A program made the translations under genes and the position numbers. This document shows, piece by piece, positions 1 through 64,000 of a stretch of DNA of 64,000 nt. Location: contig JAHEIH010000004.1 in the NCBI GenBank assembly GCA_024639455.1, positions 1 through 64,000 on the forward strand. The letters run 5' to 3'. Below the pieces are notes generated by a model. That model was not told where the DNA came from. It saw only the letters and a list, made by a program, of their open reading frames with translations, and made no database searches. The DNA comes from Cellvibrionales bacterium. GTDB lineage: Bacteria; Pseudomonadota; Gammaproteobacteria; Pseudomonadales; JAHEIH01. The first letter of the stretch is position 1. Each line of letters begins with the position of its first letter.

Positions 1-2
1 TG

Positions 3-137
3 GTTATGCCTGGCGACAACGTACAAATGACTGTCACTCTGATCGCGCCTATCGCGATGGACGAAGGTCTGCGTTTTGCCATCCGCGAAGGCGGCCGTAC
101 CGTAGGTGCGGGCGTTGTAGCGAAGATCATCGAGTAA
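3..137 (+). CDS. tuf: Elongation factor Tu, C-terminal end (partial)
   Basis: Only the last 44 codons are in the window; the gene begins upstream of base 1. The reading frame ends in the conserved EF-Tu C-terminus ([16 protein letters not shown], then TAA at 135-137), which is beta-barrel domain 3. EF-Tu carries aminoacyl-tRNA to the ribosome as a GTP complex. Its place just upstream of tRNA-Trp and secE is the tufB position seen in many gammaproteobacteria. Identity is secure from the C-terminal signature. Whether a second tuf copy exists cannot be seen here; none follows fusA in this window. Confidence 0.95.
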
Positions 138-219
138 TCGATATCTAACCTATTGGCCGAGGTGCTCTGGGGGTATCTCGGCTTGTTTGTATATGGCGCG
201 ACATGTTCGCGCCTGCTCT

Positions 220-295
220 AGGCCAGTAGTTCAATTGGTAGAGCACCGGTCTCCAAAACCGGGTGTTGGGGGTTCGAGTCCCTCCTGGCCTGCCA
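220..295 (+). tRNA. tRNA-Trp (anticodon CCA)
   Basis: A 76-nt cloverleaf. The acceptor stem AGGCCAG (220-226) pairs with CTGGCCT (285-291), followed by discriminator G and an encoded CCA end. The anticodon loop reads CTCCAAA, so the anticodon is CCA (Trp). The TTCGAGTC T-loop and the D-arm are intact. The tuf-trpT-secE order is standard in gammaproteobacteria, and the tRNA is probably processed from the tuf or secE transcript. Confidence 0.97.
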
Positions 296-307
296 TATTT
301 TTAAAAT

Positions 308-326
308 GCGAGCATTGCTCGCTTTG
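308..326 (+). terminator. Small hairpin after tRNA-Trp
   Basis: A perfect 6-bp stem GCGAGC-ATT-GCTCGC is followed by TTTG. It lies between the tRNA 3' end and secE. It could be a weak terminator/attenuator or an end-processing signal; the U-tract is short. Confidence 0.35.
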
Positions 327-347
327 TTAGTTTAGGGTCGCGCAGAC

Positions 348-716
348 ATGAACGCGAAAGCGGAATCAACATCATCAGCGTTTAACGGCATTAAGTGGGT
401 CGTAGTGGTTGTCATTTTGGCAGCTGCGATTGTAGGTAACGGTTACTATGCCGAGTTGCCGCTGATTTATCGCGTGTTGGGTATTGTGGCGGCTGCTGCC
501 GTTGCTCTGCTGGTCGCGGCAACCACCGAGCAGGGTGCTGCTCTGATGGGGCTAATCAAGGAATCTCGTACCGAGATTCGGAAAGTGATTTGGCCGACTC
601 ACCAAGAGACCATGCAAACGACATTGATCGTTGTTGCGGCAGTGCTGATTATGGCGCTGTTGTTGTGGGCCCTTGATTCACTGCTAGGCTGGATTGCCTC
701 TCTGATTATTGGTTAA
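348..716 (+). CDS. secE: Preprotein translocase subunit SecE
   Basis: A 122-aa inner-membrane protein of the SecYEG translocon. It has two hydrophobic segments near the N-terminus (about residues 17-34 and 38-57). A conserved cytoplasmic amphipathic helix follows (ESRTEIRKVIWPTHQET, about 72-88), then the essential last transmembrane helix (about 91-118). Length matches the three-TM gammaproteobacterial form. It sits 6 bp upstream of nusG, the near-universal secE-nusG pair. Confidence 0.96.
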   Translation: MNAKAESTSSAFNGIKWVVVVVILAAAIVGNGYYAELPLIYRVLGIVAAAAVALLVAATTEQGAALMGLIKESRTEIRKVIWPTHQETMQTTLIVVAAVLIMALLLWALDSLLGWIASLIIG

Positions 717-722
717 ACACCT

Positions 723-1256
723 ATGGCTATGCGTTGGTACGTTGTACAAGCCTATTCAGGCTTCGAAAAGAAAGTTCAGGGCGCGTTGATTGAGCGCGTT
801 GAATTGACTGGTCTCGGCGAAAAGTTCGGCCGCATTTTGGTGCCCGTTGAAGAGGTTGTCGAAATTCGCGCCGGTCAAAAGCGCAAGAGTGAACGTAAAT
901 TTTTCCCCGGTTACGTGCTGGTTGAAATGGAATTGGATGATGATACTTGGCACTTGGTGAAAGAAACACCTCGCGTGCTGGGTTTCATTGGTGGTAAGGC
1001 TGATCAGCCGTCACCGATTACTGAAGCAGAGGCGCAAGCTATTCTGCAGCGCGTTGAAGAAAGTGGCGACAAGCCGCGTCCCAAGACAATGTTCGAGCCT
1101 GGCGAAATGGTTCGCGTTATCGATGGTCCCTTCAACGACTTTAACGGCGTGGTAGAGGAAGTGAACTACGAAAAGAGTCGCCTGCATGTAGCAGTGTTGA
1201 TCTTTGGTCGTTCAACCCCCGTCGAGTTGGAATTTGGTCAGGTCGAGAAGGCCTGA
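723..1256 (+). CDS. nusG: Transcription termination/antitermination factor NusG
   Basis: A 177-aa protein with an N-terminal NGN domain ([15 protein letters not shown] at the start) that binds the RNA polymerase clamp. A C-terminal KOW domain (about residues 120-177, [18 protein letters not shown]) binds Rho or S10. It follows secE closely. ATG codons at 723 and 729 are both possible starts; neither has a strong Shine-Dalgarno, suggesting coupling to secE translation. Confidence 0.97.
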
Positions 1257-1265
1257 TTTTAATAG

Positions 1266-1287
1266 ACCGTGCGAAAGCGCGGTTTTT
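1266..1287 (+). terminator. Hairpin with T-run after nusG
   Basis: Stem CCGTGC/GCGCGG (one G-U pair) with a GAAA loop, followed by TTTTT. A second GAAA-capped stem follows at about 1290-1307. Probably a partial terminator or leader structure between nusG and the L11 operon. Confidence 0.55.
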
Positions 1288-1367
1288 GCGCTGGCGAAAG
1301 CCGGCATAACGGGCAGCCGAAGACGGGTAGTGATATCCCGAGGCGTTAACCCACAAAGGAGTCTACA

Positions 1368-1802
1368 ATGGCAAAGAAAATTGCTGCTTATATCAAGCTT
1401 CAAGTAAAAGCCGGCCAGGCTAACCCTAGCCCACCGGTTGGTCCCGCCCTTGGTCAAAAGGGTGTGAACATCATGGAATTCTGTAAAGCGTTTAACGCAC
1501 AGACTCAAAGCCTTGAGCCTGGCATGCCTGTACCTGTGGTTATCACTGTGTACAGCGACAAAAGCTTTACTTTCATTACTAAAACCCCTCCAGCGTCTTT
1601 CTTGCTGTTGAAAGCAGCTGGCGTTAAAGGTGGCTCAAGTCGCCCTAACACTCAGAAAGTTGGTAAGGTAACCCGTGCACAGCTGGAAGAGATTGCGACT
1701 ATTAAAATGGCCGACCTGAACGCTTCTGATATGGATTCGGCTGTTCGTATTATCGCTGGTAGCGCACGTGCCGCTGGCTTGGAAGTTGAGGGTGTTGAGT
1801 AA
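1368..1802 (+). CDS. rplK: 50S ribosomal protein L11
   Basis: 144 aa, the usual L11 length. The proline-rich N-terminal motif ([23 protein letters not shown]) and the C-terminal 23S-binding region ([18 protein letters not shown]) are conserved. L11 forms the GTPase-associated centre with L10/L12. The start has a good AGGAG about 8 nt upstream. The stop codon shares one base with the rplA start (TAATG), so the two are translationally coupled. Confidence 0.97.
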
Positions 1803-2497
1803 TGGCTAAGTTGTCAAAACGCGCTCGCGCGATTCGCGAGAAAATCGTTCCCGGTAAAATGTACAGCATCGACGAAGCGTTGAATGTGCTGAACGAAGTG
1901 TCTGCCGTGAAATTTAAAGAGTCTCTGGACGTGTCTGTCAACCTTGGCGTTGATGCACGTAAATCAGACCAACAAGTTCGCGGTGCCACTACCCTGCCTC
2001 ACGGCACAGGTAAAGAGGTTCGCGTTGCTGTATTCACTCAGGGTGCAAACGCCGAGGCTGCAAAAGAAGCCGGTGCTGACATCGTGGGTATGGATGAACT
2101 GGCAGAGCAAGTTAAAGCGGGTCAGATGGACTTTGACGTCGTTATCGCTTCACCCGATGCGATGCGCGTTGTTGGTACTTTAGGTCAGATCTTGGGTCCC
2201 CGTGGCTTGATGCCCAACCCCAAGACTGGCACCGTAACTCCAGACGTTGTGACAGCAGTTAAAAATGCTAAAGCTGGTCAGGTGCGTTTCCGCACTGACA
2301 AAAACGGCATCATCCACGGTTCTATTGGCAAGATTGATTTCAATCTGACGGCTGTAAAAGAGAACCTGGAAGCACTGTTGGGCGACCTGAAAAAAGCCAA
2401 GCCCTCATCGGCTAAAGGTACTTACATTAAGAAAGTTACCTTGTCGACCACTATGGGTCCCGGTGTTCAGATCGACCAGTCTAGCCTGGATATTTAA
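1802..2497 (+). CDS. rplA: 50S ribosomal protein L1
   Basis: 231 aa, full length for L1, with the signature block [17 protein letters not shown]1 forms the mobile L1 stalk at the E site and in relatives represses its own rplKA operon by binding the leader mRNA. Its start overlaps the rplK stop by one base. It is followed by a 213-bp leader before rplJ. Confidence 0.97.
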
Positions 2498-2710
2498 TAC
2501 GCCTTAGGGCAAACAAACTTTGGGGCTTCCGCATGCGCAGCGCAGCGGGGGCCGTCAAAGACCGCAGGTGTGCTTCGGCACTTAATCGCTTCGGCGGAAA
2601 CCTGCGCAGACGGTGTAAGACCTTGTCCCACCGAATTGAGAGCCACTAAAGTGGCATAAATCGTCTGCGGTGCAGCTGCGCACACAACAGACAAACTCAG
2701 GAGAAATACT
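2498..2710 (+). promoter_or_regulatory. L10 leader (rplJL autoregulatory mRNA leader)
   Basis: A 213-bp non-coding gap with a clear nested structure. CCGTC (2552-2556) pairs with GACGG (2609-2613), enclosing GCAGGT/ACCTGC. Inside are two perfect UUCG hairpins, GTGC-TTCG-GCAC and CGC-TTCG-GCG. The CAAAGACC bulge next to the outer stem resembles the kink-turn bound by the L10-(L7/L12) complex. Known L10 leaders at this position allow feedback repression of rplJL. Confidence 0.8.
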
Positions 2711-3202
2711 GTGGCAATTGGACTTGAAGGTAAAAAAGCTATCGTAGCTGAAGTCCAGCAAGTTGCTAGCAGCGCTCTCTCAGCAGTTGTCGCCGATTCA
2801 CGCGGCGTAACTGTAAACGATATGACTGCACTGCGCAAAGAAGCCCGTGAAGCAGGTGTTTACCTGCGTGTTGTTCGCAACACACTGGCCAAGCGCGCAA
2901 TTGAAGGTACCGCTTTTGAGTGTCTGTCAGACACTTTTATTGGTCCTTCTATTATTGCTTTCTCGCAAGAGCACCCTGGTGCTGGCGCGCGCATTCTAAA
3001 TGCGTTCGCTAAAGCCAACCCTGCGATGGAAGTAAAAGCAGCAGCGTTTGAAGGCGAATTGTGCAATGTTGCAATGTTGGCAAGCCTGCCGACTTACGAC
3101 GAAGCTATCGCCAAGCTGATGAGCGTTATGAAAGAAGCATCTGCTGGAAAACTGGTACGTACCATTGCGGCTATTCGCGACCAGAAAGAGCAAGCTGCCT
3201 AA
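2711..3202 (+). CDS. rplJ: 50S ribosomal protein L10
   Basis: 163 aa with a GTG start preceded by AGGAG (2699-2703). The N-terminal rRNA-binding domain ([25 protein letters not shown]) and the C-terminal helix that binds L7/L12 dimers are both present. L10 is the base of the L12 stalk and the autogenous repressor acting on the preceding leader. rplL follows 57 bp downstream. Confidence 0.97.
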
Positions 3203-3259
3203 TTTATTGGCAGCCGTTAAAGAGTTCACAGTCGTGGCATTGGCCGCGCAAATATAGGA

Positions 3260-3643
3260 ATGAATACAATGTCTTTGTCTCAAGAAGATATCATCAATGC
3301 AATCGAAGCAATGTCAGTTAAAGATGTAGTTGAACTGATCTCTGCTATGGAAGAAAAATTCGGCGTTTCTGCTGCTGCAGCTGTTGCTGTTGCTGCAGGT
3401 GGCGACGCTGGCGGCGCTGCTGCTGAAGAGAAGACCGAGTTTGACGTAGTTCTGACCGAAGCTGGTGAGAAGAAAGTTAACGTGATCAAGGCTGTTCGCG
3501 GCATCACTGGTCTGGGTCTGAAAGAAGCTAAAGCTATCGTTGACGGTGCTCCTGCAACCGTTAAAGAAGCGTTGTCTAAAGATGACGCTGAGAAAGCCAA
3601 AGCGGAGCTGGAAGAAGCTGGCGCTAAAGTCGAGCTCAAATAA
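3260..3643 (+). CDS. rplL: 50S ribosomal protein L7/L12
   Basis: 127 aa. The N-terminal dimerisation domain ([19 protein letters not shown]) is followed by an alanine-rich flexible hinge (about residues 35-55). The C-terminal factor-binding domain ([35 protein letters not shown]) completes it. It recruits EF-Tu, EF-G and other GTPases. A hairpin with a short T-run separates it from rpoB. Confidence 0.98.
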
Positions 3644-3687
3644 TTTGAGTATTGACAATCCTAATAACGGATTAGTTATTGGGTCGA

Positions 3688-3716
3688 GGCTGGTGTGTTT
3701 TGCACACCGGCCTTTT
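3688..3716 (+). terminator. rplL-rpoB attenuator
   Basis: A strong 10-bp stem GGCTGGTGTG/CACACCGGCC with a TTTTG loop, then TTTT. Position and form match the partial terminator between rplL and rpoB known in E. coli, which lowers rpoBC relative to ribosomal protein transcription. Confidence 0.8.
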
Positions 3717-3860
3717 GCCGCTTAAAGAATCAAATAATTTTTTAGGCGTTTTACACGGAAGTACTGATTTCATTGCGCCCTTTTAGCGCAATAACCATTC
3801 GAGAGCGACCAGCCTCGGGTGGCGACAACATATTTCGGGAATGAAAGCCGGGGAGTACTG

Positions 3861-6800
3861 ATGGTCTACTCGTACACAGAGAAAAAACGTATCCGCAAGG
3901 ATTTTAGCAAACTGCCAACGGTGATGGACGTTCCATACCTGCTGGCGATACAGCTGGATTCGTACCGTAAATTTACCCAGGACGATGTGCCTGTTGATCA
4001 GCGTGGCGACTATGGTTTACACGCCGCCTTCAAATCAATCTTCCCGATTGCTAGCTACTCGGGCAACGCTGCCTTGGAATACGTTAGCTACACAATGGGC
4101 AAACCCGTATTCGACGTTAAAGAGTGTCAATTACGCGGCGTGACTTATGCTGCACCTCTTCGCGTTAAAGTGCGTCTGATTATCTACGATAAGGATTCAG
4201 CCGCTAAAAACATCAAAGATATCAAAGAGCAAGAAGTCTACATGGGTGAAATTCCGCTCATGACAGACAACGGCACTTTTGTTATCAACGGCACCGAGCG
4301 CGTTATCGTATCTCAGTTGCACCGTTCACCCGGTGTGTTCTTCGATCACGACAAGGGCAAGACTCACAGCTCGGGCAAACTGCTGTACTCAGCACGAATT
4401 ATCCCCTACCGTGGTTCTTGGTTGGACTTCGAGTTCGACCCCAAAGACATGGTCTACGTTCGTATCGACCGTCGCCGCAAGCTGCCTGCGTCAGTGCTAT
4501 TGCGCGCTCTGGGTTACAATACCGAAGAAATTTTGGAAATGTTCTTCGAAAACTCTACCTTCCACGTGTCTGAAGATGGTTACGAGCTGGAATTGGTGCC
4601 AAGCCGTCTACGTGGTGACGCGGCGTTTGCTGACATCCTCGACAATGACGGCAGCGTGATTGTAGAGAAAGGTCGCCGTATTACCGCCCGTCATATTCGC
4701 CAAATTGAGAAGGCTGGCGTGACCACATTACCCGTATCGAACGAGTATTTGATGGGTCGTGCTATTGCGCGCGATGTGGTTGACGAGACGACGGGTGAGG
4801 TACTGTTCGAGGCAAATACTGAAATTACCGAAGAAGTACTGGTCAAGTTAGCGGATAACAAAGTTACTCAAATCGACACGATTTACACCAACGAACTGGA
4901 TTGTGGTCCCTTCGTTTCTGATACCCTGCGTATCGACGCCACCCGTAACGAGTTGGACGCGTTGGTAGAAATCTACCGCATGATGCGCCCCGGTGAGCCA
5001 CCAACTAAAGAATCGGCGGAAAACTTATTCCAGAACTTGTTCTTCTCTAGTGAGCGCTACGATCTGTCAGTGGTTGGTCGCATGAAGTTTAACCGTCGTC
5101 TGGGCCGTGAAGAAGCGACTGGCGAAGGCACGTTGAGCCGCGAAGACATCGTGGCTGTGATGAAGACTTTGATCGACATCCGCAATGGCTCAGGTGTCGT
5201 TGATGATATCGATCACTTGGGTAACCGTCGTATTCGCTCTGTTGGTGAAATGGCCGAAAACCAATTCCGTGTTGGTTTGGTTCGCGTTGAGCGCGCGGTT
5301 AAAGAGCGCCTGTCTATGGCGGAATCTGAAGGCTTGATGCCGCAAGATTTGATCAACGCTAAGCCCGTTGCGGCGGCGGTGAAAGAATTCTTCGGTTCTT
5401 CGCAGCTGTCTCAGTTCATGGACCAAAACAACCCGCTGTCGGAAGTGACGCACAAGCGTCGTGTGTCTGCTTTAGGCCCCGGTGGTTTGACCCGTGAGCG
5501 CGCTGGTTTCGAAGTGCGCGACGTACACCCCACGCACTACGGCCGTGTATGTCCTATTGAGACGCCTGAAGGTCCAAACATTGGTCTGATTAATTCGCTG
5601 GCGGTTTTTGCTCGCACTAACGAGTACGGCTTCTTGGAAAGTCCCTACCGTAAAGTGGTCAACCGCAAAGTGACCGATGACATTGAATATCTGTCAGCGA
5701 TCAACGAATCTGAATACGTGATTGCGCAGGCATCAGCGGCGGTGAACGAAAACAACGAACTGACCGACGATTTGGTTTCAGTACGTCACCAAAACGAGTT
5801 CACGCTGAAGGCACCCGATGACGTTCAATTCATGGACGTATCGCCTCGCCAGGTTGTATCGATTGCGGCAGCATTGATTCCATTCCTTGAGCACGATGAC
5901 GCAAACCGCGCATTGATGGGTTCTAACATGCAGCGTCAAGCTGTACCCACCCTGAAAGCCGATAAGCCTCTGGTTGGTACCGGCATCGAGCGTTTCGTGG
6001 CGCGTGACTCAGGCGTGTGTGTAGTTGCCAAGCGTGGTGGTGTGATCGACTCGGTTGATTCCAGCCGTATCGTCGTTCGCGTAAACGATACTGAAGTAGA
6101 ACAGGGTCAAGCGCCCGTTGATATCTACAACTTGGTGAAATACACCCGTTCAAACCAGAATACGTGTATCAACCAACGTCCTATCGTTAAGGCCGGCGAC
6201 AAGATTGTGCGTGGTGACATCATGGCTGACGGTCCTTCGATCGACATGGGTGAGCTGGCGCTGGGTCAAAACATGCGCATTGCCTTTATGCCTTGGAACG
6301 GGTACAACTTCGAAGACTCTATTCTGGTATCTGAACGCGTTGTTCGTGAAGATCGTTTCACCACTATCCACATTCAGGAACTGACCTGTGTGGCGCGTGA
6401 CACCAAGCTAGGTAGCGAAGAAATTACGGCCGATATCCCCAACGTGGGCGAGAGCGCACTGGGTAAATTGGATGAGGCGGGCATCGTATACATCGGTGCT
6501 GAAGTAGGCCCCGGCGACATTCTAGTGGGTAAAGTGACACCTAAGGGTGAAACTCAACTGACACCAGAAGAAAAACTGCTGCGTGCTATCTTTGGCGAAA
6601 AAGCCTCTGACGTTAAAGACACCTCTCTGCGTGTCCCCACGTCAACCCGTGGTACCGTGATCGACGTGCAAGTATTTACACGTGACGGTCTGGAGAAAGA
6701 TTCGCGTGCTCAAGCGATTGAAAAGTCGCAGCTGGACGAGTACCGCAAAGACTTGAACGAAGAGTACCGCATTGTTGAAGAAGCAATGTTTGCACTGCTT

Positions 6801-7937
6801 CGCAAAGACTTGGTTGGCCAAAAAGTGGCTACTGGTCCTGCTGGCGTGAAGAAAGGCGCTAACCTGACTGACGATATGCTCGACAACCTGAGCATGGAAG
6901 ATCTGTTCAAGTTACGCATGTCCAACGATGCCTTGAATGGCATGTTGGAAGCCGCAGAAACTCAAATGAAAGAGCACCGCGATGACCTCGACGCGCGCTT
7001 CAATGACAAGAAAGGCAAGCTGCAAAGCGGCGACGATCTGGCACCCGGTGTGTTGAAGATTGTTAAAGTCTACTTGGCCATCAAGCGTCGTATTCAGCCT
7101 GGTGACAAAATGGCAGGTCGCCACGGTAACAAAGGTGTTATCTCGGTCATCATGCCTGTTGAAGATATGCCCTTCGATAAGAACGGTGAGCCGGTAGATA
7201 TCGTGCTTAACCCGCTGGGTGTACCTTCGCGTATGAACGTTGGTCAGATTCTGGAAACTCACCTCGGTATGGCCGCTAAGGGCCTCGGTGTGAAAATTAA
7301 CCAGATGCTGGTCGAGCAGCGTGCCGCTGCCGAAGTACGTAAGTTCTTGGAAACTGTCTACAACGCCGGTGCGGGTCGTCAAGAAGACTTGGATCAGCTT
7401 AATGACAGTGACATCCTTGAGCTGGCGTCAAACTTAACCGGCGGTGTGCCTATGGCAACCCCCGTATTCGACGGCGCACAAGAAGCAGAAATTAAAGAAC
7501 TGTTGAAACTGGCAGACATCCCCGAGAGCGGTCAAATGACGTTGTGGGACGGCCGTACCGGTGACCAGTTCCAGCGTGACGTAACCGTCGGTTATATGTA
7601 CATGCTGAAACTGAACCACTTGGTCGACGACAAGATGCACGCTCGTTCGACCGGTTCTTACAGCTTGGTAACTCAGCAGCCTCTGGGCGGTAAGGCTCAG
7701 TTCGGTGGTCAGCGCTTCGGTGAGATGGAAGTGTGGGCATTGGAAGCTTACGGTGCTGCGTACACCCTGCAAGAAATGTTGACTGTGAAGTCGGATGACG
7801 TTGCTGGTCGTACCCGTATGTACAAGAACATTGTCGACGGTGATCACCGCATGGAGCCTGGCATGCCAGAATCCTTCAACGTATTGGTGAAGGAAATTCG
7901 CTCTCTCGGTATCGATATCGATCTGGAAAACGACTAG
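3861..7937 (+). CDS. rpoB: RNA polymerase beta subunit
   Basis: 1358 aa from the ATG at 3861 ([15 protein letters not shown]), which aligns with the E. coli start and has GGGGAG just upstream. An upstream in-frame GTG at 3819 would add 14 non-conserved residues and is unlikely. The rifampicin region is intact ([24 protein letters not shown]). So are the [24 protein letters not shown] block and the C-terminal clamp segment ([20 protein letters not shown]). It is a catalytic core subunit of RNA polymerase. Confidence 0.99.
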
Positions 7938-7955
7938 TAGCAATTTAACGGTGGT

Positions 7956-7975
7956 GGAGCCGCAAGGGCGGCTCC
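7956..7975 (+). other. Hairpin in the rpoB-rpoC spacer
   Basis: A perfect 8-bp stem GGAGCCGC-AAGG-GCGGCTCC in the 65-bp spacer, with no T-run. It is probably an RNA-processing or stability element, like the RNase III region described between rpoB and rpoC in enterics; that role is inferred from position only. Confidence 0.5.
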
Positions 7976-8002
7976 TATCCTTATACCCGCGGAGGTAAGG
8001 CC

Positions 8003-12232
<4,230 letters not shown>

Positions 12233-12252
12233 CCTTGCTTAGTAGCTAGTTC

Positions 12253-12281
12253 AAAAACCCCGCTCAGCGGGGTTTTTTTTT
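12253..12281 (+). terminator. Intrinsic terminator of the rpoBC operon
   Basis: AAAAA, stem CCCCGC/GCGGGG with a TCA loop (12258-12272), then a run of nine T. Classic Rho-independent terminator 20 bp after the rpoC stop. Confidence 0.95.
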
Positions 12282-12285
12282 ATAC

Positions 12286-12418
12286 ATGGATGTATTTATG
12301 TCCCGGAGGCCAAGGAAGGCCGAGAGGGACGTTATCATGGATGTATTTATGTCCCGGAGGCCAAGGAAGGCCGAGAGGGACGTTATCATGGATGTATTTA
12401 TGTCCCGGAGGCCAAGGA
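12286..12418 (+). repeat. 51-bp direct tandem repeat, 2.6 copies
   Basis: Units start at 12286, 12337 and 12388. The first two are identical 51-mers; the third matches for about 31 bp and then stops inside the repeat core. Each unit begins ATGGATGTATTTATG. It contains GTCCC...GGGAC outer arms and an inner GGCC...GGCC pair, so single units can fold into a hairpin. Because 51 is a multiple of three, frames stay open on both strands (for example MDVFMSRRPRKAERDVI repeated), but there is no convincing ribosome site. It is read here as a non-coding intergenic repeat. The rest of the gap (12419-12491) holds only an imperfect A/T-rich inverted repeat at 12419-12443. Confidence 0.9.
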
Positions 12419-12491
12419 CCGTTTTTTGCTCCTGCAAAAACGGCATACCCGCCATCTTTGGGAAAAATAATCGAGTAAGAAGCTCGGCCCT

Positions 12492-13563
12492 TCACGCATC
12501 AGAGGTGTACCAAGCGCTCCTATTGCGCCCCTCCAGTTTGGCTTGATAAAGCGCTGTGTCGGCATATTTAAGCCCGGCGGCTAGCGGTATGCGCTTGTTG
12601 TGCAAACATACGCCAACGCTACAGGTTCGGCTTATTGTGCCATCTGCGATCTCTATTTCTAAGCGTTCAATGTCTACTAAACAACGCGCAATGAAATGCT
12701 GAATTGAATTTTCATCGCGGGTTGGCGCGATGACCAAAAACTCCTCACCGCCGATTCGGCCAAGAAGATAACCTTCGGGTAACAGCGTTTGAAGCTTTGC
12801 TGCAAAAGCTACAAGGTATTTGTCACCGATATCGTGGCCATACATGTCATTAACACTTTTGAAATAGTCGATGTCGAGTAAGATAATGGCGAAGTAATCC
12901 AGCTTTGAGTAACGCTCAATCGCCTGGAAAATGCCACGGCGCGACAACAATTGGGTAAGTTCATCATGGTTGGCTTGCTTTTCAAATAACGTTCGCATGG
13001 AGCGTTCTTCTTTAATTCGATCATTAAAGATGTGCGCGAACCTATCAAAGAAGATAGCCGCAAATGCGGTACTCACACACAATATGAGAATCTTCATGGC
13101 AATATAGCTAAATTCCCATGCGGGTAGTTGGCTGGCAATGGTAAAGGCAAATATCAGCATGCTGCTTACAAAAAAGAGAACTAATCCCATCAATATGGTG
13201 CGTAATGAGAAAAAATTAGGCCATCACAGGGCCAAGTACCGGCATTAGTAAACCCGCCAGAGCATGATCTCGTAGTTGTATATGACTAACCGTAGTAGAT
13301 GCCCAGCTTAGAATGAAAAACAGTAGCGCAATGTGCCTAGCTTCTAGAACATACGTTAAGCCGTAAAGGCTGGCTAATACAAGTGCGTGGCCGGTAACGA
13401 TGTGATATTCACCATGCAGATGAAGACGAAAGGCATTGATGGCCACTAGAATGGCTAAAGCAATAATAAACTTACGAATGAAAGCGTTAAGTCGCTTGGA
13501 TTGAAGAAAGCTATACGGCATAAGATGTCTGCTAAAAATGTCTTCATTTACTATAGCTGACAA
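12492..13563 (-). pseudogene. Membrane-anchored diguanylate cyclase (GGDEF), frameshifted
   Basis: Two consecutive minus-strand frames make one protein. Frame 1 (13563-13216, 115 aa; TTG at 13563 or ATG at 13521) has hydrophobic helices. Frame 2 (about 13215-12492) starts with two more helices, then a coiled linker and a GGDEF domain with an intact active-site motif (RIGGEEF) and the usual DIDYFKSVNDMYGHDIGD block. Frame 2 is open upstream to a TGA close to the frame-1 stop, so one base change in the TGATGGCCTAA region (about 13216-13226) joins them. Intact, it would make cyclic di-GMP at the inner membrane. A sequencing error could also explain the shift; frame 2 alone could start at TTG 13193. 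Confidence 0.8.
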
Positions 13564-13610
13564 TAAAGCGGTGTGTGTATCAACCTGATGACAAAAAAGG
13601 TTTCACTAGG

Positions 13611-13645
13611 GTTTAAAAAACCCGCACTTGGCGGGTTTTTTAAAC
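13611..13645. terminator. Bidirectional intrinsic terminator
   Basis: GTTTAAAAAA, stem CCCGC/GCGGG with an ACTTG loop, then TTTTTTAAAC. It is symmetrical and lies just after the exbD stop on the minus strand, so it most probably ends exbD transcription and isolates the GGDEF gene. Confidence 0.85.
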
Positions 13646-13655
13646 GAGTAGACGC

Positions 13656-14066
13656 TTAATCTTCGTTGGTTTTCAACGAGACATCCATCACACCGGCTTG
13701 GCGAGCTGCATCAGCAACCTCGGCGTAAACCTCTGTCAGCGCCTCATTGTGCGCACTGATCGCAACAGCAGCTTCAGGGTTTTCAGCGTGTAAACGTTCG
13801 ATGTTAGAACGTACCGCGCGAATGTCGATTCGGCGTTGATTGAGCCAAACTTCGTTGTTAGCCGTCACTTGAATGAGGATGTTTTCGCTATCAGAGGGAT
13901 CATTTTGAGAATCTTCTGGGCGATTGATCTCTATGCCGGCTTCTTTCAAGAACGACGCGGTTACAATGAAGAAGATCAACATGATGAAAACAACGTCCAG
14001 CATGGGGGTCAAATCGATTTCAGATTCGTCTGCCTGTTCCTGTTGGCTGCCGCGGAGATGGCGCAT
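13656..14066 (-). CDS. ExbD/TolR family biopolymer transport protein
   Basis: 136 aa with the ExbD topology. A short cytoplasmic N-terminus leads to one transmembrane helix containing the conserved aspartate (LTPMLDVVFIMLIFFIVTASF region, about residues 20-40). A periplasmic domain of about 90 residues follows. ExbD works with ExbB/TolQ-type proteins to turn proton motive force into TonB or Tol motion. No exbB, tonB or TPR gene lies next to it, and it is flanked by a terminator and a divergent gene. It is thus a solitary copy whose partner must be elsewhere. Confidence 0.85.
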   Translation of the reverse strand: MRHLRGSQQEQADESEIDLTPMLDVVFIMLIFFIVTASFLKEAGIEINRPEDSQNDPSDSENILIQVTANNEVWLNQRRIDIRAVRSNIERLHAENPEAAVAISAHNEALTEVYAEVADAARQAGVMDVSLKTNED

Positions 14067-14222
14067 AAAACATGTTCCTCTGATAGACGGGGTGTCCGTC
14101 TGGGTTTGTTGTCTATTAAACGGTTGTGGAGATTAACACATACCTATGCAAACTTAAACGCAAAATTATACTAATCTTACTCATGAGAAGCCGTATTTTA
14201 GCGCATGGAGGCGAATTTGTAA

Positions 14223-15251
14223 GTGTTGAAAAGCATCGTTATTTGTTCTGATGGTACTTGGAATCGACCGGAGCAAACCTCCTCCGATTGTGCAAGCAAT
14301 GTCCTTAAATTGAGCCGTTGTGTATTGAGCCGTGCTGCCCCTAATTCACAGCAAGTTTTTTATGACTGGGGCTTAGGTTCCTACCACGATTCTGTGCGTG
14401 CAGGAATGACGGGTCATGGCTTGGATAAAAATGTGCTCGACGCCTACCGCTACATCGTCCACAACTATGATGATGACAGCCAATTATTTTTATTTGGCTT
14501 TAGTCGAGGTGCCTATACCGTGCGCGCCTTGTGTGGCCTGATCAATAATGTCGGTATCCTGAAAAGCCCGTTCGGCGATCGTATTGCTGAAGCATGGCAA
14601 ATCTACAAATCTAGCCATCGCCGCGACCATCCCAAAGGTGATCGCGCTATGCATTTTAGCCAACAATATGCCCATGCCACCAAGCGTATTAGGTTTGTTG
14701 GAGTATGGGATACTGTGGGGGCGCTTGGTATTCCGTTCTCGCTGCTCGGGTGGTTAAACGATGATGATGAGTTTTACGATACACGATTATCCAGCAATAT
14801 CGATATCGCGCGACAAGCCTTGGCGATTGACGAGCGACGCGAAGATTTCGTGCCCGCCTTGTGGCAGCCTCGCGAGGGTGTTGATTTAAAGCAGGTGTGG
14901 TTTGCCGGAGTACACAGCGATGTGGGGGGCGGTTATCCCCGCGACAAGAATGGTTTGTTGAGTTCGGAGGCCCCCTTACGTTGGTTGCTAGCAGAAGCAG
15001 CTAAAGCAGGTTTGCAAGTGGACATGCAGGCCTCTATCGATGCGACTGATATGCCACAATTACATCGATCAAGGCGTCATGTGTTTCGCTTGAAAAGGCC
15101 ACTGGTTCGAGATTTGGCGCTGCATATAAAAGGAACGTCAATACACCGCACAGTATTGGAACGATGGCAGCAGCAGCCCAGTTATCGGCCCGTACAGCTA
15201 AAGAGACTGCTGGAAAAGGTAGGTCTTGAGGACCTACCGTGGAGTGATTAA
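14223..15251 (+). CDS. DUF2235 alpha/beta-hydrolase (Tle1-like phospholipase fold)
   Basis: 342 aa with a GTG start and GGAGG 12 nt upstream. The opening IVICSDGTWNRPEQ is the DUF2235 signature. The nucleophile elbow GFSRGAYTVRAL places Ser at residue 94. VGVWDTVGALG (about 160-170) and AGVHSDVGGGYP (about 230-241) supply the likely Asp and His. In this family some members are type VI lipase effectors, but most are uncharacterised. There is no signal peptide and no VgrG, PAAR or immunity gene nearby, so a cytoplasmic hydrolase is the safer reading. It converges on the DUF3016 gene with a 4-bp overlap. Confidence 0.8.
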   Translation: MLKSIVICSDGTWNRPEQTSSDCASNVLKLSRCVLSRAAPNSQQVFYDWGLGSYHDSVRAGMTGHGLDKNVLDAYRYIVHNYDDDSQLFLFGFSRGAYTVRALCGLINNVGILKSPFGDRIAEAWQIYKSSHRRDHPKGDRAMHFSQQYAHATKRIRFVGVWDTVGALGIPFSLLGWLNDDDEFYDTRLSSNIDIARQALAIDERREDFVPALWQPREGVDLKQVWFAGVHSDVGGGYPRDKNGLLSSEAPLRWLLAEAAKAGLQVDMQASIDATDMPQLHRSRRHVFRLKRPLVRDLALHIKGTSIHRTVLERWQQQPSYRPVQLKRLLEKVGLEDLPWSD

Positions 15252-15730
15252 TTGAGTTGTTTGATCATGTCGTGCCCCCAGCGTTTGATCATGTGTTTTT
15301 CATAATCAAACTCGCGATTGGTGCGGGGGCCACGGCTCAAATAGTTAAAGTCGCGAATTTTTTCCGACCCTTCATAGCGCACCGCGCCACTGGCATCGAG
15401 CACTTTAGCTTCGAAAGACATCCATGGGCTATATAAATCGGTCATCATACGCACGTCCCATAGTTCGCCCCGGCCAAACCGTGTATCCCCCGCCAAATCG
15501 ATATTGTTAACCACGATATGCAGGGTGTTGTCTTCGGGCAGTTTGGCGGCAACATTGCCAAAGAATTCGCCCATGCGGCTGAGCACACGCTTAGTGTAGC
15601 GCTCTTGCGATTCGCGACCGCTGTTTATGTCGGTATAACTGTCGACATTTTTAAATGAGATCTCTATTTGACCCGCCTGTACTGTAGGTATGAGCAGTGC
15701 GGCTAGGCAAAGGGGGAGTAGTGATTTCAT
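15248..15730 (-). CDS. DUF3016 secreted protein
   Basis: 160 aa. An N-terminal signal peptide ends near VQA-GQIE, followed by the DUF3016 pattern (ISFKNVDSYTDI, LWDVRMMTDLYSPWMSFE, EKHMIKRWGHDMI). Function is unknown; the protein should be periplasmic. Its ATG overlaps the stop of the upstream panE-like gene by 4 nt (ATGA), so it is probably co-translated with that gene. Confidence 0.75.
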   Translation of the reverse strand: MKSLLPLCLAALLIPTVQAGQIEISFKNVDSYTDINSGRESQERYTKRVLSRMGEFFGNVAAKLPEDNTLHIVVNNIDLAGDTRFGRGELWDVRMMTDLYSPWMSFEAKVLDASGAVRYEGSEKIRDFNYLSRGPRTNREFDYEKHMIKRWGHDMIKQLN

Positions 15731-16620
15731 ACTGTCTCTCTCCTTATCAGTTGCTGGTTTAACTGTTTTAACATGGGGGCCTCTAGCCCGGCAAGTTCTG
15801 CCTGGCGCAGCAACGATCCGTATACATATTCGCGCTCGCTAGGGCGCTGGGCACGGAAATCTTGCAGCATCGACGAGGTGTTCATCGCCGTAGCTTGGCA
15901 GACATTGCGTACTTGCTCGAACAGGTCGAGGCTGGCGTCGACGTGTCCGCTAGCATTGAGTACATTGGCAATTTCTTCCACTAGGGCGCACAACTCTTTA
16001 TAGACGTCGAGCCGCTGCAGGAGTTCCCCGTTGCGGCAGTCATGAATGACAGTAAGGCCGTTCATAGCGCCATTGATGGCTAATTTGCGCCATAGGGTAG
16101 GCAGAATGTCGGTACTAAAATTGACCTTCAAGCTTTGCTTGCTGAGTTCATCTGGAAGCTTTTTTGATGGGCCAAAAAGTTGCCCAATATCGGTGTGGCC
16201 AACGCCGGCGTGGACAATCTCTCCCGTGCCTGTGCGGGTGACACCTTCGGTGCATAGTGCAGCAAAAACACTCGCTGCGGGGTGCTGTTCGGCGATGGCT
16301 GCGTGTTGGCCTATGCCGTTTTGCAAACAAATGATGGCGGCGTCAGGCCTAAGGGCGTGTGCTATGGCCGCGAGAGCTGGCAAGCTGTCATAGGCTTTAG
16401 TGCACAGCAGCAGGCATTCGATATCCTTGTTAGCCAGGGCATTCGGGGCGGCGATATCAACAGGGTAGCTAGCACCGCCGCAGCGGATGCCGGTCTGGCG
16501 CAAGGTCATGGCACGCTCTGCGTCGCGCGCAATTAGGCATGGATTGATATCCGCTCTAAACAGTGACACTGCGAACAAACTGCCCAGCGCACCCGCCCCG
16601 AGTATATGTATTTTCGCCAA
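15727..16620 (-). CDS. panE: Ketopantoate reductase family protein (PanE/ApbA)
   Basis: 297 aa from a TTG at 16620, which has GAGG 7-8 nt upstream and puts the Rossmann motif (KIHILGAGALGSLFA) at the N-terminus as in PanE. Earlier in-frame starts would add non-conserved residues. The family reduces 2-dehydropantoate to pantoate with NADPH, the step between PanB and PanC, both encoded at 47-49 kb. Conserved catalytic regions are visible (LLLCTKAYDS; WRKLAINGAMNGLT containing the catalytic Lys). The gene is not in the panBC operon, so a related 2-oxoacid substrate remains possible. It is divergent from dcp. Confidence 0.75.
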   Translation of the reverse strand: MAKIHILGAGALGSLFAVSLFRADINPCLIARDAERAMTLRQTGIRCGGASYPVDIAAPNALANKDIECLLLCTKAYDSLPALAAIAHALRPDAAIICLQNGIGQHAAIAEQHPAASVFAALCTEGVTRTGTGEIVHAGVGHTDIGQLFGPSKKLPDELSKQSLKVNFSTDILPTLWRKLAINGAMNGLTVIHDCRNGELLQRLDVYKELCALVEEIANVLNASGHVDASLDLFEQVRNVCQATAMNTSSMLQDFRAQRPSEREYVYGSLLRQAELAGLEAPMLKQLNQQLIRRETV

Positions 16621-16714
16621 AACAGCCTCATGTCTCGTATTAACCTCGCTGCAGAGTACCGCACTTTGAGGTCTACTTATATAGTTGTTGCAAACCACAA
16701 AATGGAGAGATGCT

Positions 16715-18835
16715 GTGTTTAAAAAAATGACGTTGGCAGCGGCCTGTATCGGCCTCATAGCGTGTCAACAAGCCCCCCAAAAGGAGGTTGTTAGCGATGT
16801 TGCAAGCAATCCACTGTTACAGCCCTTCGCAGGGTCATACAACGGTGTGCCCGCCTTTGATGCAATGAATGTGGCCGATTTGGCGCCTGCACTTCGCTAT
16901 GGCATGCAGCAAACCTTGGGTGACGTCGACGCCATCGTGGCGAATCCCGCGCCCGCGACGTTCGATAACACGATTTTGGCGATGGAAAAGATCGGCAAAG
17001 CGCTTGATCGTGTCTACCCCTATTACGGTATCTGGCTGTCGAATATGTCGACGCCAGAGATACGCAAAATTGCCGGTGAGTTGGCGCCAGAGCTGTCGGC
17101 CTTTTCTTCTAATATTACCGCGAATAAAGGCCTGTTTGACCGTGTCGCCGTGGTCTACGCTCAGCGCGATAGCCTCAATGCGGAACAGCGTCGCTTGGTG
17201 GAGTTGACTTATCAGAACTTTATTAGCGCCGGCGCTCAGTTGAATGAGACGCAAAAAGCGCGCTATGCAGCGATAAACCAGCGTTTGGCGGAAGTTCGCA
17301 CCCAGTTTGCCAACAACGTATTGGCCGACGAAGAGGGCTATGTGACCTTCTTTGACGAAAATCAATTATCTGGATTACCTGACAGTTATATCAAATCCGC
17401 CGCGGCGGCGGCTACTGCGCGAGGCCAAGAGGGGCGCTACGCGGTAACCAATACCCGCTCGTCGATGGATCCCTTCTTGCGCTATTCGGATGAGCGCGAA
17501 CTGCGCCAAGTGGTGTGGAACAACTACTACAATCGCGGTGACAACGGCGACGACAAGGACAATAACGCGCTCATCGTTGAGACGCTCAAACTGCGACACG
17601 AGCGTTCGCAGTTATTGGGTTATAACAATTTTGCCGAGTGGCAGTTGGCCGACCGCATGGCTAAGACCCCCGACCGCGCCATGGACCTGATGATGAAAGT
17701 TTGGCCAGCGGCGATTGCTCGTGTCGATGAGGAAGTGGCTGATATGCAAGCGCTGGCTGATGCGCACGGCGACAATATCACTATTGCCCCCTGGGATTAT
17801 CGCTACTACGCCGAAAAAGTGCGACTAGCAAAGTATGATCTTGATTCCAACGAAGTGAAGAATTACTTACAGCTCGACAAGCTACGCGAGGCGATGTTCT
17901 ACGTTGCAGGTCGCTTGTTTAACTTCAATTTCACCCCGGTGGAGGAGGGCAGCGTGCCCGTTTTCCACCAAGATGTGAAGGTCTGGCGAGTCACCGATAA
18001 GACCAGCGGCGAGTTGGTCGGCCTGTGGTATCTCGACCCCTTTGCACGCCAGGGTAAGCGTTCGGGGGCGTGGGCAACTAGCTACCGCAGCTACAACCAG
18101 ATCGAGCCCAACCAAACGGTGCTGTCATCGAACAATTCAAACTTTATTAAAGCAGGGGAAGGCGAGCCGGTATTAGTGTCTTGGGATGACGCTGAGACCT
18201 TCTTCCACGAGTTTGGCCACGCGCTTCACTCGCTGTCTTCCAAGGTTACTTACCCCACGCTCAATGGCGGCGTTCGCGACTACACTGAGTTCCAATCCCA
18301 GTTGCTAGAGCGGTGGCTACTCACCGACGAGGTGATCAATAATTACCTGACCCATGTCGACACAGGCGAGTCGATCCCTGCCGAGTTGGTGGCTAAAATT
18401 AACAATGCGGCCACCTTTAACGAGGGATTCAAAACCACTGAATACCTCGCTTCGGCGATTATCGATATGAAGCTGCACACCATGGATCCTGAGGGGCTTG
18501 ACCCCGACGCCTTCGAGCGTGACACACTCAAGGCCATTGGTATGCCCGGTGAGCTGGTGATGCGCCACCGCACGCCGCACTTTAGCCATATTTTTTCAGG
18601 TGAATCTTATGCCGCGGGTTATTACGGTTACATCTGGGCCGAGGTGTTGACCTCAGATGCCGCCGAAGCGTTCGCTGAGGCGCCAGGGGGTTTCTACGAC
18701 GAAGAGGTGGCCAAGCGATTGGTGGATTATCTGTTTAGCGTAAGAAATGCGTTGGATCCCGCTGAGGCCTACCGCAAGTTCCGAGGTCGTGACGCCAAGG
18801 TTGAAGCGCTAATGCGTGACCGCGGATTTTTGTAA
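16715..18835 (+). CDS. dcp: Peptidyl-dipeptidase Dcp-like M3 metallopeptidase, lipoprotein
   Basis: 706 aa from GTG 16715, which has GGAGAG 5 nt upstream. The N-terminus (FKKMTLAAACIGLIAC) is a lipoprotein signal with lipobox LIAC, so the enzyme is anchored on the outer side of the inner membrane or in the outer membrane. The zinc motif HEFGH is at residues 498-502. The rest follows the Dcp/oligopeptidase A fold (DPFARQGKRSGAW, ESYAAGYYGYIWAEV). Dcp removes C-terminal dipeptides from peptides. The lipid anchor differs from the soluble E. coli Dcp. Confidence 0.88.
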   Translation: MFKKMTLAAACIGLIACQQAPQKEVVSDVASNPLLQPFAGSYNGVPAFDAMNVADLAPALRYGMQQTLGDVDAIVANPAPATFDNTILAMEKIGKALDRVYPYYGIWLSNMSTPEIRKIAGELAPELSAFSSNITANKGLFDRVAVVYAQRDSLNAEQRRLVELTYQNFISAGAQLNETQKARYAAINQRLAEVRTQFANNVLADEEGYVTFFDENQLSGLPDSYIKSAAAAATARGQEGRYAVTNTRSSMDPFLRYSDERELRQVVWNNYYNRGDNGDDKDNNALIVETLKLRHERSQLLGYNNFAEWQLADRMAKTPDRAMDLMMKVWPAAIARVDEEVADMQALADAHGDNITIAPWDYRYYAEKVRLAKYDLDSNEVKNYLQLDKLREAMFYVAGRLFNFNFTPVEEGSVPVFHQDVKVWRVTDKTSGELVGLWYLDPFARQGKRSGAWATSYRSYNQIEPNQTVLSSNNSNFIKAGEGEPVLVSWDDAETFFHEFGHALHSLSSKVTYPTLNGGVRDYTEFQSQLLERWLLTDEVINNYLTHVDTGESIPAELVAKINNAATFNEGFKTTEYLASAIIDMKLHTMDPEGLDPDAFERDTLKAIGMPGELVMRHRTPHFSHIFSGESYAAGYYGYIWAEVLTSDAAEAFAEAPGGFYDEEVAKRLVDYLFSVRNALDPAEAYRKFRGRDAKVEALMRDRGFL

Positions 18836-18839
18836 TCCA

Positions 18840-18916
18840 CTTTGTGGGGCCTTGATTGAAGAACAAGGGAGCTGACCTTAAGCATTCGCTAGGTCTATGA
18901 CCTAGCTCCCACAAAG
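18840..18916 (-). repeat. REP/REPIN-like nested palindrome
   Basis: A perfect hairpin GCTAGGTC-TAT-GACCTAGC (18888-18906) sits within GGGAGCT/AGCTCCC arms (18867-18873, 18904-18910) and an outer 9-bp inverted repeat CTTTGTGGG/CCCACAAAG (18840-18848, 18908-18916). On the minus strand the core reads GTGGGAGC...palindrome...GCGAA, the layout of Pseudomonas-type REP sequences. No RAYT transposase is in the window. It could also act as a terminator for dcp, although it has no T-run. Confidence 0.6.
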
Positions 18917-19024
18917 CAATCGAACAAGGTCCCCTCTTGTCATTGTTAGGTTACTGGCTCGCCCTCTAGACGCCGCCGTTGGATATTTTTATTGTGCTGT
19001 AGTTGATGGATTAAGGAGCACAGC

Positions 19025-19567
19025 ATGCGTGTATTTTGGGTGGCATTATTTTTATTTGTAGTAGGCAGTATTGCCCAGGCGGAAGACGTTGATGTCAGCA
19101 AGGGCGAATGGCCTTCGCAGCAACCACCGGCACCGCTTGCGGCGTTGGCCTTGGAGTTGGTGGTCACCATTGACCCGAAAATCAATGTTGGTGACAGCGA
19201 TCTAGGAACCCGCCAATTCATCCCCATCACCGGCGGCTATTTTCGTGGTGCAGATGGCTTAAGGGGTCAGGTTAATAATGGCGGTGCCGACTGGCAATTA
19301 GTGCGCCCCGATGGCGTGATGGTCATCGAAGCTATCTACTCCATTACCACCGACGACGGCACTGTTATCCAGGTCCATAATACCGGAATCTCGCACAACG
19401 AAGGCGGGCGTTACACCATCACAAATCCTGTGTTTCATGCGCCCAAAGGCAAGTATGAATGGCTCAATAAACGCCACTTTGTGGGCACCATTACTCCCGC
19501 CTTTAATAAAGGTGTTTTCGAGGCGGTGGTGATTCGAGCCTATGAGGTTAGCCAGCCCGAAGGCTAG
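19025..19567 (+). CDS. DUF3237 domain protein, exported
   Basis: 180 aa. A signal peptide (MRVFWVALFLFVVGSIAQA, cleavage before EDVD) is followed by the DUF3237 beta-barrel pattern (FIPITGGYFRG, GGADWQLVRPDGV, IEAIYSITTDDGTVI, VHNTGI). The family is widespread with no firm biochemical role. An exported form is less common than the cytoplasmic one. It stands alone between dcp and the yqhA-like gene. Confidence 0.8.
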   Translation: MRVFWVALFLFVVGSIAQAEDVDVSKGEWPSQQPPAPLAALALELVVTIDPKINVGDSDLGTRQFIPITGGYFRGADGLRGQVNNGGADWQLVRPDGVMVIEAIYSITTDDGTVIQVHNTGISHNEGGRYTITNPVFHAPKGKYEWLNKRHFVGTITPAFNKGVFEAVVIRAYEVSQPEG

Positions 19568-19607
19568 CTGTATTGATAAGAAGGTGGGGCGTTCGTTACC
19601 GATCGCC

Positions 19608-20099
19608 CTATTTTTTGGTCGCCTTGTCCAGTAATCCCATCGCGACCGCTGAAATCACAAAGGTGATGTGAATAATCACATACCACAGTAGTTTGGTCTC
19701 ATTTATGTTCTCGGCATTCATAAACACCTTGAGCAAGTGGATGGACGAGATGGCCACGATAGAGGCGGCCACTTTGTTTTTCAGCGAGTTGGTATCCAGT
19801 GTTCCCAGCCATGAAAGCTTCTCGGTTTCATCATTCATGTCTAAACGGCTGACAAAGTTTTCGTAGGACGAAAACATCACCATCACAATGAGGCCTGATA
19901 CCAGGGCGATGTCGATCAGTGACAGCACAATCAGGATGATTTCGGCTTCCTTCATGGCAAACACCTGCGGCATCAGGTGAAATACCTCTTGGAAGAATTT
20001 CAGGCCGAGCGCGATCAGCGTCAAACTCAAGCCAAGGTAGATGGGCGCTAATAGCCAGCGCGAGGCATACATGGCACGTTCAATCAATTTTTCAATCAC
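19608..20099 (-). CDS. yqhA: UPF0114 (YqhA) family inner-membrane protein
   Basis: 163 aa from a GTG start. It begins with the family motif [20 protein letters not shown] and contains about four hydrophobic helices (near residues 15-35, 50-75, 107-127, 135-157). The cytoplasmic loop holds [27 protein letters not shown], typical of UPF0114. The function of the family is unknown. Monocistronic. Confidence 0.85.
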
Positions 20100-20208
20100 G
20101 GGGTGTCCTCAAACGTTGATGAGTCAATTAATGGGTGTGTTTTGATCAATCTCAAGACCGGTGAGAGAAAAAAGTTCTATTGTTAACTCACCGGAGAGTA
20201 AATACTTA

Positions 20209-23200
20209 CTATGCCTGCAGTGTAGAAAGTAGCGATTGCGCAGGGTGGGGAAGGCGACGTTCGCTAAAGCGTTTCACCTGGCTGCGGCAGGAAAAACCGG
20301 TCGCCATGATCCGCTGAGTTGTATCGTTATCGATGGCGCGTCGCCATGATAAGTCATAGATATTGCGCGAGGTCTCTTGGTTTTTGGATTCGTGGCCATA
20401 GGTGCCCGCCATACCGCAGCAGCCCACGCTTTGAGCCGTCATCCTTTGGCCAAGCGCGGAGAAGACCTGCTGCCACTGGGCGGTTGAGGTCGGCGCGTTG
20501 GTCTTTTCGGTGCAGTGGCCGAGAAGTACGTGATCGGCAGGGGTAAAGCGATCCGCTACGGCCTCGAGGCTGTCTAGATGCTGTACCAAGAATTCTTGCA
20601 GCAGTGCGACTTTAGGGGCGGTGAATCCATGCTCTAGGCCGGCTTTCACGTATTCGTCGCGGTAGGTCATGGTCAGCGCAGGATCGACACCCACAAGTGC
20701 GATGCCGTGATGTTGAATGTTGTATAGCATGGCAGAATTTTTCTGCGCGGTCTTGCCGAAGCCCTTTAAGAAACCATAGAAATGCTGAGGTTTGCCATTG
20801 GGTTTGTAGGGGGCCAGCATGACGTTAAAGCTCAGTTCGCGCAGTAGGCGCAGCATATCTAGCACAACTTCGGCGTCGAAGTGGCTGGTAAAAGCATCTT
20901 GCACCACCGCAACGGTATTGTCGCGCTCAGCTTGGGTCAGCATGCCGATGTTGAGTGCCGTTGCCATTTTGAAACCTTCGCGAGTGGCGGCGCGCTGCAA
21001 ATCCTGCTCGCTCAGCATGGGGCTGTCGACCATCTGTACGGTTTTGGCCATAAGGGTTTTTACTAGGCTATTGCCCATGGCAGCGTTGTAGATCGGCTTG
21101 GTGTATTTGATCAGCGGTAGTGCAAATTCCAGCGAGGCGATGACGTAGTCCTTGGCTGGGCGCAGGTAGCGGCTGTAGTAAATCTCTAGGAACTTCGAGC
21201 GGAAGGTCGGTACATCGACATTGATCGGGCACTGACCGGTGCACGATTTGCAGCCCAAGCAACCGGCCATGGATTCAAACACTTCGTGACTAAAGTCCTT
21301 GCGACCCGATTTGAGTGCCAAGGTGTTCATGGCGCGGTAGTAAAGGGTAAATATACTGGGCCAGTAGCGAGCACGCTCACGGGTTTTTTCTAAATCCACC
21401 CCTTGTTGGCTGAGTTGTTTAAGCCATTCGCGCACCAACGAGGCACGGCCCTTGGGCGAGTGGATGCGTTGGCGAGTGCCTTTCCACGAGGGGCACATGG
21501 CGTCGTCGGGGTTCCAGTTAAAGCAGGCGCCGTTGCCGTTGCAGTACACCGCATCGCTGTATTCTTGCCAAGCGCTAGAGGCGATCAGGCGATCGCTATC
21601 GCCGCGGGTGGCCACTTCATCGATTTTGTACAGCTGGTGGGCGTCGCAGGGGGTACAAATCTTGCCCGGGTTTAGCTGGTTGTGCGGGTCAAACAGGGCT
21701 TTTACTTTTTGCAAAACGGGGTAAAGATCGCCGAAAAATTCTGGCGCGTATTCGCTGCGCACGCCCTTGCCGTGCTCGCCCCATAGCAAACCGTGGTATT
21801 TCTGGGTCAGTGCTACCACCTGGTCGGTGATCTTGCGTACACGGGCAATCTCAGTGTCGTTTTTCATATCTAGTGCAGGTCGCACGTGCAAAACGCCAGC
21901 GTCGACGTGGCCAAACATGCCATAGCGCAGGTTGCCGGCATCCAGCAGGGCACGGAATTCAGCGATGAAGTCGGCCAAATGTTCCGGTGGCACGCAGGTG
22001 TCTTCGACAAAGGGGACGGGGCGAGCCTCACTCTGCATGTTGCCCAGCAAGCCCACCGCTTTTTTGCGGATAGTCCAAATCTTACCCACTTCTGCATTGC
22101 TCATGGCAATGGTGTAGTTGAGGCGGGTGGGATTAGGTAATTCGGCAATTTTGGCTTCGAAACCTTGGAGTTTTTCGGTAAGTTCGGCCTCGCTGTTGGC
22201 GGTGTATTCCAGCAAGTTAGCACCGGCGATGACCTGCTCGCTTTCGGGAAAGTACTGCGCCACGGTATGCCAGCTATTGTCGCCTTTGGCTAATTCTAAT
22301 ACCCGAGAATCCACGGTTTCGATCGAGGTCGGTGCTGCCGCCATAAGCGCCTGGGCGTCACGCAGCGACGCGTCGAAATCAGTATAGCTCACGTTAACCA
22401 AGGCACTGTGGCTGGGAATGTCGAGTAGGTTCAATTTGGCTTCAACAATGAAGCCAAGGGTGCCTTCGCTGCCGCATAAAATGCTATTGAAGTCGAAGTC
22501 GCCGCAGGCTGTGAAAATATGGGCTAAATCGTAGCCGGTAAGGCAGCGGTTTAACTTGGGGAAGGTCTGCTCGATTTGTTCGCCATGGGCGTCTTGGATG
22601 TCGGCCAGCAGACGGTGGGCACTGGCTACGAGGGTATCTTTAGCCGATTGGCTGCGCAGTTCGTCTCGGCTGATGGGCGAAGAGGTAAACAGCTCGCCGC
22701 CGAGGAAAACGGTCGACAGTTCCAGTACGTGATCGCGTGTTTTGCCGTAGGCACAAGACCCTTGGCCGGAGGCGTCGGTGTTGATCATGCCGCCAACAGT
22801 GGCGCGGTTACTGGTTGAAAGTTCGGGTGCAAAAAATAAACCATGCTTGGCGATCGCGGCACCGAGTTGATCTTTGACCACACCGGCTTCGACCCGTGCC
22901 CATTTTTCTTCGACGTTGATCTCGAGGATGCGATTCATGTATTTCGACAGGTCGACCATGATCCCGTCGCACAAAGACTGGCCATTGGTGCCGGTACCGC
23001 CGCCGCGCGGGCTAAATACAATATCGTGAAAACGCTCTGCAGCTGCGAGGCGGCAAAGAGATACCACGTCGTCGCGATCGTGTGGGTAAACCACCGCTTG
23101 AGGCAGAATTTGATAAATGGAATTGTCGGTCGAGAGGGCCAAGCGGTTGCTGTCGTCGCGGGCGATATCACCGCGGAAACCCGACGCAGATAGGGCATCC

Positions 23201-23256
23201 AAATAGTCTAGATAGAGGGCGTCGATAGGGGATAGGGTATTCAGTGCTGGAATCAT
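20209..23256 (-). CDS. ydiJ: FAD/Fe-S D-2-hydroxyglutarate dehydrogenase (YdiJ family)
   Basis: 1015 aa from ATG 23256 (MIPALN), matching the E. coli YdiJ N-terminus; a TTG at 23277 would add seven residues. Domains in order are a PCMH-type FAD-binding domain (FSPRGGGTGTNGQSL, SEGTLGFIVEAKL) and an FAD-linked oxidase C-terminal domain (GHVDAGVLHVRPAL, EHGKGVRSEYAPEFFG). A 4Fe-4S ferredoxin segment (CLGCKSCTGQCPINVDVP) and a C-terminal cysteine-rich domain (VGCCGMAGTYGHE) complete it. YdiJ oxidises D-2-hydroxyglutarate to 2-oxoglutarate. It is divergent from the HAD operon. Confidence 0.88.
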   Translation of the reverse strand: MIPALNTLSPIDALYLDYLDALSASGFRGDIARDDSNRLALSTDNSIYQILPQAVVYPHDRDDVVSLCRLAAAERFHDIVFSPRGGGTGTNGQSLCDGIMVDLSKYMNRILEINVEEKWARVEAGVVKDQLGAAIAKHGLFFAPELSTSNRATVGGMINTDASGQGSCAYGKTRDHVLELSTVFLGGELFTSSPISRDELRSQSAKDTLVASAHRLLADIQDAHGEQIEQTFPKLNRCLTGYDLAHIFTACGDFDFNSILCGSEGTLGFIVEAKLNLLDIPSHSALVNVSYTDFDASLRDAQALMAAAPTSIETVDSRVLELAKGDNSWHTVAQYFPESEQVIAGANLLEYTANSEAELTEKLQGFEAKIAELPNPTRLNYTIAMSNAEVGKIWTIRKKAVGLLGNMQSEARPVPFVEDTCVPPEHLADFIAEFRALLDAGNLRYGMFGHVDAGVLHVRPALDMKNDTEIARVRKITDQVVALTQKYHGLLWGEHGKGVRSEYAPEFFGDLYPVLQKVKALFDPHNQLNPGKICTPCDAHQLYKIDEVATRGDSDRLIASSAWQEYSDAVYCNGNGACFNWNPDDAMCPSWKGTRQRIHSPKGRASLVREWLKQLSQQGVDLEKTRERARYWPSIFTLYYRAMNTLALKSGRKDFSHEVFESMAGCLGCKSCTGQCPINVDVPTFRSKFLEIYYSRYLRPAKDYVIASLEFALPLIKYTKPIYNAAMGNSLVKTLMAKTVQMVDSPMLSEQDLQRAATREGFKMATALNIGMLTQAERDNTVAVVQDAFTSHFDAEVVLDMLRLLRELSFNVMLAPYKPNGKPQHFYGFLKGFGKTAQKNSAMLYNIQHHGIALVGVDPALTMTYRDEYVKAGLEHGFTAPKVALLQEFLVQHLDSLEAVADRFTPADHVLLGHCTEKTNAPTSTAQWQQVFSALGQRMTAQSVGCCGMAGTYGHESKNQETSRNIYDLSWRRAIDNDTTQRIMATGFSCRSQVKRFSERRLPHPAQSLLSTLQA

Positions 23257-23393
23257 GGCGCTCGAGTCGTGGTCCAAAAAAAACTATTTTACTCTGCTTT
23301 AGTGGCTAGGCCAAAACGAATCCTTCGAATGATCGACATCCATGGCTTCGAATCGCTGTGATAGAATGCGCGCACGATTTGGGAGAGAACACT

Positions 23394-24050
23394 ATGGCGC
23401 TGGCGCTTTTTGATTTGGATAACACGTTGATCGCCGGCGACAGCGATCACGGCTGGGGTGAATTTTTGTGCCGTAAGGGCTATGTGGACGCCCAAGCTTA
23501 TAACGATCGCAACAACTATTATTTAAATCAGTACGAAGAGGGCAATCTCGACCCTTACGAGTATTTGGAATTCGCCCTGCAGCCGCTCGCGCAAAATGAC
23601 GCCGAGACACTGGCGCGATGGCACGCTGAGTTTATGCGGGAAACCATCGTGCCAATGATGTTGCCAATGGCGATGGACCTACTTGACGCCCACCGCCATC
23701 GCGGCGACTGGGTCGTGGTGATTACGTCGACCAATCGCTTCGTGGTGGAGCCGATCGTTGCCGCCCTGGGAGGTGCCGAAGAGGTTTTGGCGACTGAGCC
23801 CGAGGTGGTTGATGGTCGCTATACCGGTAAGATCATCGGTGAACCTTGTTTTCGAGATGGTAAGGTGCGCCGTATGAATGAGTGGCTGCAAGATAAGCCT
23901 TTCGCGCTGCAGGACGCCTACTTCTATTCCGACTCGATCAACGATTTGCCGTTATTGTTGGAAGTCTCCAATCCGGTGGTGGTCGATCCCGACGCCGCCC
24001 TGCGCGCCGAAGCGCAGCAGCGCGGTTGGCCTATTTTGTCGCTGCGCTAA
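23394..24050 (+). CDS. HAD-IB family phosphatase
   Basis: 218 aa from ATG 23394, preceded by GGGAGAG. Motif I is FDLDNTLIAGDSD (nucleophile Asp and acid Asp), motif II is VITSTNR, and motif III/IV is YSDSINDLPLL. This is the SerB-like IB subfamily (TIGR01490-type), with an inserted helical cap. Substrates in this group include phosphoserine and histidinol phosphate; the real one cannot be told. It is the first gene of a tight four-gene unit; the next start directly abuts its stop. Confidence 0.85.
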   Translation: MALALFDLDNTLIAGDSDHGWGEFLCRKGYVDAQAYNDRNNYYLNQYEEGNLDPYEYLEFALQPLAQNDAETLARWHAEFMRETIVPMMLPMAMDLLDAHRHRGDWVVVITSTNRFVVEPIVAALGGAEEVLATEPEVVDGRYTGKIIGEPCFRDGKVRRMNEWLQDKPFALQDAYFYSDSINDLPLLLEVSNPVVVDPDAALRAEAQQRGWPILSLR

Positions 24051-24554
24051 ATGGATGCCTATCTCGCCTCTCAGCTTCTGGCGGGACTGGCGCTCATTTC
24101 CGACGCCGCTTCCTTTCAGTGCAAGCGGCGAGAATACATCCTAGCGTGTTTAGTGGTGTCGTCGGGGCTGATGACCGCTCACTTCTACCTTCTCGGTATC
24201 TACACGGCGGCGACTATTGGTCTGCTGTCGATGGCGCGTTTTACGCTGTCTATTTTTTATGTGAAGCAGTGGTTGATGTGGCTTTTCCTAGCGGCGACGT
24301 TGGCGGTGGCGGTGGCGACATACAGCGGAATATTGACCGTACTATCTGCCAGTGCCACCTCGCTGTTTACCATCGGGGCGTTCCAAAATAGCGACCAGCG
24401 ACTGCGGTTGTTGTCGATTGCTGCAGTGTGCTTGTGGGTTGTGCACAATGCCTTGGCCAACAGTATTATGGGGGTGGTTCTAGAAGCCTCCTTCCTCGCT
24501 AGCTGTTTATTGGGCTATTATCGCTTCTACATTCGGCCCAAATACACGGAGTAA
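24051..24554 (+). CDS. ygjV: YgjV family inner-membrane protein
   Basis: 167 aa, six or so hydrophobic segments across the full length. The N-terminal pattern LLAGLALISDAASFQCKRREYILACLVVSSG and the ASATSLFTIGAFQNSDQRLRLL loop match the YgjV family of uncharacterised membrane proteins. Its ATG follows the HAD stop codon with no gap (TAAATG), so translation is coupled. Confidence 0.78.
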   Translation: MDAYLASQLLAGLALISDAASFQCKRREYILACLVVSSGLMTAHFYLLGIYTAATIGLLSMARFTLSIFYVKQWLMWLFLAATLAVAVATYSGILTVLSASATSLFTIGAFQNSDQRLRLLSIAAVCLWVVHNALANSIMGVVLEASFLASCLLGYYRFYIRPKYTE

Positions 24555-24556
24555 AA

Positions 24557-24946
24557 GTGAAACAATCGACCTGGTTTTTGATCGGTGATGTCCTGGGAAA
24601 TATCCTCGCCGGCGTTATGGCGGCTGGTGTGGCCTGGTGGCTGACCGATCCGGGCGACAATATGTGGTTGGCGATGCTGTGGGGCATGACCGTACCTATG
24701 CTTTTGTCGATGCCTATCGCGTTGCTACTCGGTCGCTATTTTGGCGCGTTGGAATTGATGCTTACCATGATGGTCAGTGCTATGTTGGCGGGCATGGTGG
24801 TGGCGATGCGTGCCGCTATGAGCGATATGCTGGTGGTGGATGCGGTGATCTACGGCGCCTTAATTGCACTAGTGGTGTTGCGCTGGGTATTCAGTCTCAA
24901 CGATCGTTTGATCGCGCCCTATCTTCGAGGAGATCACCATGAATAA
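24557..24946 (+). CDS. Small four-helix membrane protein, unknown
   Basis: 129 aa from a GTG two bases after the YgjV stop. Four hydrophobic stretches (about residues 7-29, 35-57, 62-84, 92-112) and a charged C-terminus (NDRLIAPYLRGDHHE) suggest an inner-membrane protein. I do not recognise the family. Its end overlaps the start of the methyltransferase gene by 8 nt, so it belongs to the same operon and may act with it. Confidence 0.7.
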   Translation: MKQSTWFLIGDVLGNILAGVMAAGVAWWLTDPGDNMWLAMLWGMTVPMLLSMPIALLLGRYFGALELMLTMMVSAMLAGMVVAMRAAMSDMLVVDAVIYGALIALVVLRWVFSLNDRLIAPYLRGDHHE

Positions 24947-25568
24947 TGATCTGCAGGCCAATCAGCGCAAGTGGGACCGCCTAGCGCCTCGCTTTGACAT
25001 CATGGCTGGTGAGGGCGGAGAAAAACGCTGGCGACGAGCTAAAACGCATCTGTTTTCTGCCATGGGTGAGGGCGATATCTTGTTTATGGCGCTGGGTACT
25101 GGCCAAGACATCAGTACCTTTCCGCCAGAGAAAACGCTCCATGCGATTGATGTCAGTGAGCGTATGCTGTCTCTGGCACAGCCTCGGGTGGAGGCTTACA
25201 GCGGCACCATTCATGTTAGACAAATGGATATACACCAACCAAGCTTTGAGCCCGGCAGCTTTGATCAAGTCTTCACCTCGTGTACCTTTTGCTCTGTGCC
25301 AGAGCCCGTTGAGGGCTTGAAGCAGGTATTCAATTTATTGCGCCCCGGTGGCGAGTTATTGATGTTTGAGCACACAGGGAGTGGCTATTTCCCCTTTAAT
25401 TTCATGTTGCGCACGATGACCTTTTTAACCAATAAAATTGGCCCGGATATGGATCGCGATACCGTTGCTAACGTGCGCGCCGCGGGCTTTGAGGTCAGCG
25501 CGGTTGAAAACGTCTATTTGGATGTGGTCAAGATCATCCGCGCTGTGCGCCCTAGAGGTGAGGGTTAA
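24939..25568 (+). CDS. Class I SAM-dependent methyltransferase
   Basis: 209 aa, ATG with GAGGAG upstream inside the preceding gene. The SAM-binding motif I is degenerate but placed correctly (ILFMALGTGQDIS). Motif II (LHAIDVSERMLSLA), the DQVFTSCTFCSVPEP block and the post-motif RPGGELLMFEH follow. The overall look is UbiE-like. With two membrane proteins upstream, a lipid or quinone-like substrate is possible, but that is inference. The gene ends 12 bp before the rpsL promoter. Confidence 0.8.
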   Translation: MNNDLQANQRKWDRLAPRFDIMAGEGGEKRWRRAKTHLFSAMGEGDILFMALGTGQDISTFPPEKTLHAIDVSERMLSLAQPRVEAYSGTIHVRQMDIHQPSFEPGSFDQVFTSCTFCSVPEPVEGLKQVFNLLRPGGELLMFEHTGSGYFPFNFMLRTMTFLTNKIGPDMDRDTVANVRAAGFEVSAVENVYLDVVKIIRAVRPRGEG

Positions 25569-25580
25569 GCGTTTTTTTGC

Positions 25581-25609
25581 TTGACGCAAAACTGACTGGT
25601 CTGTAAAAT
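25581..25609 (+). promoter_or_regulatory. Sigma-70 promoter of rpsL-rpsG
   Basis: TTGACG (25581-25586), a 17-bp spacer, then TAAAAT (25604-25609), with the start expected near 25616. This gives rpsLG their own strong promoter and a leader of about 105 nt. The spacing and hexamers are near consensus. Confidence 0.8.
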
Positions 25610-25721
25610 TTGCGATCCCTTAAATGGGGTGATTGCGGCAGTTTCAATGATTCTGCTTAATGTTGACGGGTAGTTATTTGTCAATAACTGCTCAAGTTTT
25701 AAGAAATTTTGGAGTTTATAG

Positions 25722-26093
25722 ATGGCAACGATCAATCAGTTGGTCCGTAAGCCAAGAAAACGTAAAGTGGCTAAGAGCGACGTACCTGCACTGCAGTCAT
25801 GTCCTCAGCGTCGTGGCGTTTGTACTCGTGTTTACACTACTACTCCCAAGAAGCCTAACTCAGCGTTGCGTAAAGTTTGTCGTGTACGTCTGACTAACGG
25901 TTTCGAAGTATCGTCATACATTGGCGGTGAGGGTCACAACCTGCAAGAACACAGTGTTGTATTGATCCGCGGTGGTCGTGTAAAAGACTTGCCAGGTGTT
26001 CGCTACCACACAGTTCGTGGTTCATTGGATACCTCAGGTGTTGCGAAGCGCAGACAGGGCCGTTCTAAGTACGGTGCTAAGCGTCCTAAGTAA
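25722..26093 (+). CDS. rpsL: 30S ribosomal protein S12
   Basis: 123 aa, the typical length. The conserved decoding-centre segments [14 protein letters not shown] and [13 protein letters not shown] are present. Lys42 and Lys87, where streptomycin-resistance substitutions arise, appear as wild type. It is the first gene of the str operon here, started from its own promoter, with rpsG 84 bp downstream. Confidence 0.98.
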
Positions 26094-26177
26094 TTAGGGC
26101 CGTTTTCTTGATATAGAAACTGGAGTAAGGCTGGGCTTTGATAGTCCCAGATTATCCTGAAGATAAAAGGTAAAGTT

Positions 26178-26648
26178 ATGCCTAGAAGAAGAGTTGTCGC
26201 CAAGCGCGAAGTATTGCCAGATCCCAAGTTTGGCAATGTAACCTTGGCTAAATTTATGAACCACGTAATGATCAGCGGTAAGAAATCTGTCGCTGAGACT
26301 ATCGTGTATGGTGCTCTCGATATCGTAGCTCAAAAATCTGACAAAGATCCTTTGGAAGTTTTTGATGAAGCGTTGGAAGCGATCGCACCTCTGGTCGAAG
26401 TAAAATCACGCCGCGTAGGTGGTGCGACTTACCAAGTACCTGTTGAAGTTCGTCCTGCTCGTCGCACTGCTCTGTCAATGCGCTGGTTGGTTGAATACTC
26501 TCGCAAGCGTGGTGAGAAATCTATGCGTCAGCGTTTGGCTGGTGAGATTCTCGACGCCTCAGCGGGTAAAGGCGCTGCGGTTAAGAAACGTGAAGACGTT
26601 CACCGCATGGCCGAAGCGAACAAGGCGTTCTCGCACTACCGCTTCTAA
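26178..26648 (+). CDS. rpsG: 30S ribosomal protein S7
   Basis: 156 aa with the usual [20 protein letters not shown] start and the [19 protein letters not shown] 16S-binding region. S7 nucleates assembly of the 30S head and in relatives represses the str operon. An intrinsic terminator follows directly. fusA, normally the next gene, is displaced by 3 kb. Confidence 0.98.
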
Positions 26649-26672
26649 TAAGCTTGTTCGCAAAGCTAGAAA

Positions 26673-26697
26673 GGCGCTCATCGAGCGCCTTTTTTTT
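26673..26697 (+). terminator. Intrinsic terminator after rpsG
   Basis: Stem GGCGCTC/GAGCGCC with an ATC loop followed by eight T. It ends rpsLG transcription and so separates these genes from fusA. Confidence 0.93.
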
Positions 26698-26781
26698 GCT
26701 TCGAAAAACGACACGACAGTGGATTTTAAAATGGCCTATATAATCGGGATGTTACAGTTTATTCATTGAGGACATCGAGCA

Positions 26782-28329
26782 ATGAAAACAACAAACAATC
26801 AGATCCATTCTGATGAGACGGGTGTAGCAACGCCACACAAATTGGACCATTTTCGTTATCAAACACTTAACATGGAGCTGATGTTAATTGCTGTGCAGAT
26901 GTTGCTAGCACTGTTTTTGAATGTCGCCGGGGAGCACACAAGTTGCCAGCAGTTGGGCATGTCTGCTGTGGTTCTTAGCTACTCTTTGCTCGCTTTTTTT
27001 TCAGCAAAACATGCCCCGGCGTTTCGCATCTCGCCGTACCTGCTCACAGGGTTTTATATCAGCTATTGCGTGATAGAGCTATTGACGTTGAATGGCACGT
27101 TATACGGTGTTTTATATGGTCCGCTTGTTGTTTGCTTTTGTTATATAGGCATCACTGAGCAGCGCTTGGCGCGTTTCTGGGTTGCTTTAGTCTGTGCTAT
27201 GCCGCTAATAAGTATCTGGTTTGTCGGCGAAAGTAGGTCGCTGCTGGCAAGAATGTTGGTCATCGATGTAGTCACTCTGTTACTGATGGATCGTTTAATC
27301 TCACTCTTTCACTATACGATGCAGCACGCGGAGATGGCACTTGACATTGCCCTTAAAGAAAAACAGCGTGCGGATAAGGCCAATGCCGCTAAAACTGATT
27401 TCCTTGCAAATATGTCTCACGAAATCCGTACGCCATTAAATGGTATGTATGGTTCTTTACAGATTATCCAGATGAGCAAAGGCGATAAACAAACGCTGGA
27501 GAAGTTTGTCTCGGTGGCGATGTAAAGCTACCGGTCGGTACTAGGTATCATCAACGATATTTTGGATATGAGTAAAATCTCTGACGGTAAGATGTCCGTT
27601 CATCCTCAGGAGACTGATGTAGCTGCGCTTATTAAGCATACCGTTGTTGATTATTTGGCGTCTGCGCAGCAAAAAGGTATTGGCCTGCGCGATTGCATTG
27701 ATGATGCACTTATTTGGCAGTATCGATGAGTGGATGAGTTGCGCCTAGGGCAGGTGGATGCCTCCCGCTATACTGAACGTCGCGGCACGGGTTTGGGGCT
27801 GCCGATAGCTAAGAGTTTAATCGAGTTGATGGGCGGGAAGATTGAGTTGTCATCCGCGCCGGGTCAGGGGGCGGTTTTTACTGTTTTAGTGGATGCTCCG
27901 TTAATAGATGGCCCGCAACGTGGTGCGGAAAGTGTTTCAACTATCCCGCCAGTGCATGCCCGTGTCTTGCTTGTAGAAGATTCAATGACCAATCAGGTGG
28001 TGTTTAAAGCCTTGCTAGAAAGACATGGTTGTCAAATAGACATAGTGGAAAATGGTCGATTGGCGGTTGATAAAGCATTATCTTCAGATTATGGCATCGT
28101 GTTTATGGATATAAATATGCCGTTGTTAAATGGCGAGGATGCTTTGGCAGAATTAAAAAAAGCCGGCTATTCACGCCCGGTCGTTGCCTGTACGGCCAAT
28201 GTACTTAAAGCAGATGTAGAGCGTTACATGGCGTTAGGTTTTGACGCGGTGGTTGGCAAGCCCTATTTGACTAATCAGTTGCTAGAGCATATCCGGGCAG
28301 CTATCGAGGTCCCTGCCGTCTCAGATTAG
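26782..28329 (+). pseudogene. Hybrid sensor histidine kinase, decayed
   Basis: A single reading frame broken by TAA (27523-27525) and TGA (27727-27729), all segments in the same phase. Order: N-terminal membrane region of about six helices, coiled linker, HisKA with phospho-acceptor His213 in MSHEIRTPLNG, the rest of the dimerisation domain (INDILDMSKISDG), start of the ATPase N-box region (DELRLGQV), then directly VDASRYTERRGTGLGLPIAKSL, then a complete receiver domain (FMDINMP). The segment normally lying between these last two kinase pieces, including the N-box asparagines and G1 box, is missing. With two stops and this deletion it cannot be an active kinase. It ends convergent with the AEC gene, overlapping 4 bp. 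Confidence 0.9.
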
Positions 28330-29231
28330 AGATAAAACCAGCCAAGCAGCGGTACCCAAAACAGGCCAATAAGAATAGAAATAGATATCGCCGAGGCGAG
28401 TAACTTGGTATCGAGCCCAGAAATTAAACCGTAGGACAGCGACGTCATGCCCATGGGGGCGGCGGCGACCATCAGCATGCCGGCCATGATGGCGGGATCT
28501 TCAATATTCAGAAATGGCATCACCAGTAGCATGGCAGCGAGTCCGCCAAGCATGCGCAAGCCAATGATCAGCGAGGCGGGCTTGACGTGATGAGCCTTGG
28601 GCGTGAAAAGCACTCCCATGCCGAGTAACAATAATGGTCCTGTTAGGCTTCCGAAGCTAAGCATGGCGCCGGCGTAAGGTTCTGGTAAACGCCAGTCTAG
28701 CAGCGAGCAAATAATGGCTAGGCTGACAATATGGAGCAGTGGTGATTTAACGATGCGCACGATAACTTGCTTGGTAGGGAGGGCATTGTCACCGTAGTGG
28801 AAGGCCACAAAGTAGCAAGCAGTAAACACCACTAAGGCATTGCCGAGGTCAAATAAGATAGCGTAGGCCATGGCTTCGGTGCCAAAGAACAAAAGTACAA
28901 ACGGAATGGCGAAGGCGGCGTTCATCGACATACTGCCAAGGATGAGAGTGCCCTTGTCGCGTTGACTCATGGGCTTGCTTCGGGTGTATAGCCAAGCCAT
29001 GGCGGTAACCATGGCAATCACCATCACCGCCGCTATTGGAAGGTAGAGAATGTCACGGCTAAGCTGGGTGTGAGTAATAGAGTGAAAGACCAGCGCGGGT
29101 AGAGTGTAAAAAAAGGAAGTCCGCACCAGTAGGCTGCCTTTTTCTGGGCTGAGCCAGTTGAGGCGCTGCGCGATAAGTCCGGCGCTAAAATAGCCGAGGA
29201 TGGGGAGCAGTTTGCCGATGAAGAAGTCCAT
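28326..29231 (-). CDS. AEC family transporter
   Basis: 301 aa with about ten hydrophobic helices in two five-helix halves. The N-terminal pattern (LLPILGYFSAGLIAQRLNWLSPEKG) and the end (PMGMTSLSYGLISGLDTKLLASAISISILIG) fit the auxin efflux carrier/malonate transporter family. Members export or import organic acids; the substrate cannot be told. A single gene, convergent with the kinase pseudogene. Confidence 0.83.
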   Translation of the reverse strand: MDFFIGKLLPILGYFSAGLIAQRLNWLSPEKGSLLVRTSFFYTLPALVFHSITHTQLSRDILYLPIAAVMVIAMVTAMAWLYTRSKPMSQRDKGTLILGSMSMNAAFAIPFVLLFFGTEAMAYAILFDLGNALVVFTACYFVAFHYGDNALPTKQVIVRIVKSPLLHIVSLAIICSLLDWRLPEPYAGAMLSFGSLTGPLLLLGMGVLFTPKAHHVKPASLIIGLRMLGGLAAMLLVMPFLNIEDPAIMAGMLMVAAAPMGMTSLSYGLISGLDTKLLASAISISILIGLFWVPLLGWFYL

Positions 29232-29303
29232 AACGCCCTTCGCGCAAAAACCATAGTATAGTGTTATGCCGGCGCAATCTCTAGCGCGTTATGCCGGATG
29301 TGA

Positions 29304-29573
29304 CTATCGCTTGGATTTGCTACGGATCTTGTATTGTGTGGCGCAGTAACCGCGACTGACTCCCTCGGGGCGTAACTGAAGATGCTTGGTTTGGCGGCCG
29401 CTCACGCGCTTGCGCCACAGGCGAAATGAGCTGGGCTTCATTTCTGCCCGCATCAGTTTAATGGTGTCGCTCTCACTCAAGTTAAACTGGGTTTGAATGG
29501 CTTCAAAGGGGGTACGGTCCTCCCAGGCCATTTCTACAATGCGAGAGCGCTCGTCCTCGTTTAGTGTGTGCAT
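29304..29573 (-). CDS. TIGR03643 family protein
   Basis: 89 aa from ATG 29573, which has AGAGG 7 nt upstream; the longer frame lacks a good start. The sequence (MAWEDRTPFEAIQTQFNLSE, then MKPSSFRLWRKRVSGRQTKH) matches TIGR03643, a small basic family with a helix-turn-helix-like region, of unknown function. Divergent from fusA with 109 bp between the starts. Confidence 0.78.
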   Translation of the reverse strand: MHTLNEDERSRIVEMAWEDRTPFEAIQTQFNLSESDTIKLMRAEMKPSSFRLWRKRVSGRQTKHLQLRPEGVSRGYCATQYKIRSKSKR

Positions 29574-29682
29574 GCTTTTACCTCTGCACACTTTTACGCG
29601 CAATAAACCTCACTGGCTCCACTAACTAAATCCTTATAAGTCGCGTATAATTCGCGCCATTAAAATTCTTGAGGATGTTTCT

Positions 29683-31791
29683 GTGGCTCGTAAAACCCCT
29701 ATTGAAAAATATCGCAATATTGGTATTTGTGCCCACGTTGACGCGGGTAAAACTACCACCACCGAACGCGTGCTCTACTACACCGGTCTGTCGCACAAAA
29801 TTGGCGAAGTGCACGATGGCGCCGCGACCATGGACTGGATGGAGCAAGAGCAAGAGCGAGGTATTACCATTACCTCGGCGGCGACCACCTGTTTTTGGGC
29901 GGGTATGCAGCAGCAGTTCGATCAGCACCGCATTAATATTATCGATACACCCGGGCACGTTGACTTCACCATTGAGGTGGAGCGTTCGTTGCGTGTACTC
30001 GATGGCACGGTCGTCGTATTGTGCGGTTCGTCGGGCGTTCAGCCACAAACAGAAACCGTGTGGCGCCAAGCCAATAAATACGAAGTACCACGCATTGTGT
30101 TCGTTAACAAAATGGACCGTACCGGCGCGGATTACCTGAAAGTGATCGATCAACTGCGCACTCGTTTGAAGGCCAATGCGGTGCCGATTCAAATGACCAT
30201 CGGTAGCGAAGAAGCATTTACAGGGGTGGTTGACCTGATCAAGATGAAGGCCATCATCTGGAACCAGGAAGACATGGGCATGACCTTCACTTATGAAGAT
30301 GTGCCGGCTGACATGCGCGAGCAGTGCGAAGAGATGCGCGAGTTCATGGTGGAAGCCGCGGCTGAAGCCAATGAAGAGCTGATGGAAAAATACCTCGACG
30401 AGGGTGAGTTGTCGGAAGAGGATATCAAGGCAGGCCTGCGCATTCGCACACTGGCCAATGAAATTGTCTTGGTGTTAAGTGGTTCGGCCTTTAAGAACAA
30501 AGGTGTGCAAGCGGTACTGGATGCAGTGATCGAATACCTCCCATCACCCATCGAGGTGAAGGCGATCGAAGGTCACTTGGATGATAAAAACGAGACACTG
30601 GCGCAGCGTCACGCTGATGACAGCGAGCCCTTCGCGGCGCTGGCGTTTAAGATTGCGACCGATCCTTTCGTTGGTACCTTGACGTTTATGCGTGTTTACT
30701 CGGGTACCCTGAAAACTGGCGATGTGGTGTGGAATGCGGTGAAGGGCAAGCGCGAGCGCGTCGGCCGCATGGTGCAGATGCACGCTAACTCACGCGAGGA
30801 AATTAAAGAGGTCTTGGCGGGTGATATCGCTGCAATTATCGGCATGAAGGACGTGACCACGGGCGATACCCTGTGCGACCAAAACAAGGTGATTACCCTT
30901 GAGCGCATGGATTTCCCTGAGCCGGTGATCTCGGTGGCGGTTGAGCCTCGCAGTCAGGCTGACCAAGATAAAATGGGTATCGCGCTGGGCAAATTAGCCC
31001 AAGAAGACCCTTCGTTCCGTGTGGCGACCGATCCCGAGACGGGGCAGACCATTATTTCTGGCATGGGTGAATTACACCTCGACATTATTGTCGACCGCAT
31101 GCGCCGTGAGTTCTCGGTTGATGCCAATATCGGTAAGCCGCAGGTCTCCTACCGTGAAGCGATTCGCAACACCATCGAAATCGAAGGCAAGTTTGTGCGT
31201 CAGTCCGGCGGCCGCGGTCAATACGGGCATGTGGTCATCGAGTTTTCGCCCTTGCCGGAAGGTGGCGAGATTCAAGAAGGCTTGGACTTCCAGAGCGAAA
31301 TTGTGGGCGGTGTGGTGCCTAAGGAATACATTCCCGCGATTCAGAAAGGCGTTGATGAGCAAATGCGTAACGGTGTCTTGGCGGGTTACCCGCTGCTGGG
31401 TCTGAGGGCGGTACTGAAGGACGGCTCATACCACGATGTGGATTCAAACGAAATGGCCTTTAAGATCGCAGCCTCGATGGCGACTAAGAAGCTTCATGAG
31501 CTGGGTGGCGCGGTGCTGCTTGAGCCAATGATGAAAGTGGAAGTCGCTACGCCAGAGGAAAATATGGGCGATGTGGTGGGCGATTTGAACCGCCGCCGCG
31601 GCATGATCAACGGTATGGAAGACAGTTTGTCGGGTAAGATTGTGTTTGCTGAGGTGCCATTGTCTGAAATGTTTGGTTACGCCACCGATTTGCGTAGCCA
31701 AACCCAGGGTCGTGCCACCTACTCAATGGAATTCCTTAAGTACGAGGAAGCCCCTACCAACGTGGCCAACGCGATTATCAATCGCCACTAG
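29683..31791 (+). CDS. fusA: Elongation factor G
   Basis: 702 aa from a GTG start with GAGGA upstream. G motifs are intact: [20 protein letters not shown]. Domain IV ([16 protein letters not shown]) and domain V are complete, so this is a working translocase. A TATAAT at 29646-29651 is a likely -10, though no good -35 is visible. Normally fusA lies between rpsG and tuf; here it is 3 kb from rpsG with its own promoter and terminator and no tuf. It may be a second EF-G copy (FusA1/FusA2 cannot be told apart by eye). Confidence 0.95.
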
Positions 31792-31801
31792 GCAACGCTT
31801 G

Positions 31802-31836
31802 GCGACCAGCCTGGTTGGGTTGGTCGCTCTCTCTTT
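31802..31836 (+). terminator. Terminator after fusA
   Basis: Stem GCGACCA (31802-31808)/TGGTCGC (31821-31827) followed by TCTCTCTTTTG. It starts 10 bp after the fusA stop. Confidence 0.65.
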
Positions 31837-32022
31837 TGTGCAGCGATTCGTACCTGTTACATCGACTGCAGTCAATATTCCTTGAAATAGTGGGTTTTTC
31901 GAAAAATATTTCCGCAAGAGTGCGTAAGAAAATTTTATTTGATCAATAGATACGCATTTTGCGGGAAGAATAAAATCAGAGGCTGGCCGACAATATTGTC
32001 ATTCAACAAGATTGGGCTCGCT

Positions 32023-35000
32023 ATGAATACTCCGGTAGATAACCTCGCTATTTTGCGCCGACGTGTGCGTGAACATTTGTATGCTGATGAGGCTGTTTTG
32101 GTGCGCCGTTTAGCCGAGCAGGCCGCGTTGACGCCCAGCGTGCGCCGCGCCATATGCCGCCATGCGGCGGAGCTTATTGGCGCGGTCCGCAAGCATGGTG
32201 CCGCGTCGATGATGGAGGCCTTCCTGGCAGAATACGGTTTATCGACCAAGGAAGGTGTGGCCTTGATGTGTTTGGCTGAGGCGTTGTTGCGTGTGCCGGA
32301 TACAGCAACCATCGATGCGCTCATCGAGGATAAGATTGCTTCGGGTCAGTGGCAAGAACACCTTGGGCATGCGGATTCGGCGTTGATCAATAGTGCTACT
32401 TGGGCGCTGCTGATCACTGGCAAGTTGCTGTCTCCCGCTGATCAACGGCAGTTGGGCGGTACGCTCCGCGGTATGGTCAAGCGACTGGGTGAGCCCATGG
32501 TTCGCACGGCGGTAGCCCAGGTGATGCGTGAAATGGGACGCCAGTTTGTACTGGGAACTAGCATGCCAAAGGCCCTCGACCGAGCGGCTAAGATGCAGGC
32601 GAAGGGTTACACCTATTCCTACGACATGCTGGGAGAGGCTGCGCGGACAGACGCTGATGCGGCGCGTTATATGACGGCCTATCAAAATGCCATCGAAGCG
32701 TTGATGCCGCACTGTGTGGGTGACGTCCGTGACAATCCAGGGATTTCTGTCAAGTTATCAGCGTTGTTTCCGCGTTACGAATTTGCCCAGCGTGAGCGGG
32801 TGATGGAAGCGCTGGTGCCGCGTGTCAGTGCGCTGGCAAAAATAGCTGCTAGCGCTAATATGGGTTTTAACATCGACGCTGAAGAGGCGGACCGACTAGA
32901 CATTTCTCTAGATGTGATTGAGCGTGTTGTCAGTGAAGGGCAGTGGGGGGATTGGCAGGGATTTGGCGTCGTCGTGCAGGCCTACGGCAAGCGCGCTAGT
33001 TTCGTCATCGATTGGCTCTACCATTTGGCCGAGCAGCAACAGTGCAAGTTGATGGTGCGGCTTGTTAAAGGCGCCTATTGGGATAGTGAAATCAAACGAG
33101 CGCAGGTCATTGGCGCACCAGACTACCCAGTGTTTACCCGCAAAGCCAATAGCGATATTTCCTACTTGGCGTGTGCTCGCCAGTTGCTGTCGATGACCGA
33201 TCGGATCTATCCTCAGTTCGCCACGCATAATGCCCACACCGTCGCCGCGGTGATGGCCATGGTTGAAGGTGATGCCCGCTATGAATTTCAGCGTTTGCAC
33301 GGCATGGGCGAGTCTCTGTACCGCTCCTTAGTATCTACCGGCCAAGTGCGTTGCCGAATTTATGCCCCAGTGGGGGCGCATAGCGACTTGCTGGCTTATC
33401 TAGTGCGCCGTTTGTTAGAAAATGGCGCCAACAGCTCCTTTGTGCACCAGTTAGTGGACAAATCGTTAACCCCCGAAATGATTGCCGCCGATCCTTTTGT
33501 GGGGGTGGATGAAGGCGGTCGCCGTTTATCTAGTCTGCAGATTCCCGCACCGGAGGATCTCTTTGGTAAAGAGCGGCGCAACGCCAAGGGGTGGGATCTC
33601 ACCGACCCGCTGTCGCTTGACCAACTCTACAAAGATCGTTTGGTTTTTGTTGATAAGCAATGGCAAGTGCGTCCACTCATCGCTGTTGAACCCTTGGGGG
33701 GCCGTCACTACGTTGTTCACAACCCGGCGAATAGTGAGGATGTGGTCGGTGATGTAACCGATGCCTCTGCCAACGATGTCGACAAGGCCTTGAGTATGGC
33801 GTCGATTGGGCAGGTTCAATGGCAGGCGATACCTGTCGTTGAGCGCGTGGCAATCTTTCTACGCTATGCCAAATTGTTGGAAGAAAATGCGCTCGAGTTG
33901 ATGGTGTTGGCCTGCCGCGAGGCGGGTAAGACCTTGGCTGATGCTGTGTCGGAAATTCGCGAAGCGGTGGATTTTGCGCGTTATTACGCTACCCATATTC
34001 AGGATGATCCCGGTCGGGGCACGCTGTGTTGTATTTCGCCATGGAACTTTCCATTGGCGATTTTTGCTGGTCAGTGTCTTGGGGCGCTCGCGGCGGGTAA
34101 CGCTGTAGTGGCCAAGCCCGCCGAGCAAACGCCTATTATGGCTTTCCGTGCGGTGCAGTTGCTGCATGAAGCGGGTGTGCCACTGGCAGCGATGCAGTTG
34201 TTGCCAGGGCGCGGTAGCGAGATTGGCCATGCGCTGACTTCGGATCCACGTGTTAACGGGGTGTGTTTTACTGGTTCCACTGTCACTGCGCAGCGCATTA
34301 ACCGCAATATGGCCAATTTTCTCGCCCCTGAGTCGGTGTTAATTGCTGAAACTGGGGGTCTTAATGCCATGGTGGTGGACTCAACAGCTCTGCCTGAACA
34401 GGTGGTACGCGACGTGATTACATCGGCCTTTCAAAGTGCTGGTCAGCGCTGCTCTGCGCTGCGCGTGCTCTACCTGCAAAAAGAGATCGCCGACAAAGTG
34501 CTAAAGATGTTGTATGGGGCGATGGACGAGTTGCATATTGGAAACCCGTGGTGCCTAGAAACCGATGTCGGGCCAGTGATAGATAGCTTTGCTAAGCGTC
34601 GTATTGAAGACCATATAGCACTGTTCGCAAAGCAGGGTAGGGTTTTGAAGCAGGTGGAGGAGCCCTCATATGGCACATTTGTAGGCCCCACAGTATTGGC
34701 GGTAGACGGCATTGGTGAGTTGAGCGAAGAAGTATTTGGCCCGGTGCTACACGTCGCCACGTTTGAGTCGCGCGATTTGCTACAGGTGGTGAGCGATATC
34801 AATAGTAGTGGTTTTGGTTTGACCTTTGGTTTGCACACACGCTTGGATCACCGTGTACGTGACATTAGTCAGCGGGTGATGGTGGGTAATACCTATATTA
34901 ACCGCAACCAGATAGGGGCAATTGTGGGTTCACAGCCGTTTGGTGGAGAAGGGCTATCAGGCACTGGCCCAAAGGCAGGAGGTCCCCTTTACGTAGAGCG

Positions 35001-35583
35001 TATGCGTCATTACAGCCCATTGATCGAGCGTGAATTTGGCGGTGAGGTGGTTCGCGCTGAGCAGCTGCAAGGTGCTATTGATACATTGATTCGCGCTCGT
35101 CAAACGGCGCATGAATACGCCGAAATGAGCGCGCAAGCGATACCTCTGCCTGGCCCTACGGGTGAATTAAACCTCTACAGCAGACATCCGCGGGGTTTAG
35201 TGATTTGCTTGGGGCCCAGTGCCGCAGCGGCAATCTTGCAGGTTGAAACGGCGCTAGCGGCAGGCAACCGCGTTGTGTGTGTGGTTGAAGCGTTTAATGC
35301 GCAGTTAATGGCATTGGCGGAAAGTCATGCCATGGTGCAGATGTTAGTGGGTCAGCTGCAAGCGAGTGCCCTACAGCGTGCTATGGGTTTTCACGCGGTT
35401 GCATGGCAGGGCTCGCAGGCTGTAGCGCGGGACTACCGCGTGGCATTGGCCGAGCGCGGCGGCGCGCTTATTCCTTTAATTACAGAGGCGGGCCAATTGA
35501 GTCGCTATCAATTAGAGCGGCACCTGTGTATCGACACAACGGCAGCGGGTGGCAATGCCAGTTTGATCGCGCTGTCTGAATAA
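32023..35583 (+). CDS. putA: Bifunctional proline dehydrogenase / P5C dehydrogenase PutA
   Basis: 1186 aa from ATG 32023 (an earlier in-frame start at 31939 would add 28 poorly conserved residues). The proline dehydrogenase barrel spans about residues 85-500 (MLGEAARTDADA, NPGISVKLSALFPRYE, VRLVKGAYWDSEIKRAQV, YPQFATHNAHTV). The aldehyde dehydrogenase spans about 530-1010 (SPWNFPLAIFAGQ, ETGGLNAM, catalytic Cys in SAGQRCSALRV). A C-terminal aldehyde-dehydrogenase-like tail follows. It oxidises proline to glutamate at the membrane. There is no N-terminal ribbon-helix-helix domain, so this is a non-DNA-binding type. It converges on the CDF gene with 1 bp between. Confidence 0.95.
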   Translation: MNTPVDNLAILRRRVREHLYADEAVLVRRLAEQAALTPSVRRAICRHAAELIGAVRKHGAASMMEAFLAEYGLSTKEGVALMCLAEALLRVPDTATIDALIEDKIASGQWQEHLGHADSALINSATWALLITGKLLSPADQRQLGGTLRGMVKRLGEPMVRTAVAQVMREMGRQFVLGTSMPKALDRAAKMQAKGYTYSYDMLGEAARTDADAARYMTAYQNAIEALMPHCVGDVRDNPGISVKLSALFPRYEFAQRERVMEALVPRVSALAKIAASANMGFNIDAEEADRLDISLDVIERVVSEGQWGDWQGFGVVVQAYGKRASFVIDWLYHLAEQQQCKLMVRLVKGAYWDSEIKRAQVIGAPDYPVFTRKANSDISYLACARQLLSMTDRIYPQFATHNAHTVAAVMAMVEGDARYEFQRLHGMGESLYRSLVSTGQVRCRIYAPVGAHSDLLAYLVRRLLENGANSSFVHQLVDKSLTPEMIAADPFVGVDEGGRRLSSLQIPAPEDLFGKERRNAKGWDLTDPLSLDQLYKDRLVFVDKQWQVRPLIAVEPLGGRHYVVHNPANSEDVVGDVTDASANDVDKALSMASIGQVQWQAIPVVERVAIFLRYAKLLEENALELMVLACREAGKTLADAVSEIREAVDFARYYATHIQDDPGRGTLCCISPWNFPLAIFAGQCLGALAAGNAVVAKPAEQTPIMAFRAVQLLHEAGVPLAAMQLLPGRGSEIGHALTSDPRVNGVCFTGSTVTAQRINRNMANFLAPESVLIAETGGLNAMVVDSTALPEQVVRDVITSAFQSAGQRCSALRVLYLQKEIADKVLKMLYGAMDELHIGNPWCLETDVGPVIDSFAKRRIEDHIALFAKQGRVLKQVEEPSYGTFVGPTVLAVDGIGELSEEVFGPVLHVATFESRDLLQVVSDINSSGFGLTFGLHTRLDHRVRDISQRVMVGNTYINRNQIGAIVGSQPFGGEGLSGTGPKAGGPLYVERMRHYSPLIEREFGGEVVRAEQLQGAIDTLIRARQTAHEYAEMSAQAIPLPGPTGELNLYSRHPRGLVICLGPSAAAAILQVETALAAGNRVVCVVEAFNAQLMALAESHAMVQMLVGQLQASALQRAMGFHAVAWQGSQAVARDYRVALAERGGALIPLITEAGQLSRYQLERHLCIDTTAAGGNASLIALSE

Positions 35584-35584
35584 G

Positions 35585-36769
35585 TTATAAGCTAGATGCC
35601 CACCAGATCCAGACTTCGCGGCACCAAGGTTGTTGGGTTAGATCAGCAACGATGCGTTTCTCGAACTCGCGTTGGTTGATCTCGCGGGCAGCGAGTGCCG
35701 CTACCACATGACCTGATACCCTAAGTTCAACATCAACGTACTCGGGGTGGTAGAACAACATAAGGTCAACATCTTGGTCTTTAAATTGGGTGTCTTCACC
35801 CAGTTCCCCGCGCAGGCATTGCCATACCTGTTGATGGATATCAGCGCGGCTGGGCATAACCGGGCATATCATATCGTGGTAGGGGCGATCATCGAACGTG
35901 TCGATATGAAAGATGACGTGGTCGATGTCTTCAAAAGCTCCTTGCAGTGCGCATACCGCCGTATCTCCAATGAAGTGGGCTTCGGCGGCACTCACATAGG
36001 GTTTGACTTGCAGGTGCATTTCTAGCAGGGCTTGATTGCTGGCGGTGCGGCTCTTGAAACCGTGTACGCTAAGTACGCCATCGACCGCCATAACGATGTT
36101 GCGATAGTCGGCGACGCGCTCGGGGGGGAGGGCGGTATCGACCAGTTCGCTGACGCTTTTGGAGACTAAATCCCAGCCAATTTTACCTACCATAATTGCC
36201 ACAATTATGGCGGCAACAGCATCCAGCCACCACAGGCCAAACATGGCGCCCGCTACAGCGACGAATACCACCACAGACGATAAGGCGTCAGTACGGCTGT
36301 GCCAGGCATTGGCAATCAATAAGTCTGACTTAAGTTGTTCGCCGATTTTCAAACTGTAGCGGAAAATCCACTCTTTGCTGATGATTGAGAGTCCGGCAAC
36401 GAGCAGTGCAGGCCAGGTGGGGATGGGTTGTGGCCCCTCGTTAAAAACGTTCATGCTAATTTCATAGACCATGCCAAGGCCTACCACTATTAACAGTGTG
36501 CCGAGAGCTACCGTGCCAACGGTTTCATAGCGGCCGTGGCCCCATGGATGGTCTTTATCTGGGCCGCGATGTGATAGTCGCAACACCACAATGACCATGA
36601 AGTCGGTGGCGAGATCTGACAACGAGTGGACACCGTCGGCGATCAATGCCGCAGAATTAGACATGCCACCCACCGCGATTTTGGAGACGCCGAGCAAAAA
36701 GTCTATAACAGAGCCAATAAGAGTGACTTTTTCTGCGGTGCGACGGCGTTGGTCGAGTTTTTCTTGCAT
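35585..36769 (-). CDS. Cation diffusion facilitator (CDF) metal transporter
   Basis: 394 aa. Six transmembrane helices within the first 215 residues. Metal-site motifs are ADGVHSLSDLATD in helix II and HSRTDALSSVVVF in helix V, with HPWGHGRYE in the loop between helices II and III. The cytoplasmic metal-sensing domain (VHGFKSRTASNQALLEMHLQ) is followed by a longer than usual C-terminal tail (about residues 290-394). CDF proteins export Zn, Fe, Mn or Co with proton antiport; the specificity cannot be set from motifs alone. Confidence 0.88.
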   Translation of the reverse strand: MQEKLDQRRRTAEKVTLIGSVIDFLLGVSKIAVGGMSNSAALIADGVHSLSDLATDFMVIVVLRLSHRGPDKDHPWGHGRYETVGTVALGTLLIVVGLGMVYEISMNVFNEGPQPIPTWPALLVAGLSIISKEWIFRYSLKIGEQLKSDLLIANAWHSRTDALSSVVVFVAVAGAMFGLWWLDAVAAIIVAIMVGKIGWDLVSKSVSELVDTALPPERVADYRNIVMAVDGVLSVHGFKSRTASNQALLEMHLQVKPYVSAAEAHFIGDTAVCALQGAFEDIDHVIFHIDTFDDRPYHDMICPVMPSRADIHQQVWQCLRGELGEDTQFKDQDVDLMLFYHPEYVDVELRVSGHVVAALAAREINQREFEKRIVADLTQQPWCREVWIWWASSL

Positions 36770-36901
36770 AGAGCTCCCCTGTTTGTGGCGCTACTTTACC
36801 GCAGATGTGTTGCAATGACATCTATCTGTCGTGGCGGAAAATGACTTGTGATTAACGCGTTTGTCTTATTACTATGTTGTGAATAATGTAGAGAGGTTTT
36901 T

Positions 36902-37474
36902 ATGCAACAAGCCCAATTTCACCACATGCAGGATGGTACCCAAGAAGATTGGAATATCATCGCTAACGAGTTTAAAAGCTACGCCAAAGATCTTCCCGCA
37001 CGTATTGTGCAGCACCTAGATCTTTTGAAGGGTGACTGTGGCGGCTTCCCTGTTGATCGCTACACCCATTGCCTGCAAACGGCCACTCTGGCTCACAAGG
37101 CAGGCAAGGATGATGAGTATGTAGTGTGTGCCTTGTTGCACGATATTGGCGACACGTTAGGTTCATACAATCATGCTGATATTGCTGCAGCTATTTTGGA
37201 GCCTTTTGTCAGCGAGGCTAACTACTGGATGATTAAACACCACGCGATCTTTCAGGGCTACTATTTCTTCCACTATTTGGGAATGGACCGCGACATGCAC
37301 AAGCAGTTTGAGTCGAGCCCCTATTATGCTCAAACACGTGAGTTTGTAGAGAAGTATGATTCGCCTGCCTTTGATGCTGAAGGTGAGACTTATCCTATCG
37401 AGTTTTTCATGCCCATGATCGAGAAGATGTTCGCGGCACCGCGCAAATCGCTCTATTCTGAGGTGCTTGCCTAG
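36902..37474 (+). CDS. HD-domain protein
   Basis: 190 aa. The HD motif (CALLHDIGDTLGSYNHADI, about residues 76-95) and further histidines (MIKHHAIFQGYYFFHYLG) are consistent with a metal-dependent phosphohydrolase. No other domain is visible. The ATG has GAGAGG upstream. Substrate unknown. It ends at a hairpin shared with the convergent gene. Confidence 0.75.
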   Translation: MQQAQFHHMQDGTQEDWNIIANEFKSYAKDLPARIVQHLDLLKGDCGGFPVDRYTHCLQTATLAHKAGKDDEYVVCALLHDIGDTLGSYNHADIAAAILEPFVSEANYWMIKHHAIFQGYYFFHYLGMDRDMHKQFESSPYYAQTREFVEKYDSPAFDAEGETYPIEFFMPMIEKMFAAPRKSLYSEVLA

Positions 37475-37483
37475 TTTTCAGGT

Positions 37484-37511
37484 GTAGCGACGGCGGTTTC
37501 GGCGTCGCTAC
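37484..37511. terminator. Convergent hairpin
   Basis: A perfect 9-bp stem GTAGCGACG/CGTCGCTAC with a 10-nt loop lies between the ends of the HD-domain gene and the opposite-strand gene, touching the stop codon of the latter. There is no clear T-run, so its terminator role is tentative. Confidence 0.4.
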
Positions 37512-37975
37512 TCTACGCGTTTTACACGAATTCGCGTGTTTGTGTCCCGTTGTGAAAAGAAAAAGCTACTCAGCGCGCCTCGTTCGATATAGGCGGGGCC
37601 GTTATCTGGAGTGTACATAAAACGCTTGTTGTCGGTTTGCCGCCACACTTGGCCGTTGCTCAAACGAAATACCCGCTTACCGTGTACCAAGGCTGACTCG
37701 CGCACTTCAACCTCCATGCGGTCTGGAATTTGCTTGGCGATCTCTTTTTCTTCAAAGCCGAATAATTCGCTTAAGCGTTCTTTACTGACGACGTCTGCCG
37801 CGGGCTTGGATACAGTAACGGCCTCGTTATTGGAGAGGCCGATGGCGTCGTAGCATGCCAGGCGTCGCTCTGCACTGGCAATGGTTCGGCATTGGGCGAG
37901 TTCGTTGTGGAGTGGGGCGGCCACGCTGCTGCAGGAGATCAGCAGGCTAGCTAAAAAGAGTTTCGAGCGTAACAT
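37508..37975 (-). CDS. Exported protein of unknown function
   Basis: 155 aa. A signal peptide (MLRSKLFLASLLISCSSVAA) is followed by CRTIASAERRLACYDAIG, a short motif shared by many small periplasmic proteins of proteobacteria. A C-terminal domain (VFRLSNGQVWRQTDN, then RVKRVE) also resembles those proteins. It lies just after the rpoD terminator and is therefore probably separately expressed. Confidence 0.65.
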   Translation of the reverse strand: MLRSKLFLASLLISCSSVAAPLHNELAQCRTIASAERRLACYDAIGLSNNEAVTVSKPAADVVSKERLSELFGFEEKEIAKQIPDRMEVEVRESALVHGKRVFRLSNGQVWRQTDNKRFMYTPDNGPAYIERGALSSFFFSQRDTNTRIRVKRVE

Positions 37976-37984
37976 ACAAATTCC

Positions 37985-38015
37985 TTCAAAAAAAACGGCC
38001 CTAGTGGGCCGTTTT
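37985..38015 (-). terminator. Intrinsic terminator after rpoD
   Basis: On the minus strand CGGCCC-ACTA-GGGCCG is followed by eight T. It starts 3 bp after the rpoD stop and ends the rpsU-yqeY-dnaG-rpoD operon. Confidence 0.92.
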
Positions 38016-38018
38016 GTA

Positions 38019-39878
38019 TTATTCGTCTAAGAAGCTGCGCAGATGGTCAGAGCGCGAGGGGTGACGTAGTTTGCGCAAGGCCTTGGCCTCGATCTGACGA
38101 ATGCGCTCACGGGTCACGTCGAACTGCTTGCCAACTTCTTCCAAGGTGTGGTCGGTATTCATGCCGATGCCAAAGCGCATACGCAATACCTTCGCTTCGC
38201 GAGCGGTGAGGCCAGACAGTACGCTGCTCGTGGCTTCTTGGAGACCTTCACTGGTCGCCGAGTCCACCGGTGATTCAATGGTGCTGTCTTCGATAAAATC
38301 GCCCAGATGCGAATCTTCATCGTCGCCGATTGGGGTTTCCATCGAGATGGGTTCCTTGGCGATTTTCAGCACCTTGCGGATTTTATCCTCGGGCATTTCC
38401 ATGCGCTCACCCAATTCTTCAGGGGTGGGTTCGCGACCCATCTCCTGCAACATTTGGCGTGAGATGCGGTTCAGTTTGTTAATCGTTTCGATCATGTGAA
38501 CAGGAATACGAATGGTGCGCGCTTGGTCGGCAATGGAGCGGGTAATTGCCTGGCGAATCCACCATGTCGCGTAGGTCGAGAACTTGTAGCCGCGGCGATA
38601 TTCAAACTTGTCTACCGCTTTCATGAGGCCAATGTTGCCCTCTTGAATTAGATCCAAGAACTGTAGACCGCGGTTGGTGTATTTTTTGGCGATAGAAATT
38701 ACCAGACGCAGGTTTGCTTCGACCATGTCTTTTTTGGCGCGACGTGTGTGCACTTCACCCATCGACATGCGGCGGTTAATTTCTTTGATGTCGGCAATGC
38801 TGAGATCGCTAATTTCTTCGATAGCAGCCAACTTGCGCTGGGCGCGCGCAATTTCATTGCGATTTTGTTCCAGTTTGGCCGAATAAGCTTTGCCGGAAGC
38901 TATTTGCTGGTCAACCCAGTCTAAATTGGTTTCACTGCCGACGAAGCTCTTGATGAAATCTTTGCGCGGCATGCCTGAGTACTTGACAACAAAATCAGAC
39001 ACGATCGCTTCTTGTTCGCGAACACGAGCCAGTGTGTCGCGCACGTTAGTGCTCAGTGGGTCGAACATGCGAGGGGTAAGTTTCAAGTATTTGAAGGTCT
39101 CACCCAGTTCTTCCAGTGCTTTACTGGCTTGTTTGCTACTGCGGCCGTGTTTAGCGATGGCTTCATCGGCTTTTTTATTGAGCTTGGCGATCAATTCAAA
39201 ACGACGTGCAGCCTCTTCAGGATCGGGACCGTTATCAGGTGTTTCATCCTCGTCGTCATCATTGTCGTCTGCGTCTTCATTATTGTCGTCGGCAGCCTCT
39301 GCCTTGGCCTTGGCTTTGGCCGCTATTTCCAATTCCTCTTTGGCGGACGCTTCAGTGTCGAAGGGGTCCAGGAATCCAGAGATGATCTCGTCTAAGCGGC
39401 GCTCTTCTTCTGCCACTTTGGCGTATTCGTCGAGAACGTTGGCCACTGAGCCAGGGAAGCAGGCAAGCGCGGCCATCAGTTCGCGGATACCTTCTTCGAT
39501 ACGCTTCGCAATGGCAATTTCGCCTTCGCGGGTCAGCAGTTCAACGGTGCCCATTTCGCGCATGTACATGCGGACCGGGTCCGTGGTGCGTCCCGCTTCT
39601 TGCTCAACTGCAGCGAGTGCGGCGGCGGCCTCTGCGGCAGCGATGTCGTCGGACGAGTCACCGCCGCCTTCCATCAAAAGTTCGTCTGCGTCAGGGGCGT
39701 TTTCAAAGACTTGAATGCCCATGTCGTTGATCATCTGGATGATGTCTTCGACCTGGTCTGGCTCAGAAATGTCTTGCGGCAGATGGTCGTTCACCTCGGC
39801 ATAGGTCAGGTATCCCTGCTCTTTACCTTTGGCGATGAGGTCTTTAAGTCTAGATTGCTGGGCGAAAGATTCAGACAT
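38019..39878 (-). CDS. rpoD: Primary sigma factor RpoD (sigma-70)
   Basis: 619 aa from ATG 39878 ([20 protein letters not shown]), which aligns with known RpoD; a 13-residue upstream extension is not conserved. Region 1.1 is followed by an acidic non-conserved region (about residues 190-220, rich in D/E/N). Region 2 ([39 protein letters not shown]) and region 4 ([20 protein letters not shown]) are complete. Last gene of the macromolecular synthesis operon. Confidence 0.98.
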
Positions 39879-39963
39879 AGCGTCTACTGTACCTTCTTGG
39901 GTTAGGCCGATGAACAAATAGCCAAATATTATAGCGTATTTTTTGAACTATTGACTATTAATG

Positions 39964-41838
39964 CTAGGTTTTTTTACGCTGTTTCGCCTGTAAAGATAGC
40001 AGTAATTCGCGTTTTTGTTCTGGGCTCATGACGTTAAAGGGGGTGTCGAGTAGCGCCTGGCGTTGTGATTGCCGTTGGCGATGGGTGTGTTGGTAATTCA
40101 AATGTTCGATAATGTCGAGGAATTCTGGTTCGAAGCCCTCGTCGGGAATAAGTGGATCTAGCGCGGCGTAAGCGGCGAGACGCGCGCTATTAATGCCCCC
40201 ATTGACGCCGCCGGCGATATGCCCAAATAGCGTGGCGGTGTCCATTTGCTGCTGATGTTTAATGAGGTCGATCAGTTGCACGAGTAGTTGTATGTCTTCG
40301 TCGGGGCTGTGTTTTAAAGCGTCGAGTTTCAGCGCTTGATGAGCTATTAGCGGGAAGTGAATGAGCAGGCAAATCGCTTTCTGAGCGGGCGATTGGTTTA
40401 GTTTTACCTTGAAGTGACCGGTGGCGCTGGGCTGTTGAGGGCTGCGCAGAGGCTCTTGTTTGTGGGCGGTGCGCACGGTCGCGGGTTGTTGTGATATTTG
40501 TTCGCGTTGCCACTGAGCCACGTCGTGCTTGCTGGTCGCGGCGTCGGTAAGCGCTTGCAGTCTATCTTGGCTAACGCCGGTGCGACGAGCCAGTTCGCTC
40601 ACTAGCAGTGTCTTAAAAATACCCTCGGGTACGTGACCAATCAGCGCCGTAGCAACCTGGCTAAAGCGCGCGCGGCCGTCCATGGTCTGGGTATCGATAC
40701 CTTCGGCAGCGAGGCCGAACAAGAATTCTTCCAGGGGCTGTGCTTTGTGCACCAGTTCGGCAAAATATTCGGCGCCGTGAGATCGTACTAGCGTGTCGGG
40801 GTCCTCGCCGTCCGGTAGAAATAAGAAGCGAATTTGACGACCGTCTTTGATGGTCGGCAGGGCGTTATCGAAGGCGCGGCGGGCGGCTTTTCGGCCTGCT
40901 TCATCGCCGTCGAAACAGAAAACCACCTCGGCGGTATGGCGGAAAGCGAGCTCTAAATGCTCGGCGCTACTGGCGGTGCCCAGTGTTGCTACCGCATAGC
41001 GGATGCCGTGTTGCGCCAGAGATACCACGTCCATGTAGCCTTCAACAATCATCAGTCGCGGCAATTCTCGCATCGCCTGGCGCGCTTCGTATAAGCCGTA
41101 GAGCTCTTTGCCTTTATGGAAAATGGGTGTTTCGGGTGAGTTGAGGTATTTGGGTTTTTCATCGCCAAAGACGCGTCCGCCAAAGCCTATACAGCGTCCG
41201 CGATTATCGCGAATGGGGAACATCAAGCGGTTGCGGAAGCGGTCGTAGATGCGGCCCTTATCATTCTCGACGATGAGGCCTGAGTCCATCATCATCGCCT
41301 TGTCACTTTGGTCTTTGAAAAGGTGGTTTAGCACCTTGTCCCAGGCGTCGGGGGCGAAACCAATGCCGTATTCTTGGGCGATTTCAGGGCTGATGCCGCG
41401 CTGGCGTATGTAGGCGTTGGCCACCTGCGAATTTTGCATCAACGTCAGTTGCTCGCGGTAGAAGCGCGCCGCACCTTCCATGATGTCGTACAGGTCGCGC
41501 TTGCGCGCTTGCGCTTTTTCTTGTTGTGGATTGAGCTGCTCGCGTGGCACTTCAAGGCCGTAGTAGTGGGCCAGATTCTCAATCGCCTGTGGGAAGTCGA
41601 GCCGCTCGTAGTCCATGATGAAGCTGAGTACGTTGCCTCCGGCGCCACAGCCAAAACAGTAGTAGAACTGTTTGTCGGGGTTGACCGAAAACGAGGGCGA
41701 CTTTTCGTCGTGGAACGGGCATAGCGCCTGGTAGTTGCGGCCGGCTTTCTTGAGTTTTACGCGCGCGTCAATGACGTCGACGATGTCTGCACGTTCGACG
41801 AGGTCATCAATGAAATTTCTGGGGATTTGCCCGGCCAA
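39964..41838 (-). CDS. dnaG: DNA primase DnaG
   Basis: 624 aa. The N-terminal CHC2 zinc finger (CPFHDEKSPSFSV, then YYCFGCGAGG), the TOPRIM catalytic core (LMIVEGYMDV, FCFDGDEAGRKAA) and a C-terminal DnaB-binding region are present. A low-complexity linker (about residues 430-475) joins core and tail. It makes RNA primers for replication. It lies between yqeY and rpoD in the usual operon order. Confidence 0.96.
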   Translation of the reverse strand: MAGQIPRNFIDDLVERADIVDVIDARVKLKKAGRNYQALCPFHDEKSPSFSVNPDKQFYYCFGCGAGGNVLSFIMDYERLDFPQAIENLAHYYGLEVPREQLNPQQEKAQARKRDLYDIMEGAARFYREQLTLMQNSQVANAYIRQRGISPEIAQEYGIGFAPDAWDKVLNHLFKDQSDKAMMMDSGLIVENDKGRIYDRFRNRLMFPIRDNRGRCIGFGGRVFGDEKPKYLNSPETPIFHKGKELYGLYEARQAMRELPRLMIVEGYMDVVSLAQHGIRYAVATLGTASSAEHLELAFRHTAEVVFCFDGDEAGRKAARRAFDNALPTIKDGRQIRFLFLPDGEDPDTLVRSHGAEYFAELVHKAQPLEEFLFGLAAEGIDTQTMDGRARFSQVATALIGHVPEGIFKTLLVSELARRTGVSQDRLQALTDAATSKHDVAQWQREQISQQPATVRTAHKQEPLRSPQQPSATGHFKVKLNQSPAQKAICLLIHFPLIAHQALKLDALKHSPDEDIQLLVQLIDLIKHQQQMDTATLFGHIAGGVNGGINSARLAAYAALDPLIPDEGFEPEFLDIIEHLNYQHTHRQRQSQRQALLDTPFNVMSPEQKRELLLSLQAKQRKKT

Positions 41839-41860
41839 AGGCGACCTCCGCTAAAGGGGT

Positions 41861-42310
41861 TTAGCTGAGTCGGTCTTTTACCAGTTTGCTGACGACAGCC
41901 ATATCGGCACGACCCAGCATAGGGCCCTTCAGCATTCCTACAACCTTTCCCATCTCGCGCATCGTTTCAGCGCCGGTCTCAGCAATTGCAGCGTCGATCA
42001 TAGCACTGATTTCTGCCTCTGTCAGAGGTGATGGCAGGAAGGTTTGGATCACGTCGATCTCAGTCAACTCAATCGCAGCAAGTTCGTCGCGGCCGGCGTC
42101 TTGGTACTGGCGTACAGAATCTCGGCGTTGCTTCACCATTTTGTCGAGAATAGCAATTACGCGGTCATCTTCGAGCTCGATGCGCTCGTCAACTTCGACG
42201 CGTTTAAATTCGGCTTGAATGAGGCGAATCGTTGCTAAGCGCTCTTTTTCTTTCGCGCGCATAGCAACCTTCATGGCTGATTTGATGTTGTTTAAGATCT
42301 CAGATGCCAT
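41861..42310 (-). CDS. yqeY: GatB/YqeY domain protein
   Basis: 149 aa. Starts MASEILNNIKSAMKVAMRAKEKERLATIRLIQAEFKR, typical of YqeY. It shows the helical tail domain shared with GatB (ETMREMGKVVGMLKGPMLGRADMAVVSKLVK). Its role is unclear; it is often found between rpsU and dnaG, as here. Confidence 0.93.
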   Translation of the reverse strand: MASEILNNIKSAMKVAMRAKEKERLATIRLIQAEFKRVEVDERIELEDDRVIAILDKMVKQRRDSVRQYQDAGRDELAAIELTEIDVIQTFLPSPLTEAEISAMIDAAIAETGAETMREMGKVVGMLKGPMLGRADMAVVSKLVKDRLS

Positions 42311-42395
42311 GACGAAATTCCTCTAAATAAGACGTGTTGTTCGAGAGTTTACTAGTGGCCACCACAGAGGGCAGTGGCCCGACCGACGTCGAAGA

Positions 42396-42611
42396 CTAGT
42401 ACAGACGCTGGAACTTGCGGCTATCGCGAGATACCTTCTTAGCGTGACGCTTTACAGCTGCTGCTGCGGCGCGCTTACGAGTAGTAGTAGGCTTTTCGTA
42501 GAATTCACGCTTGCGAACTTCAGCCAAAATACCCGCTTTTTCGCATGAACGCTTGAAGCGACGCAGTGCGATATCGAAGGGCTCGTTGTCTTTTACCTTA
42601 ACGTAAGGCAT
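42396..42611 (-). CDS. rpsU: 30S ribosomal protein S21
   Basis: 71 aa from ATG 42611 ([21 protein letters not shown]); the longer frame upstream is not conserved. It is very basic with the [23 protein letters not shown] stretch, matching S21. S21 helps base-pairing at the 3' end of 16S rRNA. It is the first gene of rpsU-yqeY-dnaG-rpoD, with a good promoter 80-110 bp upstream. Confidence 0.97.
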
Positions 42612-42692
42612 TAAAATCACCTGTCCATTATTTCTAGTCAAAATCACAAGCAGCAACCGAGAATAGACACGGCACTGCACATAGGGGCGCGA

Positions 42693-42721
42693 ATTCTATA
42701 CCGGCTTGTAGTATTTTGCAA
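42693..42721 (-). promoter_or_regulatory. Sigma-70 promoter of the rpsU-dnaG-rpoD operon
   Basis: On the minus strand TTGCAA (42721-42716), a 17-bp spacer, then TAGAAT (42698-42693), within TATAGAAT. It lies between rpsU and the divergent tsaD. Confidence 0.72.
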
Positions 42722-42799
42722 TGCTAAATATTTCGCTTTTATAGCCATTGTATCGCGATAGCATTATTATGCTCCGGCACTTATAAATGAGGGTTTGGC

Positions 42800-43840
42800 A
42801 TGTTAGTTCTGGGGATTGAAACCTCCTGCGATGAAACCGGTATTGCGCTGTACGATACCGAGCGTGGTTTGTTGGCTGAGGCGTTGCACAGCCAGATTGC
42901 TGTGCACCGTGAATACGGTGGTGTTGTACCAGAGTTGGCATCGCGTGATCACATTCGCAAAACCCTCCCATTAGTTGAAGACGTTTTGCAACGTGCGGCG
43001 GTCGATAAATCCCAGTTAGATGCAGTGGCTTACACCTCGGGCCCAGGCCTGGTGGGTGCCTTGATGGTGGGGGCAGCCATTGGCCGCGCCATGGCCTACG
43101 CGCTGAATATTCCCGCGCTTGGTGTGCACCACATGGAGGGCCACTTGCTCGCGCCGATGTTGGAAGACAATCCGCCGGCCTTTCCTTTTATTGCCCTGTT
43201 GGTGTCCGGTGGTCACACACAGTTAGTGGATGTAGAAGGAATCGGTCGCTACACACTGCTGGGCGAGTCGGTTGACGATGCCGCGGGCGAGGCCTTTGAC
43301 AAGGCCGCGAAAATGCTTGAGTTGCCCTACCCTGGTGGGCCACACATCGCCAAGTTAGCCGAGGGGGGTAATCCTGAACGATTTGATTTTCCGCGCCCGA
43401 TGGTACGCCAAGGTGGCTTGAATTTTAGTTTCAGCGGGTTGAAAACCGCGGTGTTGAACGCGGTTAATAGCTGCAAAGATGCCGATGGCGTAGTGGCGCC
43501 AAACGATGCCGTTGATATTGCCGCTAGCTTTCAGGCGGCGGTCGTCGATACCCTGATGTTGAAATGTCGCCGCGCGCTCAAAGAGAGCGGTCGCAAGCAG
43601 TTGATCATTGCTGGTGGCGTCAGTGCCAACACTGCGTTGCGCGAAAGTCTCGAGGCCATGGTGGCGAAATTACACAGCAAGCTATACTACGCACGCCCCG
43701 CTTTCTGTACTGATAATGGTGCTATGATTGCCTTTGCTGGCGCTCAGCGTTTGGCTGCAGGGCAGTGTGACGACCTCACTATCTCGGCCAAGGCGCGCTG
43801 GCCGATGGATCAATTGCCCCCTATTGCCGAGGTAAATTAA
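42800..43840 (+). CDS. tsaD: tRNA N6-threonylcarbamoyladenosine transferase TsaD
   Basis: 346 aa. Opens with [17 protein letters not shown] (ASKHA fold) and carries the iron-binding HHMEGHL motif (about residue 110) and VSGGHTQL. It transfers the threonylcarbamoyl group to A37 of ANN-reading tRNAs with TsaB and TsaE. Its stop overlaps the folB start (TAATGG). Confidence 0.97.
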
Positions 43841-44196
43841 TGGACATTGTTTATATCAAAGAACTGCGTATTGATACCACCATTGGTATTTATGATTGGG
43901 AGCGCGAGATTAAACAGACGCTCGTGTTAAGTCTAGAAATGGGGCACGACAATCGTCCCGCAGGTAATAGCGACGATATCGCAAAGACGCTCGACTATTA
44001 CACGATCTCACGCCGCTTGATCGAGTTTGTCGGGCAGTCTGAAATGTTATTGATTGAGCGCGTCGCCGAGGAGTGCGCGGCGATTATCATGAATGAATTC
44101 GGCGTACGTTGGTTGCGTTTACACGTTGGCAAGCCCGGTGCAGTGCCTGAGGCGGTTGACGTGGGGGTAGTCATCGAGAGAGGTGAGCGTGTCTGA
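43840..44196 (+). CDS. folB: Dihydroneopterin aldolase
   Basis: 118 aa. The sequence IVYIKELRIDTTIGIYDWERE at the N-terminus (catalytic Glu), TLDYYTI and LLIERVAEECA are FolB signatures. KPGAVPEA holds the conserved lysine. It cleaves dihydroneopterin in folate synthesis. One-base overlap with tsaD and an 8-bp overlap with the downstream folK-like gene indicate one translationally coupled unit. Confidence 0.94.
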   Translation: MDIVYIKELRIDTTIGIYDWEREIKQTLVLSLEMGHDNRPAGNSDDIAKTLDYYTISRRLIEFVGQSEMLLIERVAEECAAIIMNEFGVRWLRLHVGKPGAVPEAVDVGVVIERGERV

Positions 44197-44680
44197 GCGT
44201 CGAATCTACCTGGGCATTGGCAGTAGCGAAAACCGTCACGAGAATATTCGTGCTGGGGTGGAAGATCTGCGTATGGCCTTCCCCCGATTACTTGTTTCGA
44301 GCGTTTATGAAACCGAGGCTATCGGCTTCGAGGGCGATCCGTTTTTCAACTTGGTGGTGGGTTTTGATAGCGCGATTGGCCTGCGAGAGTTGTTTGTGAT
44401 GGGGCGAGCTATCGAAGAGGCTCATGGCCGTCGCCGCCATTCACCGAAATGTTCTGGACGTATGTTGGATATCGACATTTTGACCTTCGGCGAAACAGTG
44501 GGTGAAGAAGCCAGTATCACCTTGCCGCGTCCGGAAATCGTGGCCAATGCGTATGTATTGTGTCCCTTGGCGGAAATCGCCGCTCATGAAATCCACCCGG
44601 CCCTTGGCTTGAGTTACGGGCAGCTTTGGGCGGATTTTGCCGGCGGGCAGGGCATTCAAAAAGTAGATTTCGCTTGGTAA
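44189..44680 (+). CDS. HPPK (FolK) family protein, first copy
   Basis: 163 aa from GTG 44189, which sits 5 nt after AGAGAGG; GTG 44183 is the alternative. HPPK features are present: YLGIGSSENRHENI, FFNLVVGFDS, and the magnesium-binding aspartates in GRMLDIDILTFG. The conserved tryptophan before that motif is replaced (SPKCSGRMLDID). A second, more canonical folK is at 49.4 kb. Pseudomonas carries a similar extra HPPK gene beside folB. It may be a second pyrophosphokinase or have altered activity. Confidence 0.82.
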   Translation: MSERRIYLGIGSSENRHENIRAGVEDLRMAFPRLLVSSVYETEAIGFEGDPFFNLVVGFDSAIGLRELFVMGRAIEEAHGRRRHSPKCSGRMLDIDILTFGETVGEEASITLPRPEIVANAYVLCPLAEIAAHEIHPALGLSYGQLWADFAGGQGIQKVDFAW

Positions 44681-44692
44681 CTGGAGGACAAC

Positions 44693-45328
44693 ATGACGCT
44701 TTCCTTTATCGATAAATGTATTGTGGGTTTTGATAAATCACTGCGCACATTAGTGCCGGGTGCCACCCAGGGAGCGCGCGTCTCGCCGGCGGATAGTCAG
44801 GCCGAAACAGAGCACGATGAATCGACCCGTAAGCATATTGCTGGGTTGATGCGCATTAACCACACGGGAGAAGTGTGTGCCCAGGCCCTATATCAAGGGC
44901 AGGCCTTGACGGCTAAGCTGCCAGAAGTGCGAGACGAAATGGAACTGGCCGCGGCCGAGGAGCGCGACCACTTGATGTGGTGTGAGCAGCGACTAAAAAA
45001 CCTCGGTGACCATACGAGCGTGTTGAACCCGTTGTTCTATGCTGCTTCCTTTGCCATGGGGGCGGCCGCAGGTAAGTTGGGTGATCGCTGGAGTCTAGGT
45101 TTTGTTGCCGCCACCGAACAGCAGGTGTGTCAGCATTTAGAGTCTCACTTGGCTCAGATTCCTGAAGACGATGCCAAGACGCGTGCGATTTTGGAGCAGA
45201 TGAAAGTGGATGAGGAGCGCCACGGACACGCTGCGATTGAAGCGGGCGGAACGCCATTTCCGACGCCGGTCCGCCGCGCCATGACGGCCATGTCAAAGGT
45301 GATGACCAGTTCCACCTATCACCTTTAG
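44693..45328 (+). CDS. coq7: Ubiquinone biosynthesis hydroxylase Coq7
   Basis: 211 aa. Four-helix di-iron carboxylate protein with ligands in [35 protein letters not shown] and [13 protein letters not shown]. It hydroxylates 2-polyprenyl-3-methyl-6-methoxy-1,4-benzoquinone in aerobic ubiquinone synthesis. A good GGAGG precedes the start. Its end is 1 bp from the convergent acyl-CoA dehydrogenase gene. Confidence 0.93.
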
Positions 45329-45329
45329 T

Positions 45330-46982
45330 CTAGGTTGGGCTGGCCCTATGAATTAGCGCCGCTCGGTCAATATGGTTCGGTAGCGCGCCATATACCCATC
45401 CCTCCGCGTGCTGACTCAGACGCGCCGAGCAAAAAGCCTCGGCGACCCATGCGGGGGAGTAACGGTAGAGCGCAGAGGCTTGGCAGCAAAGCGCCATCTG
45501 CCCTACCCAGAAGCGAGCTTGTTGTGGCGGAATCCCTCGTTGTATTTGTGTGGCAAGCCTATCAACGGCGCGGTTCAAGCTGGCATTGTGGTGTGAGTTG
45601 TCAATGTCCTTCAGCAGGGCCTGGCCGCTTTCGGGGTGGGTGTGAAGGGCGCGGAGTACGTCGAGGCACTGCACGTTACCGCTCCCTTCCCAGATCGCAT
45701 TTATCGGCGCTTCTCGAAACAGGCGCGGCATGATGTGATCTTCCATGGCGCCGCTGCCACCGATGCACTCCATCGCTTCGTAGGCGTGATTGGGTGTACG
45801 CTTGCAAATCCAATATTTACCTACCGCTGTGGCGAGGCGCAAGAGCGTGGTGTCGCCACGGTCGAAGGCGTTGGCAAGGTGCAGAGAAAACGCGAGGGCA
45901 GCCTCGCTCTCCAGGGCTAGATCGGCAAGAACGCCGGTCATGATAGGCTGCCGGTCTAGGGTGGCGCCAAAGGCATGGCGTTGTTGGCAGTGGTGAATGG
46001 CCTGCGCAGTGGCTTGTCGCATGCCAGCAGACGAACCAAGCATACAGTCGAAACGCGTCGCGGCTACCATGTCGATGATCGTCGCTACGCCGCGACCTTC
46101 TTCGCCCAAGCGCCATCCCATCGCGCCGCGTAATTCGGTCTCACTAGAGGCATTGGAAACATTGCCCATCTTGTTTTTAAGTCGCTGAATCTGAAGCGGG
46201 TTTTTACTGCCGTCGGGGCGCCAGCGCGGCACTACGAAGCAGGTCGGGCCGGCCTCGGTCTGCGCCAGTACCAGAAATAGGTCGCACATCGGCGCCGAGA
46301 CGAAATATTTGTGTCCGCTGAGTAGATAGCGCTCACCAAGTTCGTCGCGGCCATCGTAGTGGGCGAGCGTTGAATTGCTGCGTACATCTGAGCCACCCTG
46401 CTTTTCTGTCATAGCCATGCCCACCGTGACACTGGCCTTCTTTGAGTCGGGGATGTTGCTTGGGTCGTAGCTGTGGTGGAGAATTTTGCCGGAGAAGTGC
46501 TGGTATAACTTTTCGTCGTGTCGCAGTGCGGGAATGGCCGCCGCGGTCATGGTGATGGGGCAACCATGTCCGGCGTCTACCTGTGCCATTAAGTAGTATT
46601 TAGCGGCACGACTGAGGTGGGCGTGTGCTCCCCCCTGCCAATGGTGGCTGTGGAGGCCCTCGCGGCAGGCGGTCGCCATCAGTTCGTGATAGGCGGGGTG
46701 AAAGCGGATCTCGTCGATGCGTTCGCCGCGACGGTCGTGGCTGAAGAACTCGGGTTTGTGACGGTTGGCGTCGTGACCAAGTTGTTGGGCATGTTCATTG
46801 CCGCACCAATCGCCGAAGCGGGCGATATCCACTGGCATGGGGTGATCGCTGCGCGCGAGGATCTCGACGAGGGCGCTATCGCCGCTGGCCATGGGGTAGT
46901 TACACAGTGCCAGCGGCTGGTTTTCCACCTGGTGGGTTTCGGCCCAAAAGGCATTGCTTGGTTGAAATGGCTTGCTCATCAT
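45330..46982 (-). CDS. AidB-like acyl-CoA dehydrogenase
   Basis: 550 aa from ATG 46982 (MMSKPFQPSNAFWAE), preceded by GGGGAT. Acyl-CoA dehydrogenase core motifs: TVGMAMTEKQGGSDVRSN, YLLSGHKYFVSAPMCDLFLVL, and the end of the helical domain (AMECIGGSGAMEDHIMPRLFREAPINAIWEGSGNV). The N-terminal extension is typical of AidB, which is longer than ordinary acyl-CoA dehydrogenases. AidB is an alkylation-response protein in E. coli, but many relatives are metabolic. Confidence 0.88.
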   Translation of the reverse strand: MMSKPFQPSNAFWAETHQVENQPLALCNYPMASGDSALVEILARSDHPMPVDIARFGDWCGNEHAQQLGHDANRHKPEFFSHDRRGERIDEIRFHPAYHELMATACREGLHSHHWQGGAHAHLSRAAKYYLMAQVDAGHGCPITMTAAAIPALRHDEKLYQHFSGKILHHSYDPSNIPDSKKASVTVGMAMTEKQGGSDVRSNSTLAHYDGRDELGERYLLSGHKYFVSAPMCDLFLVLAQTEAGPTCFVVPRWRPDGSKNPLQIQRLKNKMGNVSNASSETELRGAMGWRLGEEGRGVATIIDMVAATRFDCMLGSSAGMRQATAQAIHHCQQRHAFGATLDRQPIMTGVLADLALESEAALAFSLHLANAFDRGDTTLLRLATAVGKYWICKRTPNHAYEAMECIGGSGAMEDHIMPRLFREAPINAIWEGSGNVQCLDVLRALHTHPESGQALLKDIDNSHHNASLNRAVDRLATQIQRGIPPQQARFWVGQMALCCQASALYRYSPAWVAEAFCSARLSQHAEGWVYGALPNHIDRAALIHRASPT

Positions 46983-47072
46983 TGATCCCCGCTTTTTGAT
47001 ACAGCATAAGCGGGGGGGTGTTGGCGGCAAGCGCAGGAATGGCCAGTAAAACGGCTTGGCGACAAATGACTG

Positions 47073-47921
47073 CTACAGTGTGACGGTGAGGTTGTCTATC
47101 AGGCGGGTGGTGCCAAGTTTAGCTGCAGCCAAAATCACCAGTTCGCAGCTGTCGCTATTGGGCTCCATCAGTGTGGTAGCGTCGCGTACTTCAACGTAGT
47201 CGATAACACATCCGGCGTCTACCAGAAAGCGCTTTGCTTCATCAGTGAGTGCCTTGTAATCACGTTCGCCACTGCCGATGGCCGTTTGAATGGCGGCGAT
47301 TGCGCGGTAAATGGCTGGCGCTGTGGCGCGCTCGGCTTCACTCAGGTAACCATTGCGTGAGCTCAAAGCCAGTTTGTCAGCATCTCGTGCAGTCTCTTCA
47401 CCAATGATGTGAATTGGAATACAGAAATCGCGCACCATCTTACGGATGACCGCTAACTGTTGAAAATCTTTTTGACCAAAGATCGCTACCTCGGGTTGCA
47501 CGATGTTAAACAGCTTGTTCACTACGGTCGTGACGCCATCAAAATGCCCTGGGCGAGCGGCGCCACAAAGGGTATTGGTAATGATGGGGACGCTCAATTT
47601 AGCGTGCGGCTCCATGCCTTCGGGATAGATGTCTTGCGCGCTGGGGGTAAACAGCAAATTGGCACCGGCCTCAATGAGTTTTTCTTGGTCGTCGGCTAGT
47701 GTCCGAGGATAGTTGTCGAGATCTTCGTTGGCGCCAAATTGCAGTGGGTTAACAAAGATGCTCACTACCACTATGTCGGCTTCTAGCTTGGCGCGGTGCA
47801 CTAATTTAATATGACCGGCGTGAAGATTACCCATGGTGGGAACGAAGGCGATGGTTTTGCCTTGGCGGCGAGCGTTGTTCAGTTCTGCGCGCAATCCAGA
47901 GATGTTGTTAAGCGTTTTCAT
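47073..47921 (-). CDS. panC: Pantothenate synthetase
   Basis: 282 aa. [16 protein letters not shown] holds the HIGH-like ATP site, and [18 protein letters not shown] and [11 protein letters not shown] are family signatures. It joins pantoate and beta-alanine. Last gene of pcnB-folK-dNK-panB-panC, 66 bp after panB. No panD is present in the window. Confidence 0.97.
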
Positions 47922-47987
47922 GGCGTGTACTCGTGGCTCAAAACACGGCCGCGGAGTATGCCTGAGCCGCGCGGCTCAGGCAACAAT

Positions 47988-48782
47988 TTAGGCAGATTCG
48001 TGCTCGCTAGCGGGGAAAGTTTTTGCCCTAACGGCTTCGCGATAGGCGCAGAAGGCGCCGAGGAGGCTGTCGCTCTCGTGCATGAAGTTTTTAACAAAGC
48101 GCGCGGGTCTTGGGTTGAGGCCTAAAAGATCGTGCATGACCAGTACTTGGCCACTGGTATCGGCGCCGGCCCCTATGCCAATGGTGGGGATGCTAATACT
48201 GTCAGTGATCAGTTTGGCAAGTGCGCTGGGAATGCATTCAAGTACCAGTAAGCAAGCGCCAGCTGCCTCCACTGCTTTTGCGTCAGCCAACATGGCTGCG
48301 GCTTGTTCGGGTAGCCTACCCTGTACTTTAAATCCGCCAAGTTGGTTAACAGATTGTGGGGTTAGGCCAAGGTGGGCACAAACGGGCACGCCGCGTTCAA
48401 CGAGTTTCGCAATCGTCGGGCACAGCCACTGACCGCCCTCTAGTTTCACGCAGTGTGCACCGGCTTGCATCAATGACGCGGCATTGTCCATGGCCTGCGC
48501 TTCGCTGTGGTAACTCATGAAGGGCATGTCGGTCACGATAAAGGGCGTGCTGGCACCGTTGCTAACGGCCGCTGTGTGGTAGGCCATGTCGGAAATGCTT
48601 ACAGGCAGGGTAGAATCGTGTCCCTGTAACACCATGCCGAGTGAGTCCCCCACCAAAATGACTTCGATATCGGCGTCGCTAGCAAGACGACCGAAGGTGG
48701 CATCGTAGGCGGTAACGACGGTGATTTTCTCACCGTTTTCGCGCATGGCTTGTAACTTGTGGATCGAAACAGGGCGTGACAT
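47988..48782 (-). CDS. panB: 3-methyl-2-oxobutanoate hydroxymethyltransferase
   Basis: 264 aa. [30 protein letters not shown] and KLEGGQW are PanB signatures, with metal-binding Asp in VGDSLG. It makes ketopantoate, which a PanE (a candidate lies at 15.7 kb) reduces to pantoate. It starts 8 bp after the kinase gene. Confidence 0.97.
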
Positions 48783-48790
48783 ACGTTGAC

Positions 48791-49435
48791 CTATATCATG
48801 GTGGGGTTGTAAAAGTGGCGACCGCTGCGGGTGTTCATGATCTGTGCCACTAGCCTATTGTAGTCATCGTCACTATTGGCAAAATCAATGTCTTTTGAAT
48901 TAACGATCAACAGGGGCGACTCATCGTAATACAGGAAGAATTCACTGAAGGTTTGGTTGAGTTGTTCTAGATAATCGCGCTCTATACCGATTTCAGAGGC
49001 CACGCCACGACTCTCTATGCGCTGCACAAGTGTGTCGGTTGGCGCTTGTAAGTACACCACCAGATCGGGTTTGGGGGCGTCAATGAGCAGCTTTTCGTAC
49101 ACCTGCTCGTAAAGCTTGTACTCTTCGTCGTCGAGATTAACCTTGGCGAACAGCTTGTCTTTCTGCATCAAGAAATCTAACACGCGTGAGCTGGCGAACA
49201 GGTCGTCCTGGCGCATGTCTTGGATCTGGTGACTGCGTTGAAACAAGAAAAAAAGTTGTGTGGCCAGTGCCGCCTGACGGCGGTTTTGGTAGAAGCGGTC
49301 AAGGAAAGGGTTGTCGTTAACGTTTTCTAGTACCACTTCGCTACCTAGCGTTTCGGCGAGTCGCTTTGCCAGGGTGGTCTTGCCAACCCCAATGGGGCCT
49401 TCAATGGCGATCAATTTTGGCATTGGGTTGGGCAC
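48791..49435 (-). CDS. Deoxynucleoside kinase family protein
   Basis: 214 aa. The P-loop is [18 protein letters not shown]. The [17 protein letters not shown] and [15 protein letters not shown] regions match the deoxyadenosine/deoxycytidine kinase family. It is regularly found between folK and panB in this group. It should salvage deoxynucleosides, with substrate range unknown. It begins 6 bp after folK. Confidence 0.9.
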
Positions 49436-49441
49436 TGTGGC

Positions 49442-49954
49442 TTATCCTCGCAATGGTTGCCAGAGCTCGTTCGATGTCTGCAATACGCGTAGACCGTTAG
49501 CATCGGCCGTGTGTAAACAGTCTACCACGCAGCGGCCGTCGGGAAAGCATAATGTCTCGTCGATATCGAGTAAGGGGCGCAGTACAAAGTCGCGTTCGTG
49601 GGCGCGCGGGTGGGGCAGTATTAAACGCTCGCTCGACATTTGGAGGGTGTCGAACAGTAACATGTCTAGGTCAAGCGTGCGTGGCCCCCAGCGAATGTCG
49701 CGCACGCGGCCGTGAAACTGTTCGATACCTTGAATGGCATCGAGCAGAGCTATGGGTGAAAGATCAGTGCTAAGCCGCGCGGCAGCGTTGACATAGTCGG
49801 GCTGTTCGCCAGGCCCCACGGCTAGGCTGCGGTAGCTGTTGGAAACGCCGGTGAGTTCGCATTGCGCCAGTTGGCTGAGCTCTCTTAGCGCTTGCAAGAT
49901 ATGTGAGGCAGGTTGTTCTAGGTTACTACCTAGGCCGATGTAAGCAATCGCCAT
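49442..49954 (-). CDS. folK: 2-amino-4-hydroxy-6-hydroxymethyldihydropteridine pyrophosphokinase
   Basis: 170 aa from ATG 49954. It is a canonical HPPK: IGLGSNLEQPASHI, SLAVGPGEQPDYVNAA, and GRVRDIRWGPRTLDLDMLLFD with both magnesium-binding aspartates and the conserved Trp. Its ATG overlaps the pcnB stop (TAATG). This is the copy expected to serve folate synthesis. Confidence 0.96.
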   Translation of the reverse strand: MAIAYIGLGSNLEQPASHILQALRELSQLAQCELTGVSNSYRSLAVGPGEQPDYVNAAARLSTDLSPIALLDAIQGIEQFHGRVRDIRWGPRTLDLDMLLFDTLQMSSERLILPHPRAHERDFVLRPLLDIDETLCFPDGRCVVDCLHTADANGLRVLQTSNELWQPLRG

Positions 49955-51303
49955 TAGTGCTGTGTCCTGCGGCGGCGACGGCGAGTAGGGCGATGTCGTT
50001 CGTCCTTCTGATCGTCGTGTTGCATACGTTGCGCGGGGCTGGGCAGAGGGTTGTCGCGTTGATAGTCTGTCCACCAGGCGCCAAGATCGCCAGTATTTTC
50101 GCCAGCTGTTTCGCGTAGTAACAAAAAGTCGTAGGCGGCGCGAAAGCGAGGGTGTGCTGCGGTGCGCTCGGGGCGTTTACCCTGGATGGCTGGCAGGCGA
50201 TACTGCAGGTCCCAAATCTCGCGCACGGTAATGGTAAAGCGCTTGGGAATGCTGATCTGACCTAGTTGGCCGCTGATCACTTGTTGGCAGGCCTGCTGGT
50301 AGGCATCCTGTGGTTTCATTTTGTTACCCAGCTTTTCGATCGCTTCCTGCAATGGTGGCCATAGCATGGCGGCGATAATAAAGGCGGGGGTTACCGATTT
50401 GCCGTCAGCGATGCGGGCATCTGTATTGCGCAGTGCCTGCACGATCATGGCCTGGTAGTGTTCGTTTTTCTGGCTGTGGGTAAGCGCCCATTCCGTTTGA
50501 GCGAACAGATGCTTGTAAAGGCCTAGCCGGCGTAATTGATAGAAGGTGCGCTCGCCATAGCCAGATTGGAATAGCTTTAGCATTTCGTCGAAGAGTCGCG
50601 CCGAGGACACGCTGTCTATCAAATTGGCAAGGGGTTCGATCGGCGCCTCTGTGGACGCTTCAATGTCAAACTCAAGTTTAGCGGCAAATCTTGCGGCGCG
50701 CAGCATGCGGACGGGGTCTTCGCGGTAGCGGGTCTCTGGGTCACCAATAAGACGCAGTAGTCCGTTGTGCAAGTCATCTAGGCCGCCGGTATAGTCGTGA
50801 ATCGTGCGGTCTTCAGGGTTGTAGTAAAGCGCGTTTACGGTGAAGTCGCGGCGGATGGCATCTTCTTCTACTGTACCAAATACGTTGTCACGCAACAGCA
50901 TGCCCGACTCGCTTTGGCGAGATTGTTGTTTGTTGAGGTTGTCGTCTTGATCGTGACTCCCTCGGAAGGTCGTTACTTCAATAATTTCACGACCTTGACG
51001 CACGTGCACAATGCGGAAGCGACGACCAACGATGCGTGAACCCTTAAAAAGCACATGCACTTGTTCTGGCTTGGCGTCGGTTGCAACGTCGAAGTCCTTG
51101 GGCCGGCCTCCCAGCTGCAGGTCGCGTACGCCGCCACCTACGAGGTAGGCTTGGTAGCCTGAAGCCTGTAGTTTTTTGATCACGGCTTGCGCACCACGGC
51201 TGATGAAGCGGCGCGAAATATCGTGCTCGTCGCGAGAAATAATCTGTTTTTTGGACTTGGTATTGGTCAAGGCAGTTAGTTTCTTTTTGAGCCATTGTTT
51301 CAT
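49954..51303 (-). CDS. pcnB: Poly(A) polymerase I
   Basis: 449 aa. The nucleotidyltransferase core LVGGGVRDLQLGGRPKDFDVATDAKPEQV carries the catalytic DxD. RRDFTVNALYYNP and RMLRAARFAAKLEFD follow. A basic tail (about residues 425-449) ends the protein and may bind RNA. It adds poly(A) to RNA 3' ends and promotes decay. First gene of the pan-fol operon, downstream of the CrcZ-like RNA. Confidence 0.96.
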   Translation of the reverse strand: MKQWLKKKLTALTNTKSKKQIISRDEHDISRRFISRGAQAVIKKLQASGYQAYLVGGGVRDLQLGGRPKDFDVATDAKPEQVHVLFKGSRIVGRRFRIVHVRQGREIIEVTTFRGSHDQDDNLNKQQSRQSESGMLLRDNVFGTVEEDAIRRDFTVNALYYNPEDRTIHDYTGGLDDLHNGLLRLIGDPETRYREDPVRMLRAARFAAKLEFDIEASTEAPIEPLANLIDSVSSARLFDEMLKLFQSGYGERTFYQLRRLGLYKHLFAQTEWALTHSQKNEHYQAMIVQALRNTDARIADGKSVTPAFIIAAMLWPPLQEAIEKLGNKMKPQDAYQQACQQVISGQLGQISIPKRFTITVREIWDLQYRLPAIQGKRPERTAAHPRFRAAYDFLLLRETAGENTGDLGAWWTDYQRDNPLPSPAQRMQHDDQKDERHRPTRRRRRRTQH

Positions 51304-51440
51304 TGGCTAGGGTTGCTCCGAGGCGCGTGGCCCTGTGTTATTAGTTTCAATGCACAATTTTAGAGCAATTACTGATAAGTATCTATCGTCAATAAATGTT
51401 AGGGGAGATGGGAACTTAGAAAATTTCTCAGAGTCTAGAT

Positions 51441-51466
51441 AAACGAAAGGGAAGCTTTGCTTCCCC
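51441..51466 (-). terminator. Intrinsic terminator of the CrcZ-like RNA
   Basis: On the minus strand GGGAAGC-AAA-GCTTCCC (51465-51449) is followed by TTTCGTTT. A perfect 7-bp stem; it separates the small RNA from pcnB. The remaining 137 bp up to pcnB (51304-51440) show no clear promoter, apart from a TTGACG at about 51389 without a well-spaced -10. Confidence 0.85.
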
Positions 51467-51582
51467 ACCCAGGTCTCGGATTATTGTTATTAGTCATTTT
51501 ATTGTTATTTGTTGACGTACTACTCTTTATTATTTTTCTTACTAAGCGTTGTTATTTTTATTACGCATTATTATTTTTATTG
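51441..51582 (-). ncRNA. Candidate CrcZ-like Hfq/Crc decoy small RNA
   Basis: About 142 nt between cbrB and pcnB, in the CrcZ position of Pseudomonas. It is predicted to begin near 51582, 12 nt after the -12 GC of a sigma-54 promoter, and to end at an intrinsic terminator. Between them, five A-rich clusters carry AANAANAA-type sites: 51581-51568, 51562-51549, 51537-51527, 51509-51499 and 51491-51481, for example AATAATAA and AACAATAA. Short GC-containing spacers separate them. Such sites bind Hfq with Crc. There is no open reading frame of note. CrcZ of P. aeruginosa is about 400 nt, so this would be a compact version. Function is inferred from position, promoter type and motifs. Confidence 0.8.
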
Positions 51583-51592
51583 TCCGTTTAAT

Positions 51593-51608
51593 AGCAGTTG
51601 GCGTGCCA
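51593..51608 (-). promoter_or_regulatory. Sigma-54 (RpoN) promoter
   Basis: Minus strand TGGCACGCCAACTGCT against the consensus TGGCACG-N4-TTGC(A/T), one mismatch. GG (51607-51606) and GC (51595-51594) are separated by exactly 10 bp. It points away from cbrB into the A-rich RNA. Confidence 0.85.
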
Positions 51609-51673
51609 GCTTTTATAAGGCATTGTTTTTTATAAATAAATTATTTTTACACTAAAAAAATAGCTTTTTTTTA

Positions 51674-51766
51674 GTTACGAGTGTTACTAATTATCACGAG
51701 TTCGTTACCGGCACGGGAACACTTTGGGGGGTAAGGGTGTGGCCGGTAACGTTTCTTGAGGTAACA
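51674..51766 (-). promoter_or_regulatory. Putative CbrB activator-binding array
   Basis: Five half sites upstream of the sigma-54 promoter: GTTAC at 51674, 51683 and 51704, and its complement GTAAC at 51746 and 51761. Two form the 10-bp inverted repeat CGTTACCGGC/GCCGGTAACG (51703-51712, 51742-51751). They lie about 65-160 bp from the promoter, the usual range for an enhancer protein. From memory, CbrB sites in Pseudomonas contain TGTTAC and GTAACA halves. Confidence 0.65.
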
Positions 51767-51782
51767 GTACCGGCAGGTTTTT

Positions 51783-53213
51783 CTAGGCGCTTTTCGTGGT
51801 TTTGTTTGATTTACGGCGGGGAATACCGAGTCGTTGGCGGCGTTCCCAAAGACACTTGCGGCTCACCCCGAGCTTTTTGGCAAGCTCTGTCTCGTTCATG
51901 CGGTCTTGGTGCTCTAATACAAAGCGTTGAAAATAATCCTCTAACGACAAATCTTCGTTGGGATCTTCTGCCGATAGGCTGCCGCTGCGTTGAGCGGCCG
52001 CAGAGTAGGGATTGCTGGCGTCTTCGTCGTCTTCTTCATCCAAGTCGTCACGCAAGCGATTTAGGTTAACCAATTCAAGATCGATGTTGAAAACATCATT
52101 GTCGATTTCATCTTCCTCGCTGAGGATGACGGCGCGCTGAATGGCATTTTCCATCTCGCGGACGTTGCCCGGCCAGGCGTAGGTGGTGATAGCTTGGATG
52201 GCGCGAGGCGAGAAGTATTTGCCGGGTCTATCCATGCCTTGGCTGATGTTTTCCAACAGTGTTTCAGCAATTTCAAGAATGTCGCGGCCACGCCCGCGCA
52301 GCGGTGGTACGTTGATCTGCATTACATTGATGCGATAGTACAAATCTTCACGGAACTTGCCGGCGGCGATGAGTTTTTTTAAGTCGCGGTGGGTCGCGGT
52401 GAGCAAGCGCACGTTAACTTTTCGCGAGTGCACTGAGCCGATGGCGCGAATCTCGCCCTCTTGAATGAAGCGCAACAGGCGTGCCTGTGCCTCGAGGGGA
52501 AGTTCACCGATTTCATCGAGAAACAGTGTGCTGTTATCGGCGGCTTCAATCAGACCGATGCGCGATGTCTGTGCCCCCGTAAAGGCGCCTTTTTCGTAGC
52601 CGAACAGCTCTGATTCGATCAGCGATTCGGGAATGGCGGCACAGTTCACGGAGATCATATTTTTGTCGCGGCGCTGACTGGCACTGTGAATGGCTTGTGC
52701 AACGCGCTCTTTACCGGTACCCGTTTCACCGTGGATCAATACTGAGGCATTGGTCGGAGCTACTTTGCTGAGATATTCATACACCGTGAGCATCGCGGGG
52801 CAGCTGCCAATCATGCCGAAGTGGGAGTCGTTGGCGATGACTTTGCGGGTGTCGTTGGCTGGCTTAGCGTTGTCGTTGATGATGCGTTTGACTGCGCGCA
52901 TCATCTCCTCATGGTCGAAGGGTTTGGCGATATAATCCACCGCGCCTTTTTGCATCGAATCTACGGCTGAGCGCAGGCTGGCGTAACTGGTCATAATCAA
53001 CACCGGCGTTGTTATGGCCAGTTTGATCAAATCGGTGCCGGGGGCACCAGGCAATCGTAAATCACTAATAATCAGATCGAAGCTGTCCAGTTCGAACTCG
53101 CAGGCCTCACGCACGCTGCCCGCTTCAGTGATGGCGTAGTCGTGACGTTCTAGAAGTCGACGCAGGGCGGTTCTAATGACGCTCTCGTCTTCGACAATAA
53201 GGATATTCAGCAT
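51783..53213 (-). CDS. cbrB: Sigma-54 dependent response regulator CbrB
   Basis: 476 aa. The receiver domain has Asp51 (DLIISDLRLPG). The AAA+ domain has Walker A GETGTGKERVAQAIH and the sigma-54 contact loop GAFTGA. A Fis-type helix-turn-helix sits at the C-terminus (ETELAKKLGVSRKCLWERRQRLG). An acidic linker precedes the HTH (about residues 395-420). It follows cbrA and precedes the CrcZ-like region and pcnB, the same order as Pseudomonas cbrAB-crcZ-pcnB. It should activate the sigma-54 promoter downstream. Confidence 0.93.
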   Translation of the reverse strand: MLNILIVEDESVIRTALRRLLERHDYAITEAGSVREACEFELDSFDLIISDLRLPGAPGTDLIKLAITTPVLIMTSYASLRSAVDSMQKGAVDYIAKPFDHEEMMRAVKRIINDNAKPANDTRKVIANDSHFGMIGSCPAMLTVYEYLSKVAPTNASVLIHGETGTGKERVAQAIHSASQRRDKNMISVNCAAIPESLIESELFGYEKGAFTGAQTSRIGLIEAADNSTLFLDEIGELPLEAQARLLRFIQEGEIRAIGSVHSRKVNVRLLTATHRDLKKLIAAGKFREDLYYRINVMQINVPPLRGRGRDILEIAETLLENISQGMDRPGKYFSPRAIQAITTYAWPGNVREMENAIQRAVILSEEDEIDNDVFNIDLELVNLNRLRDDLDEEDDEDASNPYSAAAQRSGSLSAEDPNEDLSLEDYFQRFVLEHQDRMNETELAKKLGVSRKCLWERRQRLGIPRRKSNKTTKSA

Positions 53214-53299
53214 ACGTAATAACTCACCTGTGGCGAGGGGTAACTAATTTGTGTAATCAAGTAACATACTGAAAACGTATGCAGATTGCCAGTCTTATT

Positions 53300-56230
53300 C
53301 TAAGGCTGGCCTACAGGTAGTGTGATGACAAACCGTGTCCCCCGTCCATCGGAAGCGACTGGGCTTTGTACGGCGATGATGCCGCTATGTTGTTCGACAA
53401 TGGCGTAAACCAACGACAGACCTAGGCCTGTTCCGCTGCCTGTGTCCTTGGTAGTAAAGAAGGGCTCAAAGATTTTTTCTTGTTGGTCGGCCGGAATTCC
53501 ACAGCCTTCATCGATGACTTCTATTTGTATAGTGTCTTTGATTGCACGGCCATTGATGAGGATTTGTTGGCCTTCCTGCGAGGCGTCGCGCGCATTGGCG
53601 AGAAGATTGATTAATAGCTGGATAAGACGCTGCTCATCAATCGCGGCCACTGCTCCTTGCTCAATATTGAGCGTGAAGTCGACATGGGTCTTTTCTTTGT
53701 CGAGGGCAAGTAATTTAGTGGCTTCGCGGCAGCAGTAATCCAGCGATGCCGTAGCCTTGTCGTCAACACCGCCAGCGTATGTCTCCCCGTGGGCAAAATT
53801 CATCAGGCTGCGCACAATGGTGTTAACTCGATCGGTTTGGATCAAAATTTCTTTGGCGGTTTGATCGGCGCAGCCCTCTTTGATGTCGTAGTCGAGGTTT
53901 TGTGCGAGACAGGCAATGCCTGTAATGGGGTTGCCTATTTCGTGGGCGACACCTGCCGCCAGACGGCCAATCGAGGCGAGTCGTTCGCTGTGAATGAGTT
54001 CCTTTTCGAGTATTTGTGTCTCGCTGATGTCCTCAATCAACAGGAACTGCTCTTGTATATTGGTTGTGCTGTGACGCTCGACAGCGGCTTTATGCAGATT
54101 GACCCAGCGGCCGTCTGAATTGTCGCCAATCAAGCGCTTGTAAGAGTGGCGATGTTTGCCTTTAGCAAACTCGCCTAGCAAGTCTCCCCATGGAGTGGGA
54201 AGCGAGGCGAGTGGCTGTTTTAAGGCTTGTTGTTGGTTGATACCGGTGATCTCGGCGATGGTTCGGTTCCAGCTGGTGATTTTACCCATAGTGTCATAGG
54301 TGAGTGCACCAATAGGGAGTTCCAGCAGCATGGACTGGTAGTTGGCGCGCATGGTACGAAGTTCGCCCGCGACACCTTGCAATTGTGATTGCACCGATTC
54401 TAACTGGCTCTCTAGATATACGATGTCGCCTTCAATATCTTCGTTGTATGGCAACGCATTGCGCAGGGTTTGTTGGGCGATAACTGGGCCCAACAACTGG
54501 ATGAGGTTGGCCTCTAATGCCTTTATCAGTTCGGACACCTGTGTATCGCTGAGATTTCCCCAGCGCGCACCTATTTGCTGCAAGGCGCGGCGAACTTCAT
54601 GGCTGGCCGGAGTTTCACCAAGCGTTGGGGCAAGCCGCTGGGCGATATCGTTGGCGCTGTGAGTGTCGATCTGGCGTTGATCAGTTTGGTTTTGGTTGTT
54701 GAGCACGCAGGCCAGGGCGACGCGGCGTTCTTCGGGGCGCATGTCGCTGAGCCAGGAGATTAATAATAGCCCGATGACGTTGGCCATGAGGCTCGTGGCG
54801 GCACTCAGTGCCCAGATATTGGATGACATATCGAGCCGCAGTGTGAACCACTGTTGCTGATCATCGAGGCCTGTTACTACACCCTCCGGGAAGAAGACAA
54901 ACATGAGCCATACAGAAAAACCAGCAAAGAGCCCGCTGAGAAAGCCTTCACGTGTGGCGCCACGCCAATAAAGCAAGGCAATACAGCCGGGGATGAATTG
55001 TAGGCTGGCGGTAAAACTCATCAGCGCAAACCCTTGCAATTTGTCCGGGTCGCGCAATACCACGAACAACAGAAAACCCATGCTAGCAATAGCCACGATG
55101 GTGGCGCGACGTATCAAGTTGAGCTTTTGATAAATATTTTGCGAGGGGTTAAGCGGTGATATGCGCAGTACTACGTGGTTTACCAGCATGGTTGAAAGGG
55201 CCAGGTTGAGTACCACGACAATGCCCGCCGCCGCCGCGATTCCGCCGATAAAGGTCAGGCCGTTGAGCCATGGTGCATCAGCCAGTATGGCCATGCTGAT
55301 GCTAGCAAAACCACTGCTGTCGCTGCCCAGGGCTGCGCTGGCCCACAGCGTTGGTAGCACCGGTAACGACATGACTAACAGCAGCAACGGGACCGCCCAG
55401 CGGGCGTTGTCGAAACGTCGCCCGCTGGCGGAGGCGCCGGCGAATACCATGTGAAACAGGTGTGGCATACCGATAATACTGGCGAAGAAAATGATCATTA
55501 GAATTTGGTAGGAGGGGGTCACGCTCGGTTTATAGAACTGTTGGGTGGTGCTTGGATTGTTCAGCAGCCATTGTTCAAGCCCCGCTGGGCTGCCAAACAC
55601 GCCCCAGATCGCAAAACCGCCGAGGGCAAGTAGGGCGATCACTTTTACAAGGCTGCTCATGGCAATCAGGGCGATGAGATTTTGGTGTCGCTGGCTGGTG
55701 GCATTGTGGCGCGTGCTGAGTTGCAGCGCGCTTACGGCACACAAAATAGTAAAAATAGTGATCAGCCAGTATGGGCGTTCAGCGTTATTGGTAGCCAATA
55801 TTTGATTGGTGGCTTCAGCTAGGGTTTCTAATTGCAGTGCATAGAAAGGCAAAATCGAAACGATCAATAATAGGGTGGTGGTGGTGCCTGCGGTTGGGCT
55901 GCGAAAGCGAAAGCTCATTAAATCCGCTAGCGAAGTCAGCTGATAACGTTTGCACAATTGCAGAAGTGGCTGTAACAGTAAAGGCGCGGTGAGAAATACG
56001 GCGCTGATACCAATGTAATAGGAAAAGGCTGAGATACCATAGTTTTGCACTAGCCCCGTCATGGTAAAAAAGGTCCACGCACTGCCAATGATGCCAAGTG
56101 AAATGTGGTAGGCGAAAGGTTTTTTTGTGAGGTTGCGCCAGCCTTTGTTTAGGTCAATGAGCGCGGAAACACCAAACCACCCGGCAAAGAAAAGCAGCAC
56201 CAAAATAAGGAGAATGCCAGCGCTAAGCAC
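53300..56230 (-). CDS. cbrA: Sensor kinase CbrA with sodium/solute symporter domain
   Basis: 976 aa from GTG 56230. The first 490 or so residues are a multi-helix sodium:solute symporter-like domain. Then come a linker, a PAS domain ([23 protein letters not shown], about 640-740), HisKA with His763 in [13 protein letters not shown], and a complete ATPase domain ([33 protein letters not shown]). This architecture is diagnostic of CbrA. It senses carbon/nitrogen state and phosphorylates CbrB. Its start overlaps the small upstream gene by 8 nt, suggesting translational coupling. Confidence 0.93.
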
Positions 56231-56408
56231 GGTTTTGTTCCCGTCGCTTGGTGAGGCGACGATTCCACGCCAATAGGGTAATGATAAACAACCAAGCTAA
56301 AAAGAGTCGGTACCATTCGGCACCGCCACTCATCACCCAATCGCGCAGCGACGGTGCCATAAGTAACAGGGCAAAAATGATTAAAATGGTACTTCGGTGT
56401 ATTAGCAC
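56223..56408 (-). CDS. Small membrane protein upstream of cbrA (CbrX-like)
   Basis: 61 aa from GTG 56408, 5 nt after GAGGT. Two hydrophobic helices (TILIIFALLLMAP and LFLAWLFIITLLAW) end in a basic tail ([13 protein letters not shown]). Its stop overlaps the cbrA GTG. In Pseudomonas putida a small membrane protein, CbrX, lies in the same place and is coupled to cbrA; I identify this by position and form, not by alignment. Confidence 0.7.
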   Translation of the reverse strand: MLIHRSTILIIFALLLMAPSLRDWVMSGGAEWYRLFLAWLFIITLLAWNRRLTKRREQNRA

Positions 56409-56446
56409 ATTGACCTCACAATTCGCAGGCCAGTTTACACCAGCGG

Positions 56447-57319
56447 CTACGTGAGCGCGATATCGCGATGCCCCGCGATAGCTGTTGGTTGCCAATGTTC
56501 AACGGCGAAGCGCAATATCGCCTGGACGGAGGTTGTATTTTTTGGAGGTTCCGCTTGACCTAGCCAGCCCAGGCAGCGGCGCAAATTATGGGCGGCGTTA
56601 GCTGCCTCAATGGGATTGGCGTGGTTTTGTTTACTTAGCTTGTTGCCATTGGCATCGAGGATCACTGGCATGTGGCTAAACGCGGGTGGTTGCCAGCCAA
56701 GTCGCTGGTAAAGGAAGAGTTGGCGGGGGGTGCTGTCGAGTAAGTCGATACCGCGCACGACGTGGCTGATACCCTGCGCATGATCGTCGACGACTACCGC
56801 GAGTTGGTAGGCGTAAAGGCCGTCTTTACGCTTTAAAATGGTGTCTCCGACTTCCGACATCGACCACTGCTGTGGGCCTTGCAGGCCGTCTTGCCATTGT
56901 TGGTCGCTGCCATCCGCGCTCAGTCTCAGCGCGGCAAGGCGCGCGGGTGGGCGACGCTGATCCCGACAGGTGCCAGGGTATACTGGGTGGCCTTGAAGTT
57001 CGGCGCGGGTGCACGTGCAGTAAAATAGCGTATCTTCTTGCATTAAGCGGGCTAGAACGGTGTCGTAGGCGGCACTGCGATGACTTTGGTACATGACATC
57101 GCCGTCCCATTGCAGGCCGTGATCGAGTAAGGCTTGCAAAATGGCGTCGCTTGCACCGACTTGTTCACGGGGAGGATCGATGTCTTCAATGCGGACTATC
57201 CATTCGCCGTGATGAGCCTTGGCGTCGAGGAAGCTGGCCGTGGCGGCGAGCAGTGATCCTAAGTGGAGTGGGCCAGAGGGGGAGGGGGCGAAGCGCCCCC
57301 GGTAATGCGTCTTGGGCAC
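56447..57319 (-). CDS. gluQ: Glutamyl-Q tRNA(Asp) synthetase
   Basis: 290 aa from a GTG whose first base is the last base of the dksA stop (TAGTG). It resembles the catalytic half of GluRS: GRFAPSPSGPLHLGSLLAA (HIGH-type) and NGNKLSKQNHA (KMSKS-type), with a zinc site (CTCTRAEL, YPGTCRDQ). No anticodon-binding domain. It attaches Glu to queuosine 34 of tRNA-Asp. Pairing with dksA is conserved in gammaproteobacteria. Confidence 0.95.
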   Translation of the reverse strand: MPKTHYRGRFAPSPSGPLHLGSLLAATASFLDAKAHHGEWIVRIEDIDPPREQVGASDAILQALLDHGLQWDGDVMYQSHRSAAYDTVLARLMQEDTLFYCTCTRAELQGHPVYPGTCRDQRRPPARLAALRLSADGSDQQWQDGLQGPQQWSMSEVGDTILKRKDGLYAYQLAVVVDDHAQGISHVVRGIDLLDSTPRQLFLYQRLGWQPPAFSHMPVILDANGNKLSKQNHANPIEAANAAHNLRRCLGWLGQAEPPKNTTSVQAILRFAVEHWQPTAIAGHRDIALT

Positions 57320-57747
57320 TAGCCTTTCAACTGTTTCTCTTTGATTTCGTCGAGGGTTTTGCAGTCAATGCACAGATCGGCCGTGGGGCGCGCTTCAAGG
57401 CGCTTAATGCCGATTTCTACACCGCAGGTTTCGCAGTAACCGTAGTCATCGTGTTCGATCAACTCGATGGTCTTTTCAATTTTCTTGATCAGTTTGCGCT
57501 CGCGATCGCGGGTGCGTAGTTCCAAGCTAAACTCTTCTTCTTGGCTAGCACGGTCGGCCGGATCGGGGAAGTTAGAGGCTTCGTCTTTCATGTGGCTAAC
57601 GGTGCGGTCCACTTCTTCCATCAATTCGCTTTTCCAAGCGTAGAGGATATTTTTAAAGTGCTCGCGCTGTTTTTCATTCATGTACTCTTCGCCGTCGGCG
57701 GGTACGTAGGGTTCGAAATGTTTAAAAGCGGTAGTGTTATTTGGCAT
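57319..57747 (-). CDS. dksA: RNA polymerase-binding transcription factor DksA
   Basis: 142 aa. A coiled coil with the acidic tip ([14 protein letters not shown]) is followed by a four-cysteine zinc finger ([25 protein letters not shown]). It enters the secondary channel of RNA polymerase and works with ppGpp. All four zinc cysteines are present. First gene of dksA-gluQ; divergent from the aminotransferase. Confidence 0.97.
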
Positions 57748-57918
57748 ACATTTGCCCTTACTGTCGTCCTGTTATGTGTCTTAAACCCAAAGCATAGGCC
57801 ATAAAAGAGAAAAGCTAACAGAATGTTTACATTCGCGCTACATCTAATTACGCATCGGGGTGGGCAGTTTGTTATGCTTGCGGCGTTTAGTCTTGCAAGC
57901 TAGGAGAAAAGTTGGGTT

Positions 57919-59088
57919 ATGTTGGCAGATCGAGTGGATAAAATCGCGACGTTTCGCGTCATGGCGGTGATGGATCGCGCCAAGGCTCTTCAGGCAGAAG
58001 GTCGGCATATCTTGCATATGGAAGTGGGCGAGCCAGACTTCGCCACTATTCAGCCGATTATCGATGCGGGCATTGCATCGTTGCAGCGCCAACAGACCGG
58101 TTACACGCAAGCGCTGGGTATTCCGGAGTTACGTCAGGCCATCGCCAATTACTATAAAAGTGATTATGGCCTTGAAATCTCCCCTGCTCGGATAGTTGTA
58201 ACACCGGGTGCTTCCGGTGCTCTGTTGTTGATGTCGGCGCTGTTGGTAAACCAAGGGCAAACGTTGATGATGGTGGATCCAAGTTACCCTTGTAATCAGC
58301 AGTTCCTGCGCATCGTTGAAGGTGCGGCGCAGTTTGTGCCCGTAGGGTCTGAGCAGCGCTACCAATTAAACGGCGAATTGATTGGCAAGCATTGGCAGGC
58401 TAATACAGTAGGCGTGTTGGTGGCCTCGCCCGCTAACCCCACCGGCGAAGTGTTGTCGAAACTGCAGTTACAGGATATTGCGGCGGCGGTAAAAGCCCGT
58501 AATGGGGTGCTAATAGCTGATGAGATCTATCAGGGCTTAGTATATGGCGAACGCTGCCACAGCGCGCTGGAAGTTGACGCCGAGGCTTTTGTGATCAATA
58601 GCTTTTCTAAGTACTTCGGCATGACTGGTTGGCGAATTGGTTGGATGGTGGCACCGGATTGGGCGCTACCCGGTTTGGAAAAGTTGGCGCAAAATCTTTT
58701 TATCTCATCCCCGGTCACCGCCCAGCACGCGGCCTTGGCGGCGTTTGCACCCGAGAGTCGCGCGCTGCTCGATCAGCGCAGAGACGCATTTGCTGCTCGT
58801 CGTAATGTCTTGTTGGCAGGACTAAAGGAACTGGACTTTGATATTGCGCATGAGCCGATGGGCGCTTACTACATTTACGCCGATATCCAGCGCTTCATCG
58901 ATCGTGGGCGCTGGCGTAATAGTGAGGACTTTTGTTTTGATATTCTCGAGCGGTTTGGCGTAGCACTAACGCCGGGCACTGATTTTAGCCCCACCGAAGG
59001 CGGCCACTTCGTGCGATTTGCCTACACGCTCCCAGAGGCTGGCTTGCGCGATGCGCTACAACGATTAGCGAGTGCCATTGCCGAGTGA
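57919..59088 (+). CDS. Class I/II PLP-dependent aminotransferase
   Basis: 389 aa. The PLP-binding lysine is in VINSFSKYFGMTGWRIGW. ASPANPTGEVLS and EVGEPDF are fold-type I aspartate-aminotransferase markers. GAYYIYADI and FVRFAYTLPEAGLRDAL close the domain. Likely an alanine/aspartate-type enzyme; amino donor not assignable. The stop overlaps the sfsA start (TGATG). Confidence 0.88.
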   Translation: MLADRVDKIATFRVMAVMDRAKALQAEGRHILHMEVGEPDFATIQPIIDAGIASLQRQQTGYTQALGIPELRQAIANYYKSDYGLEISPARIVVTPGASGALLLMSALLVNQGQTLMMVDPSYPCNQQFLRIVEGAAQFVPVGSEQRYQLNGELIGKHWQANTVGVLVASPANPTGEVLSKLQLQDIAAAVKARNGVLIADEIYQGLVYGERCHSALEVDAEAFVINSFSKYFGMTGWRIGWMVAPDWALPGLEKLAQNLFISSPVTAQHAALAAFAPESRALLDQRRDAFAARRNVLLAGLKELDFDIAHEPMGAYYIYADIQRFIDRGRWRNSEDFCFDILERFGVALTPGTDFSPTEGGHFVRFAYTLPEAGLRDALQRLASAIAE

Positions 59089-59777
59089 TGCGTTTCCCTG
59101 ACGACTACCAAGAAGCCCATCTACTCAAGCGCTATAAGCGCTTCCTGGCGGATGTCCAATTGCCCTCCGGTGAGGTCGTCACGGTGCACTGTCCTAACAC
59201 CGGTGCCATGACCGGTTGCGCTGAGCCAGGAAGTCGTGCGTGGTTGCAGCCGGCAGCCAACCCCAAGGCTAAGTATGCCTGGGGGTGGCGTTTTGTCGAA
59301 ACCGCGCATGGGCTCGCCAATATTTACTCCGCCGGCGCCAATGCGCTATTTGCTGAAGCCTTTGGCGCCGGCCGGTTAGGTGCCTTTGCGGGCTATACAA
59401 CCCTTCGTCGTGAGGTGGCTTATGCTGGGGGGGAATCACGAGCAGACGCTCTGTTGAGTGGTCATCCCTCGGCGCGGGATTGTTTGGTGGAGGTAAAAAG
59501 TGTGACCCTTTGCGGCGAAAATGGCGTGGGTTATTTTCCAGATACCCGTAGCGAGCGTGGGGTGAAACATATTACGCACTTGATGCGAGCGATGGAATGC
59601 GAAGGCCTCGATGCGGCACAGGTGTTCGTGATACAGCATGCCGGTATTGATCGCGTGTTGCCAGCGGCGCATATCCACCCTGAGTATGCTGAAGCACTAC
59701 ATGTTGCTGTTACAAAAGGTTTACATGTAGTGGTGTTAAAGGCGGAACTCGACGCTGGAATTTACCGTATTTATTAA
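59088..59777 (+). CDS. sfsA: DNA/RNA nuclease SfsA
   Basis: 229 aa from ATG 59088. Family marks are RYKRFLADVQLPSGEVVTVHCPNTGAM and DCLVEVKSVTLC (nuclease-like D-ExK). EGLDAAQVFVIQ follows. It was named for sugar fermentation stimulation in E. coli and contains a PD-(D/E)XK-like core. One-base overlap with the aminotransferase gene. Confidence 0.93.
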   Translation: MRFPDDYQEAHLLKRYKRFLADVQLPSGEVVTVHCPNTGAMTGCAEPGSRAWLQPAANPKAKYAWGWRFVETAHGLANIYSAGANALFAEAFGAGRLGAFAGYTTLRREVAYAGGESRADALLSGHPSARDCLVEVKSVTLCGENGVGYFPDTRSERGVKHITHLMRAMECEGLDAAQVFVIQHAGIDRVLPAAHIHPEYAEALHVAVTKGLHVVVLKAELDAGIYRIY

Positions 59778-59903
59778 GTTGCGGAAAAATACATCAATTA
59801 ATGGCGTAAAATGACTTGCCAAGGAAATTGAATCTTGCGCAATCAGACATTAGATTCTATCCTTTTTCGGGTCTATCGACGCCAATAATGTAGGGAATAC
59901 ACC

Positions 59904-60947
59904 ATGCGTATACAAGAAACTACTTTTAAACGCAGTAAGCCTGTCTTAACGAGAGATTACCCTCTCTTGTTACAAAAAGTTGCTCAACAGTTTGGGGCAG
60001 ACTCTCGACAGCTTACCGAAAAGACTTTCGAAACCCTTGATCGTAATGATCGCGTGGTGCCCGTAGATTTCATGAATATGATCATGCGCTACATTGAACT
60101 CACCGGAGAGCGCAACCTAGGCCTCTACTTCGGTCGCCAATGGGACGTCGCCACCATGGGCGTTTTTGGTCAAGCGGCTTGTAACAGCGACAATGTCGGC
60201 GATGCCCTGAAACAAATCGTCAAATATTTCGGTTTCTCAGGTTTGTCGATGCGAGTCGATATGCATCGCTCTGGCGCTGACTACTTGGTCAACTTAGAGC
60301 TGCTTTACGGTGAAGATATACCGGCAGATGTTGATCGTTTTGTGACTGAAGCCGTGCTGTCTTCCACCCTGATGATAACCAACGTGCTAACCAAAGGAGG
60401 CAAGCTGTTTAAAGCCATTGGTTTGCCATTTTCCGATGATGGCTACGGCAAGGTCTATCAAGATTTCTTCGGTTGTCCGGTATATTTCGATAAGACCTGT
60501 GCCGAGATGCTTCTCGATCACAACGTCTACGAGACCCAGCTGGGTAACAACAATAGAACCCTGAGCCACTTTAACAAAGACTACACTGACCACCTGTTGA
60601 TTGATGTGGTGCGCAAGATGCGTTCGCTACCCGGCTGTATTCGTCAACTGCTGCAAAATACTCACGGTCAATTTCCTACCTTGGAAGATATGGCTAACTG
60701 CTTGCACTTGTCACCCCGCACGCTGTGTCGACGTCTGAGTGAGCACAGTACCTCTTATCAAGCGCTGCTCAATGAAGTTCGTAAAGAGCGTGCGGTGGAG
60801 TATCTCACTAGCCGTCAGTGGAGTGTTGAAAAGGTCGCCAACCAGCTTGGCTTTAGTGATGCGTCTAACTTCCGCCGCGCGTTTAAACAGTGGACGGGAA
60901 TGACTCCCGGCGCAGTTCGCGACAGCGGTCTTCATCCCGATAACTAA
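59904..60947 (+). CDS. AraC family transcriptional regulator
   Basis: 347 aa. The N-terminal arabinose-binding-like sensor domain (PF12625 type, about residues 20-205) leads to two helix-turn-helix motifs at the end (MANCLHLSPRTLCRRLSEHS and VEKVANQLGFSDASNFRRAFKQWTGMTP). It resembles OruR/ArgR-type regulators of amino acid or fatty acid use, but its target is unknown. The M15 peptidase gene begins 3 bp downstream. Confidence 0.85.
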   Translation: MRIQETTFKRSKPVLTRDYPLLLQKVAQQFGADSRQLTEKTFETLDRNDRVVPVDFMNMIMRYIELTGERNLGLYFGRQWDVATMGVFGQAACNSDNVGDALKQIVKYFGFSGLSMRVDMHRSGADYLVNLELLYGEDIPADVDRFVTEAVLSSTLMITNVLTKGGKLFKAIGLPFSDDGYGKVYQDFFGCPVYFDKTCAEMLLDHNVYETQLGNNNRTLSHFNKDYTDHLLIDVVRKMRSLPGCIRQLLQNTHGQFPTLEDMANCLHLSPRTLCRRLSEHSTSYQALLNEVRKERAVEYLTSRQWSVEKVANQLGFSDASNFRRAFKQWTGMTPGAVRDSGLHPDN

Positions 60948-60950
60948 TCT

Positions 60951-61637
60951 ATGCGCGCTAGTGCCGAGCAGGTACTCGGTCTAGATGAGCGTGGCTTAGT
61001 TGCCGTTCCAGGATGTGGCGACGCCGTGCGTCGCCTTCATCCTTTAGTCCTGAAAGATTTTATTGCCTTTCGTGAGCGCTGCGCACAGCACGGCGTGAAC
61101 TTGGCTATTGCCAGTAGTTTTCGCGGTTTTGATCAGCAGTTAGCTATTTGGAATCAGAAGATGCGTGGCGAGCGCCCCATCTACGATGACAATGCTGAAA
61201 TTATCGATATTCGGCACTTATCGGATGCTGATAAATTACCCTATATACTGCGTTGGACTGCGTTGCCGGGGTGTTCTCGCCACCACTGGGGGAGTGATAT
61301 AGATGTGTACGATTTGTCAGCCATGGCAGAGGGCTATAGGCTACAACTGGTACCTGCAGAATACGCCGCAGATGGTCCCTTTGAGCGACTCGGTAGGTTA
61401 TTAAATAGCTGGTTTGATGAAAAAGAAGGCTATGGTGGGTTTTATCGCCCATTTAGTGTTGACAGTGGTGGGGTAGCGTTCGAGCCTTGGCACATCAGTC
61501 ATATTGTCACTGCAGACGCACACAGTCAGGCTTTGTCGCCAGGTATGGTTAAATCCTACCTTGCAAAAACGGATATCGCAGGTCGGGCGGCAATACTAGA
61601 AAACTTTGAGGAAATTTGGCGACGTTTTGTCGTGTAG
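60951..61637 (+). CDS. M15 (VanY-type) D,D-carboxypeptidase family protein
   Basis: 228 aa. Zinc and catalytic motifs SRHHWGSDIDVYD and EPWHISHI and the upstream SSFRGFDQQLAIWN fit the VanY family, which cuts D-Ala-D-Ala ends of peptidoglycan stems. There is no visible signal peptide, so it may act on recycled cytoplasmic muropeptides or be exported otherwise. Probably transcribed with the AraC gene. Confidence 0.8.
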   Translation: MRASAEQVLGLDERGLVAVPGCGDAVRRLHPLVLKDFIAFRERCAQHGVNLAIASSFRGFDQQLAIWNQKMRGERPIYDDNAEIIDIRHLSDADKLPYILRWTALPGCSRHHWGSDIDVYDLSAMAEGYRLQLVPAEYAADGPFERLGRLLNSWFDEKEGYGGFYRPFSVDSGGVAFEPWHISHIVTADAHSQALSPGMVKSYLAKTDIAGRAAILENFEEIWRRFVV

Positions 61638-61643
61638 AGAGCA

Positions 61644-61663
61644 GGCCGCACGAGTGTGCGGCC
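61644..61663. terminator. Convergent hairpin between the M15 gene and ppa
   Basis: A perfect 8-bp stem GGCCGCAC-GAGT-GTGCGGCC placed in the 35-bp gap between convergent genes. No long T-run in either direction. Confidence 0.5.
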
Positions 61664-61672
61664 CGGTATAAC

Positions 61673-62221
61673 TTAGAAGTTGGGCTTGTCAGAAGCGGCG
61701 TTGTAGCGCTCGACAGAGTCCATGATTTCAGCGCGGGCGGCTTCAACGCCTTCCCAGCCTTCAACCTTAACCCACTTGCCTGCTTCCAGATCTTTGTAGT
61801 GCTCGAAGAAGTGGCTGATTTGATTCAACGTAAGTTCTGGCAGATCATTCACGTCTTTAACGTTATCGTACAAGGGGGTGATCTTGCTGTGAGGAACAGC
61901 AATCAATTTAGCATCTTCACCGCTTTCGTCGGTCATTTTCAGAACGCCAACGGGGCGACAACGCACTACGCTACCATGCAATAAGGGCAGAGGCATCACA
62001 ACCAAAACATCAACAGGATCGCCATCGCCACACAGAGTGTGGGGGATGTAGCCGTAGTTGCAGGGGTAGTGCATGGCGGTACCCAACATGCGGTCAACGA
62101 AGATAGCGCCAGAATCTTTGTCCACTTCGTATTTGATTGGATCGCTGTTCATGGGGATTTCGATGATGACATTCACGTCATCGGGCAGGCTCTTGCCCGC
62201 AGATACTTCATTCAAGCTCAT
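61673..62221 (-). CDS. ppa: Inorganic pyrophosphatase
   Basis: 182 aa from ATG 62221 ([15 protein letters not shown]). The family I signature DGDPVDVLV and the [11 protein letters not shown] active-site segment are intact. It hydrolyses pyrophosphate in the cytoplasm and pulls biosynthetic reactions forward. Monocistronic. Confidence 0.97.
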
Positions 62222-62383
62222 TGTGAGGCCCTTACGTAGTGTTTCAGAAAGACGCAACTATAGCACAAGCGACTTTGATGGCACATATTTTGAACTTATT
62301 GTGAGTGTTTCAAAAAAAATGCTAATGACCTGCATCTAAATGGCAATGTCTGGGCGTCAGATAGAAAACAAAAGGAGTAAATC

Positions 62384-63091
62384 ATGTTTTCACGAGTATT
62401 TATTGGAGCTGCCCTACTGTCCTTAGCCGCCTTGGCGAGTGCCGACACTGTGACTAAAACCCTAGACGTCAAAGACTTTAATGGGATTGAATTAAGCGGC
62501 GCCTCATCGGTAACGTTTGTCAGGGGAGATACACCAGGTGTCAGTGTCAAAATTGAGCGCGACTATCTGCCGCGTGTGCGCGCCGAAGTGAGTCGTCGAG
62601 GCCGCTTGGAACTAGATGTGCATGAAAAAGGTTGGTTCGGCGGCTCAGCGATAGGGAGTTTTACCGTGACGGCCCCGACCTTGAATTACATCGAGGTGTC
62701 GGGTTCTGGCTCAGTTCGAGGCGATCGCTTGGACGCTGACGAGGTACGTATCGAAGTCAATGGCTCGGGTGATGTGCGCTTTGACGAAATCAATGGCCGC
62801 GAGATTCGTATTGAGTTGGCCGGTTCCGGCGATGTGGCCATTGCCGCTTTAACCGCTATGACATTGCGCACTGAGATCATGGGCAGTGGCGATGTGATCG
62901 TTGCCGGTGCTGCGGCGAGGGTTGATGTCGAGATCATGGGGAGTGGTGACTTTGATGGTCGCGAGTTAGATACTGAGGTGACCCGAGGTGAGGTGTTGGG
63001 ATCTGGAGATATCGTGGTGAAATCGGCGGCCAGTTCCAATTTTGAAGCGATGGGTTCCGGCCGCGGTAAAGTGCTTAAGGAGCGTCCTTAA
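62384..63091 (+). CDS. Exported GIN-domain (DUF2807) protein
   Basis: 235 aa. A signal peptide (MFSRVFIGAALLSLAALASA) is followed by the head domain (KDFNGIELSGASSVTF). Then come about seven GSG/GSGDV repeats spaced roughly every 18-24 residues (GSGSV, GSGDV, GSGDV, GSGDV, GSGDF, GSGDI, GSGRG), which should fold as a right-handed beta helix. Function unknown; expected in the periplasm or at the outer membrane. Confidence 0.85.
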   Translation: MFSRVFIGAALLSLAALASADTVTKTLDVKDFNGIELSGASSVTFVRGDTPGVSVKIERDYLPRVRAEVSRRGRLELDVHEKGWFGGSAIGSFTVTAPTLNYIEVSGSGSVRGDRLDADEVRIEVNGSGDVRFDEINGREIRIELAGSGDVAIAALTAMTLRTEIMGSGDVIVAGAAARVDVEIMGSGDFDGRELDTEVTRGEVLGSGDIVVKSAASSNFEAMGSGRGKVLKERP

Positions 63092-63725
63092 GCGAATCAA
63101 TAAAGCGCTGCGATTCGGTGATCGAGCGTTGCATACTGGCGGTGAGTTGTTCCACTTCGCGATCGATGTTGGCCAGCTCTCCGCGCAAACTGCCCACTGC
63201 ACGTGCGTTCAGATTGTGTTTCAAGAACAGGACGTTGTCTCGCAGTATGGCTAACACAGGAGCAACGGCTCGTTCCGACTGACGCATCGCCCCAAGAATC
63301 TGCCGATAGCGCTGCTTGGTGTCTGCCAATTGGCGTTCGCTGGAGCGCCGTAACTTGGCGTTCTGGTATTGGCTCAATTCATCTTGCCATTCGGCAAATA
63401 GCGCGCTTGCGACCGATTCAACGCTGTCGATGTGCTCGATGATATCGTTAGCTGCTTCTTCGCAGGCCTCGTATTCGTCGTTAAATTTATTGTACATGCG
63501 CTCTAGCTCGCCACCGTCGAAGGCGACCACGCTACGGAATTGTTCTAACGCCGACTGAAATTGTTCCTGACCGTCACTTTGTGCGTCTTGAGTATCCTCA
63601 ATGCGGTCGATCAATATGTCACGTTTGTGAATGCCCACTTTCTCCAATGCGCTGTATTTGACGCTCTCACAGCCGGCAAGCGTGATGGCAAAGCAACATA
63701 GTGCGATTTTAAATAGTTGCTGCAT
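63075..63725 (-). CDS. DUF2959 family lipoprotein
   Basis: 216 aa. A lipoprotein signal with lipobox LAGC at residues 16-19 is followed by an almost wholly helical, coiled-coil-rich body (KVGIHKRDILIDRIEDTQDAQ, RMYNKFNDEYEACEEAANDI). This is the DUF2959 pattern. Role unknown; an envelope location is likely. Its end overlaps the convergent GIN-domain gene by 17 bp. Confidence 0.82.
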   Translation of the reverse strand: MQQLFKIALCCFAITLAGCESVKYSALEKVGIHKRDILIDRIEDTQDAQSDGQEQFQSALEQFRSVVAFDGGELERMYNKFNDEYEACEEAANDIIEHIDSVESVASALFAEWQDELSQYQNAKLRRSSERQLADTKQRYRQILGAMRQSERAVAPVLAILRDNVLFLKHNLNARAVGSLRGELANIDREVEQLTASMQRSITESQRFIDSLKDAP

Positions 63726-63861
63726 AGCTCCTCCAAATGTTGATTGAAGTGTAGCACCTCATTTCTGCGGTGGCGGGTCAATGTTGGCAAACTGTTGTCA
63801 GGGTAATGTGTCGCTGCCGGTGATTGGGTATGATAGTTGTTTTAATCATCAAGGCACCACA

Positions 63862-64000
63862 ATGGAACTTCTCAATAGCTGGGCAGCGGCGTTTAACAAT
63901 TTTGTGTGGGGCAACAGCATGCTAGTGCTGCTGGTTGGCGGTGGATTGTTTTTTACCATTTACTCGCGATTAACCCCATTCCGCTATTTAAAGCATGGCT
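63862..64000 (+). CDS. Alanine/glycine:sodium symporter (AGCS), N-terminal part
   Basis: The first 46 codons only; the gene runs off the window. MELLNSWAAAFNNFVWG, then a hydrophobic helix (MLVLLVGGGLFFTIYSR) and TPFRYL, match the start of the sodium:alanine symporter family. Confidence 0.8.
   Translation, partial: MELLNSWAAAFNNFVWGNSMLVLLVGGGLFFTIYSRLTPFRYLKHG

Follow-up and report, generated by a model that had tools for sequence, protein, structure and literature searches.

A compact CrcZ-type RNA predicted between cbrB and pcnB, with counterparts in related bacteria

Introduction

RNAs of the CsrB/RsmZ type carry repeated motifs that titrate an RNA-binding protein under two-component control. 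CrcZ is the decoy RNA by which Pseudomonas relieves carbon catabolite repression. CrcY and CrcX are extra CrcZ-like copies present in Pseudomonas and Azotobacter. The CbrAB system has been called unique to, or exclusive of, the Pseudomonadaceae (PMC8871633, PMC6296734), and Crc has been called Pseudomonad-specific (PMC9890229), in those parts of the articles that were accessible. Our literature search found no report of a CrcZ-type RNA outside the Pseudomonadaceae; most subscription journals were not covered, and an earlier report is not excluded.

Here we describe a compact RNA predicted downstream of cbrB in a Cellvibrionales bacterium. It is very probably a CrcZ-type regulatory RNA, made by CbrB and sigma-54 and titrating Hfq (with Crc), a mechanism that is inferred. 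A reading of the DNA sequence alone had called the stretch CrcZ-like, and every predicted check that was run supports that view. The parts and the logic of such a system are known; its range, the size of the RNA, its tandem copies and a conserved 3' box are undescribed in the searchable literature.

Organization of the cbrB–pcnB locus

The window (the whole 64,000-nt stretch of DNA that was analysed) contains, on its minus strand, cbrA and cbrB followed by the predicted RNA and pcnB (Table 1). In the direction of the genes, the elements run from the CbrB-type half-sites through the IHF-like site, the promoter and the predicted start to five ARN runs, the 3' box and the terminator hairpin. These DNA elements, like their conservation and the genes for the protein partners described below, are observed directly. 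The RNA would measure about 143 nt if its start is counted from the −12 G of the sigma-54 promoter, which places that start one base from the position (51582) proposed by the sequence-only reading. No open frame runs through it, all three forward frames being interrupted by stops. Its place downstream of cbrB, on the cbrB strand, fulfils the positional criterion for a CrcZ gene.

Table 1. Features of the predicted RNA locus and its neighbours in the window
Feature	Position	Strand	Basis
pcnB, poly(A) polymerase	49954..51303	-	TIGR01942, 499.9 bits
Predicted compact CrcZ-type RNA	51441..51583	-	Promoter and terminator positions, five ARN runs, conservation in relatives
Intrinsic terminator hairpin, then TTTCGTTT	51449..51466	-	Stem of 7-8 pairs, 3-nt loop, imperfect T tail
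Conserved 15-nt 3' box GAGACCTGGGTGGGG	51463..51477	-	Box match in near loci; model R1
ARN run 5, four triplets	51480..51491	-	Triplet count
ARN run 4, four triplets	51498..51509	-	Triplet count
ARN run 3, six triplets, 18 nt	51526..51543	-	Triplet count
ARN run 2, five triplets	51548..51562	-	Triplet count
ARN run 1, five triplets	51567..51581	-	Triplet count
Sigma-54 promoter TGGCACGCCAACTGCT (-24/-12)	51593..51608	-	11/12 informative positions of TGGCACRNNNNTTGCW
IHF-like site AAACAATGCCTTA	51616..51628	-	8/9 informative positions of WATCAANNNNTTR
CbrB-type half-site GTAACTA, reverse type	51672..51678	-	Subsite sequences in PMC6296734 (accessible in part)
CbrB-type half-site GTAACAC, reverse type	51681..51687	-	79 nt before promoter
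CbrB-type half-site GGTAACG, reverse type	51703..51709	-	GTAAC 100 nt before promoter
CbrB-type half-site GTTACC, forward type	51745..51750	-	Sequence match
CbrB-type half-site TGTTAC, forward type	51761..51766	-	Sequence match
cbrB, sigma-54 dependent response regulator	51783..53213	-	Response_reg and Sigma54_activat
cbrA, sensor kinase	53300..56230	-	12 hydrophobic segments, PAS, HisKA, HATPase_c

The sigma-54 promoter and the five A-rich clusters within about 100 nt, both already recognised in the sequence-only reading, were borne out. Fifteen sigma-54-like sites score at least 10 in the 64-kb window; of these, one besides this promoter, on the plus strand at 62279, reaches 11. The IHF-like site upstream was scored against WATCAANNNNTTR, which we take to be the IHF consensus. 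Among the half-sites, GGTAACG has the letters of the P. putida crcZ R2 subsite GTAACg, and TGTTAC is identical to subsite F1 of that species (PMC6296734, of which only part was accessible). The two forward half-sites lie 142 and 157 nt before the promoter; many loci have theirs near 120. With CbrB-type enhancer sites, an IHF site and a sigma-54 promoter present, this criterion for a CrcZ gene is met by sequence, activation being inferred. The half-sites, the IHF-like site and the conserved 15-nt box were absent from the sequence-only reading.

In the 107-nt body of the RNA, ARN triplets form exactly five runs of four or more (5, 5, 6, 4 and 4; 24 triplets in total). Dinucleotide shuffles of this body have a mean of 0.97 runs, and none of 2000 reached five. 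No 107-nt segment of the plus strand of the 64-kb window holds more than one ARN run, and the best six minus-strand segments listed all correspond to the RNA locus. Several A-rich (ARN) sites for the distal face of Hfq, a further CrcZ criterion, are thus present in the form of these five runs. By the ARN rule, the triplets of run 3 equal in number the six distal pockets of an Hfq hexamer (PMC9890229, in the part available).

The intrinsic terminator reported earlier stands as a hairpin; the description of it as perfect is a little strong, because the tail (TTTCGTTT) is imperfect. Covariation in the terminator was no better than in shuffles: 93.2% of cells are paired, a level reached by 96 of 500 shuffles (average 91.9%), and we draw no support from it. 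The fold predicted for the complete RNA is likewise undistinguished (z = −1.44; 17 of 200 shuffles fold equally well), and has two 4-bp stems around runs 2 and 4. Weak T tails were seen in the terminators of the window RNA and of relatives' RNAs (e.g. TTTCGTTT, CATCATTAT). Such tails are unusual among Hfq-bound sRNAs; they would fit binding of Hfq through its distal face only.

Protein partners and proposed mechanism

The genome of 2.88 Mb is 99.5% complete, and the suggested search of it for hfq and crc found both, as well as RpoN. CbrB is 65% identical to the copy adjoining a Pseudomonas-type CrcZ (locus L015, genome G020). For CbrA, Pfam reported no transporter domain at 1e-3. The best PDB match of the single Hfq is the 1u1s sequence, shared with 8bvh, which we take to be P. 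aeruginosa Hfq. The only Exo_endo_phos match in the genome is Crc, encoded between rph and pyrE; its best PDB match (E 1.1e-58) is 4jg3, ‘Catabolite repression control protein’, the Crc used in Hfq–Crc complexes. Relative to the exodeoxyribonuclease 2jc5, it carries substitutions at four catalytic positions (N to C, E to D, D to N and D to R). Judged from these substitutions, the protein is a well-conserved, nuclease-dead Crc. Its NCBIfam name, exodeoxyribonuclease III (xth), follows from family membership and takes no account of the residues that were lost. The presence in the genome of both Hfq and a nuclease-dead Crc, another CrcZ criterion, is thereby satisfied.

In the proposed mechanism, CbrA would phosphorylate CbrB on poor carbon sources. 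CbrB would then bind the GTTAC/GTAAC half-sites and, with the DNA bent by IHF, activate the sigma-54 promoter (51608–51593); the resulting RNA would titrate Hfq (with Crc) from A-rich mRNA leaders. Transcription, dependence on CbrB and sigma-54, binding of Hfq and Crc, and any effect on targets are inferred, there being no expression or binding data.

Relation to Pseudomonas crcZ

The sequence-only reading had expected existing CrcZ models to miss this RNA. They do: against Rfam CrcZ (RF01675) it scores 20.2 bits (8.3 in a 401-base search), and the family criterion, a gathering score of 95 bits, is not met. With a score so far below threshold, Rfam was set aside as a classifier of the RNA. The 20 compact or near-compact loci that were searched likewise fall short of every Rfam threshold. 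Among 20 more distant loci the CrcZ gathering score is reached by two: L015 (306.8 bits), a Pseudomonas-type locus with the identical order of elements in its cbrB–pcnB gap, and L018 (102.5 bits), from another family. Because the window unit shares position and promoter layout with L015, we join it to CrcZ despite its 20.2 bits. By position it corresponds to Pseudomonas crcZ, of which it is a compact form carrying a 3' box of its own.

Conservation across the order

CbrB, at a cut-off of E 1e-100 or better, is encoded in 50 of 56 genomes of the order, and the cbrB loci of all 50 were fetched. The cbrB stop is readable in 49 loci, in 37 of which pcnB follows within the fetched stretch; in all 30 loci tested, the window's own among them, cbrB is preceded by the C-terminal part of cbrA. 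Downstream of cbrB, 48 gaps of at least 150 bases could be counted, and 36 of these contain a sigma-54 site scoring at least 10 (shuffle mean 2.1, maximum 6). Within 230 nt upstream of these 36 promoters there are 115 half-sites, compared with 18.8 in shuffles (maximum 33), and ARN triplets in runs number 13.0 per locus in the 120 nt downstream of the promoter versus 0.44 upstream. The spacing is also recurrent: in 22 of 35 loci a GTAAC begins 79–82 nt ahead of the promoter, and IHF-like sites matching at least 8 of 9 positions occur in 25 of 35 (shuffle mean 5.4, maximum 13).

With a looser promoter score of 9, a promoter-plus-ARN unit is found in 38 of 47 analysable cbrB loci. As the sequence-only reading had proposed looking for, the promoter and A-rich runs are therefore present in most of the relatives' gaps inspected. 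Three loci were left out: L022, where the contig ends before the stop codon, and L029 and L052, whose cbrB frames are interrupted. L052 has a promoter and ARN runs; L029 has ARN runs and no recognised promoter. The predicted arrangement occurs in most of the sampled families of the order, contrary to the limit to the Pseudomonas family drawn in reviews.

Some loci depart from the common form. In two loci of one genus (L014 and L037, genomes G009 and G051), the unit in the cbrB–pcnB gap looks worn down, L014 having only two short A-rich clusters and L037 keeping AGACCTGTGCGGGG without a recognised sigma-54 site. The gap of L048 (G043) has half-sites and ARN runs and no recognised sigma-54 site, and the G043 genome yielded no Crc homologue. 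At the other extreme, L026, L039, L040 and L051 have very long ARN spans of 393–519 nt, with as many as eleven runs that each hold four triplets or more. The terminator finder missed many long units, which are for this reason reported as ARN spans and not as RNA lengths.

A dead Crc, scored as the loss of at least two catalytic positions, is present in 39 of the 56 genomes. It is recognised in 29 of 38 genomes with a unit and in 6 of 9 without one, which are similar shares; a strict coupling of Crc and RNA was not found. The nine unit-bearing genomes that lack a recognised dead Crc include one with a partial gene (G022) and one that is 75% complete (G003).

Beyond the order, a class-wide search that scored four candidates per genome, and may have missed some, found a CbrB-like protein at the same cut-off in 35 of 369 genomes, four of them within the order. 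Twenty of the 31 outside loci were fetched, and none of these stretches, two of which were short, contains a promoter-plus-ARN unit or pcnB. Sigma-54-like sites occur in seven of the 20 and ARN runs in seven; one locus has both, 113 nt apart. These were rejected as units, since a site is never followed by an ARN array. A further locus inside the order (L233) has the unit.

A compact group marked by a conserved 3' box

The compact RNA is not peculiar to this organism; it is one of a conserved compact group with a near-invariant 3' box. Members, often present as tandem copies, are predicted to be about 80–150 nt in all, the window's RNA being among the longest, and end in GAGACCTGGRTGGGG before the terminator; in the 24 box-bearing units, 53–123 nt separate the expected start from the end of the box. 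No part of the RNA is more conserved than the box, which marks the group. In 9 of the 10 nearest loci (L003–L012), an unselected set, it matches 13 or 14 of the 14 letters of AGACCTGGRTGGGG. The 22 sequences of model R1 (box plus hairpin) were picked for a box match, so their invariance is partly due to selection; left out before alignment were the false box match in L006, near-duplicate L057, and L036. The criterion for membership in the box-bearing group, GAGACCTGGRTGGGG directly before the terminator hairpin, is met in the window. R1 scores 41.6 bits (E 3.6e-7) at the window's RNA, which belonged to its training set, and 15.7 at the second-best match in the genome, leaving only one strong copy there.

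Searched across 293 genomes of the order, R1 has matches in 53. Fifty of these belong to 11 families, and three weak matches (f2, f15 and f38) are probably due to chance. Thirty R1 loci were fetched: 29 sit in a cbrB–pcnB gap, and in the remaining one cbrB is present and the contig ends. Among the named carriers are a Spongiibacteraceae MAG, HTCC2143, Oceanicoccus and Dasania, the last two with two copies, and two tandem units are present in five of eight named-carrier loci. In genome G045, a dispersed third copy (locus L193, about 1130–1340, from contig 138) has half-sites, sigma-54 promoter, ARN runs and box, with no cbrB–pcnB context seen on its contig; L196, on the opposite strand, is a probable fourth copy.

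A quick CbrB tree places all box-bearing rows in one 26-row group (SH-aLRT 86). The idea that compact units form a single clade was rejected, since the same group holds long or missing units (L013, L021, L030, L041 and L042) and short spans are also found outside it (L033, L043, L049 and L050). Only the box is therefore claimed as a mark of the group.

Candidate targets

Two patterns that place an ARN-type run 1–14 nt before an ATG gave 26 matches in the window's genome, versus 15 for the backward-read pattern; three of the 26 repeat a place and one is the RNA itself. Eleven ORFs of 80 codons or more have the run 9–14 nt ahead of their start, and a twelfth has a wider gap. When one pattern was shifted 61–74 nt upstream it found two ORFs versus six, both beside nearer starts. 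Ten candidates were scanned for domains. Four are major-facilitator-type transporters, of which two match Sugar_tr over its full length; the others are AceK, MarR, a short-chain dehydrogenase, a thioesterase, a LolA-like protein and a metallo-beta-lactamase-fold protein, whose start is unsure because of a long open frame upstream. The enrichment is modest, and the putative targets, including two sugar porters and AceK, are suggestive only.

Alternative explanations

The stretch shares its strand with pcnB, lies 145 nt ahead of that gene's start, and could in principle be a pcnB 5' leader with an attenuator hairpin instead of a free RNA. We find this scarcely credible: several relatives have two complete tandem units, each with half-sites, promoter, ARN runs and box, before pcnB; the full unit on another contig of G045 has no such context in sight; and Rfam calls L015 CrcZ at the equivalent position. 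The prominence of the box, as the most conserved stretch and the mark of the group, would suit a base-pairing, Hfq-dependent sRNA in which the box is the active part and the A-rich runs are only handles for Hfq. In our judgement that is very unlikely. Two of 12 candidate targets, and neither hfq nor crc, have a box-complementary 7-mer between −80 and +60 relative to the start, which leaves a role for the box as antisense to target starts unsupported; CrcZ-type loci outside the group have no box.

A further explanation bears on the partner and not on the RNA. In many of these bacteria the RNA may be an Hfq sponge that works without Crc, Crc being an optional helper. The nine unit-bearing genomes without a recognised dead Crc imply that the RNA can exist without it, and Crc is found in six of nine genomes that have no unit. 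An RNA without recognised Crc is consistent with a leading role for Hfq among its partners; for P. aeruginosa, Hfq has been reported to be the principal regulator and Crc ancillary (PMC4063720, in its accessible part). We regard this explanation as unlikely, though not negligible. In the window's genome the dead Crc is well conserved and is the sole Exo_endo_phos match, so Crc is probably involved in this organism.

Implications

A wider proposal, which we hold tentatively and which may well fail, is that the CbrAB–CrcZ–Hfq(–Crc) switch is ancestral to the whole order and not to the Pseudomonadaceae. In one lineage of at least 11 families, the decoy would have been cut to a minimal 80–150 nt, sometimes with only two Hfq sites, amplified in tandem, and furnished with a new conserved 3' module (GAGACCUGGRUGGGG) having its own function, e.g. 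binding a protein or controlling how the RNA decays or terminates. Should the switch prove order-wide, carbon catabolite repression would become predictable in many other bacteria, together with the RNA to measure, the promoter to fuse and the leaders to test. The relatives also offer a natural series of decoys, in which the number of runs with four triplets or more goes from two to eleven, that bears on how many Hfq sites titration needs. The compact copies are of a size suited to structural studies together with Hfq and Crc, and the box, with no known function, is a concrete new element to explain.

Comparison with known systems

The compact RNA shares with Pseudomonas CrcZ (L015) its position between cbrB and pcnB, the sigma-54 promoter, TGTTAC/GTAAC half-sites, ARN runs and a terminator. 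It differs in size: the estimate of about one third of the usual length made by the sequence-only reading agrees with our figure of about 143 nt, against 407 nt for P. aeruginosa CrcZ (PMC4063720, accessible in part). Unlike CrcZ, it packs five runs into 107 nt, and compact RNAs carry the near-invariant GAGACCTGGRTGGGG box, which is not seen in L015 or L018. As with CrcY and CrcX, relatives have extra copies with the whole promoter layout. Unlike those RNAs, the extra copies are mostly tandem in one gap, and the dispersed L193 unit of G045, away from cbrB–pcnB, resembles Pseudomonas CrcY. The logic of the CsrB/RsmZ-type RNAs is also shared, with ARN runs for Hfq in the compact RNA in place of GGA loops for CsrA.
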